Virus record (IMG/VR): IMGVR_UViG_3300036864_000030
Span: 1-41,910 of that record
DNA length: 41,910 nt
Direction: 5' to 3' (one strand)
From: a virus
Numbering within the stretch: the stretch's first letter is position 1; each line of letters starts with the position of its first letter. The notes under the pieces were generated by a model. The model was not told the origin of the DNA. It was given only the letters and a program-made list of their open reading frames with translations, and made no database searches. Both the position numbers and the translations under genes were made by a program. Shown in pieces: positions 1-41,910 of this stretch.

Positions 1-13
1 TACGTCTTCTACA
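1..13. repeat. Terminal overlap, copy 1 (circular closure)
   Basis: TACGTCTTCTACA is identical to the last 13 bases of the window. Counting it once joins the two ends into a circle of 41,897 bp and keeps an open reading frame intact across the join; counting it twice would shift the frame. The linear ends are therefore most likely an assembly break in a circular or circularly permuted molecule, not true virion ends. Confidence 0.8.
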
Positions 14-27
14 TCGTCGAGGATCAT
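1..27 (-). CDS. Start of the 54-aa junction gene (continues at 41910)
   Basis: This is the 5' part of the gene that spans the circular join. ATG lies at 27-25 and overlaps the TGA of the upstream 179-aa gene in the form ATGA. The first residues are MILDDVEDV and continue in frame into 41910-41760. The function is unknown; the full product is described under the 3' part. Confidence 0.7.
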
Positions 28-46
28 TTTACATCCTTTGAAACGG
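24..46. repeat. 23-bp direct repeat, copy 1
   Basis: Bases 24-46 match 41760-41782 at 22 of 23 positions; the difference is A31 against G41767. On the circle the copies are about 161 bp apart and flank the 54-aa junction gene. Each encodes the last residues of one gene and the ATGA that starts the next. Confidence 0.85.
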
Positions 47-563
47 TACAACGACCGCGATTGATGAAGTATGCTGGCGGCTTACCGATTTCGTCGAGGG
101 TTTCTATGAGGGCGCAATTGTCATACCAAACACCCTCTATGGATTGAATCCATGATTCGTATTTGTCGTTCTTGTCAACATCAAGGACAATAGTAGCTAT
201 CGTAGGTATTTCGTCTTGTGTGTCATTGAACCAAAACGCACACTTCATCTCTACCTCAGGCACCCATGGCTTAACGTCTTCAACCGCTCCCAGCATCTCC
301 TCATACCTATCGCGGACGTAGCGGGCGCCGCAATCGAAGGCATCGTGTTCTTTGGGGTCGCTACATCGTATAGCAGCTAATGTGATCTCCTCATCCGACA
401 AAAACGGCCTCTTTAGTGCACTTAAGCGTTCGAGTTCTTGATTGGCGTAGGCAATCCCAAAGTACACACCACGCTTGAACGCATCGTTCATATCAACCGG
501 CTTTGGTTCTTTGCCATAGGCCATTCTGATATCGATGTCAAATGGCACCTCAATCTCTTTCAC
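24..563 (-). CDS. Hypothetical protein, 179 aa
   Basis: I do not recognise this protein. It starts at GTG (563-561) with GGAGG five bases upstream, and the preceding gene ends two bases before it. It is soluble-looking, rich in Asp and Glu, with five scattered cysteines and no membrane segment. Its last codons (VSKDVK) and the overlapping ATGA are almost repeated at the end of the next gene (VSKDAK), because the 23-bp sequence at 24-46 recurs at 41760-41782 with one mismatch. It belongs to the coupled series of short genes that runs through the circular junction. Confidence 0.8.
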   Translation of the reverse strand: MKEIEVPFDIDIRMAYGKEPKPVDMNDAFKRGVYFGIAYANQELERLSALKRPFLSDEEITLAAIRCSDPKEHDAFDCGARYVRDRYEEMLGAVEDVKPWVPEVEMKCAFWFNDTQDEIPTIATIVLDVDKNDKYESWIQSIEGVWYDNCALIETLDEIGKPPAYFINRGRCTVSKDVK

Positions 564-564
564 T

Positions 565-963
565 TCATCCTCCGTGTTTTAGGGTGTGGGGGTAGACGGG
601 CACCTCAACACCAATAGATTTCAAGAATTTTCGTTCCGCGCGAGTGATATACGGCGCGAGAGTTTTAGGGTAAAGTTCGTTTTCTTCCCTAACAACTCTA
701 CGTTCATGCAAAGGTGATAACCCAAGCTTTTTAGCCTCATCGTATGTTGGTGGTTGCTTTTCTAAGTTGTTTGGATCGGCCATGACCATATATCCGCCCT
801 TACCTGCCTTCACATTGTACTCGTCCTTCACCCACCAGCCGTAATAGCCTCGGGGGTGATCACTGGTCCAATACCATCCAGGAATACCGGACCGCATCAA
901 CCTCGGCCAATCCCAAGGCTCACCCGGCTTCGGTGGTGGTAATTTATGCAAACCTTTCACCAC
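565..963 (-). CDS. Hypothetical protein, 132 aa
   Basis: Unrecognised. It starts at GTG (963-961) behind a purine-rich GAGGGAGG stretch and overlaps the end of the upstream gene by 20 bases. The first third is rich in Trp, Pro and Gly (PWDWPRLMRSGIPGWYWTSD), which suggests a small folded domain. The C-terminal part is charged, and no membrane segment is seen. It is part of the early small-gene string with no intergenic space, so it is likely co-translated with its neighbours. Confidence 0.75.
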   Translation of the reverse strand: MVKGLHKLPPPKPGEPWDWPRLMRSGIPGWYWTSDHPRGYYGWWVKDEYNVKAGKGGYMVMADPNNLEKQPPTYDEAKKLGLSPLHERRVVREENELYPKTLAPYITRAERKFLKSIGVEVPVYPHTLKHGG

Positions 964-1222
964 CTCGCCCTCCCTCTGTGTTTTGTTGGGGCGTTGGTAG
1001 TTCGTTGTAAACGTTCTTTCTCCCGCCAGTCCCCACGATACTCAATCCCCTGCGTTTCAAAGCCGCCGAGAACGACATTCGACCGCCTGGAGGTCCACCA
1101 TTAGAAGCATAGTTCCAATACTTCGGATAGTCATCGCTTGGATACATACTGAACTCCAGGTCGTGAAATAAGATGCCGGGTCGGTAATGCCGCCTCAGTC
1201 TCAATTCAAATGATTCCTTCAA
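944..1222 (-). CDS. Hypothetical protein, 92 aa
   Basis: Unrecognised small basic protein. The first possible start is a TTG (1222-1220) with GGGAGG nine bases upstream. No ATG or GTG nearby has a better ribosome site, so the TTG start is probable but unproven. The middle is Gly/Pro rich (ASNGGPPGGRMS) and the C-terminus is Gly/Arg rich. The last 20 bases overlap the next gene. Confidence 0.6.
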   Translation of the reverse strand: MKESFELRLRRHYRPGILFHDLEFSMYPSDDYPKYWNYASNGGPPGGRMSFSAALKRRGLSIVGTGGRKNVYNELPTPQQNTEGGRGGERFA

Positions 1223-1260
1223 CCGTTTATCCTCCCACCCCGACGTTTAGAGGGGGTTTG

Positions 1261-1473
1261 TTAGCCGCGCGTTACCGTGACTGTTGCGGTACTTCTGGCC
1301 ATGATTTCATTACTATGAACTGTGCGAGCTGCGCGCTTTATCGAAAGTGCCTTTCTGACTGCCGCCTGTGAAGGGTCGTCAAAATCACATCCGTATAAAG
1401 CTCGGTGTGTTTCCCGAACAATTTTCCAGTCGGTCTCAGAAGTCGGATACCAATTATCTATTTCCTTGCTCAT
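1261..1473 (-). CDS. Hypothetical protein, 70 aa
   Basis: A small soluble protein starting at ATG with AGGAG about ten bases upstream. The N-terminus is acidic with Trp and Tyr (IDNWYPTSETDWKIV), and the C-terminus is basic and Thr/Arg rich. There is no recognisable domain. It stands alone between short gaps within the early small-gene cluster. Confidence 0.7.
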   Translation of the reverse strand: MSKEIDNWYPTSETDWKIVRETHRALYGCDFDDPSQAAVRKALSIKRAARTVHSNEIMARSTATVTVTRG

Positions 1474-1509
1474 CCTGCCCTCTCTCCTTCCCCCATTGGG
1501 GGTTTTGGT

Positions 1510-1764
1510 TTAGCGGAGTAAGCGTTTCTGTAACGCTCGCCGTGCTCCACCTTCAGTTTTCCAATATTTAACCTCTGTCGTGCTGGCAGATGGCCATGTA
1601 TGACCACGCTTGGTTTCAAGACAGTAGGTAAACCCGTAGTCCTCGTCATGTTCGATCATTGCTGATATGTATGGGCCTGATATTAATAGTAATTTTGACC
1701 CTACTGGTATCCCGACAATCGCCAGAAACAATGCTTGACGATCTGTTATTGTAGTGTCTATCAC
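1510..1764 (-). CDS. Hypothetical protein, 84 aa
   Basis: Starts at GTG (1764-1762) with AAGGAG about eight bases upstream. Residues 10-32 are mildly hydrophobic (ALFLAIVGIPVGSKLLLISG), but the stretch contains Gly/Pro/Lys and looks more like a folded beta-rich core than a clear membrane helix. The C-terminus is basic (GGARRALQKRLLR). No family was recognised. Confidence 0.65.
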   Translation of the reverse strand: MIDTTITDRQALFLAIVGIPVGSKLLLISGPYISAMIEHDEDYGFTYCLETKRGHTWPSASTTEVKYWKTEGGARRALQKRLLR

Positions 1765-1823
1765 CCCGTGCTCCTTTCCTGTTTTGGTTTTTGTGCACTG
1801 CTGCCGTGTGCCCGCCTCCGCCT

Positions 1824-2015
1824 TTACGGAGTTGTTACCTGTACCGAGCGGGTGTAGTTGTCATCAACCTCAACCAGTTCAGTGCAATACTCCGTATGGT
1901 TAAGATTGATATTCACGCCGTCTTCAAGACGTTCAGCCTGTCGCTCAGTTGTCGGCGTGAACTCCTCAACGACTTCCTTTGTGTCTTGTTTTAGAATCCT
2001 TACAAGATATTTCAT
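1824..2015 (-). CDS. Hypothetical protein, 63 aa
   Basis: Starts at ATG with AAGGAG nine bases upstream. The product begins MKYLVRILKQDTKEVVEEF and alternates hydrophobic and charged residues as in a small beta-sheet protein. It has Thr-rich and acidic patches, no cysteine pairs or membrane segment. Function unknown. Confidence 0.75.
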   Translation of the reverse strand: MKYLVRILKQDTKEVVEEFTPTTERQAERLEDGVNINLNHTEYCTELVEVDDNYTRSVQVTTP

Positions 2016-2130
2016 CCCTCACTCCTTCCATGCTCTTAACCAGTCTTTGCGGGTCTACGGTTTTATGGTCTGTTGTGCTCTAAGGTACACTTAAACCGTT
2101 TTGACATTGGCCTCGCGGGGAGGCTGTTGG

Positions 2131-2349
2131 TTATTTTATCTTATCTACAAACTCAGCGAACCTAAGCAGGTCAAGACGAGTCTTGTGAACCTTACTATCC
2201 GCTTCTTCTTTTGCCCAAGTTGCAAGGTCTATTTCGACCAACGCATTGTTTAATCTTACCTGAGCTTCGCTTTGTTCGCGCAGCGCGGTCTCGACATCGC
2301 CTCGCATATCTTCGAGCTCTTCTTCCCGTGTCTTTTCTTTCATCCCCAT
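2131..2349 (-). CDS. Hypothetical coiled-coil protein, 72 aa
   Basis: The product is highly charged and almost entirely helical by composition (KEKTREEELEDMRGDVETAL), with heptad-like spacing of Leu/Val/Ala along its length, so a coiled coil is likely. It starts at ATG behind AAGGGGG; a second in-frame ATG lies two codons on. It is the first gene downstream of a sigma70-like promoter at 2392-2420 and so probably leads the small-gene transcript that runs towards position 1. Confidence 0.75.
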   Translation of the reverse strand: MGMKEKTREEELEDMRGDVETALREQSEAQVRLNNALVEIDLATWAKEEADSKVHKTRLDLLRFAEFVDKIK

Positions 2350-2391
2350 CCCCCTTAAACCCTGCGGTGTCTTTCGATCACCATGAAGATA

Positions 2392-2420
2392 AGTATAGGC
2401 CCATGCCCTTATTTACACAA
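2392..2420 (-). promoter_or_regulatory. Sigma70-type promoter
   Basis: On the minus strand, TTGTGT (2420-2415) is followed after 17 bases by TATACT (2397-2392). Transcription would start near 2385, about 35 bases before the 72-aa coiled-coil gene. It sits in one of the few gaps in this coupled region. Confidence 0.6.
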
Positions 2421-2436
2421 GCGGAACCTAAACATT

Positions 2437-2628
2437 TTACATCTGTATTACTTTCGTATTACGCGGTCGGCCTTTAGTTGGTCTATTGCGAAAGGCTTCC
2501 AATTCTTCTTGGCTGAGTAAGTAATCTCGGCCCCATCGCTTGATGCCATTCTTTGAACACCAGTTTGATACGGTGTTTCGATGGCACCCTTCAGCTTCGG
2601 CAACTTTGGCCACGGTTATCAGCGTCAT
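2437..2628 (-). CDS. Small helix-turn-helix DNA-binding protein, 63 aa
   Basis: Residues about 3-35 (ITVAKVAEAEGCHRNTVSNW) form a MerR/excisionase-like helix-turn-helix, followed by a wing-like GRDYLLSQEELEAF segment typical of HTH_17 proteins. A basic tail follows. I chose the ATG at 2628 because it overlaps the TGA of the upstream 39-aa gene as ATGA; an ATG five codons earlier is possible. It could be an accessory regulator or excisionase-like protein. It is one of only two small HTH proteins in the genome, so it is a candidate reader of the TATAC-N3-GTATA sites, which is pure inference. Confidence 0.75.
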   Translation of the reverse strand: MTLITVAKVAEAEGCHRNTVSNWCSKNGIKRWGRDYLLSQEELEAFRNRPTKGRPRNTKVIQM

Positions 2629-2744
2629 TTCTTTTTCTCCCATTCATCAAGATCTTGCGCGAGACATTTAACACCCCAAATCATCAGCGGTATCACCCAC
2701 CCAAACGCAAGCAAAAGGGTGAGGGTGTCGAGGAGGGCGGTCAT
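2625..2744 (-). CDS. Small membrane protein, 39 aa
   Basis: This short gene is coupled at both ends: its ATG overlaps the upstream TGA and its TGA overlaps the ATG of the HTH gene, both as ATGA. The product has one clear membrane helix (TLTLLLAFGWVIPLMIWGV) followed by a charged tail ending in EWEKKK, so the tail is probably cytoplasmic. Small single-span proteins are common in phage early regions; the role is unknown. Confidence 0.7.
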   Translation of the reverse strand: MTALLDTLTLLLAFGWVIPLMIWGVKCLAQDLDEWEKKK

Positions 2745-2905
2745 TCTTCGTGCTCCTCAATATCGCCGCGATGTGCATGAACATCGTAAGCACAATGAAT
2801 GCCTTCAACATCAGCGATAATCCTGTCCAAAAGCATTTGAGCCTGGACGTCTGGATCGCGGTCATCGACATCAAAGGTCAAGTATATCGTTGCGTCTACT
2901 TTCAT
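2741..2905 (-). CDS. Hypothetical acidic protein, 54 aa
   Basis: Starts at ATG with AAAGGAG ten bases upstream and ends in an ATGA shared with the next gene. The sequence begins MKVDATIYLTFDVDDRDPD, so it looks like a small alpha-beta domain, with a His/Asp/Glu-rich C-terminus (HAHRGDIEEHEE). No family was recognised. It overlaps the upstream cysteine-rich gene by 35 bases. Confidence 0.7.
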   Translation of the reverse strand: MKVDATIYLTFDVDDRDPDVQAQMLLDRIIADVEGIHCAYDVHAHRGDIEEHEE

Positions 2906-3062
2906 CTTTTGTTTTCTCCTTTAGTCGGTCATACGGAATGCGTTTGAAACAGCTGCACGTCTTATGATCTGAGTAGATTCGCGCGTCCCACTGCTGACAT
3001 AGACCGGAGCTATGTTGATCGTTTTTGAGTTTGAGGAAGTTCTGGCATGCTCCGCATTTCAT
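2871..3062 (-). CDS. Cysteine-rich, probable zinc-binding protein, 63 aa
   Basis: Five cysteines are arranged as CGAC near the N-terminus (residues 3 and 6), then C22, then C36 and C38. This could bind one zinc, as in many small phage zinc-ribbon proteins. The remainder is charged. Its ATG follows the TAA of the preceding gene with no gap. Function is unknown; a nucleic-acid or protein adaptor is plausible. Confidence 0.7.
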   Translation of the reverse strand: MKCGACQNFLKLKNDQHSSGLCQQWDARIYSDHKTCSCFKRIPYDRLKEKTKDESRRNDILDL

Positions 3063-3308
3063 TTATTCCTCCCAAATAGTGATTATAGTATCGGGGCATG
3101 GACCAAGTTTCTTTTCAACTATGGGTAACGCTAATCTATGTGCTTTGCTCCAAAAACACTTAAGCTTTCGATTTATCAGCAGTGTCTCTTTTCGATGCTC
3201 GGCAACCCATTTAGCCCGTGATACAGGATAGAAATATTCTGCACTCTCACCATCTCGAATATATCGATGCGAGTAGCCTCGTTGCCCGTCAATTATTGAT
3301 ACTGCCAT
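3063..3308 (-). CDS. Hypothetical protein, 81 aa
   Basis: I chose the ATG at 3308 (MAVSIIDGQRGYSHRYIRDG) because GGAGGAG lies about eight bases upstream and the overlap with the preceding gene is then only 20 bases; the frame stays open further upstream without a better start. The product is basic and aromatic with two cysteines and no membrane segment. Not recognised. Confidence 0.65.
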   Translation of the reverse strand: MAVSIIDGQRGYSHRYIRDGESAEYFYPVSRAKWVAEHRKETLLINRKLKCFWSKAHRLALPIVEKKLGPCPDTIITIWEE

Positions 3309-3573
3309 TATCCAACTCCTCCACCCATTTGATAACAGGAATCGGTTCAGGTTTTTCAAGGTGCCATTCAGACCACCCGGTTGGGTGACGTTCATCCCAA
3401 CTTTTTGGCACTGGCAACTTAGGATCCTCTGGTACCACTGGCGCGCCCATCCATGTAAAGATGATCGAGACCCACCAGTAAAAGATGATCACCCCTACCG
3501 CGTTGAAACGATGCTCCGTCTTACTGATCTCGTTGGTGTCGCGGAGGGCGTAGGTTTCGGTGGGGGAGGTCAT
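3289..3573 (-). CDS. Small membrane protein, 94 aa
   Basis: The ATG at 3573 overlaps the TGA of the upstream 38-aa gene as ATGA. After a polar N-terminus, one membrane helix lies at about residues 25-43 (AVGVIIFYWWVSIIFTWMG). A Pro/Trp-rich tail follows. The preceding gene also encodes a single-span protein, so the two could act as a pair, but nothing shows how. Confidence 0.7.
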   Translation of the reverse strand: MTSPTETYALRDTNEISKTEHRFNAVGVIIFYWWVSIIFTWMGAPVVPEDPKLPVPKSWDERHPTGWSEWHLEKPEPIPVIKWVEELDNGSINN

Positions 3574-3686
3574 TTTAAGTAGACCAACGCTGCGCCAATG
3601 CACCAGCCAACAAACGCAAGCAATACCCAAACTATTGTAGGGTCATACTTTGCGAACTTAACGAACTCTTTGAAAAACTTTCTCAT
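3570..3686 (-). CDS. Small membrane protein, 38 aa
   Basis: A basic N-terminus (MRKFFKEFVKFAKY) precedes one membrane helix (IVWVLLAFVGWCIGAALVY), so the protein should sit with its N-terminus in the cytoplasm. It overlaps the upstream gene by 29 bases and its TGA overlaps the next ATG as ATGA. Function unknown. Confidence 0.65.
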   Translation of the reverse strand: MRKFFKEFVKFAKYDPTIVWVLLAFVGWCIGAALVYLK

Positions 3687-3828
3687 CTTCTACCTCCACT
3701 CCATCCTCCCACTCCCTCACCCTTTTCATCTCGTCAAGCGCCTCGTCAAGAACGGGGTCTTCGTCAAGGAAGGACATGTCGATGGCGTCGGGCAGGTTTA
3801 GGTTTATGTCTCGCATTTCGACGACCAT
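3658..3828 (-). CDS. Hypothetical acidic protein, 56 aa
   Basis: Very acidic (DEDPVLDEALDEMK, WEDGVEVEDE) with no hydrophobic segment. I placed the start at the ATG at 3828 because it limits overlap with the upstream 52-aa gene to 25 bases. The frame is open to another ATG at 3879, which would overlap it by 76 bases. Neither start has a strong ribosome site. Acidic small proteins of this kind are often host-protein or DNA-mimic inhibitors, but nothing here proves it. Confidence 0.5.
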   Translation of the reverse strand: MVVEMRDINLNLPDAIDMSFLDEDPVLDEALDEMKRVREWEDGVEVEDEKVFQRVR

Positions 3829-3962
3829 TCTCGGGTGGTCTTGAGATATCGAAAACTCACCTTGACCAAGCACGTCCATTCACCCATAGGCCCATAAAGC
3901 CGCTCGCGTATAAACACACGCCCTGAACTCATGTTCCATTTACCAAATGCTACAAAAATCAT
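3804..3962 (-). CDS. Hypothetical protein, 52 aa
   Basis: ATG at 3962 follows GGAGG by seven bases, one of the better ribosome sites in the region. The product begins MIFVAFGKWNMSSGRVFIRE and is basic. Not recognised. It fills the gap between the 157-aa gene and the acidic 56-aa gene. Confidence 0.6.
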   Translation of the reverse strand: MIFVAFGKWNMSSGRVFIRERLYGPMGEWTCLVKVSFRYLKTTREWSSKCET

Positions 3963-3996
3963 CTTGAAGCCTCCTCAAAAGTTTTCAACAACCCGT

Positions 3997-4470
3997 TCAT
4001 TTCGGGGCCTCGGGGGTTGGGTGCCACCATGGACGATGAGTAATCGAATAACTATCGTTTAGTATTCGATTTCTTGTCTCAAGTTCCTGCCATGCAGTTG
4101 GGTCAATTTCGTTTCTTGTTGACCACCAGGTTGATGCGCTTTGCGGACCGAACTCGTTATAGGCGCTTCGACCAGTAACTGCATGATGGTGAACTTCAGC
4201 CCATTCTGGCACATCTTCGGACCAGAAGCGGAAGGGGCCTGAAAGGATGCGAATTGACTTTATATTTTCGCACCATCGGTTAAGCTTCGAGAAAGCAGAT
4301 ATAGGCCAGTGCGTAGAAAGCATTACACTGTCGGATGCCTGATCGTACCTTTCAAAATAGAAAGTACTTCGATCAAATCCATTCTTGACAGCTATTCCTA
4401 TTTCAACCACAACCCCCGGCTCAAATCCAAAAACCGGGCTAAACTTTTCTTCATTTATCACTTCACTCAT
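3997..4470 (-). CDS. Hypothetical protein, 157 aa
   Basis: Start chosen at the ATG at 4470 (MSEVINEEKFSP), which has TAGGAG ten bases upstream and overlaps the preceding TGA as ATGA. The product is aromatic, with many Trp residues and a His cluster (AEVHHHAVTG) near residue 95. It has no membrane segment or known motif. It is one of the larger early genes and of unknown role. Confidence 0.75.
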   Translation of the reverse strand: MSEVINEEKFSPVFGFEPGVVVEIGIAVKNGFDRSTFYFERYDQASDSVMLSTHWPISAFSKLNRWCENIKSIRILSGPFRFWSEDVPEWAEVHHHAVTGRSAYNEFGPQSASTWWSTRNEIDPTAWQELETRNRILNDSYSITHRPWWHPTPEAPK

Positions 4471-4610
4471 GCTTTTACTCCTACCCAAATATGCCACCAG
4501 AGCCAGGTGTAATGTCGCCACCGATATCCATCTTCATCGAACTCATGATGTTCGTTTTTCCACCAGATACGAGGTGAAGCAAACGCACGCTTAAATATTT
4601 CTATCTTCAC
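4467..4610 (-). CDS. Hypothetical Trp-rich protein, 47 aa
   Basis: Starts at GTG (4610-4608) with AAAGGAG six bases upstream and overlaps the preceding gene by 20 bases; the end is coupled by ATGA. The short product is unusually rich in Trp and His in its second half (GYRWRHYTWLWWHIWVGVKA), which resembles an amphipathic or membrane-associating segment more than a clean transmembrane helix. Unknown function. Confidence 0.65.
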   Translation of the reverse strand: MKIEIFKRAFASPRIWWKNEHHEFDEDGYRWRHYTWLWWHIWVGVKA

Positions 4611-5223
4611 TTTCTACTCCTTTCAAAGCATCGACCCACGCGGCGGTTTCGCGAAACCAGGCTTCGGGATAATCACGCATCATTCCAAGTTCTTCTTTGG
4701 TTTGACCTACTACTTTGCCGAGCCAAATAATGCTAACTCTATGTCTGTCGGAAGCTTTTACAAATCCACCATCGGCGTCAATTTCTAAGGTGTTGTTTGC
4801 TTCCGCCATTGCGATAATCTCACTCAACGGTCGCAACACCTTACGCTTTTGGGGTTTTGGGCGGTAGTCATATCGATTGAACTCCCAAGCGGGTTCACCA
4901 GCGCAATCAACGAACTCGTGATCGTAATTTTTATCCTTGTATTGAAACCTCGTCCCCCTCGGCAACTCCATCAGCTTCCTGATCTCTTGCCGTCGCTGGT
5001 AGGCTTCATCGCTTTCACCGTTTGTATCATCTTGCATCTTTGTGGTCTCCTTGGGTTTGATGCGGACATCGTGGCCTTCGATCAGGAGTCTAATGCCTTC
5101 TGATAGGCCGACGAAATGGTAAAATCCCCATTTAGCTACTCGGCACTGAACTTCGTCGCCTTCTTGGTATTCTTTTAGCAACTCAACCGCCTTCTGTCTG
5201 TTTTCATATGGTGTGGGGGTCAT
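4591..5223 (-). CDS. Hypothetical protein, 210 aa
   Basis: The ATG at 5223 overlaps the upstream TGA as ATGA, so I prefer it to the ATG four codons earlier. The protein looks built of repeated small beta modules: VQCRVAKWGFYHFVGL near the start, then a middle PRGTRFQYKDKNYDHEFVDC segment and a C-terminal AWFRETAAWVDALKG helix. No enzymatic motif is visible. It is the largest gene of the left-hand cluster. Confidence 0.75.
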   Translation of the reverse strand: MTPTPYENRQKAVELLKEYQEGDEVQCRVAKWGFYHFVGLSEGIRLLIEGHDVRIKPKETTKMQDDTNGESDEAYQRRQEIRKLMELPRGTRFQYKDKNYDHEFVDCAGEPAWEFNRYDYRPKPQKRKVLRPLSEIIAMAEANNTLEIDADGGFVKASDRHRVSIIWLGKVVGQTKEELGMMRDYPEAWFRETAAWVDALKGVESEDRNI

Positions 5224-5501
5224 TTTCGTATCCATAGCTTTGCCTTTACCATTTGTCTAAACACATTCTCTGCTTCGGCAAAAATACTTTCCCCAATTGG
5301 AACATCTGTCAGTGGTATAGAATGGCGTGATTCAAGCCGCCTATACCAATGTTCCGGCTTGTATTTATGCTTCTTGCTCTTACGTACTTGAAGTGTATAT
5401 TCGTCGAGGTATAAAGAGCACCCGTCATGCTCAATTACGGGCCAGAAGATGAACTCTCGCCGAATTAGGTCGCTAATAGTGACTTCGACTGTAATCCTCA
5501 T
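5220..5501 (-). CDS. Hypothetical protein, 93 aa
   Basis: ATG overlaps the preceding TAA (TAATG), and the stop overlaps the next start as ATGA. The product is basic, with a likely alpha-beta N-terminus (MRITVEVTISDLIRREFIFW) and a Lys-rich middle (QVRKSKKHKYKP). Not recognised. Confidence 0.75.
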   Translation of the reverse strand: MRITVEVTISDLIRREFIFWPVIEHDGCSLYLDEYTLQVRKSKKHKYKPEHWYRRLESRHSIPLTDVPIGESIFAEAENVFRQMVKAKLWIRK

Positions 5502-5689
5502 TATGGTTCCTTTGGATAAAACGATTCTTTGGCCTGTCGGACCATGTCTTGAATGAGGCGTCTAAAATCATAGCCAGGCCATTTATCTTCGACGATGTTT
5601 GCCAATGCGATCCACGAATCAAGTTCCATCTTGAGGGTAAGTTCAAACTCAACCTTACCCGGTTCTATTACTTTGAATGTACCTGTCAT
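5501..5689 (-). CDS. Hypothetical protein, 62 aa
   Basis: Coupled at both ends (ATGA upstream, TAATG downstream). The short product starts with a beta-like MTGTFKVIEPGKVEFELTLK segment and ends in an amphipathic helix. No family was recognised. Confidence 0.75.
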   Translation of the reverse strand: MTGTFKVIEPGKVEFELTLKMELDSWIALANIVEDKWPGYDFRRLIQDMVRQAKESFYPKEP

Positions 5690-5871
5690 TTTTGATCTTC
5701 CTTTTTCGGAAGCGGCTTGGAGATCTGTACGACAAACCTTCCGTCTTTACCTTGATGCACCGACTTGACTTCGCTTCTAAGACGCGACATGACGTTCGAG
5801 TTAAACCAATCCTGAACAATTTCCCGCATAAGCTCCTGGTTGATTTTCATCGCAATACTCCAGTCTTTCAT
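5686..5871 (-). CDS. Hypothetical protein, 61 aa
   Basis: I chose ATG 5871 because GAGGG lies directly upstream and the preceding gene ends at 5873. The product (MKDWSIAMKINQELMREIVQ...) ends in a basic Lys/Pro-rich tail and overlaps the next gene by ATGA. Unrecognised, probably a small soluble protein. Confidence 0.7.
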   Translation of the reverse strand: MKDWSIAMKINQELMREIVQDWFNSNVMSRLRSEVKSVHQGKDGRFVVQISKPLPKKEDQK

Positions 5872-5872
5872 T

Positions 5873-6112
5873 TCACCCTCTTTTCCATGACTCGGGTTCG
5901 CGAGTGGAAACATCAAATACATTCTCCCGCTTAACATAAAGACTTCGGTCTTTGGATACGCGAACGAACGCGGTGCTCGCTTTATCGTTAAGAGCCTTTA
6001 CGATCCTTGCTGCATGGTTATCAGCCATCAATTTCGTGTCCGAATAAAGTGTCCAGTTTGGAGCGCCTTGAACTTGCGTGATGACAACTCTGTATCTATC
6101 TTCGTTTTTCAC
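5873..6112 (-). CDS. Hypothetical protein, 79 aa
   Basis: Starts at GTG (6112-6110) that overlaps the TGA of an upstream 17-codon open frame as GTGA. The product has a beta-rich N-terminus (YRVVITQVQGAPNWTLYSD) and a basic C-terminus. Not recognised. The start depends on translational coupling, since the upstream GGTGGGGG stretch is only a weak ribosome site. Confidence 0.65.
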   Translation of the reverse strand: MKNEDRYRVVITQVQGAPNWTLYSDTKLMADNHAARIVKALNDKASTAFVRVSKDRSLYVKRENVFDVSTREPESWKRG

Positions 6113-6162
6113 ACCCCCACCCCCGTAAACAACCCCGTCAGGTTGGCCTTAAAAACGGTCAT
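6109..6162 (-). CDS. Possible coupled mini-gene, 17 aa
   Basis: The open frame MTVFKANLTGLFTGVGV starts at an ATG overlapping the upstream TGA (ATGA) and stops in a TGA overlapping the next GTG. It exactly fills the gap between two genes, so ribosomes could pass straight through. Whether the peptide has a function, or the frame only relays ribosomes, cannot be told from the sequence. Confidence 0.35.
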   Translation of the reverse strand: MTVFKANLTGLFTGVGV

Positions 6163-6365
6163 TTTGTTACCTCTACCAATTGCTCTTCAAGCTCCATAAT
6201 TCTGCCTTTAAGTTCTTCAATTTCACTATCTTTTCTGTTCATACACGTAGTACATGGTTCTATCTTGATGGTTCCCTCGGTGTATTTTGCCTGTGATACG
6301 TGGTCGCAAATCCCAGCACCACAGTTCTCACAGTAAACCTGTATGTCTATCATGACACTCGCCAT
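6159..6365 (-). CDS. Cysteine-rich protein with coiled-coil tail, 68 aa
   Basis: The ATG at 6365 has GGAGG seven bases upstream. The frame is open further upstream, but that part translates the tRNA-like element and is not credible. The N-terminal half carries CENCGAGIC and, later, CTTC, giving a probable four-cysteine zinc site. The C-terminal half (DSEIEELKGRIMELEEQLVE) is a clear coiled coil. It is the first gene after the structured RNA. Confidence 0.75.
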   Translation of the reverse strand: MASVMIDIQVYCENCGAGICDHVSQAKYTEGTIKIEPCTTCMNRKDSEIEELKGRIMELEEQLVEVTK

Positions 6366-6395
6366 CTCAAACCCTCCTCTAAAACGTGTGGGAAA

Positions 6396-6466
6396 CCCGG
6401 TAGGCAGGAATTGAACCTGCATCTGGTTAAGCTATTCCCCGTGGTTGCCAATACCACCACTACCGG
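6396..6466 (-). tRNA. tRNA-like element without a normal anticodon arm
   Basis: The minus strand has a seven-pair acceptor stem (CCGGTAG with CTACCGG), a D arm (GTGG with CCAC around TATTGGCAA) and a perfect T arm (GCAGG-TTCAATT-CCTGC). Between D and T arms there are only 20 bases (GGGGAATAGCTTAACCAGAT), and no five-pair anticodon stem can be drawn. No CCA is encoded. It begins six bases downstream of the structured RNA. It may be a decayed tRNA or a tRNA mimic belonging to that RNA. Confidence 0.6.
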
Positions 6467-6471
6467 AAAAT

Positions 6472-7047
6472 GTCTGCCGGGGTGGGCGACATTGACGCCA
6501 ACTTCCCAATCTTTATTTCATCCCCCGACAGACAAAAGGCATGGCTTTTGGTGCTCGTTTCAGTACCATACCCAGGGCGACACCACAGTCGGACAATTAC
6601 CCGTTACTGCACACCGGCGTCCTTTCTTTGTTCAGCCGTTAATTAGACGGCTACAGGCGGTTTTGTCCGCCTCTCAAGCAGTGTCCGGCGTTGACCCGGT
6701 GGTGGTTTCGGGAGCAAGTCCGTATCATGCATAGGACGAGCGTCACACAACTTACCCGTTATAGCCGCCCTACCCTTGCGGCCTCACTGCTTCCGGGTTT
6801 GCAGACGTCCCCGGATATCGCCTGACCTTTTAGGCGACCTCAAACGGTTCTTATGACCGATAGTTCCCTGAACTGCGAATATCGCCAGCGTAGGGCCGCT
6901 GTTTGCGGGAGTGGCCTGTCTAATTTTCCTCCCTGCCACAACAGTTAACGATTGCTGCTCGGCGTGGTCCGTAGACTTTTACACGCTTAGCATGACTCCA
7001 CATGCTTTGACTTTTTTTCATCCTTTCTGCGCAGATGACATTGGGAA
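6472..7047 (-). ncRNA. Large structured non-coding RNA (GOLLD/ROOL-like candidate)
   Basis: About 575 bases hold no credible gene but many stable hairpins on the minus strand. The 3' domain is closed by an 11-pair helix (6533-6523 with 6482-6472, one wobble) around a GGCG/CGCC hairpin. Others lie at 6634-6652 (AGCCGT/ACGGCT), 6656-6671 (GGCGG/CCGCC), 6817-6838 and 6862-6874. Giant ornate RNAs of the GOLLD and ROOL classes are known in phages, have this size, and are often next to tRNAs, as here. The class assignment is inference; the ends are approximate. Confidence 0.65.
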
Positions 7048-7053
7048 CTGTAT

Positions 7054-7488
7054 TTACTTGTCTCGATTCACCTGCACATCAAGCGTCGCCTTCGGTACCG
7101 CGCCGAACTCAAGCAATTTAAAGTCGCCATACTCATGCGCATAGAACCAATTGACCCATGGATTATCGCGCCATGTTCTGGTTGCAAGGATATCTTTGTT
7201 GATCTCCTGAACAACCGTTAGGGCCTTGATGCGTTCATCCGATGACATCTGGTCGTTATCAACGATGCTTGCAAGATACGTCACCTCGACATCGTATTCG
7301 ATCTTGTCACTTTGAAACCTTGAGGGGACAAATAGGATCAAAATGATCGAGATTGCAAGCCCCAGAAACGAAGTACTTCCCAACCCTACCGCAAGGTTTT
7401 CTTTCCACGAGTCGTAGTCAACTACCGACCAGTAAAAGAGTACTCCGCCCAGGACCAACACCCCAACGAATATGAATATTAAAATCAT
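7054..7488 (-). CDS. Membrane protein, 144 aa
   Basis: Two membrane helices occupy the N-terminal half: residues about 1-24 (MILIFIFVGVLVLGGVLFYW) and 34-55 (AVGLGSTSFLGLAISIILIL). A soluble C-terminal domain follows that contains VTYLASIVDNDQMSSDERIK. The start is ATG with AAGGAGGAGGG upstream, a very strong ribosome site. It is immediately upstream of the structured RNA, with the stop at 7054-7056. Function unknown. Confidence 0.75.
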   Translation of the reverse strand: MILIFIFVGVLVLGGVLFYWSVVDYDSWKENLAVGLGSTSFLGLAISIILILFVPSRFQSDKIEYDVEVTYLASIVDNDQMSSDERIKALTVVQEINKDILATRTWRDNPWVNWFYAHEYGDFKLLEFGAVPKATLDVQVNRDK

Positions 7489-7624
7489 CCCTCCTCCTTA
7501 TCGTCTTTAGAATCTTAAAAGTGGGGCAGGTTGGATCGTCGTGCCCCCGGTCACACGTATGAAGAACCAAACCCCCCTTTAAGACTCATACTCTTGTCTC
7601 TTACCGATGTCGTACGACTCGGGT
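7489..7624 (-). other. 136-base gap without a clear gene
   Basis: Between the pentapeptide-repeat gene and the membrane protein gene I see no convincing open frame beyond a 12-codon one, and no terminator or promoter of good quality. The end of the gap carries the strong AAGGAGG ribosome site of the membrane protein gene. Confidence 0.4.
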
Positions 7625-8101
7625 TTAATAATTCTCTGCTTCAATTCGAGTCAGAAAGAAATGAATACCGCCTGCACATTCTTCGAAACGGTTTTCATCC
7701 CATTCGTGACATTTCACAGTTTCACCCTTGACGTACTCGGTTTTTTGGTCGTGTTTCGAAATGCCCTTTTCTGCACCGAAAACCTGGAGCACCTTCACAA
7801 ACTCAGCACGGCATTTTCGACCTGTTGCGTTTGAACGCTTTGCTTTTGCTGGTATTTTGAGCTTTACGATTACATCGTCGTTGCATTTCTTCCAGCCAAT
7901 CAAGTCGCCTTCGGGCGTGATGATAGTTTGCGCAATGGCATATTCTCCGTTTTTTATTTCCCGGAGGTATGCACCCTGGAGGTCTGCACCCCGGAGGTCT
8001 GCACCCCGGAGGTCTGCACGCTGGCCACCATCTTGACTTCGCATCCACGCCCAATGTTTATTGATTATTTCTGCCAGTTCTTCTTTGGTGTAGGTTTTCA
8101 T
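7625..8101 (-). CDS. Pentapeptide-repeat protein, 158 aa
   Basis: After a helical N-terminus (MKTYTKEELAEIINKHWAWM), residues 29-47 contain at least four pentapeptides of the A(D/Y)LxG type. They are encoded by tandem 15-base repeats around 7973-8026. The C-terminal two thirds are unrelated to the repeats, with a predicted beta fold. Pentapeptide arrays often mediate DNA mimicry or protein contacts; this array is too short for a full quadrilateral helix. The gene stands directly behind the operator-bearing promoter at 8120-8148. Confidence 0.75.
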   Translation of the reverse strand: MKTYTKEELAEIINKHWAWMRSQDGGQRADLRGADLRGADLQGAYLREIKNGEYAIAQTIITPEGDLIGWKKCNDDVIVKLKIPAKAKRSNATGRKCRAEFVKVLQVFGAEKGISKHDQKTEYVKGETVKCHEWDENRFEECAGGIHFFLTRIEAENY

Positions 8102-8119
8102 TTCATCCCCTTCCCATAC

Positions 8120-8148
8120 ACATTAGCATATACATTGTATATTTGCAA
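8120..8148 (-). promoter_or_regulatory. Promoter C with inverted-repeat operator
   Basis: Minus strand TTGCAA (8148-8143), 17 bases, TAATGT (8125-8120). The spacer holds the perfect inverted repeat TATAC-ATT-GTATA at 8129-8141. The arrangement from TTGCAAATATAC through GTATA-GC-TA matches the promoter at 14207-14235. It would start transcription near 8113, just ahead of the pentapeptide-repeat gene. Confidence 0.7.
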
Positions 8149-8151
8149 GTG

Positions 8152-8346
8152 TTATTTCAAGTCAAGCATGAATAATTCCGTGCCCATGCTTTTGGCCCTA
8201 AGTTCCTGGCATATTTCTCTATGGCGAGTTTCGAATTGCGCTTTATTGCCGTAGTACGATCCCTCATCATTAGCCCAGCGAATATACGCCGCGAGCTGGC
8301 TCCACTGCGCTGTTGTTAGTTCGATTTCCAGTTTTACTTTTTTCAT
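8152..8346 (-). CDS. Hypothetical protein, 64 aa
   Basis: A small helical protein (MKKVKLEIELTTAQWSQLAAYIRWAND...) starting at ATG that overlaps the end of the zinc-ribbon gene. It has one cysteine and no membrane segment. It is the last gene before the operator promoter at 8120-8148. Not recognised; being coupled to replication genes, an accessory role in replication is possible. Confidence 0.7.
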   Translation of the reverse strand: MKKVKLEIELTTAQWSQLAAYIRWANDEGSYYGNKAQFETRHREICQELRAKSMGTELFMLDLK

Positions 8347-8918
8347 CTTGATAAAATCTCCATGTGATCTGCCTGAGCCTGATAAAGCGGCCTTGTCGAC
8401 TCGTCAACCCAGTTATCCTTAAGCTCGCCAGTCGGTTCGTGATCTGCCATGTGCCGATTCAATTTTTGCCAGTCTGGTTTCCTGTCGGTGAAAGTTGCGT
8501 ATTCCAGGTCAAGTACTATGATCGATCTACCGCATACGGGGCATCTATGCTTCAGTGGAGAGCCTGAAAGCGGAAGTTCGTATAAATTAGTAGGCATAAG
8601 GCCGCCGCACTTCATAGAGGCGTTTTTAACGCTCGGGCATTTGCAGCGAAAAAGATACCAAACTTGCGCGGCACTGCCTGGCTTTTCAGATCTTATTCCG
8701 TGAAGCTGAGCGCCATTGTAAAATGTCGCCCTCGACGGTGGCTGGTTCTTGTCGTAGGTGTTGTAAAACCAATCCCAAAGCTTGCCTATTGCGATTTCAT
8801 CGTACAGGTTGATTAAATCCTCAATGTCCTGCAATCGAATCGATTTCTGCTTGTTTTCGCTGGTCAGGAAGGTAGGATAGCGAAGGGTCAGTTTTGACAT
8901 GAAATCAATTTTGGTCAT
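8343..8918 (-). CDS. Zinc-ribbon protein of the replication cluster, 191 aa
   Basis: I place the start at the ATG at 8918 (MTKIDFMSKLTL), with GGAG seven bases upstream, 14 bases inside the end of the replication initiator gene. The middle holds a likely zinc ribbon: FRCKCPS, later MKCGG, then HRCPVCGR. The N-terminus (LRYPTFLTSENKQKS) is helical. Position directly after the initiator suggests a helicase-loader or primosome accessory, but no ATPase motif is present. No family is recognised with certainty. Confidence 0.65.
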   Translation of the reverse strand: MTKIDFMSKLTLRYPTFLTSENKQKSIRLQDIEDLINLYDEIAIGKLWDWFYNTYDKNQPPSRATFYNGAQLHGIRSEKPGSAAQVWYLFRCKCPSVKNASMKCGGLMPTNLYELPLSGSPLKHRCPVCGRSIIVLDLEYATFTDRKPDWQKLNRHMADHEPTGELKDNWVDESTRPLYQAQADHMEILSR

Positions 8919-9807
8919 GGTTTTCTCCGTACAGTTCTTTGAATCGCTTAGCGTGCTCTTCCTCGGAAATGGTTTGTTGTTGGCCATGCTTGCTGGCGAA
9001 TACTTCTAAGGGTTTAGCTACCGAAATGTGTACCCCTATTCCCTTGGTTAGAAATCCAACCGGCGTTGCATAGGTCCACGGCTTGTATGTCGAAAGATCG
9101 CTTTTGAGTTTGATGTAATTTTCGAGGGATTGAACAATCTCCTCCGGGGTGTAACAACTCATGCTATCGTACATCGGCCCTTGTTCGTGTGTTGGAATGT
9201 TGAGACGTGTTTTTCTAAATGGTGGTAGGCATCCTGAGTCGTCCCAAGCTTGGATAAAGTTGGTTACTTCCTGTGGATCTATTTCGCGTCTGGCTGTTTT
9301 TATTGGAGGAGAAAATTGCTCACTTTCACCACTATTGGTTTGTTGATCTTGTTGGTAATCTTTGTTGGTTGGTATTGTTGGTAGACGGAATTCTTTGGAA
9401 TTTTCCGAGAAATTCTTGGAAGATTCTGTAAGTCTTTGCTCTACAGCGACTTGTATAGATTTAAGTTTTTCGTTCTTAATTTGAGCCGAAGAAACCCGGC
9501 GAGCGAGCTGTAAGCAGAATATTTTTCCATGATCTTCTTGGAAGAGGTTTAAGGAAATGATTTTCAACATTATTTCTTCCACTCTATCCCGACCTGATTG
9601 CGTGCCGGTGCCCTTGATTTTTAGATTGTCGGCGATGATTTCGGAATCATGTTCAAGCTCGAAATTGATGTGATTTTCGTTGATGTCTGACGCGATAAGT
9701 TCGAGACAGTGAAAATAAACCGCGTACCCTTCCGCGCCGTAAGCGAGGATGAGCTTCTTTATTTTTGCGTCACTACTGGCGTTGGATTCGTGAGCGAACC
9801 ACTTCAT
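8905..9807 (-). CDS. Replication initiator, Lin1244/Lin1753-type N-domain, 300 aa
   Basis: Residues 1 to about 100 begin MKWFAHESNASSDAKIKKLI and include GAEGYAVYFHCLELIA. This is the signature of the Lin1244/Lin1753-like (DUF4373) domain found at the N-terminus of phage and plasmid replication initiation proteins. The C-terminal part (YTPEEIVQSLENYIKLKSDL and following) resembles a DnaD-like tail. The linker is Gln/Ser rich. The protein probably binds an origin and recruits the host helicase. ATG overlaps the stop of the HNH gene as ATGA. No origin repeats were identified. Confidence 0.75.
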   Translation of the reverse strand: MKWFAHESNASSDAKIKKLILAYGAEGYAVYFHCLELIASDINENHINFELEHDSEIIADNLKIKGTGTQSGRDRVEEIMLKIISLNLFQEDHGKIFCLQLARRVSSAQIKNEKLKSIQVAVEQRLTESSKNFSENSKEFRLPTIPTNKDYQQDQQTNSGESEQFSPPIKTARREIDPQEVTNFIQAWDDSGCLPPFRKTRLNIPTHEQGPMYDSMSCYTPEEIVQSLENYIKLKSDLSTYKPWTYATPVGFLTKGIGVHISVAKPLEVFASKHGQQQTISEEEHAKRFKELYGENHDQN

Positions 9808-10265
9808 ATTATCCTGCCAAATTCACCATGATATTTTACGGAAGCGTCGCAATATACTTGATAAGCCTCTTCTGGCGTGGTGTAACGACCAAGATATATG
9901 CGCTTGCCGTTAAATCTTATTTGGGCACAATATTTTTTTGTTGTTTTGCATCTACCATCTTTGTAAACACCCTTAAATCCAGTTGCGTTATTAGAATGCA
10001 TCTTTCTATTCCGCATGTTCTGACTATGTGTACAAAGCCTTAAATTGACCCTTCGGTTATCTAAGCCGTTACCATTTATATGGTCAACCATCACGCCGTT
10101 AGGAGCTTGAGTTATTAATCTATGCATTAATACGGGTTCGCCATCTATAGTAGCGACCGCGTACTTAAGCCCTCTGCGGGAGTTTATATGCCATTGGTAT
10201 TTAGAAACCAAGTCATAATCATTATCATCCACAAACGATTTAGAATCTGAAATTAGAAGTTCCAA
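9804..10265 (-). CDS. HNH homing endonuclease with AP2 domain, about 153 aa
   Basis: The protein has a phage HNH core (MHRLITQAPNGVMVDHINGN, then LDNRRVNLRLC) and a C-terminal AP2-type DNA-binding domain (NNATGFKGVYKDG to YLGRYTTPEEAYQVY). These free-standing homing endonucleases cut near their own insertion site. The frame is open to 10325, but that part encodes the terminator hairpin of the upstream small RNA. I therefore prefer the TTG at 10265, which has GGAG five bases upstream. Its end is coupled by ATGA to the replication initiator. Confidence 0.8.
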   Translation of the reverse strand: MELLISDSKSFVDDNDYDLVSKYQWHINSRRGLKYAVATIDGEPVLMHRLITQAPNGVMVDHINGNGLDNRRVNLRLCTHSQNMRNRKMHSNNATGFKGVYKDGRCKTTKKYCAQIRFNGKRIYLGRYTTPEEAYQVYCDASVKYHGEFGRII

Positions 10266-10277
10266 AGTATCTCCAGA

Positions 10278-10320
10278 AAAATAAAAAGCCCGGTCTGGTG
10301 CACTACTACCAAAACCGGGC
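10278..10320 (-). terminator. Intrinsic terminator
   Basis: Minus strand GCCCGGT (10320-10314) pairs with ACCGGGC (10294-10288). The inner TTTGGT and ACCAG extend the stem, and TTTTT followed by ATTTTT comes next. It ends the small RNA before the HNH gene. Confidence 0.8.
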
Positions 10321-10381
10321 AACATATTCGAAATCGAGCGGGAAAGGTAGTGCTGCTTTCCGACTCGATCTAACTAATTTT
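10279..10381 (-). ncRNA. Small RNA of about 100 nt with complementary loops
   Basis: A self-contained unit: a near-consensus promoter (10387-10415), no credible gene, and an intrinsic terminator at 10278-10320. The first hairpin spans 10333-10369 (ATCGAG with CTCGAT, then GGAAAG with CTTTCC). Its loop contains GCACTAC (10353-10347). The terminator hairpin contains GTAGTGC (10306-10300), its exact complement, so the loops can kiss. Seven matched bases between two short loops are unlikely by chance. The target is unknown. Confidence 0.65.
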
Positions 10382-10386
10382 GTTGT

Positions 10387-10415
10387 ATTGTACTATGGAT
10401 TGGGGTGGATTTCAA
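10387..10415 (-). promoter_or_regulatory. Sigma70-type promoter of the small RNA
   Basis: Minus strand TTGAAA (10415-10410), 17 bases, TACAAT (10392-10387): one of the best promoter matches in the window. The start point would be at about 10381-10380. No TATAC operator is present here. Confidence 0.75.
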
Positions 10416-10417
10416 GT

Positions 10418-10450
10418 AAATAAAAGCATACGTTCGGCACGCAGGTATGC
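10418..10450 (-). terminator. Probable terminator behind tRNA-Leu
   Basis: Minus strand GCATAC (10450-10445) pairs with GTATGC (10431-10426) and is followed by TTTTATTT. The six-pair stem has a 13-base loop, so strength is moderate. A second hairpin (CCAGC-GTG-GCTGG) lies just upstream at 10450-10462. Together they isolate the tRNA transcript from the small RNA unit. Confidence 0.5.
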
Positions 10451-10512
10451 CAGCCACGCTGGATAAGAAACGTCAGCACCGGTGGGTTGCTATCCCAATT
10501 TTGCGACATAAC

Positions 10513-10746
10513 TCAAACCGATGCGGTCGGAAAGATTTGAACTTTCACGCCAATGGCGCCAGGTCTTAAGCCCGGTGTGTCTACCGTTTCACCACGACCG
10601 CTTATAAGCGTTTTAATATATTTCGAATGGACCGACCCTGTCCTGCCAGTTTTAAGCATATGCTTCGGCTTTGACTTTCGACCGAACCGAAGTACTTGTT
10701 TATTTTGCCTTCTCTTACGTCTGCCGCGAGACTTATTTTTGCTCAT
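10513..10746 (-). CDS. Very basic small protein whose frame runs through tRNA-Leu, 77 aa
   Basis: ATG at 10746 has AAGGAG six bases upstream. The N-terminus (MSKNKSRGRRKRRQNKQ) is extremely basic and probably binds nucleic acid. From about residue 49 the frame reads through the entire tRNA-Leu gene and stops at 10513, just past it. The tRNA-encoded part cannot be under normal protein selection. The gene may be real with a tRNA-derived tail, or the tRNA may have been inserted into an older gene. Confidence 0.5.
   Translation of the reverse strand: MSKNKSRGRRKRRQNKQVLRFGRKSKPKHMLKTGRTGSVHSKYIKTLISGRGETVDTPGLRPGAIGVKVQIFPTASV
10522..10601 (-). tRNA. tRNA-Leu (anticodon UAA)
   Basis: Minus strand: acceptor GCGGTCG pairs with CGACCGC, discriminator A. 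The anticodon arm CCGGG-CTTAAGA-CCTGG gives anticodon TAA, reading UUA and UUG. The long variable arm CGCC-ATT-GGCG is characteristic of tRNA-Leu. The T arm is GAAAG-TTCAAAT-CTTTC. The 3' CCA is not encoded and must be added by the host enzyme. All arms are intact, so it should be functional. Confidence 0.9.
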
Positions 10747-10768
10747 TCAATCTCCTTACACATGACTT

Positions 10769-11194
10769 TCATACCTTCACCCCCAATTTCCTAGCCTCAT
10801 CCTGTAATTGAGCTAATATCATATGCTGGTCGACAGGTTTGACGATGACCATTTTAAGACCCTGTAGCTCGGCCTCCACTTCTGGACCATACTTTCGAAT
10901 GATAAACTCTCGGTATATATCTGGCTCTCGTTCGTCTCGTTGATTACAATCGTGGCATAATTGATTTCCGTTTCTCAGGTCCCACCTTGCGCCATAAAAG
11001 CGGCATTTCACATAATGCCCCCACTCGGGATTATCCATAGAATTGCAAAGCACACACTTTTTATCACGCGCCTTAACGATTTTCCGGCATAGCGCGTCAA
11101 GCCTACCCACAATCCTAGGGTACTTCTTTGGTATGAACTTAGGAATGTGAGGCAAGTTGATAAACCCCGCGAGAAACCTTTTCGACAAGGCCAC
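10769..11194 (-). CDS. NinG/Rap-like recombination nuclease, about 141 aa
   Basis: The core KCVLCNSMDNPEWGHYVKCR, followed by WDLRNGNQLCHDCN, matches the NinG (lambda Rap) family, which carries an HNH-like zinc fold with CxxC pairs. YREFIIRKYGPEVEAELQ follows, as in NinG. NinG acts in phage recombination as a structure-specific DNA nuclease. The annotated start is GTG 11194, which overlaps the upstream gene by 56 bases; a start nearer 11150 is possible. It lies in the same operon as the RecT-like and YqaJ genes. Confidence 0.7.
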   Translation of the reverse strand: MALSKRFLAGFINLPHIPKFIPKKYPRIVGRLDALCRKIVKARDKKCVLCNSMDNPEWGHYVKCRFYGARWDLRNGNQLCHDCNQRDEREPDIYREFIIRKYGPEVEAELQGLKMVIVKPVDQHMILAQLQDEARKLGVKV

Positions 11195-11384
11195 TTTTCA
11201 TCAAGACCCGCAACGATATACCAATGCTATGGCTTACGCTCGATGGTTGGTGGAAATTACCGTAATAGACCTTTCGAACAAGGTCTTTGATTTTCACCGG
11301 TTCCTTGATTTCGTTCATGGCGACTAGGATGCGTGCGCTCAACGTCTGGTCGTATTTCGATTTATGCATAGGTAAATGTATCAT
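11139..11384 (-). CDS. Winged-helix-like small protein, about 81 aa
   Basis: The sequence has the layout of a small winged helix: a helix (YDQTLSARILVAMNE), then KIKDLVRKVYYGN, a predicted recognition segment with SVSHSIGISLRVLMKSGLVE, then KVSRGVYQLA as the wing. The ATG at 11384 lacks a good ribosome site and another ATG lies six codons on, so the start is uncertain. It could be a transcription regulator of the early operon; no family could be named. Confidence 0.6.
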   Translation of the reverse strand: MIHLPMHKSKYDQTLSARILVAMNEIKEPVKIKDLVRKVYYGNFHQPSSVSHSIGISLRVLMKSGLVEKVSRGVYQLASHS

Positions 11385-11396
11385 GCAATTGTGCTT

Positions 11397-11831
11397 TCAA
11401 TCAAGGATGATTCCTGCCTCAACGCATAGAGCTGTAACTTCCTCGATCAAGTAACTACACTCGACTGTTGAAAGCTCGTACTCATGCTTTGGCTCGATCT
11501 GGTCTATGTAGGTTTGCTGCTCAGGATTCCAAACCTTTATCCACCGATAAGGATAGCCACGCTTGACCGCCTGATACTTGGCTAGCATCTTGAGTTCCGC
11601 GACCTCGTGGCCGGTCGTTTGCGCGAGTTCATTGAGCAGTGCGTATAGTTTGTGATTTTGGCTCAAGTCACCTGTTGTGCGCGGTTTATGAGGTCTATCA
11701 ATGGTGACTGTGTTGTACTCCGGCGAGCGCTCTATTTCCTTTTTATAGGCTAGTCGTAGGGACTTGGGGATTTCATAAGACACCACACCAGCATCGCCGG
11801 TTCTAATGCGCTTTAGGGTTGCTTTGAACAT
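11397..11831 (-). CDS. NinB-like recombination protein, 144 aa
   Basis: The stretch SQNHKLYALLNELAQTTGHE preceded by TIDRP and followed by KMLAKYQAV resembles NinB-type proteins, in which a conserved xQNxKLW/H helix follows a short beta-sheet domain. NinB binds single-stranded DNA and assists RecF-type recombination in lambda. Neighbouring NinG-like, YqaJ and RecT-like genes agree. The match is by pattern only, and a related replication-associated family is possible. ATG lies two bases from the preceding gene's stop. Confidence 0.5.
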   Translation of the reverse strand: MFKATLKRIRTGDAGVVSYEIPKSLRLAYKKEIERSPEYNTVTIDRPHKPRTTGDLSQNHKLYALLNELAQTTGHEVAELKMLAKYQAVKRGYPYRWIKVWNPEQQTYIDQIEPKHEYELSTVECSYLIEEVTALCVEAGIILD

Positions 11832-11832
11832 T

Positions 11833-12084
11833 TCACTGCCCGAAGTTCAATACGTTCGTTCGGTTCTTTTCTTCGATCAATTCTTGTTCAAGGTCTTTGA
11901 TGCGCTGCGCAAGCGACATGAAAAACTCAGCGTGTTGTTTTGGAGTAAAAGAATCATCGGGAGATGTTAACCAATATTGTCTTCCATCTGGATCAGCACC
12001 AAAGAAAGCCACCGGATATCCATTTTGAAATCCAGGCCCATCAAACTCGGGCGCCGATTCTATTCTAATTTTCGATAAGTCCAT
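11833..12084 (-). CDS. Hypothetical protein, 83 aa
   Basis: ATG 12084 (MDLSKIRIESAPEFDGPG) has AGGAG seven bases upstream; the open frame upstream of it is not used by a better site. The middle looks like a small beta domain (GYPVAFFGADPDGRQYWLTS). The C-terminus is a coiled coil (SLAQRIKDLEQELIEEKNRT). Not recognised; it is part of the recombination operon. Confidence 0.7.
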   Translation of the reverse strand: MDLSKIRIESAPEFDGPGFQNGYPVAFFGADPDGRQYWLTSPDDSFTPKQHAEFFMSLAQRIKDLEQELIEEKNRTNVLNFGQ

Positions 12085-12086
12085 AG

Positions 12087-12140
12087 TTAACTCCTGGTTT
12101 CTGTGTGATTGTTTCGCGGGTCGTATTTTGTGGCTTTCAT
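12087..12140 (-). CDS. Possible coupled mini-gene, 17 aa
   Basis: An open frame MKATKYDPRNNHTETRS starts in an ATGA overlap with the upstream gene and stops two bases before the next ATG. Its last codons contain the AGGAG that serves the next gene. It may be a translational relay, not a functional peptide. Confidence 0.3.
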   Translation of the reverse strand: MKATKYDPRNNHTETRS

Positions 12141-12292
12141 ATTTGGTACTCCGGGGCGTGGGTTGCATTCTTGTCGGCCTCTATAGCCAATTCTTCAAGC
12201 TCTATAGCTCGCAACCTTATGGTTATGGCCATTTTTCTAAGGGTAACCGCCAGCTCCTTTTCTTCGATTTTTACTTGCTCCAAGATATTCAT
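12137..12292 (-). CDS. Small coiled-coil protein, 51 aa
   Basis: ATG overlaps the stop of the YqaJ-type exonuclease gene as ATGA. The product (MNILEQVKIEEKELAVTLRK, then AITIRLRAIELEELAIEADK) is a continuous charged helix with heptad-like Leu/Ile spacing, probably a coiled coil. Such short helical proteins next to exonuclease genes may regulate or tether the nuclease, but this is inference. Confidence 0.7.
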   Translation of the reverse strand: MNILEQVKIEEKELAVTLRKMAITIRLRAIELEELAIEADKNATHAPEYQI

Positions 12293-12954
12293 GATCGCCA
12301 CCTCTCGATATATTCTTCCCGACCCTGAGGGCGCTTTTCGAAGATGCGGTCGACTACTGCTTCTAGTTCAGCGAGGAACTTGATAGCAGCTTCCTCGACC
12401 TCATCAATGACATTCTGCGAGAACTCAAGCCGGTAAATGGAAATAGACTTGTCTTCCGGCAATCTCGGGTCATACGAAACAAAGTCACACCATTTGCGTT
12501 TTGTACATGCAGCTTGGGCGTACATTTGCAGGACGTATTCGCGATCTATTTTCTCGGGTTGGAGAAGGTTGTCAAAGATATGTGTAGCGGTCTTAGGGCA
12601 TTTGATTTCTATGCCACCCTCAAGACCTACAAGGCCATCAGGAGACGCGCCGAAGTGCTTAATGGTCGGATGGTTCACAAAGCCTATCTGTTGCACGGCT
12701 ACGAGTTTTTCAGCCTCATAGGCCGATCTTGCCAAAGGCTCGTTATCGACACCCCATTGCATGTCTTTTCCGAAATAGCCCTCGGTTGGATTTCCCGAAA
12801 GCCTTTCACAGATAAGCTCGGCCATATAGTTACGCCGGACTGCGGAATAATCGCCGTTTTTGCCTTTTGCCATAACATCGGACATTCGAGAGGCTGTCAC
12901 TTTACCGAGTCTTTCTTGGTGCCACTCGGGAGAACCTTGGATTATGTCACTCAT
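12289..12954 (-). CDS. YqaJ-type viral recombinase / lambda-like exonuclease, 221 aa
   Basis: The protein shows the YqaJ nuclease layout: an N-terminal GSPEWHQERLGKVTASRMSD motif, E72 in a NEPLARSAYE helix, then GASPDGLVG (D106) and IEIKCP (E116, K118), which form the D-ExK metal site of the PD-(D/E)XK fold. It should degrade one strand of linear duplex DNA from the 5' end and feed the RecT-like annealing protein encoded just upstream. ATG 12954 overlaps the RecT gene's TGA (TGATG); the frame's earlier TTG is not needed. Confidence 0.9.
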   Translation of the reverse strand: MSDIIQGSPEWHQERLGKVTASRMSDVMAKGKNGDYSAVRRNYMAELICERLSGNPTEGYFGKDMQWGVDNEPLARSAYEAEKLVAVQQIGFVNHPTIKHFGASPDGLVGLEGGIEIKCPKTATHIFDNLLQPEKIDREYVLQMYAQAACTKRKWCDFVSYDPRLPEDKSISIYRLEFSQNVIDEVEEAAIKFLAELEAVVDRIFEKRPQGREEYIERWRS

Positions 12955-13748
12955 CAAAATATCTCCGGCTGTTTCGGATCGCCGAATATTTCGTTTGCGA
13001 TCTCATTAACTTCCGCATCATCGGCGTTCATGAGTTCTTGAGGCGTTATAACGGGCTCAGAATCGATCATTGAGTCAATCAACGCCCTAAGCTCATCGAG
13101 TGCCGATATATCGTCTCTGGCTGCCTTTAGCTTGGTTTTAAGCATAGGCAATTGCTCGGCCGGAATCTGTTCTTTGATGCTGTCGAGATATGTGATTAGC
13201 TCGGCTCGTTTTTCCATTCCGTCAGGATTGGATTGCGGATTTGCGTCCCGCATTTCTGGAAAGTCTTGGACTTCTTCTACGGTGTAGAGGCCAGAAAGAC
13301 AGGCAGGGAAACAAGCCCGTATGCCTTCGGCAATACATCTGGCAGCAAGCATAGCCCGTTTATATTTTTTCCAATTATCCTTGCCAAGCAATCCGGCCTG
13401 CTCTGCCATTTTTATGGTCCATGTAATAGCAACTTCACCGCCCTGAGGATGGGAAAAATCAATCGTACATATAGCATCGGTTCGCTCTACGTATTTAATT
13501 TTTCCGCCAGCCCTATGGAATCTTGCCAAGGCGCTACGAGAATTGATAGCAGGGCGCCCGTCGATGATGTCGTATTCTTGAGCCGCTATAGCTGGATGTA
13601 GACCCTCAGCCTGCGCAATCAACATCAAGGCGAACATATTTTCAGGACTCTTTTTGAAAAGAGGGCCGAGGGATTTTGCCATTACTTGAAGGTCTGCTAT
13701 TGTGGCAACGCGCTTTTCGGTTGTTGCAAGTTCGTTTGTGTCGCTCAT
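12954..13748 (-). CDS. RecT-like single-strand annealing protein, 264 aa
   Basis: Residues about 35-75 (LMLIAQAEGLHPAIAAQEYD followed by IIDGRPAINSRSALARFHRA) and the later KYKRAMLAARCIAEGIRACF match the RecT-type annealing protein pattern. The C-terminal third is a helical, acidic tail. Such proteins pair complementary single strands produced by the adjacent exonuclease. The gene is coupled upstream by ATGA and downstream by TGATG. The family name is recognised by pattern and neighbour. Confidence 0.8.
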   Translation of the reverse strand: MSDTNELATTEKRVATIADLQVMAKSLGPLFKKSPENMFALMLIAQAEGLHPAIAAQEYDIIDGRPAINSRSALARFHRAGGKIKYVERTDAICTIDFSHPQGGEVAITWTIKMAEQAGLLGKDNWKKYKRAMLAARCIAEGIRACFPACLSGLYTVEEVQDFPEMRDANPQSNPDGMEKRAELITYLDSIKEQIPAEQLPMLKTKLKAARDDISALDELRALIDSMIDSEPVITPQELMNADDAEVNEIANEIFGDPKQPEIF

Positions 13749-14125
13749 ACACTAAGCTCCAATCGTGTTGAATAAGCTGGCCTACCTTCTTTCTCAACAA
13801 ACGTAATCGAGCCGTATCCAACCTTAGCGCCGGTCGATTCTGTGAAGTCATGAATCATGCGTGTGATTTCCTGCTCAAGTGCAAGCTTGGCCTTTTCTTT
13901 GTCTATTTGTGGCTGGCGATTGGCTTGGAACTCTGATTCAAATCGTAGCGCCCAATCCTTTGCCGGATAAAGGTCTATCCCACCATGAGTATTAGGCACG
14001 CCAACCATATTCTCAGGTACACGGTCATCAGTAACAATGTTATCAAGCCAATAATTGTTATTGGCCATGAGATTACGTTCCTCATCCATAACGAGTTTGT
14101 CAACCTCACTTCTTTCCTTTTCCAT
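13745..14125 (-). CDS. Hypothetical protein heading the recombination operon, 126 aa
   Basis: ATG 14125 (MEKERSEVDKLVMDEERNLM) has AAGGGGG six bases upstream. The frame is open beyond it into the promoter region, so that upstream part is not coding. Residues 40-60 contain a short NTHGGIDLYPAKDWALRF segment; the C-terminus is beta-rich (AKVGYGSITFVEKEGR). It is the first gene behind the operator-bearing promoter at 14207-14235. Not recognised; perhaps a recombination accessory. Confidence 0.7.
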   Translation of the reverse strand: MEKERSEVDKLVMDEERNLMANNNYWLDNIVTDDRVPENMVGVPNTHGGIDLYPAKDWALRFESEFQANRQPQIDKEKAKLALEQEITRMIHDFTESTGAKVGYGSITFVEKEGRPAYSTRLELSV

Positions 14126-14206
14126 GTCTTCCCCCTTGTAATTTATTGCCGAGTCTAATGAGAGAGCACGGCTGAACATTGAAGCTATTGTTAAATCCAT
14201 AAGGTG

Positions 14207-14235
14207 ATTATAGCGTATACAAAGTATATTTGCAA
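14207..14235 (-). promoter_or_regulatory. Promoter B with inverted-repeat operator
   Basis: Minus strand TTGCAA (14235-14230), 17 bases, TATAAT (14212-14207): an almost perfect sigma70 promoter. Its spacer holds TATAC-AAA-GTATA (14216-14228), the same inverted repeat as promoters A and C. It drives the recombination and replication operon. A protein bound there would block polymerase directly, so the operon is probably repressible. Confidence 0.85.
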
Positions 14236-14240
14236 GCATA

Positions 14241-14270
14241 AATAGAAAGGCCCTCCGGTTAGGGAAGGCC
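14241..14270 (-). terminator. Intrinsic terminator between late and early units
   Basis: Minus strand GGCCTTCC (14270-14263) pairs with GGAGGGCC (14256-14249), one wobble, loop CTAACC, followed by TTTCTATTT. It separates the lysis-end genes from promoter B. Confidence 0.8.
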
Positions 14271-14387
14271 AGTTTACATTTCCATACTGTCCATATAGGA
14301 CATATCATCTAAAACAAGACGACTCCCGAAAATCCCGCGCTAAGGGGACTTCCTCCTATACTTTGATACCCACCCATACGGACGGGT

Positions 14388-14534
14388 TTATCTTTGAACG
14401 TTAAGGCCGTGCTTTCGCCAGTAATGCGCCCATGCGCGGAATATGGCCAGCTCGATCTTTTCTTTAACTTCTGGATCGAGTGGCGGAACGGGATGAGTGC
14501 GCTTAAACAGCTTTTTTAGAAATTGTTTTAGCAT
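14388..14534 (-). CDS. Hypothetical basic protein, 48 aa
   Basis: ATG 14534 (MLKQFLKKLFKRTHPVPPLD) overlaps the end of the upstream basic gene by 32 bases. The frame is open to a GTG at 14576. The N-terminal amphipathic basic helix may bind membrane or nucleic acid. No strong ribosome site is seen, so translation may depend on coupling. Unrecognised. Confidence 0.5.
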   Translation of the reverse strand: MLKQFLKKLFKRTHPVPPLDPEVKEKIELAIFRAWAHYWRKHGLNVQR

Positions 14535-14769
14535 GGCGTTTTGTATTGGTTCGATAGAGCATACGCTCAGCGGCACCGCCGAAGACCTGGCGTCTGAGCC
14601 ATTTGCGGGAAAGTTTGTTTCGCGGCCACTTGAAGCGCTTCTTTTTCGTGCTTGTATTAAGCTTATTAGTTGGCGCTTTGTCGTGACTTTTCTTGTTGCC
14701 TTTGAAAAAGTTCACAACACGCTGAATGAACCCTGTCTTTCGAATTGGAGACATAGATTGTGATTTCAT
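14503..14769 (-). CDS. Very basic protein, 88 aa
   Basis: ATG 14769 has a perfect AGGAGG five bases upstream and its own promoter (14787-14815), which together give a nearly leaderless, strongly translated mRNA. About a third of the residues are Lys or Arg (KKKRFKWPRNKLSRKWLRRQ), so it probably binds DNA or RNA. It has no cysteine or membrane segment. It follows the lysis genes but belongs to a separate unit, ending at the terminator at 14241-14270. Confidence 0.75.
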   Translation of the reverse strand: MKSQSMSPIRKTGFIQRVVNFFKGNKKSHDKAPTNKLNTSTKKKRFKWPRNKLSRKWLRRQVFGGAAERMLYRTNTKRHAKTISKKAV

Positions 14770-14786
14770 GGAATCCTCCTGAGAGG

Positions 14787-14815
14787 ATTGTAGCGCCGAG
14801 TTTTAAGGAATGCAA
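14787..14815 (-). promoter_or_regulatory. Sigma70-type promoter, minus strand
   Basis: TTGCAT (14815-14810), 17 bases, TACAAT (14792-14787). The start point, about 14780, lies roughly 11 bases ahead of the 88-aa basic gene, so the mRNA leader is little more than the ribosome site. It is adjacent to, and back-to-back with, the plus-strand promoter at 14824-14851. Confidence 0.75.
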
Positions 14816-14823
14816 GAAAAAGT

Positions 14824-14851
14824 TTGCAAAATTGGAACAATGGTGTATACT
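14824..14851 (+). promoter_or_regulatory. Sigma70-type promoter on the plus strand
   Basis: TTGCAA (14824-14829), 16 bases, TATACT (14846-14851). It is the only convincing plus-strand promoter found in a genome whose genes are all on the other strand. It fires away from the minus-strand promoter at 14787-14815 into a short terminated unit. Confidence 0.7.
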
Positions 14852-14857
14852 TAATTT

Positions 14858-14925
14858 TGAAACCCGCGTTTCCATGTATTCCTCCTTTTTCGCACCCTGA
14901 CTAATCCACAGGGTGCTTTTATTTT
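14858..14925 (+). ncRNA. Plus-strand small RNA with anti-Shine-Dalgarno tract
   Basis: From about 14858 a 60-70-base transcript would start with the hairpin GAAAC-CCGC-GTTTC, then an unpaired stretch TATTCCTCCTTTTT (14877-14890), then a terminator. UUCCUCC is the complement of a strong ribosome site (GGAGGAA) and would be single-stranded. It could bind ribosome sites of phage mRNAs in trans, as many sRNAs do, or act against the minus-strand readthrough transcript in cis. Function is inferred from structure only. Confidence 0.6.
14892..14925 (+). terminator. Intrinsic terminator, plus strand
   Basis: GCACCCTG (14892-14899) pairs perfectly with CAGGGTGC (14909-14916), loop nine bases, followed by TTTTATTTT. 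The T tract is present only on the plus strand, so it serves plus-strand transcription; on the minus strand the hairpin is followed by GAAAAAGG. Confidence 0.75.
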
Positions 14926-15398
14926 GTGGCTAGCTTTATTGATTCCCAAATAGCGAGAATGCTAAGGGCTATGTTTACGCCAATACTGACATTGCGCTGC
15001 ATCTCTAAACCGTTTGCATAACTTTGTAGATCATTTTGGATCTTCGCCGAGTCCTTGTCGTATTGCGTCTGCGAGGTTTCCAAGTTCTTTATTTGAGTCT
15101 GCTGCTCGTCGATTTTCGTCTGCTGCGTTTTCTGCAAGCTTTCCAAGTTGCTGATTATTCCCGCTGATTTCTCCTGCGATGTCTTTGACTCGGCCTGTAT
15201 CCTGTCTAACTCGGTTAGAATCGTTTTGAATATTGGTTTTGTCTCGGGATATTTCTTCACGATCTGCGCGATTTCTTGGCTTAAAGCTTGCAAGTCCACC
15301 TGCTGAGAAAAGACCGGCAACGACAAGCAGAATAAGAAAAGGGATAGCAAGCAGAATCTTAACCAGGGTCGATTGTTTTTTGTACCATGCGAACACAT
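14919..15398 (-). CDS. Lysis-module protein with signal segment, coiled coil and C-terminal helix, 159 aa
   Basis: Residues about 13-31 form a signal-like hydrophobic segment (FCLLSLFLFCLSLPVFS). A long coiled coil follows (QAESKTSQEKSAGIISNLES and onwards), and a membrane helix lies near the end (SIGVNIALSILAIWESI). This is the layout of a unimolecular spanin, but no clean lipobox is present: the residue before the candidate cysteine is Phe. ATG overlaps the previous TAA, with AAGGGG upstream. A second frame starting two bases later encodes another membrane protein. Confidence 0.65.
   Translation of the reverse strand: MCSHGTKNNRPWLRFCLLSLFLFCLSLPVFSQQVDLQALSQEIAQIVKKYPETKPIFKTILTELDRIQAESKTSQEKSAGIISNLESLQKTQQTKIDEQQTQIKNLETSQTQYDKDSAKIQNDLQSYANGLEMQRNVSIGVNIALSILAIWESIKLATK
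15031..15396 (-). CDS. Overlapping Rz/i-spanin-like protein, 121 aa
   Basis: The frame starts at GTG 15396, two bases downstream of the first base of the other gene's ATG, and uses the same ribosome site. Residues about 9-30 are a strong membrane helix (TLVKILLAIPFLILLVVAGL); the rest is a charged coiled coil (EISRDKTNIQNDSNRVRQDT). An N-terminal anchor plus periplasmic coiled coil is the layout of inner-membrane spanins. The gene lies entirely within the other frame, as Rz1 lies in Rz. It could be accidental, but both frames lack stops and look like membrane proteins. Confidence 0.5.
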   Translation of the reverse strand: MFAWYKKQSTLVKILLAIPFLILLVVAGLFSAGGLASFKPRNRADREEISRDKTNIQNDSNRVRQDTGRVKDIAGEISGNNQQLGKLAENAADENRRAADSNKELGNLADAIRQGLGEDPK

Positions 15399-15760
15399 TA
15401 AGACCCCTTTTTGTCCGACCGGTTTTTAATATAGTCGCCGATATACTTAAACGGTCGAATGACAATGTATGTTAGGGTGATCCAACCCATATAGGCAAAA
15501 GCGCTTTCAAGCGCGAGAGCGATGAATCTGAGAGTAAGCTTGAACTCTTGATGCGCAAAATAATTGAAGACACCAAAAAGCATCCCAATAATGAGCGGCA
15601 GGCACCACGTCAAGATCGTTACCTTTCCTGTCTTTTTGTGACGGGTTATAACGGCTTCGCAAATACCCACACCACTGAGAATAAGAACCCAATTAAGCGC
15701 CGCAATTTGATCTGTAATTGCTACGACGTGGTTTATAACACTTGCTCCAATATCGTCCAT
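15398..15760 (-). CDS. Holin-like membrane protein, 120 aa
   Basis: Three hydrophobic segments are seen: about residues 23-38 (LNWVLILSGVGICEAV), 47-68 (VTILTWCLPLIIGMLFGVFN) and 77-101 (FIALALESAFAYMGWITLTY). A basic C-terminus ends in KNRSDKKGS. Three spans, small size, charged tail and position between the endopeptidase and the spanin-like genes make it the best holin candidate. Overlaps by TAATG downstream and by a single base upstream. Confidence 0.7.
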   Translation of the reverse strand: MDDIGASVINHVVAITDQIAALNWVLILSGVGICEAVITRHKKTGKVTILTWCLPLIIGMLFGVFNYFAHQEFKLTLRFIALALESAFAYMGWITLTYIVIRPFKYIGDYIKNRSDKKGS

Positions 15761-16218
15761 TAAATGTCCTCCACGTGATTTGCGTCCCAGCCGATTTCAT
15801 CTTTATCAAGTGGCGGAAAATCGCCACCCCACGCCATGCCGAGGCGTTTTGCGATTGCTCCGAACGATTTTATACGAACGGGATCTTTGACGGTCCAATC
15901 GGGGTCTCCCATCTTATTTGCATACCAAATGTCACAGGCTTTTCGAGACTGGTGCTTTGACTTGTTGTGGATTCCATCGGCTTCGGTAACTGTGTGATTG
16001 TTGTCGTATTTCGAAAGCGAAGGCAATCCGGCTTGTTTTCGAAGATAGTTAACGTCTTCTAAAGACTTTCGGCCTTGGGCATAGAGGGCGAATTGCTCTT
16101 CGGCGCTTCGGTAGGTTTCTATGATGACGAGTTTTACACCTACGTCGAGGTGTTCTTTGATGAAGCGCTCAACCTTTTTACGGAAAGAATCGGTCAGGTC
16201 TTCTAATTTTCGACTCAT
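15760..16218 (-). CDS. M15-family peptidoglycan endopeptidase (endolysin), 152 aa
   Basis: Catalytic features of the VanY/D-alanyl-D-alanine or L-alanyl-D-glutamate peptidase family are present: TYRS near residue 37, SKHQSRKACDIWY with H89 and D96 as zinc ligands, and WDANHVE with H148 as third ligand and E150 near it. The protein has no signal peptide and the length is typical of T5-like endolysins, so release needs the holin. It cleaves peptide stems of the cell wall. Start ATG overlaps the previous TAA. Confidence 0.85.
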   Translation of the reverse strand: MSRKLEDLTDSFRKKVERFIKEHLDVGVKLVIIETYRSAEEQFALYAQGRKSLEDVNYLRKQAGLPSLSKYDNNHTVTEADGIHNKSKHQSRKACDIWYANKMGDPDWTVKDPVRIKSFGAIAKRLGMAWGGDFPPLDKDEIGWDANHVEDI

Positions 16219-16553
16219 TACGGCGTTCCTTTAGCGAGCATAGCGGCTACTTGGGCGAGAACGCCTTGCAGAGCGATCAGGGCAGCACCAAGTATCCCGA
16301 TGGTGATTAAGACTTGCACAATAATAGGCGTCCAGTCCTTGAGTCTCCGGCCTTTTTGATTGACATAGGCTGTAACGGTCTCTTGGGCAATCTCTTGCAT
16401 GATGATTTTCTGATCCCGTTTGTCAGTTTGCAATTCTTGAATATCGCCTAACATGACTTCCTGCTTTTTTTTAAGCTCCGGGATTTCTTTGTTATAATTG
16501 GTTTCGAGACGAATGAATTCTTCCCGAAACTTTTGCAAAGCGTGTTCATCCAT
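16218..16553 (-). CDS. Coiled-coil membrane protein of the lysis module, 111 aa
   Basis: I use the ATG at 16553 (MDEHALQKFREEFIRLETNY), whose start overlaps the preceding gene's stop region. The first 70 residues are a coiled coil (EIPELKKKQEVMLGDIQELQ). A strong membrane helix follows at about 79-104 (IIVQVLITIGILGAALIALQ). One-span, helix-rich proteins of this type are common next to endolysins as holins or holin partners. The frame is open to a further ATG at 16565. Confidence 0.65.
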   Translation of the reverse strand: MDEHALQKFREEFIRLETNYNKEIPELKKKQEVMLGDIQELQTDKRDQKIIMQEIAQETVTAYVNQKGRRLKDWTPIIVQVLITIGILGAALIALQGVLAQVAAMLAKGTP

Positions 16554-17094
16554 CTTTGTCCCCATGGTCGATACTTTTCGCGAGTTCTCTGTAATCTAGA
16601 GCCATCTTTCGAAACCGTTTTATTTTAGTCTGAGCGACGGCCCAAAAGCTAGCAGCTACCGCGATGGTAATGGCAGTCATTGCACTACCTGATATAGCAG
16701 AATTCAAAAGCAGGGTAGAGGTAACAAACATAACCACCGTGGATACGGCGATGATAATGAGCGGTGCTTTGTCAAATAGATCGTATGCCCATGCGAGTGT
16801 GATTGCGAAGAAAAACATAACAATACCCATCAATGAATAAGGTAAGTATTCGGTTAGGTTTAGGCAGATTGTAAGAATTGCCACTATAGAAATAATAACG
16901 ACCTGCCCAATTCTAAGGAAAAGCTTGTCAAGAAAGACCGAGGAACCAAACCAAAGAAGACCGAGAACGCCCGTTACAATCCCCGCAATGGTGTGATCCG
17001 GGTGAAGCGCTTGAGGATGCGATATGTTTACACATACGGTGAAGATAGAGATTACGCTAGTAATAACCCCGATCATTCTTTGAAGTGTTTTCAT
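16546..17094 (-). CDS. Multi-span membrane protein, 182 aa
   Basis: ATG 17094 overlaps the preceding TGA as ATGA. I count about five to six membrane helices, among them IGVITSVISIFTVCVNI, GIVTGVLGLLWFGSSVFL, VVIISIVAILTICLNL and IVMFFFAITLAWAYDLF. The C-terminus is charged and cytoplasmic-looking (KIKRFRKMALDYRELAKSID). A holin role is possible; superinfection exclusion is another option. Not recognised. Confidence 0.65.
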   Translation of the reverse strand: MKTLQRMIGVITSVISIFTVCVNISHPQALHPDHTIAGIVTGVLGLLWFGSSVFLDKLFLRIGQVVIISIVAILTICLNLTEYLPYSLMGIVMFFFAITLAWAYDLFDKAPLIIIAVSTVVMFVTSTLLLNSAISGSAMTAITIAVAASFWAVAQTKIKRFRKMALDYRELAKSIDHGDKDG

Positions 17095-17456
17095 GGTGCC
17101 CAAAAACTCTCAGTAGCTTCTTTGAGTGTCATGATATTAGAGACATCTGTGAACAAATGCGCGACGGGTTCAAGTTCGATGATAAGCTCATTCATAGTAG
17201 CCTCGTCACCTTTGCTGTGAGCATCAACAATTTGAAGCAATCCAATACCATAATTTGCTTTCGCTACATCAGTGCAAAAATGCTCGAAAGCAACATATGA
17301 AACACATCTATCATGGAATGATTCACCCTCAACGCGCTTGAATGGCTCTGAGTGTGTGAGTTCGTCCATATATTGAAGTTCACCTGATCGACCCCAGGAG
17401 TCCTTAGCCCCGCACATGGCGGGCAATTTTCTGATTAACTCTTGAACTTTGTTCAT
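17091..17456 (-). CDS. Hypothetical protein after the tail fibre, 121 aa
   Basis: Coupled by ATGA to the tail-fibre gene upstream and to the membrane protein gene downstream. The sequence is soluble and helical (MNKVQELIRKLPAMCGAKDS, later VSYVAFEHFCTDVAKANYGI). The position suggests a tail-fibre assembly or lysis-module accessory; no family was recognised. Confidence 0.65.
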   Translation of the reverse strand: MNKVQELIRKLPAMCGAKDSWGRSGELQYMDELTHSEPFKRVEGESFHDRCVSYVAFEHFCTDVAKANYGIGLLQIVDAHSKGDEATMNELIIELEPVAHLFTDVSNIMTLKEATESFWAP

Positions 17457-18979
17457 TTTCTCCTCGCTTCAATCGATCCGTATCCGGTTAGTGTAGATAC
17501 GGTAAAGTCTCCCCGAGCTACAAGATAAATCGTAGTCTGTGCCGCGAGTTTTATTTCATATCCGGGGATTGCAATGTTGATGTTTCTTCCACCCGCGACC
17601 ATCGCGGCAGAACCTAGTTCTAAATAAACCTCACCTTGCGTTGGAACTCCCTGCGTGTCTGAGGCTGGAAGAGTATTGTCGGTCTTTGATATGGCTCCAA
17701 ACAGGTCTGTGATACTCGTAGTAGCTCCAGGAACGAAGCCAACCATTCCGCCTATGATAAAGTCTCCCGGAGGTACAGAAATGCTTGCAATGGTCTTTGC
17801 GGTTGCGGTCGTAAGGGAAGTTGCAGCCGATTTGAGAAGGCTTGCCTTGATAACCCCATCTCGTTTGGATTTACCCATGACGATGTTCGTCGGTGCAGTC
17901 GCCCATGTTCCTGCCGTGGCTTCAGTAATGTAGATAGTTGCGATATGTCGAATGGCAATGTTCGTGTAGACAGCGTCAGAGTAAAGCGTAGACCGGCTAT
18001 TTGCTGGCGTCGCGGTCGTAGTCCAGAGTAGTTTTTCGTCGAACAGATCTTCGGTAGCCACTAAAAGTTTTAGAGTACCGGCATTATTTCCAAGATAGAC
18101 ATGGATCTTGTCCGGCACCGCATTCGCGTGGCCCATTGTTGCGGTCGATGGAATCGTGAGAGATAACGCCGCTACAGTAATTACTTTCGAGTACGCACCA
18201 CTGGTTAGAGTTGAACTTCTGAACATTCCACCAACCGCACCGTTTCCGGCTGCGGGGTTGGTGGAAGAATCTTGTTGCTTGAGAGAAAGGACGAGGGCGT
18301 TTGCGGTAGGAACTGCCGTTAAACCGACATTATTTATTGACTCGGGGTCAAGATCGTTTGCCAGGCGTGTAGCAGCTTCGGCATCAAGCTGTTCTTTGTT
18401 TACGATGTCTGTAGGATCTACACCGTCTACGATTCGCGCTCGGCCAGTCGTAGGATCTCGCTGAACAAGATTCCCTAGTGTGGCAGCTGGACCATATCCA
18501 GGGACTACAGTTCCGGTAGTCCCTGCGACAATTGAAGGAACGCCGTTTGCATCAAAATAAAGGAATCCCGTAGTGAGTGCGATTTCTGCTACTTCGTCAG
18601 AGGAAAGCGAAAGATGAAGACTTCGGTTGATTCGCGCGGTAAGCTCCTGAATCATTGCAATTGCTTTATCGGCGTCGTCGTCTAACGTTTCTGCATCGAT
18701 GTTTCGGTTTGCTTCAAAATCTGTCGAACGGATTTCATCGGTCTCGCGCCGAATATACAGGGTTAACCCGTTTAAGGGCGCGGTTTCGAATGTAATTACG
18801 GCGTCAACAATCGTGTACCCTGAGGAAATTAAGGTCAGGTTATTGTCTGTGTCTTTATAGTACAGGACAATTTGGTCATCGTCCGTGAAATAAATTCCGC
18901 CTACTCCGCTCGTGATATCGAATACGGTCGTAACCCCGTTACAGGCGTATTCTCTTGCGAAGTTAGTTTTGGTTATCAT
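17453..18979 (-). CDS. Tail fibre protein, T7-type N-terminus, 508 aa
   Basis: Residues 1 to about 130 (YACNGVTTVFDITSGVGGIY, later YTIVDAVITFETAPLNGLTLYIRRET without the full run) match the T7 tail-fibre N-terminal domain that docks to the tail. A linker rich in helices (AMIQELTARINRSLHL) and a beta-rich C-terminal part follow. The C-terminal 300 residues should bind the receptor. No chaperone or template repeat is visible. Start: ATG 18979 with GGGAGG upstream, overlapping the 2186-aa gene by 17 bases. Confidence 0.85.
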   Translation of the reverse strand: MITKTNFAREYACNGVTTVFDITSGVGGIYFTDDDQIVLYYKDTDNNLTLISSGYTIVDAVITFETAPLNGLTLYIRRETDEIRSTDFEANRNIDAETLDDDADKAIAMIQELTARINRSLHLSLSSDEVAEIALTTGFLYFDANGVPSIVAGTTGTVVPGYGPAATLGNLVQRDPTTGRARIVDGVDPTDIVNKEQLDAEAATRLANDLDPESINNVGLTAVPTANALVLSLKQQDSSTNPAAGNGAVGGMFRSSTLTSGAYSKVITVAALSLTIPSTATMGHANAVPDKIHVYLGNNAGTLKLLVATEDLFDEKLLWTTTATPANSRSTLYSDAVYTNIAIRHIATIYITEATAGTWATAPTNIVMGKSKRDGVIKASLLKSAATSLTTATAKTIASISVPPGDFIIGGMVGFVPGATTSITDLFGAISKTDNTLPASDTQGVPTQGEVYLELGSAAMVAGGRNINIAIPGYEIKLAAQTTIYLVARGDFTVSTLTGYGSIEARRK

Positions 18980-21900
18980 CGATCTTACCTCCCAAGAGTA
19001 AGTATTCGAGCGCGTTGTCTGGATCTTCTATGGCTTGCGCTCCAGTTTTTCCAGCCAGGAACGGAAGCCCGAATACGACGGAAGCCGTTTCGAATGCGTC
19101 AGTTATCATACGATTTCCTTGAGCCTCTGTCAGCTCTCCATTTTTCACTAGTTCCGGGACTACCTTAAACACACCAAACAAGGAAGACACGAGGGGGAAC
19201 TCTGGATCGTAACCTTTCAATGTTGCTTGTACGGCACTCCCCACTATCGGCGAGTTACCTATTGAAGTTCCAGAGAAGAAATCCACCCACCATTGATATG
19301 CTTTGTCTGGCTCCTCTTCAGCATCCGGAGGTGGTCCACGGTGACTAACAAGCGTGAATACAGCCGCACTTAGAGCAGTGCCAACAACCGTGAGCGCGTA
19401 TCTCGAAACAGACCTTCCAGATTTCCAGTTAGGCAGATGGATAAGGGAATTAAAAATCTTACTCATTGCAGAACCGAATGCAGTTAATACCGCAGCAAGG
19501 TCCCTACGAGCCATCAAGGGAGAAGATTCAAGCGGATTCGAGGTAGGTTGTGTTCTGTTTATGGCGTTCGTTGCTTCGAGTGCTGCATGTTCGTCAGAGT
19601 AATTTCGAGATTTGAAAGAATCGAAAACAGCGTTCCAGCTCACCGTAACGGTAAATCTATCGATAAGCGCCAAGGGCTTTAACGTGAACTCTTTACCTTT
19701 CGAAAAAACATAACCTGCCTTAGATTCAGCGGTCGAGCTTACTGTGATAGACGAGTCAATCACACGCGATTGCATTTCTGGCGAGAACTTCATCATGCGT
19801 TTTTCCATCTTTACGTATGTAGGGAAATAGAACATTCCGGATGTCGCTTTGATGAAATTGGTAAATGTAGCTATAGGCGCGTCCGCTAGTGTAAGAAAAA
19901 ATCCACCAGCTTGCTTTAGAACCGAAGATAGCCGAAGCCCAAGAAATGCAACTGACATATTTGAACGAGCTTTCAAAACTCCTCGTTCGAAGTCACTTCG
20001 GGGTGCCGGAGGATTCACAGAACGCCCAAGCCATTCACGAATGTACTTTACGTACGAGTCCCCGTAGACATTCGAGATTCCCGTAATAAGCGCTTGCGAA
20101 TACTCACCCCGCCCTGAGAAAATACGATCTATCTTTTTAGCTACAGGAGCCATGTTTATGTACATTTCCTGCCGTTCGATCATTCCTTCAAAAAGATTAA
20201 GCGCGTCGAGTCTAACTGGAGTTTGATTCTTTTTGCCGATCTTTACGCGCTCTTTTGTGAACCCATCACCAGGTCGCTTCTTTAAGCCATTCCTTACAAG
20301 GATTTCGTCTTTGAGATCGGTCTCTAATTGCTCCCCCATTTTCCCCAAACGGGCCATGGGTGAATATCTATCAACTTGGCCCATGCGCTGATTATTTAGA
20401 TCAGAGTAAATTTCTGCCAGACGTTGGTAGTGATCTCCGTACCCATGTTCAATAATCCAGTCTCCGAGGTCCTTCCAAGCTTGAGGAAGCGCTTTAACGA
20501 TTCTGGTTATATCGGATTGCGCTATCATGTTTCCATAAAGTACAGCTTGCTTGGATTCCTCATTCTGCATGAGCATGTAGATTCCCATCGCATCTTGATT
20601 CCGAACCGGCATAGGTTTGCCTTTTTGGTTTATCTTGATCGGGCCTTGTTCGTCAGAAAGATGTTCGAATGCGTCGATTCGCTTGAGCTTCAATTCCTTC
20701 ATTTTGTTTTTAAGGTCAGTCAAACGCTCGATTGTATTCCTTGCGGCATCGCCGTAGCTCTTCGACATAGGGTCGTGAATCTCTTTCACGAAATCGCCCT
20801 GGAAATCTTGTTTCCCGTCGAGGGTGTCAAAGAGGTATTGAGGCTCTACAAGGTCTAGAATCGCATCTCCGGCCTTTCCTTTGGCTCGAATGAAGGAAGT
20901 CTTTTCTAAGGCATCTGGAGCTTTGTTGATGAGTTCTCGCGTAAGCTTGTCCGTAGACATCCGGATAGCGGTCTTTTCGTCTTCAAGCTTCTTGTCTCTG
21001 ACGGCCTTTCCTTGAGACTTCAATTCCTCGATTTCTTTATTCAAGGCTTCGAGTTCCGCAATCGTAAAAGCCTCGGGGCGTTCAGCATATTCAATGTTCT
21101 GAATATAGAGTGGAAGAAGTTTGTAAAAATCGGGATTAGCATCTCGGAACTCTTTGAGCTTTCGCGCGACCGTTTCGTGTTTGACATTCCGGATGAATGG
21201 ATCGATGAGGGATTGAAGAGTCTCGATCTGTTCGCCGTATCTAAAGTCAACACTTCCGGGAACGGGTTTTAGAGCGCGGTTTATCAGTCCTGTTTTATAC
21301 GCTCGAACGCGCTGCGCTTCACGGTACCGGCTCATGGTTAAGGTAGCTTCTTTACGGGCAGAATCAAGGGCCTCGCGGTTGGCGGTCTTTACTTCTTTCA
21401 CTCTGGCGCGGAGTTCGGTTATCGACTCATCTTTTTTGTCAGTCTGCTTAATGAGTGAGTTGACTTCACGGCGTGCGCTTTTGAGTTCTTTCTCGGCTTG
21501 AGTCAATCGCGTTTTCTGCTCAGTGCTTTTGTCTTCAACCTTTTCAAGTCTCGTGACTTCTCTTTGCAGTTCGGAAGCTTTATTCATAGAGAATGTCAGA
21601 CGGTCGTCAAGTTCTTTGTATGCCTCTTCTTGAGCGTATGCCTGGTTCGTAGCAATCTTCATTTGGTCGCGGAGTTCTACCGTGAGCTGGTCAATCTCAA
21701 GACTTGTAGAATTGGATAACGGACCTTTCAATCGTTCGCGAAGATATTCAAGGCGTTGTGAAAGCTCCATGCCGCGAACGAGGTCGGATTCCGTTCGAGT
21801 CTCGATATCTCCCGTTGCGATAGAATCAGGATTCGTTTCGTCTATTTTCTGGTACGAGGAAAGAAGATCCCCGTCTTGCAACAGATAGGCAAAGTTCCAG

Positions 21901-24900
21901 CGGTACCAATTGATTCTTTTTAAGACCGATTCTCTTGCTTCCTCTCGGAATGTTTGCCCGGTCTTTGGATTTACCCCGTCATTTTCGATGAAGTTCTTTA
22001 ACTCTTCTCCGACCGGAAGATCAAACTTTATGTACTCAGGCGGTCGAATTGCAAATTCATCACTCGCCTTTCGAGCTTCTTTCCAGAAAAGCTTATCGGT
22101 GAACTGACTCGATATGTTCTTAAAGGTCTCTTTGATGTGGTCTAGTGTCTTATCAAGATCTTGAGCAAAAGCCTGGTTTGCTTCGTCTCGAGTCGTGGGA
22201 AGGGCTTTATCGGGCTCTAAACCGATAGTTTCGTCAGACTCGATCATTGAATTGTCGAGTTGTGCTAAGCGCTCAATTTCTGCATTCACAACAGGATCGG
22301 AAGAGTATTTTTCTAAGAGTTCCGTAGGCACGTCTTCGCCTCGGGAAATCATGCCTTTTATTTCTTCGAGTTCTCTTACCCCTTCGTTATCGAGTTGCGC
22401 TTGAATGAGCCTGGCTTGTTCTAGTAAAACTGGCTTATCTTGGGCGCTCGCAGTTTCGTACGCCGCCATAACCTCAGAAAGTTGTTTGAAAAGAGGGTGA
22501 GAATAAGCGGGATCGTCTTTTGAGGGCTGGTAAAGAATCGATTCTCCAGGCTGCTCGACCGGAGGAACGTATTCATGCGCCTGGAAAGACTTAGAAATTA
22601 CCTCATCGACTTTCGGATTGAGTGAATTGAAGAAATACCCAACAAGATCGCGCATGAGAATGGCGATACGGTGAAATACTTCAAGAAGTCCTTTAGGTGC
22701 TTTTTCTCCTCGAGCGAACCAGGCTTCAAAATCCCGCGCGAACTTCTCTTCGGCTTCTTTGTTCCATTCGGTTGATTTGTACACACCCAAAAGGGTCGCC
22801 TGGTCTGTGTCGTCCAATTGTCTGCGAATCACATGCCCAAGTTCATGGACCACAGTCGTAGCGTCAGCGTCTTTGCCGAGAGAGATAATTGCTTTTCCGT
22901 CTTCCAAGAATGTCACCGACCCGCGCGGACCTTGTTCGTCAAGGTATCGAATGTCCGAAATGTACGTGTCAGACCAGGTTGAAAGATCCATTCCCATAAC
23001 CCGGGCGCGGACTTCCATGATTTGGATAGAAGCGTCTATCGTTGCATCGTCATATACCGATAAGATTTTGAGCTTTTCTTGTAGGGACTGATACGCAAGC
23101 TCTCGTTTAGAGGTTGTTGGTTCGTAATTTGGATTAAGTCTTTGTTCGCCGAGATAATCCCTGTCAAACTCGTCCAGCTGGCGGGAAAGTTCCTGTCTAC
23201 GGCCTTCTATTTGTCCGGCAAGATCTTCATAGGATTGTAGAATCTCTGAGCGTTCAGCATCGTTTTTAGCTTCATTAAGGCGTGTTTCGAGTTCCGAGAA
23301 CGCCCTATTTGCTACGTCATCAGTCTTTACGATTTCAGTGATAACGTCGTTTCTCCCCGGAGCCTGAGAGAGTAGTTCGTCACGTTTGGCAGGGCTTATG
23401 TCGAGTGTGTACGGTGTTCCTAAAGATTGAAGCGTTTCAATTGCTTGCTGCGCCCGTAAGGGCGAGTCCGGCAAATCTGTGATAACAGCCGTATCGCCAT
23501 TCATGACATAAGGCACGCGCTCGACCGGCTCTAAGGTTTCAGGGTCAATGATCTCTAAAGCGTTTCCGGTATCGTTTGTGACTACTGCACCACCAATCTT
23601 AGGAAGTCCATTTGTTTCAAGTGAATCGATAGGAACAAGTTTTGACGCATCCTGGACGATGACTCGAGGATTGTTTCCAGTCACTTCAACCGCGTCGTAT
23701 TGCGAGAGATCGGTATTCGCGAGTTCCGCCTCACTGACTCGAGCGACATTTTGCGCATCGACATAGGATGAGACAATTCCGTTACTTCCAGATTTTATGT
23801 AGTCTTTGAGCGTTTCAGCTGTTTTGACATCGATAGTTTTGGGCTGTTCTTTCGCGAACTGTACGAGTGTATTTACCTTTGATTTAACTGCTTCCGGAAG
23901 GTTTGATTGTTCTCGAGTTCCATTCAAAACAGACTGTGCATACTCAGAAACTTGGTCGCCTTCTTTCTGTCTGATTGCCTCAACCATGACCTGAGGACTA
24001 ACGATAGGGTCGCCCGCACGAATGGCCGCATGATTTGGATTCTCGTACAGTGTTATTCCGACCGGCCCCGCCTCTGCGTGATAATAGACTTTAGGGCTTC
24101 CGGCTTCATCGACAACTTTCGTTGCAGTCTCTGGTTCGGTTTGTTTGAGTTCGAAATCCTTTACAATCTCAGGACTGAGTCTATTTGCAACGAGCTTAGA
24201 GATAACAGCGGGGTCGGCACTCTGTGAAATGTTTGCTTTAGAGCCCTTGAACGAGCTTATTATCGAACCGGGTAATCCGATTGCAGCAAATGCCATAACC
24301 GATTGTTCCAAGGTGTTCATGATCCGAGGGAATGCCTCATTCCACTTAGAAGGAAGATTTGTGCCTTCAAGTTGGTTATTCGCAGCTATTGCGATTTCTT
24401 GTCCGACAACAGAAACAAACTCTTGCGCGACTTCCTGTGCGGTTTCGGTCGTAATGTTTCCAATGTATTCTTGCGCAAATCTTACGGCAGCGGCTCCAAG
24501 AGTTCCTTTGATTATCGATTGTCTAAGACCTTGCTTTACGATTCCTCTAAACAATTTAGTAACAGCTGACCCACCACCGAGTAAGAGCTTAAATTGCGCT
24601 GTTTCTAAGGCTCCGTTTATGACACCTACTGTGATCGCAGCGGTAGAAGCGATGTCGTGCGAAACACCTTCGGTTATGAGATCGCCATACATCTGGCCTG
24701 ATTCTGATCTAGTGGTATTTGAGAACACTGCCGCAGTCATTCCAAGTCTTCCGGCAGCGACTACGCCACCGCGCGCGAGTCCTCCAATGGCTCCTAATGC
24801 GCCACCTGTCGCGAATCCGACAAGCCCCCACACAGCAGAGTTTGCAAGTTGAGGAAGGATTGAAGCAACAGAGGTTAAGATGTTAGTGCCAAGACCACGT

Positions 24901-25523
24901 TTTTCAGGATTGGGGTCAGGGTTGGGAAGTTGCTTTTTTAGGTCTTCAATCTGGAGCAATTTCTCAGCAATCTTCTTATTGATTTCCTTATTACCCGGTT
25001 CTGTTACATCCGTTCCCGAATACCCCATTTTTCGTTCAGTTTCTAAAAGCTGTTCTTTTTCTAAGGGATCGATCTGAGAGAGATACTTATTACCAAGCTG
25101 TTTCGTGTTTTCCAGCTGGCGAAGATCCTCGTAGGCATTTCCGATCTGCATATCGACAATTGACCGGTTTAATTCGGTTTGGATGTGAAGCCCATCATCG
25201 ACCGCGCCGTATACTTTTCCTCGGTACATCATTTGAGCGGAATCGTAGTTATCCCACACCCATGTTACAGGAACTTTCATAACGTTTGCGTAATAGAGAG
25301 AGTTTTGAAGCTTTGCGGCGCCATCTTTGCCTAAACGAGAATCGAGCGTTCCGAACTTCTGAACGTCCTTAAGAACTTGATTCCAGTCGTCTCCAATAGC
25401 ATAGGGCGCCAGTTCTTGAAGCTGCACCGCTTCCTGTTGCAGTAGATCGGAATGAGAAGCAGGGATTACATCACCAGATTGTGGTGCGGTATTGTTGAAT
25501 GATTCGGGAATTAGATCGCTCAA
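18963..25523 (-). CDS. Giant internal virion/ejection protein with zincin motif, 2186 aa
   Basis: Position after two other internal virion proteins and before the tail fibre matches T7 gp16, though it is much longer than gp16 (about 1300 aa). Residues about 215-275 are hydrophobic and Gly-rich (QLANSAVWGLVGFATGGALG, LGAIGGLARGGVVAAGRLG). HELGH at residues 893-897 (DNA 22833-22847), followed by a helix with E-x-FARDFEAWF, is a zinc-peptidase motif also seen in large polyvalent phage proteins. Long coiled coils lie around residues 1380-1500, and a hydrophobic segment near the C-terminus (ALTVVGTALSAAVFTLVSH). No lytic transglycosylase motif was recognised. Confidence 0.85.
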   Translation of the reverse strand: MSDLIPESFNNTAPQSGDVIPASHSDLLQQEAVQLQELAPYAIGDDWNQVLKDVQKFGTLDSRLGKDGAAKLQNSLYYANVMKVPVTWVWDNYDSAQMMYRGKVYGAVDDGLHIQTELNRSIVDMQIGNAYEDLRQLENTKQLGNKYLSQIDPLEKEQLLETERKMGYSGTDVTEPGNKEINKKIAEKLLQIEDLKKQLPNPDPNPEKRGLGTNILTSVASILPQLANSAVWGLVGFATGGALGAIGGLARGGVVAAGRLGMTAAVFSNTTRSESGQMYGDLITEGVSHDIASTAAITVGVINGALETAQFKLLLGGGSAVTKLFRGIVKQGLRQSIIKGTLGAAAVRFAQEYIGNITTETAQEVAQEFVSVVGQEIAIAANNQLEGTNLPSKWNEAFPRIMNTLEQSVMAFAAIGLPGSIISSFKGSKANISQSADPAVISKLVANRLSPEIVKDFELKQTEPETATKVVDEAGSPKVYYHAEAGPVGITLYENPNHAAIRAGDPIVSPQVMVEAIRQKEGDQVSEYAQSVLNGTREQSNLPEAVKSKVNTLVQFAKEQPKTIDVKTAETLKDYIKSGSNGIVSSYVDAQNVARVSEAELANTDLSQYDAVEVTGNNPRVIVQDASKLVPIDSLETNGLPKIGGAVVTNDTGNALEIIDPETLEPVERVPYVMNGDTAVITDLPDSPLRAQQAIETLQSLGTPYTLDISPAKRDELLSQAPGRNDVITEIVKTDDVANRAFSELETRLNEAKNDAERSEILQSYEDLAGQIEGRRQELSRQLDEFDRDYLGEQRLNPNYEPTTSKRELAYQSLQEKLKILSVYDDATIDASIQIMEVRARVMGMDLSTWSDTYISDIRYLDEQGPRGSVTFLEDGKAIISLGKDADATTVVHELGHVIRRQLDDTDQATLLGVYKSTEWNKEAEEKFARDFEAWFARGEKAPKGLLEVFHRIAILMRDLVGYFFNSLNPKVDEVISKSFQAHEYVPPVEQPGESILYQPSKDDPAYSHPLFKQLSEVMAAYETASAQDKPVLLEQARLIQAQLDNEGVRELEEIKGMISRGEDVPTELLEKYSSDPVVNAEIERLAQLDNSMIESDETIGLEPDKALPTTRDEANQAFAQDLDKTLDHIKETFKNISSQFTDKLFWKEARKASDEFAIRPPEYIKFDLPVGEELKNFIENDGVNPKTGQTFREEARESVLKRINWYRWNFAYLLQDGDLLSSYQKIDETNPDSIATGDIETRTESDLVRGMELSQRLEYLRERLKGPLSNSTSLEIDQLTVELRDQMKIATNQAYAQEEAYKELDDRLTFSMNKASELQREVTRLEKVEDKSTEQKTRLTQAEKELKSARREVNSLIKQTDKKDESITELRARVKEVKTANREALDSARKEATLTMSRYREAQRVRAYKTGLINRALKPVPGSVDFRYGEQIETLQSLIDPFIRNVKHETVARKLKEFRDANPDFYKLLPLYIQNIEYAERPEAFTIAELEALNKEIEELKSQGKAVRDKKLEDEKTAIRMSTDKLTRELINKAPDALEKTSFIRAKGKAGDAILDLVEPQYLFDTLDGKQDFQGDFVKEIHDPMSKSYGDAARNTIERLTDLKNKMKELKLKRIDAFEHLSDEQGPIKINQKGKPMPVRNQDAMGIYMLMQNEESKQAVLYGNMIAQSDITRIVKALPQAWKDLGDWIIEHGYGDHYQRLAEIYSDLNNQRMGQVDRYSPMARLGKMGEQLETDLKDEILVRNGLKKRPGDGFTKERVKIGKKNQTPVRLDALNLFEGMIERQEMYINMAPVAKKIDRIFSGRGEYSQALITGISNVYGDSYVKYIREWLGRSVNPPAPRSDFERGVLKARSNMSVAFLGLRLSSVLKQAGGFFLTLADAPIATFTNFIKATSGMFYFPTYVKMEKRMMKFSPEMQSRVIDSSITVSSTAESKAGYVFSKGKEFTLKPLALIDRFTVTVSWNAVFDSFKSRNYSDEHAALEATNAINRTQPTSNPLESSPLMARRDLAAVLTAFGSAMSKIFNSLIHLPNWKSGRSVSRYALTVVGTALSAAVFTLVSHRGPPPDAEEEPDKAYQWWVDFFSGTSIGNSPIVGSAVQATLKGYDPEFPLVSSLFGVFKVVPELVKNGELTEAQGNRMITDAFETASVVFGLPFLAGKTGAQAIEDPDNALEYLLLGGKIDDNQN

Positions 25524-27325
25524 GGTACGGCCCTAACGGTAGGGTTAGCTGGATTCGCGGTGCGGCGCTCAAGTGAAGAGTAAGGAACCCATACTTCCTT
25601 GCGCTGAGCGTTAGATTGTTGTACGTCCATGATTTGAATTGAATTAACTCCAGTCACGGGATCGGTGTATATTCTCATAGACAGGTAAGGAACGTTTCCG
25701 ACCTTGTACGAATAAATCGGATTGTAATTCTTCATCTGGTAGGCAATTTCAGGTATTCCATTCTTATTCACACCAACTACCGGAGCAGAACCTTTTTCAA
25801 GAACATTCGAGAAGAATGAAAGCTGACCGGTAGAAAGTTCACGGTTAAGTGTCTGCACGTCGATATTCTTTAGGCGTTCAATTTGGTCTGCAATTTCAGG
25901 CGTCCCCGTAATTCCTAAAGCCAAGCCTTGTTGAAGTTTTACCCGCACTCTATCAGCTTCCTGAAAGCCTTGGTCTGAACTGCCGAATAGAATTGCCTTC
26001 ACATTAGGAGAAAGGGAAGCCTCGAGGCGATTAGCAACCTGTTGGCCGCCTTTGGTTTCTATCCAGTTCTTAGCCATCATCTGAACATCTTGAGCAGTGA
26101 GTTTGTCATTGCCTCGAGAGATAGATTGATAGGTGGCCTTAGAAATCTCCGCAAGTCCTTGGTCTGCAAGGTATGGGTCCAGCGTGGGCGCCCTTCCCCC
26201 GACAGACCGAGAAGCCTGCTCAAACATCGCGCGCGCGCCTTCCATGAGTGGATTTTTCAATTCATCATTAAGCTGCTTGTAGTATTCTCCGGCCTTAAGA
26301 GGATTAAGTTTCCCGCCCGGAAGAATGTTCTTTTCAATGTAATCTACACCTTTGTAGTAGTCCCTACCCCTCTGTAGAACAAGTTGAAACTCGTTCTCGC
26401 CCGTTTTGAATAGGTTATCTTTCTGGCCGTTTCTTTTTGATTCTTGTTCGTCCGCGAAATCCTTTACTCTCTTAGCCCAATCATAAACTTCAACGTCTGA
26501 AAGTTTATCGCGATTCGCATAGACTTCGTTGAGTGTGAGCTGGCCTTGAAATAATTTAGCTGTAAAACCTTCTTGAACCTGTTCGTTCATAACCTTGAAA
26601 GCTGCTTCTTGGTCTGCTTGCACCGTGGCTACAATACTTTTACTTTGCTCTGCCGCTGACTGTCTTTCTGCGAGGTTGAGCATAGAGACACCCTGGAGTG
26701 CGTTCGCTCTAAGATTCTTCACATCATCCGGAAGCATTTTAACCTGCTCTTCGGTCAATCCGTCATTTCCTGTTATGGCCCAGGAATACGACATAGTTTG
26801 TGCGGCGTATGCTTTTATCGCGTCATTCGCGGCTGGAATGAGAGTTGATTTAATGAGCTTTTCAGCCGTCTCGGGAGAGTAAAAACCGTTCTGTACGTCG
26901 GAATCGATTCTTTCCCGAACGGAATCATAATCTCCGGTTGCAAGTTGTTGTGTTGCATATTGTTGCGTCTGATTTACATAGTACCCGGTATTGTGCTGCT
27001 CAATCGCGGTTGCGAATTCACCCTCGCCATCGAGTAAAAGATTCTCGATGTATTGAGATCCTTGATCTATCGTTTGCGGCATGAGGTTACTTTTGCCTGA
27101 CCAATACGAACGAAGCCGGTCTACTACGCCCTTTTTGTAGACATCTGCGTTAAGTTGCTCCGTATAAGGGGTGTCTTTAATGAGTTTCTGAGTATCGGTA
27201 ATAGCGCGCTTGGCTTCGATCTGGAGCCAGCCCAATTCGTTTTGAGCTTGCATCTGGTAGGATTTAGCCACTGTGTTGGCTATCTGGTTTGTGAGGCCAA
27301 TTATCTGCCCGCCGATATCACTCAT
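25520..27325 (-). CDS. Internal virion protein C-like, 601 aa
   Basis: The gene lies between two other internal virion proteins in the order of T7 gp14-gp15-gp16. The product is helical, starting MSDIGGQIIGLTNQIANTVA, with many Gln/Ala-rich stretches (VNQTQQYATQQLATGDYDSV) and no membrane segment. T7 gp15 (about 750 aa) forms the periplasmic tunnel. Family placement is by position and composition; no catalytic motif is expected. Start overlaps the preceding stop by ATGA. Confidence 0.65.
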   Translation of the reverse strand: MSDIGGQIIGLTNQIANTVAKSYQMQAQNELGWLQIEAKRAITDTQKLIKDTPYTEQLNADVYKKGVVDRLRSYWSGKSNLMPQTIDQGSQYIENLLLDGEGEFATAIEQHNTGYYVNQTQQYATQQLATGDYDSVRERIDSDVQNGFYSPETAEKLIKSTLIPAANDAIKAYAAQTMSYSWAITGNDGLTEEQVKMLPDDVKNLRANALQGVSMLNLAERQSAAEQSKSIVATVQADQEAAFKVMNEQVQEGFTAKLFQGQLTLNEVYANRDKLSDVEVYDWAKRVKDFADEQESKRNGQKDNLFKTGENEFQLVLQRGRDYYKGVDYIEKNILPGGKLNPLKAGEYYKQLNDELKNPLMEGARAMFEQASRSVGGRAPTLDPYLADQGLAEISKATYQSISRGNDKLTAQDVQMMAKNWIETKGGQQVANRLEASLSPNVKAILFGSSDQGFQEADRVRVKLQQGLALGITGTPEIADQIERLKNIDVQTLNRELSTGQLSFFSNVLEKGSAPVVGVNKNGIPEIAYQMKNYNPIYSYKVGNVPYLSMRIYTDPVTGVNSIQIMDVQQSNAQRKEVWVPYSSLERRTANPANPTVRAVP

Positions 27326-27810
27326 CCAAATAACCCCACATTTGAACCTACATTAAGGAAACTTCCAACACCACCAAGTAAAGAACTTGCAACGGCAGAA
27401 TCGGCATTATCTTGTGTCCGCCGAACATTTAGCGCGTTGAGGCGCTTGTTTAGCTCTAGTTGTTTAGAAGCATTATCAACATTCAATTTCAGTTTTTTAA
27501 GCTCCTCCGCATATTTAGTAAAAGCATCCTGAGCCACGGCTGATTCAGTCTGCCCGGCCTCTAGCCCCGAAGCGCCAACTTTTGCGTTAATTCCCGACTG
27601 TTCGGCGTCAGACTGTCTGATAAGAGCACTTTCCTGTATAGCTGTTTGCTGTTTCAGCGCCTCAAGATCAAGTGCGTCCTTTTCGTTTTGAACATTTGCC
27701 GCAGCTTCGGCGGTTCTCACCTTCTTATCTTCTTGGATAGAAGTAACTCCAGCACCGACTATTGCACCGGCGCCAGCAATGAAAAGAGGTATGGCTACTG
27801 CTGCGGGCAT
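27322..27810 (-). CDS. Internal virion protein B-like, 162 aa
   Basis: I use ATG 27810 (MPAAVAIPLFIAGAGAIVGA), with AGGTGG upstream; a GTG three codons earlier is possible. An N-terminal hydrophobic segment at about residues 3-24 is followed by long Ala/Gln-rich helices (AAANVQNEKDALDLEALKQQ). Size and layout agree with T7 gp14, which anchors the ejection channel in the outer membrane. The order before the 601-aa and 2186-aa proteins supports this. Confidence 0.7.
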   Translation of the reverse strand: MPAAVAIPLFIAGAGAIVGAGVTSIQEDKKVRTAEAAANVQNEKDALDLEALKQQTAIQESALIRQSDAEQSGINAKVGASGLEAGQTESAVAQDAFTKYAEELKKLKLNVDNASKQLELNKRLNALNVRRTQDNADSAVASSLLGGVGSFLNVGSNVGLFG

Positions 27811-28232
27811 GTTTTCCACCTATATACGGCACACATCTCGCCTCTAGAATACCAGCTTTCCAGCATTGTTTCAAACTCAAATCCAATATGCTCTAACCAG
27901 TTACGGTTTTTAGTCAGGTGCGCAGCAATGAAACACTGGACTCGAAAGTATTTATCCTCTTCGACAACCTTTTGAATCATCGTCCGCAAAGCTTTTAGAA
28001 TGCCTATGTATTGGGTTTTGTTTTTAGGCATTATCAACCACGCCTCCCCCATTCCCGGCCAATAGTCAAAAATACCCGCGCAGAAAGCGACCTTTAATTT
28101 AGAATCTCTAAAAGTATAAGAATGTTTAGCAGCTTCAAATCGATAGATCGTAGAGCCTAGAACAATATCTAGTTCGTCGGCGTCTTTGGCCTTAAACGGC
28201 ATGACGTAAAAATCATTCACTGGTTTCCACAT
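27795..28232 (-). CDS. T7 gp13-like acetyltransferase-fold protein, 145 aa
   Basis: The pattern of a GNAT-like protein is present: KAFCAG-type strand (LKVAFCAGIFDYWPGMGEAW), LIMPKNKTQYIGILKALRTM as the helix that usually follows a pyrophosphate loop, and HLTKNRNWLEHIGFEFETML near the end. Proteins of this type, related to T7 gp13, occur between the nozzle and internal virion genes of short-tailed phages. The acetyl-CoA loop is degenerate, so an enzymatic role is unsure. Start ATG 28232 overlaps the nozzle gene by 20 bases. Confidence 0.65.
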   Translation of the reverse strand: MWKPVNDFYVMPFKAKDADELDIVLGSTIYRFEAAKHSYTFRDSKLKVAFCAGIFDYWPGMGEAWLIMPKNKTQYIGILKALRTMIQKVVEEDKYFRVQCFIAAHLTKNRNWLEHIGFEFETMLESWYSRGEMCAVYRWKTCPQQ

Positions 28233-31200
28233 CTACAACAAGACATGTAATTTCCGCAGGATATGCCTTGCTGACTTCGATCTCAATCGAAATATCCTTT
28301 CTAAACTGAGTTCCAACAGATTCCTTTATCGCGTCTCCAGTCATAAGAGGCCCAACTTGATTCAAGGGCGGGTTGGTTTCAGGAAGTATCTCTGTGAAAT
28401 CATCCGCGCCGTAATCACGAATCTTTACACTAAGAGCATCGACGAGCTTTGTAATGACTCTTCCGATTTGTTTGAGTTTTCCGAAGGTAGGTCCTGAATC
28501 CGTCTGAAAATCAATACCAGCGGTTATTGCTCGAGATGTAACAGGAATACCTGCGTAGACAATCCAATCGTCAAGATAATAAGAGTTCTCGATAGCCGTC
28601 GAACTCGAAGCTGTCTTTTCTCCAGGAAGATCGCCATGAAATGCATATTCCGTTACGTCATCTACCGTTTCTTTACTGACAGCATAAAGCTGAACCGTCT
28701 CCCCATTTATATACGATAGATCAAGCGTTTGGACACCTAAGGCACGTGTAGATTGCTTCTTTGACTGTAAGTCAAGTATCGGTTTAGCCTGGAAGCTTCT
28801 AATCAATTCGGTGTCTTCTGGAGGTGTGGATTCAAAAATATCTTCTTTGAATAAATCGAATCCTTTAATTCTCTCGACGAAATACCCAATAGAACCGGAT
28901 ACCATAGTTCTCTTGGTGAGCATGTACAGTTCGTAGCTCTGTTCGTCGCTCTGACTTACTGGCTTTGTCGCGCGAGAGATAATGTCAATGACTTGTATGT
29001 CCACGCCGTTAAGCTCGGAAGTAATTCGGCTCAACGCGTACTGTTTTCCTGTATTTGAAAGTGCGTAAAGTCTTCCGTAAGCTTCATCAAGTATCCAGAT
29101 AATTTCCCATGGATTGTTTTGAGTCTCAATTCTCTTGATGTACTTGAAATTGATGTGCCCAGCCTTATTCACCAAGTCACCCGGGGTGTACCCTTGAATG
29201 GCTTGAGAGAAGATATTCTTCATGATGTGGCCGTTGCCAAACTTCGAGAAACAAACCCCTAGTGAAGTTACCGAGGATACGCCGCCTCGAGATCCTTCCG
29301 AGCTTACAATCTTTGCTAAGGCCTCACCCGGGATGATTCCGGACTGTCCACCCTGAATGATCCATTCGTCCGTATCTGTTCCGATGTAGAGAAAATCCTT
29401 ACCTTGAATCCACTGAATATCACTTGATCGTAATGTTAGCTCGATAGAATCACCAGCAAGAGGTCCGACAGTAAGATCGGTTAAATAGTCATCCTGAAGG
29501 TCTGTTGTCGGGGCTTTGGAAAGAAATATAGAAGTAGGGTTATTTTCGGTAGCAGCAAAGCACAATCTACCTTCAAATGAACTGATATATTTAGGCGAGT
29601 TTCCATCCGAACCGTCAGCCTTATAATTCCCTGACAAAGAGAAGGCACGCAACTTGTCTAAGCTTTCATCTATTTCGACGATAAGATTAGGACTGAGAGA
29701 ACAAATAGCAACGTTAGTTGCGGAACTTATTCCAAACTCTGTCCCAATAGCGCTCCATATTGAGTTCTCGAATCTGTAAATCTTTAGAACGTCCATCGTG
29801 GTATCTAAGAATGCAATGTCCGTTGGGTTTAGGCCAGTAATTGACGGTGCTGTAATTCCTGGTATTGAAAGAGCGGACCCTAAAAGACTCCAGTTTGAGC
29901 CATCGAACCGGTACATTCTCAAAGACTCAAGCGTCTCGTCAATGAAAGCTACGTCCGTTTCATTGATTGACGCGAGTGACGGTTTATCGATACCGGCTAC
30001 AGTAAGTCCAGATCCAACAAGAGACCATGTTGAACCATTGAATCGGTAGCAGCGCAGCGATTCAAGCGTTGCATCTATGAAAGCTACATCCGTATCGTTC
30101 ATTCTGGCCAAAGCACGGATCCCTGTCCCGACTATAGAAAAACCACTCCCAACTTGCGCCCATGAATCTCCATCCCACCTATACGTCCTTAATTCGGCGC
30201 TTACCCCAACAAATAAAGCAACGTCTGTTGCGTTTAATTGACATAGTGCACACTGATTAGCCCCGGTAGCTAAGCTAGTTCCCACCAAAGAAAAGTTTAA
30301 ACCGTCGAATCTATAGACTCGAAGGGCTTGAATTGTGGTGTCAACAAACACAAAATCGGTAGCATTCAACTTGCACAGAACGGGGCTTGTCACCGCAGTC
30401 AATGATAGGGCGTTACCTTTCTGCGTCCATATTCTACTCTCTATTCCCAATTCATCAGCCGCGAACGTATCCGTAGTTCCTGGCGTTCGAGTGATAGAAC
30501 AAATACCCGACTCACTCACCATGTACATGACGTTTTTTATGATCTCGTAATCAAACTCGTCACCGATATTGAAAGCTGAGATGTCTACGGTTTGGAGGAG
30601 TTTAGAGGAATATGGATCGTAGAAATTTAAAGAGCTAACCTCGGTAGAGCTAAAATCAATAGATAAGCCGTTTCCAACGATTTGCCAGTTTGTACCATCG
30701 AAGCGGTAAGTTTGTATTTGAGCTGGTGTATCAACGATTGCGGCGATATCAGTACCATTTATTGCCGAAATATTAGAAGCATTGTAAATGCCAGATAGAG
30801 AAAAAGACACTCCTACCTGTGACCATGCAGCCCCATCAAATCTAAAAACCTTTAGAAGCTTTAGCGTAATGTCGACAAGGGCAATATCTGTGGAAGTAAG
30901 TCTCGTTATTGCTGGAAAGAATATTCCAGGGACGGAAAAAGAGGATCCTAAAGCAGCCCAAAAACTGCCATTGAATCTATAGACTTGAAGCAATTCGAGT
31001 GTACCATCAATTACTGCAACGTCCGTTGCGCTTAAAGCACACAGCGTGGGGCCAGTACCGATGCCAGGCAATGATAACCCAGCACCAACTAAAGTCCAAT
31101 TCGTGCCATCAAAGCGGTAACATCGCAATGATTTAAGATTGTGATCTAAAAAAGCGATATCGGTTGCGTTTAATGCACTCATGCGCTGCGTTATTGTTCC

Positions 31201-31746
31201 TGGAATTGAAAAAGAATTACCAATTTGTACCCAAGTCGAGCCATTGAAACGGTAGGTTCTAAGTGTATTATTTACGTCATCGATGAGCGCAACATCGGTA
31301 TTATTCAGGGAACACAATCCAAAAGAAACGGCGCTTGATACAATTTGAAGCCCGGATCCGATTTTTATCCACCCAGATCCAGTCCAGCGGTACATAATTA
31401 ATTGTCTATTGATATCGTCAATATATGCGATATTCGCCGAATCCATAGCCGCCGTTGTTACAACACCGCTAAGCGCGAGAGATGGCGAAGCACCCATTCC
31501 CAAAACAACATAATTCCAAGCAGAAATTATCCGTAAAGGAACGCCAGCCGGAGGTGTAACGAAATATTCGGTACCTGGTCTGCGCGTGATCGATCCCGTG
31601 GGAGTAACGATAAAGTTCTCAAGGAGTTTTAGAGAAGCCGAATATCGTTCAATATTCAGATTCCCTAACGCTCTTTTTGATACTTCCCCGTTCTCGAAAC
31701 TAGGGATTGTAACGGTACCTTTCACGGTGCCCTCTGATCTACCCAC
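28213..31746 (-). CDS. Tail tubular protein B (nozzle) with repeat inserts, 1177 aa
   Basis: The N-terminus (TIPSFENGEVSKRALGNLNI, ...GSITRRPGTEYF) and residues 395-440 and 750-1177 match the T7 gp12 nozzle family. It is much longer than gp12 (about 790 aa) because of two blocks of six ~45-residue repeats at residues about 99-368 and 455-708. Each repeat has the form LxATDVAxIDxxLxxLRxYRFDGxxWxxVGxGLSxxG, given here as a pattern. Such repeats should form beta-propeller blades. Overlaps tail tubular protein A by 25 bases. Confidence 0.85.
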   Translation of the reverse strand: MGRSEGTVKGTVTIPSFENGEVSKRALGNLNIERYSASLKLLENFIVTPTGSITRRPGTEYFVTPPAGVPLRIISAWNYVVLGMGASPSLALSGVVTTAAMDSANIAYIDDINRQLIMYRWTGSGWIKIGSGLQIVSSAVSFGLCSLNNTDVALIDDVNNTLRTYRFNGSTWVQIGNSFSIPGTITQRMSALNATDIAFLDHNLKSLRCYRFDGTNWTLVGAGLSLPGIGTGPTLCALSATDVAVIDGTLELLQVYRFNGSFWAALGSSFSVPGIFFPAITRLTSTDIALVDITLKLLKVFRFDGAAWSQVGVSFSLSGIYNASNISAINGTDIAAIVDTPAQIQTYRFDGTNWQIVGNGLSIDFSSTEVSSLNFYDPYSSKLLQTVDISAFNIGDEFDYEIIKNVMYMVSESGICSITRTPGTTDTFAADELGIESRIWTQKGNALSLTAVTSPVLCKLNATDFVFVDTTIQALRVYRFDGLNFSLVGTSLATGANQCALCQLNATDVALFVGVSAELRTYRWDGDSWAQVGSGFSIVGTGIRALARMNDTDVAFIDATLESLRCYRFNGSTWSLVGSGLTVAGIDKPSLASINETDVAFIDETLESLRMYRFDGSNWSLLGSALSIPGITAPSITGLNPTDIAFLDTTMDVLKIYRFENSIWSAIGTEFGISSATNVAICSLSPNLIVEIDESLDKLRAFSLSGNYKADGSDGNSPKYISSFEGRLCFAATENNPTSIFLSKAPTTDLQDDYLTDLTVGPLAGDSIELTLRSSDIQWIQGKDFLYIGTDTDEWIIQGGQSGIIPGEALAKIVSSEGSRGGVSSVTSLGVCFSKFGNGHIMKNIFSQAIQGYTPGDLVNKAGHINFKYIKRIETQNNPWEIIWILDEAYGRLYALSNTGKQYALSRITSELNGVDIQVIDIISRATKPVSQSDEQSYELYMLTKRTMVSGSIGYFVERIKGFDLFKEDIFESTPPEDTELIRSFQAKPILDLQSKKQSTRALGVQTLDLSYINGETVQLYAVSKETVDDVTEYAFHGDLPGEKTASSSTAIENSYYLDDWIVYAGIPVTSRAITAGIDFQTDSGPTFGKLKQIGRVITKLVDALSVKIRDYGADDFTEILPETNPPLNQVGPLMTGDAIKESVGTQFRKDISIEIEVSKAYPAEITCLVVDVETSE
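29623..31452 (-). repeat. Two blocks of six propeller-blade repeats in the nozzle gene
   Basis: Block 1 covers about 30643-31452, block 2 about 29623-30384. Repeats are about 135 bases long and similar in protein, less so in DNA, so they are not recent copies. The T7 nozzle itself contains a six-bladed propeller, so one block may be the canonical propeller and the other an added domain. Confidence 0.7.
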
Positions 31747-32285
31747 AAGGTTGATTTTCGCTGTACGTCGGTGCGTTCTTGTGTGGCTAAGTTCTTATTG
31801 ACTCTTAATTTGTAAACGAATTCTTGCTGTATTTGGTTAAGTCTTTCTTTGTCTTTCGTTAGTCTCATGCAAAGAACGTAAGCGAGTTTGGTTGCGATAC
31901 AGTCTAGAAGACCCTCATCGTAGTCAGGCTCAACCACGGCACTAGAGAGATACTTCAACACTGCCGTTGCGTCATCGGTGTAAAGAAAGGTCGATTCCTC
32001 GGTGTAGGCAGCTTTTGATAGAAGGGAGTGCGGTTTTACACAATCCGAAGGAAGAGCATATTTGTACTGATAAGCACCGTCATCAAGATCCGTATCTATC
32101 TCTACTTGAGCCAGTGCGATTCGTTTCATACATCGCGGCCAGTAGTGTTCTCTCAAAACCTCAAGCCGGACGTTATTATATTCTTGGTTGACCGCCTGCG
32201 CCTGTTCTGAGGTATCGGAAAAGCTGGAGATCGATTTGATCCCCAGCTTCATCAACGCGGCGTTAGCTACGTCAAGTTTGGTCAT
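31722..32285 (-). CDS. Tail tubular protein A (adaptor), 187 aa
   Basis: The start (MTKLDVANAALMKLGIKSIS), then NQEYNNVRLEVLREHYWPRC, is the characteristic pattern of the T7 gp11-like adaptor that joins portal and nozzle. The second half holds CIATKLAYVLCMRLTKDKER, helical as expected. Length is typical of the family (about 190 aa). It overlaps both neighbours by a few bases (TAATG upstream). Confidence 0.9.
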   Translation of the reverse strand: MTKLDVANAALMKLGIKSISSFSDTSEQAQAVNQEYNNVRLEVLREHYWPRCMKRIALAQVEIDTDLDDGAYQYKYALPSDCVKPHSLLSKAAYTEESTFLYTDDATAVLKYLSSAVVEPDYDEGLLDCIATKLAYVLCMRLTKDKERLNQIQQEFVYKLRVNKNLATQERTDVQRKSTLWVDQRAP

Positions 32286-32668
32286 TATTGAGCCATGATG
32301 ACAGCGGAAATGGTTCCGGTGAGCATCGGGCCGGTTGCGACCGTGTAGTTGGCACGGACATACGTCTTTGCGCTCATTTCTTCGAAGGTAAGTTCGTATT
32401 CTTTACCAGCCACGAGGTCAGCTACCGCGATTGCGGGAGTTGTAACCAGGTCGGCATAGCCAGAACCTACGGTGTCAGACGATTGCAAAGCTATGGTAAG
32501 CGTTGCGGCACCACCAGCGGTGAACGCGGTTCCTACGGTGAACTTAACTTTGAGCTTTCGCTCGCGGCCAATTTGCAGCTTGTCGGTTTGCTTTACGTTC
32601 GTGGTAGGCGCGGTTACGGTGACAGCTTGGAGGTCTCCAAGAATGTTATTCAAATCTAATCTAGGCAT
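32285..32668 (-). CDS. Capsid cement protein, Bbp16-like, 127 aa
   Basis: ATG 32668 follows AAGGAG by seven bases; the long open frame upstream overlaps the capsid gene and is not coding. The product is Thr/Ala/Val-rich and beta-structured (QAVTVTAPTTNVKQTDKLQI, TAFTAGGAATLTIALQSSDT) with no charged helix. It follows the major capsid gene directly. This matches Bbp16-type cement proteins of BPP-1-like phages, which trimerise on the capsid surface. The name is by pattern and place. Confidence 0.7.
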   Translation of the reverse strand: MPRLDLNNILGDLQAVTVTAPTTNVKQTDKLQIGRERKLKVKFTVGTAFTAGGAATLTIALQSSDTVGSGYADLVTTPAIAVADLVAGKEYELTFEEMSAKTYVRANYTVATGPMLTGTISAVIMAQ

Positions 32669-32679
32669 TTCATTACTCC

Positions 32680-33648
32680 TTAAGCTACCGCTGTTTCGGT
32701 ATTGACGATGCCGTCGAATATGCGCCACGAGATGCCCATGAACTCGACTACAGGCGCTCCGAACTCGTCGACCTTGTACCAGATGTTTGTCTTGTTCTGT
32801 ACGAAGTTCTGGAACAGAGCAAACTGCGAAGCCTTCATATAGGCATACAATTTGGTTCCGCCGAGGTTCAAGTTCGCCATGATGCGGTTTACTTTCGTCT
32901 GGAGCGTGTAGTTCGTCCAAGGGTCCGCGTTGGTGTCGTCAATGTTAGCAATACGCGCGATGCCCTTGGGGTCCTGGATGGCAAGACCGTAGTCTTGTTC
33001 CAAGTGACTCTGGTAGACGTAGTAAATCTTTCCGGTCGAGTCCCTCACCTGTTGACGGCCCATATCTTCGGTCTTTACCCCGAAGGTCGTAGAACCGCGA
33101 GGATAGATACCGTAAGCGAAGCGCTTATCCCAGGCGACGAAATAAATCGAGGTCCGGCTAGCAGAGCCGCCAGCGTCGACCACCTGATCAGCTACAAGCG
33201 ATTTCATTCGCTTTGCAAGACCGTCGATCTTTCGAATAGTCGCGGAACGGTCAGCGTAGATCAAATCCACACTGGCATCGTAAGCCATATCTGCCATTTT
33301 CATGGTGTCCTGATCGTCTCGCTCTTGCAAGATGTCGGGATAAAGGTCTTTCGCCCGAACGTCGACTTCCGAATAGTCTTCACGCTTCATGAGATACTCG
33401 TCGATCTGTTCGGGGTTGATCTTGGTAGCTGCCACGCCTTCATACAAAGCGGTGGCAGTCGAAGTACCAGCTATTGTACGACGTGGAATGCGATGCTTGT
33501 CAGGCATGTTAGCCTGTACCCACTGCATATCCGAAAAGAGAGTGCTTCTGCGTCGAAGGGTGTCATACAGGGGAAGGTATTTACCATCCTCCGTATGTGA
33601 CTTCGCCATTTCAGCGATAGTGATTTGTCCCGTTGTAAGGGTAGACAT
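32680..33648 (-). CDS. Major capsid protein, 322 aa
   Basis: The sequence begins MSTLTTGQITIAEMAKSHTE and contains RRRSTLFSDMQWVQANMPDK followed by IPRRTIAGTSTATALYEGVA, which is characteristic of the capsid proteins of BPP-1-like and related short-tailed phages. A GIYPRGSTTFGVKTEDMGRQ segment in the middle also recurs in this group. The fold should be HK97-like. The gene lies between scaffold and cement protein, as expected. ATG 33648 has AAGGATC upstream (moderate). Confidence 0.9.
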   Translation of the reverse strand: MSTLTTGQITIAEMAKSHTEDGKYLPLYDTLRRRSTLFSDMQWVQANMPDKHRIPRRTIAGTSTATALYEGVAATKINPEQIDEYLMKREDYSEVDVRAKDLYPDILQERDDQDTMKMADMAYDASVDLIYADRSATIRKIDGLAKRMKSLVADQVVDAGGSASRTSIYFVAWDKRFAYGIYPRGSTTFGVKTEDMGRQQVRDSTGKIYYVYQSHLEQDYGLAIQDPKGIARIANIDDTNADPWTNYTLQTKVNRIMANLNLGGTKLYAYMKASQFALFQNFVQNKTNIWYKVDEFGAPVVEFMGISWRIFDGIVNTETAVA

Positions 33649-33673
33649 GTAAGATCCTTAAAGGAAATTACGG

Positions 33674-34456
33674 TTACTCTATATACTCCACGAGTCTAGA
33701 AGGCTTCGGTTTCTTTGTGGATTCTTCACCACGAAGAGTTTCCGCCTCGCTCAGTTTTGAACCCCGTTCATGCATTTCGAGTATAAAGTCCGGGTCATTG
33801 TACAGACCTTTTGCTTTGTACTTTTCGCGCAATGCAGGAGACAAAGACTGTAGCCCTCGCTCGGCAATCTTAAGTTCTTTACCGTAATCGGTGCCCCATT
33901 TAGCTTCAAGAGCTTTCTTACCTTCGGCTTTTTGCTTCTCTACTGCCGCCGCTGCTTCCGCTTGGGCTTTCGTGTAGGAATCAATCTGCTTCTTGTCTTC
34001 ACCTGCGCGCCACTCAACAATCTTTTTCGCCGTAGCTACTGGAATGTTCAATTCATGCGCAAGCTTGGTAAAAGCCTTTTTGCTTTCTGGGTCGAATTTG
34101 ACGCCATTAACTTCGTCGGGTATCTCGTACCCATCCGGTGTATCTGGCACCCCGAGTCTTTTCCTGTAGGCCGCCTTGTCCGCATCCGTTGCGGTTTCTC
34201 CGGGTATAAAAATTGCGTCGCTCAGTCGTTTATCGTGTTTGACAAAAGCTTCGTACAGATCGGACGGCCCTTTCATACCCGAAAGCCTTTTATCAGCTCG
34301 ATACTCTTCCTTTAACGCGGCTACCCATTGGCCTGGAGGTGTGTACTCTGCCGCTGACGTTCCGGTCCCTTCCGTCTTCGACTCAGTTTTCGTTTCCTTA
34401 GTCGTCTCGGTCGTTTGGGTTTGCTGGTCTTCCAGCAACGTCGATTCTTCTGCCAT
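33674..34456 (-). CDS. Scaffold protein, 260 aa
   Basis: A very charged, helical protein with a Thr/Glu-rich N-terminus (QTQTTETTKETKTESKTEGT) and a C-terminal coiled coil (AAVEKQKAEGKKALEAKWG). The middle contains PDTPDGYEIPDEVNGVKFDP, common in phage scaffolds. It directly precedes the capsid gene, the usual position. A near-consensus promoter overlaps its start codon (34454-34482). Confidence 0.85.
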   Translation of the reverse strand: MAEESTLLEDQQTQTTETTKETKTESKTEGTGTSAAEYTPPGQWVAALKEEYRADKRLSGMKGPSDLYEAFVKHDKRLSDAIFIPGETATDADKAAYRKRLGVPDTPDGYEIPDEVNGVKFDPESKKAFTKLAHELNIPVATAKKIVEWRAGEDKKQIDSYTKAQAEAAAAVEKQKAEGKKALEAKWGTDYGKELKIAERGLQSLSPALREKYKAKGLYNDPDFILEMHERGSKLSEAETLRGEESTKKPKPSRLVEYIE

Positions 34457-34482
34457 TATAAATATACTCCCTTAATTAATCA
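34454..34482 (-). promoter_or_regulatory. Sigma70-like promoter overlapping the scaffold start codon
   Basis: Minus strand TTGATT (34482-34477), 17 bases, TATAAT (34459-34454). The ATG of the scaffold gene begins inside the -10 element, so transcripts from here would lack that start and would mainly express the major capsid and cement proteins. It may be a chance AT-rich match. Confidence 0.4.
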
Positions 34483-34491
34483 ATCGATTAA

Positions 34492-34755
34492 CTATTTTCT
34501 TGCCTCTGTGTATTCCGCTGGTTCTGGTAGCTCTATCCATGCATTCAAAAGCGGTTCGAACTTTCTTGGAACTCCAAGCCCCGCGTGACCCAAGATATCA
34601 GCGCCAACATTGTGCCGAATCCTGTCGTCTTCTGTTCTGATTTCTCCGAAATAAGCGCAGATGTTCATGAGAATGTGCGCAAACACCTTTCTTCCCGCTG
34701 GAGTTGAAAAGCACTCTACATACGCCATTCGAAGTTCTTCATTTACCTGAGTCAT
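34492..34755 (-). CDS. Bbp19-like structural-module protein, 87 aa
   Basis: The pattern ECFSTPAGRKVFAHILMNIC (F-T-x-x-G-x-x-V-x-x-x-L) and the following DDRIRHNVGADILGHAGLG resemble the Bbp19 domain proteins found between portal and capsid genes in BPP-1-like phages. The C-terminus is acidic (LPEPAEYTEARK). Role is unknown but virion- or assembly-related by position. It overlaps the portal gene by ATGA. Confidence 0.65.
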   Translation of the reverse strand: MTQVNEELRMAYVECFSTPAGRKVFAHILMNICAYFGEIRTEDDRIRHNVGADILGHAGLGVPRKFEPLLNAWIELPEPAEYTEARK

Positions 34756-36449
34756 CCGCCACCACCTAAACCAAGAGCAGCGCCGATGCTGCCTGGCTGT
34801 TGAGCTTTAGCTATATTGCTCGCATTATTCATGATTGCTAATTGCATAGCTTCTTGTTTCTGTTGAGCCGCTATCTGTGCTCGCTGTTCGCCAATCTTGT
34901 CAATTTCTTCTTTGGTTCGCTTACGTTCGTTAGGGAGACTTGATTCTTCTACGATGTCCATTGCAATGCCCATCAAATCGACGGTGTCAAATATCTGAGG
35001 CCCACCAACTTGAGCAATCGGAGCGAGCGAACCAAGTACCTGATTAAATCCTGTGGTCTTTAGGTACCGGCGCTGCATCTCTGCCATAGGGCCGATGTAT
35101 TCAATCTTTAGTTTAGCGCCTTCGCCCAAAGCTGCGGGTAGTGGGGTAATGGTTCCGTTTCGCATGAGGATGTCTATCACCCGGGTGAGAATCGGATTGT
35201 AAAGCTCAGCGGCAGCACGTGCGAGCACCGCGCCCAAAAGGGCTGCCTTCTCGCCCTGGCGTTCCGCGAGTTCAGGGACAGTTACCTCTCGCGGAATGCT
35301 GTTAATCATGAGGAAGACATCAAGATGAAAGCTTTCCTCGATTCTCTTTCTTCGGTCGGCAGTGAGATCTTTGCCTATTTCGTAACTTCCGCCGAGATCG
35401 ATCTTTTGTACAAGTTCATCTGGATTTACGTAGTACTGAACTCCACGGGGTCGGATATCTAGTTCTCTCCGGCCATCGTTAATAGAAGCCGGAGCTTGAA
35501 GCATGGGTTCTGCATTGAATTGAGCTTGAATCAAAAGGGATCGCGCCATCTGGTTGAGCATCATTGCGTCAGAAGTGCAGTCAATTCCAGGACCGCGACC
35601 GTATGTCTCATTTGAGTTCTTTCGATATCTCCACACAGGGTACGGCATCGTGTCGTATCCGCTGCAATCGAGAGGTTTAGACGATGATTGATTTTCAATG
35701 TAAACCACAGAGGCGAACTTTTTGTTTAGTGCTTCTCGCTTAGCGATCTCTGTGAGATTAGGCCCCATGCCATCGCGAGGGAAAACAGCGTGAATCAACC
35801 ATTCGGTTTCAAGCGGGTTTTCTTTGACTTTCTTTTCGTATTCGGCTTTCTCAGTGTTATCGAATCCGTTCTGGTATTTTTCCCAAATGTTCCGGCGAGT
35901 TTCCTGGTATCTTCGAAAGACTACATCAACCTCGCCTAAAGGATTCTCTGCAATGAATATTTCCCACGGGTTGATCGGAATGAACCGGATTCGCCCGCTT
36001 GCAATATCCTCATCAACGAACATGGTAGCCGTTGAAATAGAAACCCCGTCAAGAATAGTCTCGTTGATCGCGGTGTAAAAGTTGGAACTCTGTAAAGCTC
36101 CGTAGACCTTTTCCATAGCCATATCGAGCCAAGCTTTAGCGGAAGCGTTCTTAGTTAGTTGTTTGTCGGTAAATCCGAACCGTACCCATGGATAGGCAGG
36201 GGAACAGGAATATCCCTGTAGACCATTTGCTGAGGTCTGCGCGGCATAGACGGCGGTCGAGTCGAATAACTCAGTCGTCTCGTTCTTGCCTTCGGTTTGT
36301 GTGCTTGATTTCTGGAACTCATTTTGGAATCGGCGGGGGTTTACATATTTACTGGTTTGTTCCCACAAGGGACGCCAATACTCCCGTACTTGCTTCATAC
36401 GGGTGAGAACTTTATTTAGCTCGATGCAATCGTTCTCGTCGTATTTCAA
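34752..36449 (-). CDS. Portal (head-tail connector) protein, 565 aa
   Basis: N-terminal features of the T7-like portal family are present: REYWRPLWEQTSKYVNPRRF near residue 22, then SANGLQGYSCSPAYPWVRFG. Later come WEIFIAENPLGEVDVVFRRY and NETYGRGPGIDCTSDAMMLN. Length is usual for the family (about 535-560). The C-terminus is Gln/Ala rich and Gly tailed. The dodecameric portal sits at one capsid vertex and is the docking site of the terminase and of tail tubular protein A. Confidence 0.92.
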   Translation of the reverse strand: MKYDENDCIELNKVLTRMKQVREYWRPLWEQTSKYVNPRRFQNEFQKSSTQTEGKNETTELFDSTAVYAAQTSANGLQGYSCSPAYPWVRFGFTDKQLTKNASAKAWLDMAMEKVYGALQSSNFYTAINETILDGVSISTATMFVDEDIASGRIRFIPINPWEIFIAENPLGEVDVVFRRYQETRRNIWEKYQNGFDNTEKAEYEKKVKENPLETEWLIHAVFPRDGMGPNLTEIAKREALNKKFASVVYIENQSSSKPLDCSGYDTMPYPVWRYRKNSNETYGRGPGIDCTSDAMMLNQMARSLLIQAQFNAEPMLQAPASINDGRRELDIRPRGVQYYVNPDELVQKIDLGGSYEIGKDLTADRRKRIEESFHLDVFLMINSIPREVTVPELAERQGEKAALLGAVLARAAAELYNPILTRVIDILMRNGTITPLPAALGEGAKLKIEYIGPMAEMQRRYLKTTGFNQVLGSLAPIAQVGGPQIFDTVDLMGIAMDIVEESSLPNERKRTKEEIDKIGEQRAQIAAQQKQEAMQLAIMNNASNIAKAQQPGSIGAALGLGGGG

Positions 36450-36904
36450 GGAAGTATACTCGTGGCGTTAGAATACGCAACCATTGTTTCCTTGGCTGCC
36501 TTTTTGTTCTTGAAGTTCTGGACGAAAGACTCGAGCTTTTGCTGCGACCATACTCCGCCACGATCTCCCGATCCATCATCAATGAGCTTGGCCCCCCGAT
36601 TGAGCCCGAAAGCTGCCTTGAGATCGTTCGCAGCGGTAGGGAACGCCTGGCCACCAAAGCCGTCAGATCGAGCGGCATTCGCGGCATAGGTAGCAAGCGC
36701 TATAGGGTCAGCGCCTTCACCGAGGGCGTCGATTGCTTGCTGCTTGTAGGTATCAACGTTGAAATCTCGGGCTTTACCTTGTTTGGTATCATAGCCCAGC
36801 AAGTCGCCGGGCTGATTGCTTGAACCTGATTTACTTGGCGAGCTTTGTTTGAAGCCTGCCGCCTCGCGTATCGCGTTGCCTCTTTGTGGACTGTAGTCTG
36901 ACAT
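36446..36904 (-). CDS. Hypothetical protein before the portal, 152 aa
   Basis: ATG 36904 has a GGAGGG upstream and the C-terminus overlaps the portal gene by ATGA. The N-terminus is low-complexity Ser/Gly (KQSSPSKSGSSNQPGDLLG). The middle contains DALGEGADPIALATYAANAARSDG-type helices (given in part) and looks like a small globular domain. Possible virion or assembly protein; unrecognised. Confidence 0.6.
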   Translation of the reverse strand: MSDYSPQRGNAIREAAGFKQSSPSKSGSSNQPGDLLGYDTKQGKARDFNVDTYKQQAIDALGEGADPIALATYAANAARSDGFGGQAFPTAANDLKAAFGLNRGAKLIDDGSGDRGGVWSQQKLESFVQNFKNKKAAKETMVAYSNATSILP

Positions 36905-37343
36905 AGTCCCTCCGAATGGAGAGAATAATACTACTTGCCGCTACTACTTGCAAGAGAATGGAAAATGGGATACCAAGCCACGCGTAAGCTTGACGGAAAT
37001 CACCGCCTGCTCCAATGACACTAAATAGGTTTTCAAGCGTAATGGTCGCAAGCATACCCAAAGCTAAGCCAGTCATGATAGCGCTTTTTCGGAATACGAG
37101 AACCAAGAACACAAAGGCTATTTGAGCCATCCACCCACCTTGGCAGATAAGCGAAAGCTGAAAAGAGTTCATATAGGCGCCATGAGCAATGAAGGTTTCG
37201 CCAAGATCGACTTGGATGTATCGAGGATCTACACCAGCAATCAAAGCAAGGAACGCGTGCCCGTATTCATGGACCATTGTCCAGGCTGGTAGAAACCACA
37301 GAATAACAGCCGACACTACGGCAATAAGTATTGTCTTTTTCAT
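36831..37343 (-). CDS. Putative intramembrane zinc protease (M50-like), 170 aa
   Basis: HEYGHAFLALIAGV lies at residues 25-38, with the HExxH motif (DNA 37257-37271) at the end of the first membrane helix (LIAVVSAVILWFLPAWTMV). Three further hydrophobic segments follow (LICQGGWMAQIAFVFLVLVF; SAIMTGLALGMLATITL; GIPFSILLQVVAASSIILSI). This is the layout of site-2-protease-like proteins, though no NPxxDG motif is seen and the family call is tentative. ATG is coupled by ATGA to the 77-aa gene, and the 3' end overlaps the next gene by 74 bases. Confidence 0.65.
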   Translation of the reverse strand: MKKTILIAVVSAVILWFLPAWTMVHEYGHAFLALIAGVDPRYIQVDLGETFIAHGAYMNSFQLSLICQGGWMAQIAFVFLVLVFRKSAIMTGLALGMLATITLENLFSVIGAGGDFRQAYAWLGIPFSILLQVVAASSIILSIRRDYVRLQSTKRQRDTRGGRLQTKLAK

Positions 37344-37573
37344 GCTTCCTCCGTCATGGATGGCAAAATAGGCGTGAACTTATCACAACCGCGTTCAGCC
37401 TTGAAGTCACCCACATTTATCATTTCCTGCGCATCTGAATAATAACGATAGCACGACGTACGGATTAAACAAGGCACCGCACCACAGAAACCAATACAAG
37501 ACCGCTGGTCTGTTGAGTTGATTTCTCGGTTTCTTGAGTACTTGTAGAATTGGTGGCCTAGTTCGCGCGGCAT
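37340..37573 (-). CDS. Cysteine-containing hypothetical protein, 77 aa
   Basis: ATG overlaps the TAA of the 44-aa gene (TAATG) and the TGA overlaps the next ATG (ATGA). It begins MPRELGHQFYKYSRNREINS and has five cysteines in the sequence RSCIGFC, PCLI, TSCY, RGCD. The RELGH stretch resembles half of an HExxH motif with His replaced by Arg. I make no functional claim; it may work with the zinc-protease-like protein that follows. Confidence 0.55.
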   Translation of the reverse strand: MPRELGHQFYKYSRNREINSTDQRSCIGFCGAVPCLIRTSCYRYYSDAQEMINVGDFKAERGCDKFTPILPSMTEEA

Positions 37574-37707
37574 TAGCGCCAGACTCCATTATCAGTCATC
37601 CGAACAATGTAGCGCGCCCGACGAAGGATTTTCTTGAGTCTTCGGAGTGTAGCCCGGTCGAACATGCGGGATTGCTTTATCATTTGGTAGGCGCTTTGCG
37701 ATTTCAT
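37573..37707 (-). CDS. Hypothetical basic protein, 44 aa
   Basis: ATG 37707 has GAGGTG upstream and directly follows promoter A. The product (MKSQSAYQMIKQSRMFDRAT, then RRLKKILRRARYIVRM) is a basic amphipathic helix. It may bind nucleic acid or membrane. The gene has the same first four residues as the 88-aa basic protein at 14503-14769 but no further likeness. Confidence 0.6.
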   Translation of the reverse strand: MKSQSAYQMIKQSRMFDRATLRRLKKILRRARYIVRMTDNGVWR

Positions 37708-37725
37708 ATCCACCTCTTGATATAC

Positions 37726-37753
37726 AGTATACATAGTATATATGCATTTGCAA
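37726..37753 (-). promoter_or_regulatory. Promoter A with inverted-repeat operator
   Basis: Minus strand TTGCAA (37753-37748), 16 bases, TATACT (37731-37726). The operator TATAC-ATA-GTATA (37728-37740) overlaps the -10 element here, and a second TATAC-A-GTATA lies at 37721-37731. It would start the unit containing the two tiny proteins, the zinc-protease-like protein and possibly the portal and capsid genes. Confidence 0.7.
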
Positions 37754-37756
37754 GCC

Positions 37757-38392
37757 TTAAATGCCGTAGGACAGAGGATTGTATTTCTTTTCTTTGTTGA
37801 CTGGTTGCTTTGGTTGCTGTACCGCGCCTTGGCGAGCTATCCACCAGACACCCATAGCGGCTGGCATGAGTAAATCAATTCGCTCGCTTGATTCCTCGTA
37901 GTATTGGAGTTGTTTTTGTAGGTTCTCGATAATGGCGGTGTATTCCGGGTCTTCCTCGTCTTGCGAGATTATGAACCGGCCCGTGTCCATGAGCACGGAA
38001 AGCGCATTGACAAGATCTTTTCGCGGAACATTCCAACCTCTTGGACGAGAGGAAACAAGGTCACCGCTTGAGGCGTGTATTTCGATAGGTAGCATTCCGG
38101 CGAGTTTCATGAAGTCAGTAAGCCCCGAGCCTGATTCGTTTTGATACACAAGTAGGTCACAGTCCATATAAAGCTCTGAGTGGTCCATTTTCTTGTGGAT
38201 GTTCTCAACAACGTCAGAAAGGCTTAAGTCTAGTTGCTCTATGTTGCGAAGGTGAGCTATAGCAACAAACTCATTCCTCTCGCGTAGGGACACGTTTGGA
38301 AGCTTCAAGGACTGAAATGGGACGTATTCGACGTGAAGTATTGCGACCGTTGTTAATTGGTCGGGAAACACGGATACAATGTAGTTTCTCAT
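37757..38392 (-). CDS. RNase H-fold protein next to the terminase, 211 aa
   Basis: Residues 1-160 resemble the nuclease half of a large terminase: MRNYIVSVFPDQLTTVAILH as first strand, CDLLVYQNESGSGLTDFMKL as the Dxxx(V)G helix region, and PRGWNVPRKDLVNALSVLMD with GRFII following. The canonical acidic residues are only partly preserved. A complete terminase is already encoded upstream (ATGA-coupled), so this would be a second nuclease-like module. The C-terminus is Gln-rich with a Lys tail (KQPVNKEKKYNPL). Inference from pattern only. Confidence 0.5.
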   Translation of the reverse strand: MRNYIVSVFPDQLTTVAILHVEYVPFQSLKLPNVSLRERNEFVAIAHLRNIEQLDLSLSDVVENIHKKMDHSELYMDCDLLVYQNESGSGLTDFMKLAGMLPIEIHASSGDLVSSRPRGWNVPRKDLVNALSVLMDTGRFIISQDEEDPEYTAIIENLQKQLQYYEESSERIDLLMPAAMGVWWIARQGAVQQPKQPVNKEKKYNPLSYGI

Positions 38393-39738
38393 ATTTTCAA
38401 CCTTGGACGTTTGATTTGTTCGTCGCGCTTGGTTTGCTCTTCTGGCTTGAATAGAACGGGCTTTCCACCTTTTGTAGCCCGAGCTATCGATTTCTGACTG
38501 AATGGCGATTTTATAGCCGGGCGATTAAGGAACATTCTGCACGCATCGATTCCATGGTTAAATGCGTCAACCGGCACCGGCAAGCCTTGGCCTTCTTTGT
38601 TTTTCTTCCATGAGTAGGCATAGAATTCTTTTTGCAAGTTAACTGACTCAGGTGTAATGTGAAGCATGCGGTACTCTTTCATTTTGTTAATACCGGCGTT
38701 GATTGAGTCAGGGCCTTTAACTGCTGGCCAGATATTCCAACCCTCTCGATAGATTTCCTCAATGCTCTTAGGCTCTGCGGAGTCTGCTATGATCTCATCA
38801 AGCTTACTTATGTTAGCCTCTTCCATTTCGTGCATGAGGTCTTGGTTGGTAAGTTCAGTCTTGTAAACAACCTCTTTAAAGTACGGCTCATTGCGGTGCA
38901 TCCAAATCTCGATAAGCGCAGCAGGATCGGAAGAATAACCGAAGTCCAGGCCGTAACCTAAAAGCTTTGCGCCTTCTGGTATTTCCTTGATGTCGAACTT
39001 CTTGAAAATAAGACCTTCGAGTTGACCCCATTCGCCAAGTGCGTAAACTCTGTGCGCTTCTTCTTTAAGACCCTCCAGAGTTCGTTTGTATTGCTCATCA
39101 AGGAATCTATTGTGCTTGTATGTAGTCTTGAGGATTGAGCAAGAATCACGCTTAGTATCGAAAAAGTAGGCTTTAATCCAGTGAAACACAGAAATAGGGT
39201 TGAATGAAATCGTAAGCTGGAACGGTCTTTTTGCCAATCCTCGCAATCGAAGATCAACCGTTATGAAATCGCTTTCTGATATCTCAGTAGCCTCTTCTAT
39301 CCAAGCGTCTGTTAGTGGGCCGTTTTGGAAGGTAATAGACTTTAATCGCTCAGCATCGTCAAGGCCAGCAAAGACAATCTGGTTCTTGTTTATTTTGTGG
39401 GTGATAGTCATCTCTGACTTATTGATCTCGAACCGATCTTCAAGGCCACGCTCTGAGATTATCTGTTTGATAAGCGGGAATGTAGAAAGCCTATTGGTTA
39501 CCGAAAATCCGCGAAGAGCCAAATAGTTGTGGCCTGGTTCGGTATCAAGTCTCCTTACTATTCTCTGCGCTATGAATACCGATTTACCAGAACCAGCCGA
39601 ACCATAAAATAGATTATACCTATCATGGTTGTCAAAATAAGGCCGGTATACCTCATTGGCATTATCAACCCAAGTTCTTTCACTTTCTTCAAACTCAAGT
39701 AGTGTTAAATATTCTCGCTCTTCAAGCGCGGTTAGCAT
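38389..39738 (-). CDS. Large terminase subunit, 449 aa
   Basis: Walker A GSAGSGKS at about residues 46-53 and Walker B region PLTDAWIEEATEI near 141-153 mark the packaging ATPase. SFNPISVFHWIKAYFF and the nuclease-domain start GLDFGYSSDPAALIEIW (around residue 268) are typical of the Terminase_3 (PBSX-type) family. The length is usual. Such enzymes often package by headful, which agrees with a circularly permuted molecule, though this is not proven here. It overlaps the small subunit gene by 17 bases. Confidence 0.92.
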   Translation of the reverse strand: MLTALEEREYLTLLEFEESERTWVDNANEVYRPYFDNHDRYNLFYGSAGSGKSVFIAQRIVRRLDTEPGHNYLALRGFSVTNRLSTFPLIKQIISERGLEDRFEINKSEMTITHKINKNQIVFAGLDDAERLKSITFQNGPLTDAWIEEATEISESDFITVDLRLRGLAKRPFQLTISFNPISVFHWIKAYFFDTKRDSCSILKTTYKHNRFLDEQYKRTLEGLKEEAHRVYALGEWGQLEGLIFKKFDIKEIPEGAKLLGYGLDFGYSSDPAALIEIWMHRNEPYFKEVVYKTELTNQDLMHEMEEANISKLDEIIADSAEPKSIEEIYREGWNIWPAVKGPDSINAGINKMKEYRMLHITPESVNLQKEFYAYSWKKNKEGQGLPVPVDAFNHGIDACRMFLNRPAIKSPFSQKSIARATKGGKPVLFKPEEQTKRDEQIKRPRLKI

Positions 39739-40228
39739 TCTTCTTTGCTTCTAGCTGTGCTATTCGGGCAGCCCGCTGTTCGGGGGTCATGTCAGTAACG
39801 TTTATTTCCCCTGAATGTTCAACTTGCTGCTTGTCGCTCCATCGGTTTGGCCTTCTATTCCTTAACCAAAGCGAAGCAGCTGGAGTATCGGGCGGAACAG
39901 TCTTCTCAATCTCGATGATTTTGATCTCTTCTTTGTCTTTATCGACCTTAACCTTGATTGCTTGCTCCTCGGTCCATGTAAAGCCTATAGCGCGCTTAAA
40001 CAAGGCATTCTCAACCTGATCGTCACGGCCTTCTCTGGCCTTTGATAACTGCTCCAAAAACTCAGGGTGTGAATTACACCAGTAATAAAACGTAGCCTCT
40101 GAAATCTCCATTTCCTTGAATATCTCAGGATTAGAAAGACCTCGAGCCGCAAGAGCTGCGGCTAGTTTAGGATGTAGTTCTTTATTGTATTTAGGTGGTC
40201 GACCGCCTGCGTGTTTCTTCTTTTCCAC
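39722..40228 (-). CDS. Small terminase subunit, 168 aa
   Basis: The N-terminus (GGRPPKYNKELHPKLAAALA) and the helix-turn-helix LSNPEIFKEMEISEATFYYW are characteristic of phage small terminases. A following helix (LEQLSKAREGRDDQVENALF) and the LWLRNRRPNRWSDKQ segment match the family. It recognises the packaging site and feeds DNA to the large subunit. It starts at ATG, two bases after the previous gene's stop. Confidence 0.88.
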   Translation of the reverse strand: MEKKKHAGGRPPKYNKELHPKLAAALAARGLSNPEIFKEMEISEATFYYWCNSHPEFLEQLSKAREGRDDQVENALFKRAIGFTWTEEQAIKVKVDKDKEEIKIIEIEKTVPPDTPAASLWLRNRRPNRWSDKQQVEHSGEINVTDMTPEQRAARIAQLEAKKNANRA

Positions 40229-40231
40229 GTG

Positions 40232-40462
40232 TTATTCTGCCGGAGTCTCGGTTTGTTCTGCTTCTTCAGTCTTTGGCTTAGGACCGCGCTTCTTTATTTC
40301 CCAATCTACGCCGACAAGATCCATAATCATGGTGGCATGTTCTCCAGCTTGTTCAATTGCTTGCTGTGGCGATAGTGTTCCACGCCAGCTTGTATTGGAA
40401 AAAATCGAAGCAATCAGATTCGCGCAAAGCTCTTTTGCCTCGGGTTTGATTCTATCTTTCAT
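40232..40462 (-). CDS. Hypothetical protein before the terminase, 76 aa
   Basis: Starts at ATG with AGAGGT upstream. A helical N-terminus (IKPEAKELCANLIASIFSNT) precedes a charged C-terminus (KRGPKPKTEEAEQTETPAE). Unrecognised. It is separated from the HNH gene by 59 bases containing the tRNA remnant. Confidence 0.65.
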   Translation of the reverse strand: MKDRIKPEAKELCANLIASIFSNTSWRGTLSPQQAIEQAGEHATMIMDLVGVDWEIKKRGPKPKTEEAEQTETPAE

Positions 40463-40492
40463 GGTTACCTCTTGAGAGAGTATACCATTTTA

Positions 40493-40517
40493 TCGGCAGT
40501 AGGGGAATCGAACCCCT
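40493..40517 (-). tRNA. tRNA 3'-end remnant (T arm and acceptor strand only)
   Basis: Minus strand AGGGG-TTCGATT-CCCCT is a perfect T arm (40517-40501), followed by ACTGCCG and A (40500-40493), the 3' acceptor strand and discriminator. No matching 5' acceptor CGGCAGT is found nearby, and the HNH stop codon lies five bases upstream. It could be a tRNA destroyed by the HNH gene, or the tRNA-end identity block of an attachment site, although no integrase was found. Confidence 0.6.
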
Positions 40518-40521
40518 GTAG

Positions 40522-41025
40522 CTATTGATCGATCCAAGATTTACCACTCATTATTTTATAAATAGCGTTCTTACTTACGGAGAAATGGGCAGCTATTTTT
40601 GAATAGGAAATACCTTCGTTGCTCATACGCTTAATTGTTTCTACGTCTTCATTTCTTAACTTGGATTTACCGTTATTTTCACCACGTATTAGAAGTCCCT
40701 GTTTCTTTGTTGCCCCATGGCTTATAGCATCTTGAACATTCTCCGACCTATTGCCCCAGCAAAGATTTGAAATCTTATTGTTTGTTTTTACCCCATCAAG
40801 ATGTCTAATCTCATTTTTACCAATAGGCGGATTGCCTAAAAAAGCAAGCGCGACCAATCTATGGACCCTTTCGTGCTTAGCTCCAAAAGTTATCATTAAA
40901 TACCCATCTTGCAAGTAAGGTGCTCTAATTTTACCAACAACAGCACCGGCCCCAGCGATGGACCTCCTTACAATGCCCTTGTCTGATACCTCATAATTTT
41001 CATAGCCTGGAATAACCTTCCACAT
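40522..41025 (-). CDS. NUMOD4-HNH homing endonuclease, 167 aa
   Basis: The N-terminal NUMOD4 motif (WKVIPGYENYEVSDKGIVRR), the HNH core (VHRLVALAFLGNP, IRHLDGVKTNNKISNLCWG) and a C-terminal helix-turn-helix (ISYSKIAAHFSVSKNAIYKI) are the three parts of a phage free-standing homing endonuclease. It ends directly beside a tRNA remnant. ATG 41025 has GAGGAG about ten bases upstream. A hairpin ATTAGG/CCTAAT lies just before it, and a weak promoter-like sequence upstream (TTGTGT-17-TACCCT) is not listed. No intron boundaries were seen. Confidence 0.85.
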   Translation of the reverse strand: MWKVIPGYENYEVSDKGIVRRSIAGAGAVVGKIRAPYLQDGYLMITFGAKHERVHRLVALAFLGNPPIGKNEIRHLDGVKTNNKISNLCWGNRSENVQDAISHGATKKQGLLIRGENNGKSKLRNEDVETIKRMSNEGISYSKIAAHFSVSKNAIYKIMSGKSWIDQ

Positions 41026-41079
41026 AACTAAGCGTCTCCTCGATTAGGGTAGCATTCCTAATAATTTTACACAACCCTC

Positions 41080-41331
41080 TTATCTATCAAACCCCTTCAA
41101 AGCCTCTTCGAGGGCAATGATACGTCTGATGCCGAGTTCTCCGGCATCAGAAATAGCGATGGAATCTTCCGCGTCATCCATCATTCGATTAGCTTCAATC
41201 ACCCCAAGCGCCGCCTCCGCTACCTTCCTTAAGGCGTTGTAATCGTTTAATGTGACAAAGTCCATGGGTGGGTATATGGGATTTTTTACTACTGGGCCCC
41301 TTGGCGAAAGGTCGGGGGTTGTGGGGGTCAT
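41080..41331 (-). CDS. Hypothetical protein, 83 aa
   Basis: ATG 41331 overlaps the upstream TGA as ATGA; the open frame upstream is not used. The N-terminus is Pro-rich and unfolded (MTPTTPDLSPRGPVVKNPIY). The C-terminal part is helical and acidic (ALRKVAEAALGVIEANRMMD, AEDSIAISDAGELG). It ends the coupled small-gene series before the HNH gene. Unrecognised. Confidence 0.7.
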   Translation of the reverse strand: MTPTTPDLSPRGPVVKNPIYPPMDFVTLNDYNALRKVAEAALGVIEANRMMDDAEDSIAISDAGELGIRRIIALEEALKGFDR

Positions 41332-41540
41332 TTGAGTTCCTTTATGGCAACGTTTCGCACGCCATACATTGTTATAGATCGGATAAGCCAATAGACAGAT
41401 GTTTTGTGAAAGGTGAGAGTCTTAAAACCTTCCTTATGACCTTCACGATATTTCCATTCTTTTCCCGCAGCAACTTCGGAGACAAGCTGCGCGATACGTG
41501 CATCTGTCTCTTTTTCGGTAAGTTCTTTAGGTCTGCTCAT
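41328..41540 (-). CDS. Hypothetical protein, 70 aa
   Basis: ATG 41540 has GGAGGG eight bases upstream. The sequence (MSRPKELTEKETDARIAQLV) is helical in its first half and aromatic in its second (FHKTSVYWLIRSITMYGVRN). It ends in ATGA shared with the next gene. No family was recognised. Confidence 0.7.
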   Translation of the reverse strand: MSRPKELTEKETDARIAQLVSEVAAGKEWKYREGHKEGFKTLTFHKTSVYWLIRSITMYGVRNVAIKELK

Positions 41541-41544
41541 CCCC

Positions 41545-41763
41545 TCACCCTCCATGTTTTTGGTTGTTTGGTTCGTTGTCAATTACGACGTTCATGTACC
41601 AGCGTTTGCCGTGGTTCTCGATGATCTTAGCCAGGGCTTCGCATTCTCGCATTTGTAGCTCTTTCGTCACCCCGTCAATATCATCATCCGGCTCATATTG
41701 GCGAAGCCCTGAGACTGCTTCGTCGTAAGCCCACATTCGCGCTGTTACCTTGTCTGGTTTCAT
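41545..41763 (-). CDS. Hypothetical protein, 72 aa
   Basis: ATG 41763 overlaps the TGA of the junction gene (ATGA). The sequence (MKPDKVTARMWAYDEAVSGL) is helical and acidic, with a small beta-like end (KRWYMNVVIDNEPNNQKHGG). Unrecognised; part of the same coupled small-gene transcript. Confidence 0.7.
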   Translation of the reverse strand: MKPDKVTARMWAYDEAVSGLRQYEPDDDIDGVTKELQMRECEALAKIIENHGKRWYMNVVIDNEPNNQKHGG

Positions 41764-41782
41764 TTTGCATCCTTTGAAACGG
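41760..41782. repeat. 23-bp direct repeat, copy 2
   Basis: Matches 24-46 at 22 of 23 positions. It covers the end of the junction gene and the ATGA start of the next. Recombination between the two copies would delete the junction gene cleanly while keeping the neighbouring starts. Confidence 0.85.
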
Positions 41783-41910
41783 CGCTTTCGTTATCTTCTA
41801 GCGCAATCCTTATCTGTCTATCAACAGCATCCATTAAACGACTTTCAATATCGTCCGCGTCTTGTTGTGCTATGCGTTCTTTGATGTACTTTCTCAGTAC
41901 GTCTTCTACA
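41760..41910 (-). CDS. 3' part of the 54-aa junction gene
   Basis: Together with 27-1 this gives MILDDVEDVLRKYIKERIAQ and a further 34 residues ending NESAVSKDAK. The product is a charged, helical protein with alternating acidic and basic clusters. Its start and stop both overlap neighbours as ATGA, which confirms the circular join. Function unknown. Confidence 0.7.
   Translation of the reverse strand, partial: VEDVLRKYIKERIAQQDADDIESRLMDAVDRQIRIALEDNESAVSKDAK
41898..41910. repeat. Terminal overlap, copy 2 (circular closure)
   Basis: Identical to bases 1-13. See copy 1. The number 13 is not a usual assembler word length, so the overlap may have been trimmed from a longer one. Confidence 0.8.

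Follow-up and report, generated by a model that had tools for sequence, protein, structure and literature searches.

What is encoded by a stretch of 586 nt that lies among the genes of a small phage and has no gene of its own? The window analysed here, 41,910 bases long, comprises an entire virus record, which encodes a head-tail connector, T7-type tail proteins, a terminase, RecT and a YqaJ exonuclease, and is a podovirus-type contig of a small, lytic-type phage. An initial annotation had singled out about 575 bases of the minus strand, at 6472–7047, as a large structured non-coding RNA, probably of the GOLLD/ROOL type. The location stood, while the limits are better set at 6468–7053, where the candidate fills the whole gap from the stop codon of the upstream gene (7054) to a tRNA-like element (6396–6467):

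7054–7488, minus strand: upstream gene, 144 amino acids, without a family match; its stop codon directly adjoins the RNA
6468–7053 (586 nt), minus strand: candidate large non-coding RNA body, marked by the absence of coding signal, a G+C peak and its folding z-score
6396–6467, minus strand: tRNA-like element, seen in the sequence and by ARAGORN, comprising an acceptor of 7 pairs, a GG-containing D arm and the T arm GCAGG-UUCAAUU-CCUGC
6159–6365, minus strand: downstream gene, its start probably at 6365 behind a GGAGG site

A gap without coding signal

The region carries no credible gene, as had been proposed. Each of its six frames contains 4–11 stops and has a negative codon score under a model derived from the genes of the contig itself, by which most of the neighbouring genes score positively. 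The longest ATG/GTG/TTG ORFs within it have 51 (minus strand) and 58 (plus strand) amino acids, any longer ones on the plus strand overlap its edges only, and a Pfam search of the ORFs inside it gave no match. In this single sequence there is neither the coding signal nor the family match of a conserved protein. If minus-strand ORFs of 60 amino acids or more are counted, the region is the sole ORF-free gap longer than 200 nt in the 41.9-kb contig. Its composition also stands out, with a G+C content of 53.8% compared to a contig mean of 46.3%. Among 580-nt windows taken contig-wide it ranks 6th of 2067 in G+C, and all of the higher-ranked windows overlap it.

Neither 50,697 phages nor 72,556 plasmids contained a homologue in blastn searches at E up to 10, which gave one short chance match each; these collections may not include records very close to the contig. 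None was present in the 16 phage or viral records that were reached through shared proteins or patterns. No relatives were found through the protein of the upstream gene (7054–7488), the YqaJ exonuclease led to unrelated phages with little else in common, and the portal relatives found were 28–36% identical, about 36% being the highest value. DNA-pattern scans of viral contigs and genomes gave no homologue either. These scans are weak negatives, because most of the patterns were built on an internal repeat that lies within chance. The repeat, UAACGGGUAA(G)UUGUNNGAC at 6588–6606 and 6742–6761, guided four collection scans and was withdrawn, as 41 of 150 shuffles scored equally in gapped self-alignment. 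The structure described below is therefore a prediction from one sequence, and the RNA a candidate.

Predicted folding and helices of the 586-nt region

Read on the minus strand, the region has a predicted folding energy of −210.6 kcal/mol compared to −191.8 kcal/mol in shuffles (z −2.75), with none of 100 shuffles as stable, as would be expected of a large structured RNA. The plus strand has a z-score of −3.33 and was better than all 100 of its shuffles. In a ranking by z-score that included other 586-nt windows from the contig, the minus strand came third of 27 and the plus strand first of 26, and within the region folding in 160-nt local windows was mostly ordinary. The z-score is moderate, and not better than that of the opposite strand. 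As both strands fold beyond shuffles, strand assignment rests on context and not on energy, and it is from the genes and the promoter-operator upstream that we infer an origin on the minus strand. The predicted elements on this strand are as follows, in 5′ to 3′ order of the RNA:

7040–7050, minus strand: 5′ strand (CAG-UUCCCAAU) of a possible closing helix, 8 pairs with 6503–6510 and 3 past a bulge
6962–6986, minus strand: hairpin GCGUG-UAAAA-GUC-UACG-GAC-CACGC with a UNCG-type tetraloop, C(UACG)G; pairing probability 0.99
6817–6838, minus strand: 7-pair hairpin; pairing probability 0.97
6792–6815, minus strand: 6-pair hairpin, its loop containing the palindrome GACGUC; pairing probability 0.91
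6577–6787, minus strand: central multi-helix domain of the minimum-energy fold, closed by GUGA/UCGC and GCCGCA/UGUGGU; probabilities about 0.8
6633–6672, minus strand: neighbouring hairpins of 6 and 7 pairs in the central domain; pairing probabilities 0.99 and 0.90
6523–6534, minus strand: 5′ strand (UGUCUGUCGGGG) of the 12-pair helix of the 3′ domain, from the stem list; as strong in 1 of 200 shuffles
6499–6510, minus strand: 3′ strand of the same possible end helix, situated between the two strands of the 12-pair helix, as read from the stems
6471–6482, minus strand: 3′ strand (CCCCGGCAGACA) of the 12-pair helix, from the stem list and shuffles

The strongest single helix (6534–6523 with 6482–6471) was equalled in only one of 200 shuffles. 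The initial annotation had described it as an 11-pair helix closing a 3′ domain; the sequence does allow such a helix, with 12 pairs, one of them G-U. At least five clear hairpins had likewise been noted, and five local hairpins are indeed predicted with a pairing probability of at least 0.9 (6986–6962, 6838–6817, 6815–6792, 6672–6655 and 6653–6633). The GACGUC loop of the hairpin at 6792–6815 is a possible self-kissing loop in this model, where the palindrome alone is not significant.

The two ends of the RNA can form 8 Watson-Crick pairs (7047–7040 with 6510–6503), and three further pairs are readable from the sequence beyond a one-base bulge. This match had been reported with the caution that it might be chance, which was well placed, since an end match of 8 bases arises in 9 of 200 shuffles. 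Because the loop of the 12-pair helix contains the 3′ strand of the end helix, the two would make a pseudoknot if both form. A pseudoknot that ties the ends of the RNA together is thus only suggestive.

The tRNA-like element and a probable shared transcript

The tRNA-like neighbour was correctly recognized as far as its acceptor (7 pairs), D arm and T arm are concerned, all of which are perfect. Its anticodon arm is not canonical: inspection of GGGGAAUAGCUUAACC for a five-pair stem with a seven-base loop found none. ARAGORN called 6395–6481 as a tRNA-Pro of doubtful geometry, a reading that we rejected, as the supposed anticodon arm is better taken as a D arm whose loop contains GG. The Rfam tRNA model did not report 6396–6467, while the same model scored the tRNA-Leu of the phage at 54.8 bits. 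The element therefore has neither the anticodon stem-loop nor the above-cut-off score of a functional tRNA. An integration site at a tRNA was also considered and rejected, with no integrase among the large proteins scanned.

In a 131-base scan the sub-threshold Rfam matches were skipping-rope RNA (22.1 bits) and tRNA-Sec (19.1 bits). The element aligns over the full skipping-rope model (RF02924) with AGAUGC conserved, but its score is below the 36.7-bit threshold and it has neither the GAGG/GGAAA nor the CGCCGCCC signature. Both are loops present in most of 29 skipping-rope matches from Bacilli genomes, the second as a CGCCGCCC-type sequence, and the 29 are not located just 3′ of a large non-coding gap. 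The low score and the missing loops led us to reject this identity. Skipping-rope RNAs, which have a tRNA-like cloverleaf layout, were present in 25 of 399 Bacilli genomes, one of which held four copies.

Another parallel may lie in MALAT1 and mascRNA, where RNase P cuts at a tRNA-like element and so makes the 3′ end of the long RNA. The phage element shares the tRNA-like fold, the abnormal anticodon arm and the position directly 3′ of a long structured RNA. Its match to the mascRNA model, however, is at chance level (12.6 bits), and the likeness is one of analogy only.

No minus-strand promoter or terminator match was found between 6000 and 7700, so that a free RNA would need to be cut from a longer transcript. 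A candidate promoter is present on the same strand, about 1.07 kb upstream:

8118–8149, minus strand: likely sigma-70 promoter with a palindromic operator (TTGCAA-N17-TAATGT, TATAC-N3-GTATA), a repeated element

The TATAC-N3-GTATA operator within a sigma-70-like promoter occurs in three minus-strand copies (8124–8149, 14211–14236 and 37723–37748), which from their sequences probably constitute a phage regulon. The copy at 14211 reads TTGCAA-N17-TATAAT and is followed after ~6 bases by an ATG, an arrangement that suggests a leaderless transcript from this promoter.

We consider it reasonably probable that 6468–7053 encodes, on the minus strand, a large structured non-coding RNA that belongs to no described family and is contained in a polycistronic transcript. 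For its transcription, processing and function we infer the following. Transcription of this message would probably start at the operator-controlled promoter near 8149. The tRNA-like element, with acceptor and T arms intact, would be the most likely processing signal, and cleavage by RNase P before 6467 would leave the 3′ end of the RNA a few bases past the 12-pair helix. The released RNA would work in folded form during infection, most plausibly in a structural or protein-binding role; by analogy with GOLLD and ROOL, self-assembly is possible. More specifically, and tentatively, the RNA could represent a new class of large phage RNAs that has no sequence relationship with GOLLD and ROOL, in which RNase P generates the 3′ end at a dedicated tRNA-like element and the pseudoknot ties the two ends together.

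Could the region instead be a decayed or captured tRNA region, that is, a dying tRNA followed by 586 nt of non-functional spacer of foreign, G+C-richer origin? The broken anticodon arm, the composition unlike that of the phage and the lack of a homologue would all fit such an origin. Decay, however, would have spared the acceptor, D and T arms, which are perfect, and the spacer folds more stably than every one of its 100 shuffles. Moreover, compact phage genomes rarely retain 586 useless bases. We regard this explanation as unlikely.

A cis-acting element in place of a free RNA, either a long structured leader or intercistronic region that controls the expression of genes downstream, or a replication or packaging element at the DNA level, appears improbable. 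The region does sit in an apparently co-transcribed series of genes and lacks a promoter or terminator match of its own, and the equal folding of its two strands is what inverted repeats at the DNA level would give. The local GC skew also flips sign, but it does so about 1.5 kb off and not at the element. In addition, the helices are spread out and imperfect, not iteron-like, and a search for repeats gave no repeat family within the region.

Relation to known large RNAs

The non-coding RNA gene that we favour must also be compared with RNAs of known family. In an Rfam search of the whole contig only a tRNA-Leu, elsewhere, scored above threshold. This is a good tRNA-Leu (UAA) gene at 10522–10601 on the minus strand, far from the tRNA-like element. 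No Rfam model match was found for group I or group II introns, RNase P RNA or tmRNA, and permissive Rfam scans of pieces of the region gave chance-level matches only, with no large-RNA family among them.

GOLLD and ROOL are phage-borne RNAs, located near tRNA islands, that form RNA-only cages (PMC12286853). Searching with both covariance models had been recommended when the region was first annotated, and this was done. Neither the ROOL model (RF03087, threshold 99.1 bits) nor the GOLLD model (RF02032, with its conserved 3′ domain) matched at E up to 10, and the label of GOLLD/ROOL type, taken as membership, finds no support. For ROOL there is a positive control, as the published ROOL of Ligilactobacillus salivarius pMP118 scored 130.4 bits with the same library. 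The GOLLD negative consists of one model search and the regional scans, and 399 Bacilli genomes yielded no GOLLD as a control. What is supported from the initial annotation, as the best reading, is a large structured non-coding RNA beside a tRNA-like element in the non-structural region of the phage, one that corresponds to no Rfam family.

It is highly improbable that the region encodes a distant member of the GOLLD/ROOL class that forms a multimeric RNA cage. ROOL is similar in length (about 570 nt, 574 model positions), in its lack of protein coding and in its phage or prophage context, often near tRNAs. The adjoining tRNA-like element gives our region such a location too, although this is not specific to ROOL. 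GOLLD is also a large phage RNA that is often near tRNAs, but its members often exceed 800 nt, compared to 586 nt here. Three hairpin loops of the region contain 6-nt palindromes that could kiss, although by our estimate such loops are expected at about this rate by chance. Against these resemblances stands the silence of both models, at E up to 10 and in the permissive scans, where the same library readily found a known ROOL. ROOL forms an octameric RNA-only cage, and GOLLD assembles as a 14-mer and rises in expression during lysis.

A plus-strand RNA antisense to the operon is equally hard to credit: the plus strand folds as well or better and has a terminator-like hairpin with a T run at 6989–7018, but the count of terminator-like sites is near chance, an A-C mismatch interrupts the 12-pair helix when it is read on that strand, and the minus strand carries the large and family-assigned genes, the two tRNA calls and the promoter-operators.

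Only a few classes of large phage RNA have been described. If the region does encode a large minus-strand RNA, an orphan in a compact podovirus-type genome would suggest that such RNAs arose several times, and its tRNA-like element would offer a direct hypothesis for how the 3′ ends of large phage RNAs are formed. Similar cases are an unclassified ~800-nt RNA of phage ICP1, which is its most abundant transcript (PMC7567579), and two long RNAs near tRNA genes in phage K (PMC9241854). Like 6468–7053 these are large, unclassified and located in ORF-free gaps, and they are abundant. They differ in having no sequence similarity to 6468–7053, as judged in the phage collection, and the ICP1 RNA has no adjoining tRNA, unlike the region described here.

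Several other features of the contig were observed. A pentapeptide-repeat protein with a DUF5758 domain is encoded at 7625–8101, and near 7964–8022 there are several near-identical DNA units of the GCACCCCGGAGGTCT type. Two HNH endonuclease genes (9804–10325 and 40522–41025), one with an AP2-like domain, are likely homing endonucleases. A 37-nt direct repeat, 81% identical, lies near the contig ends (10–46 and 41746–41782) and possibly derives from paralogous genes.
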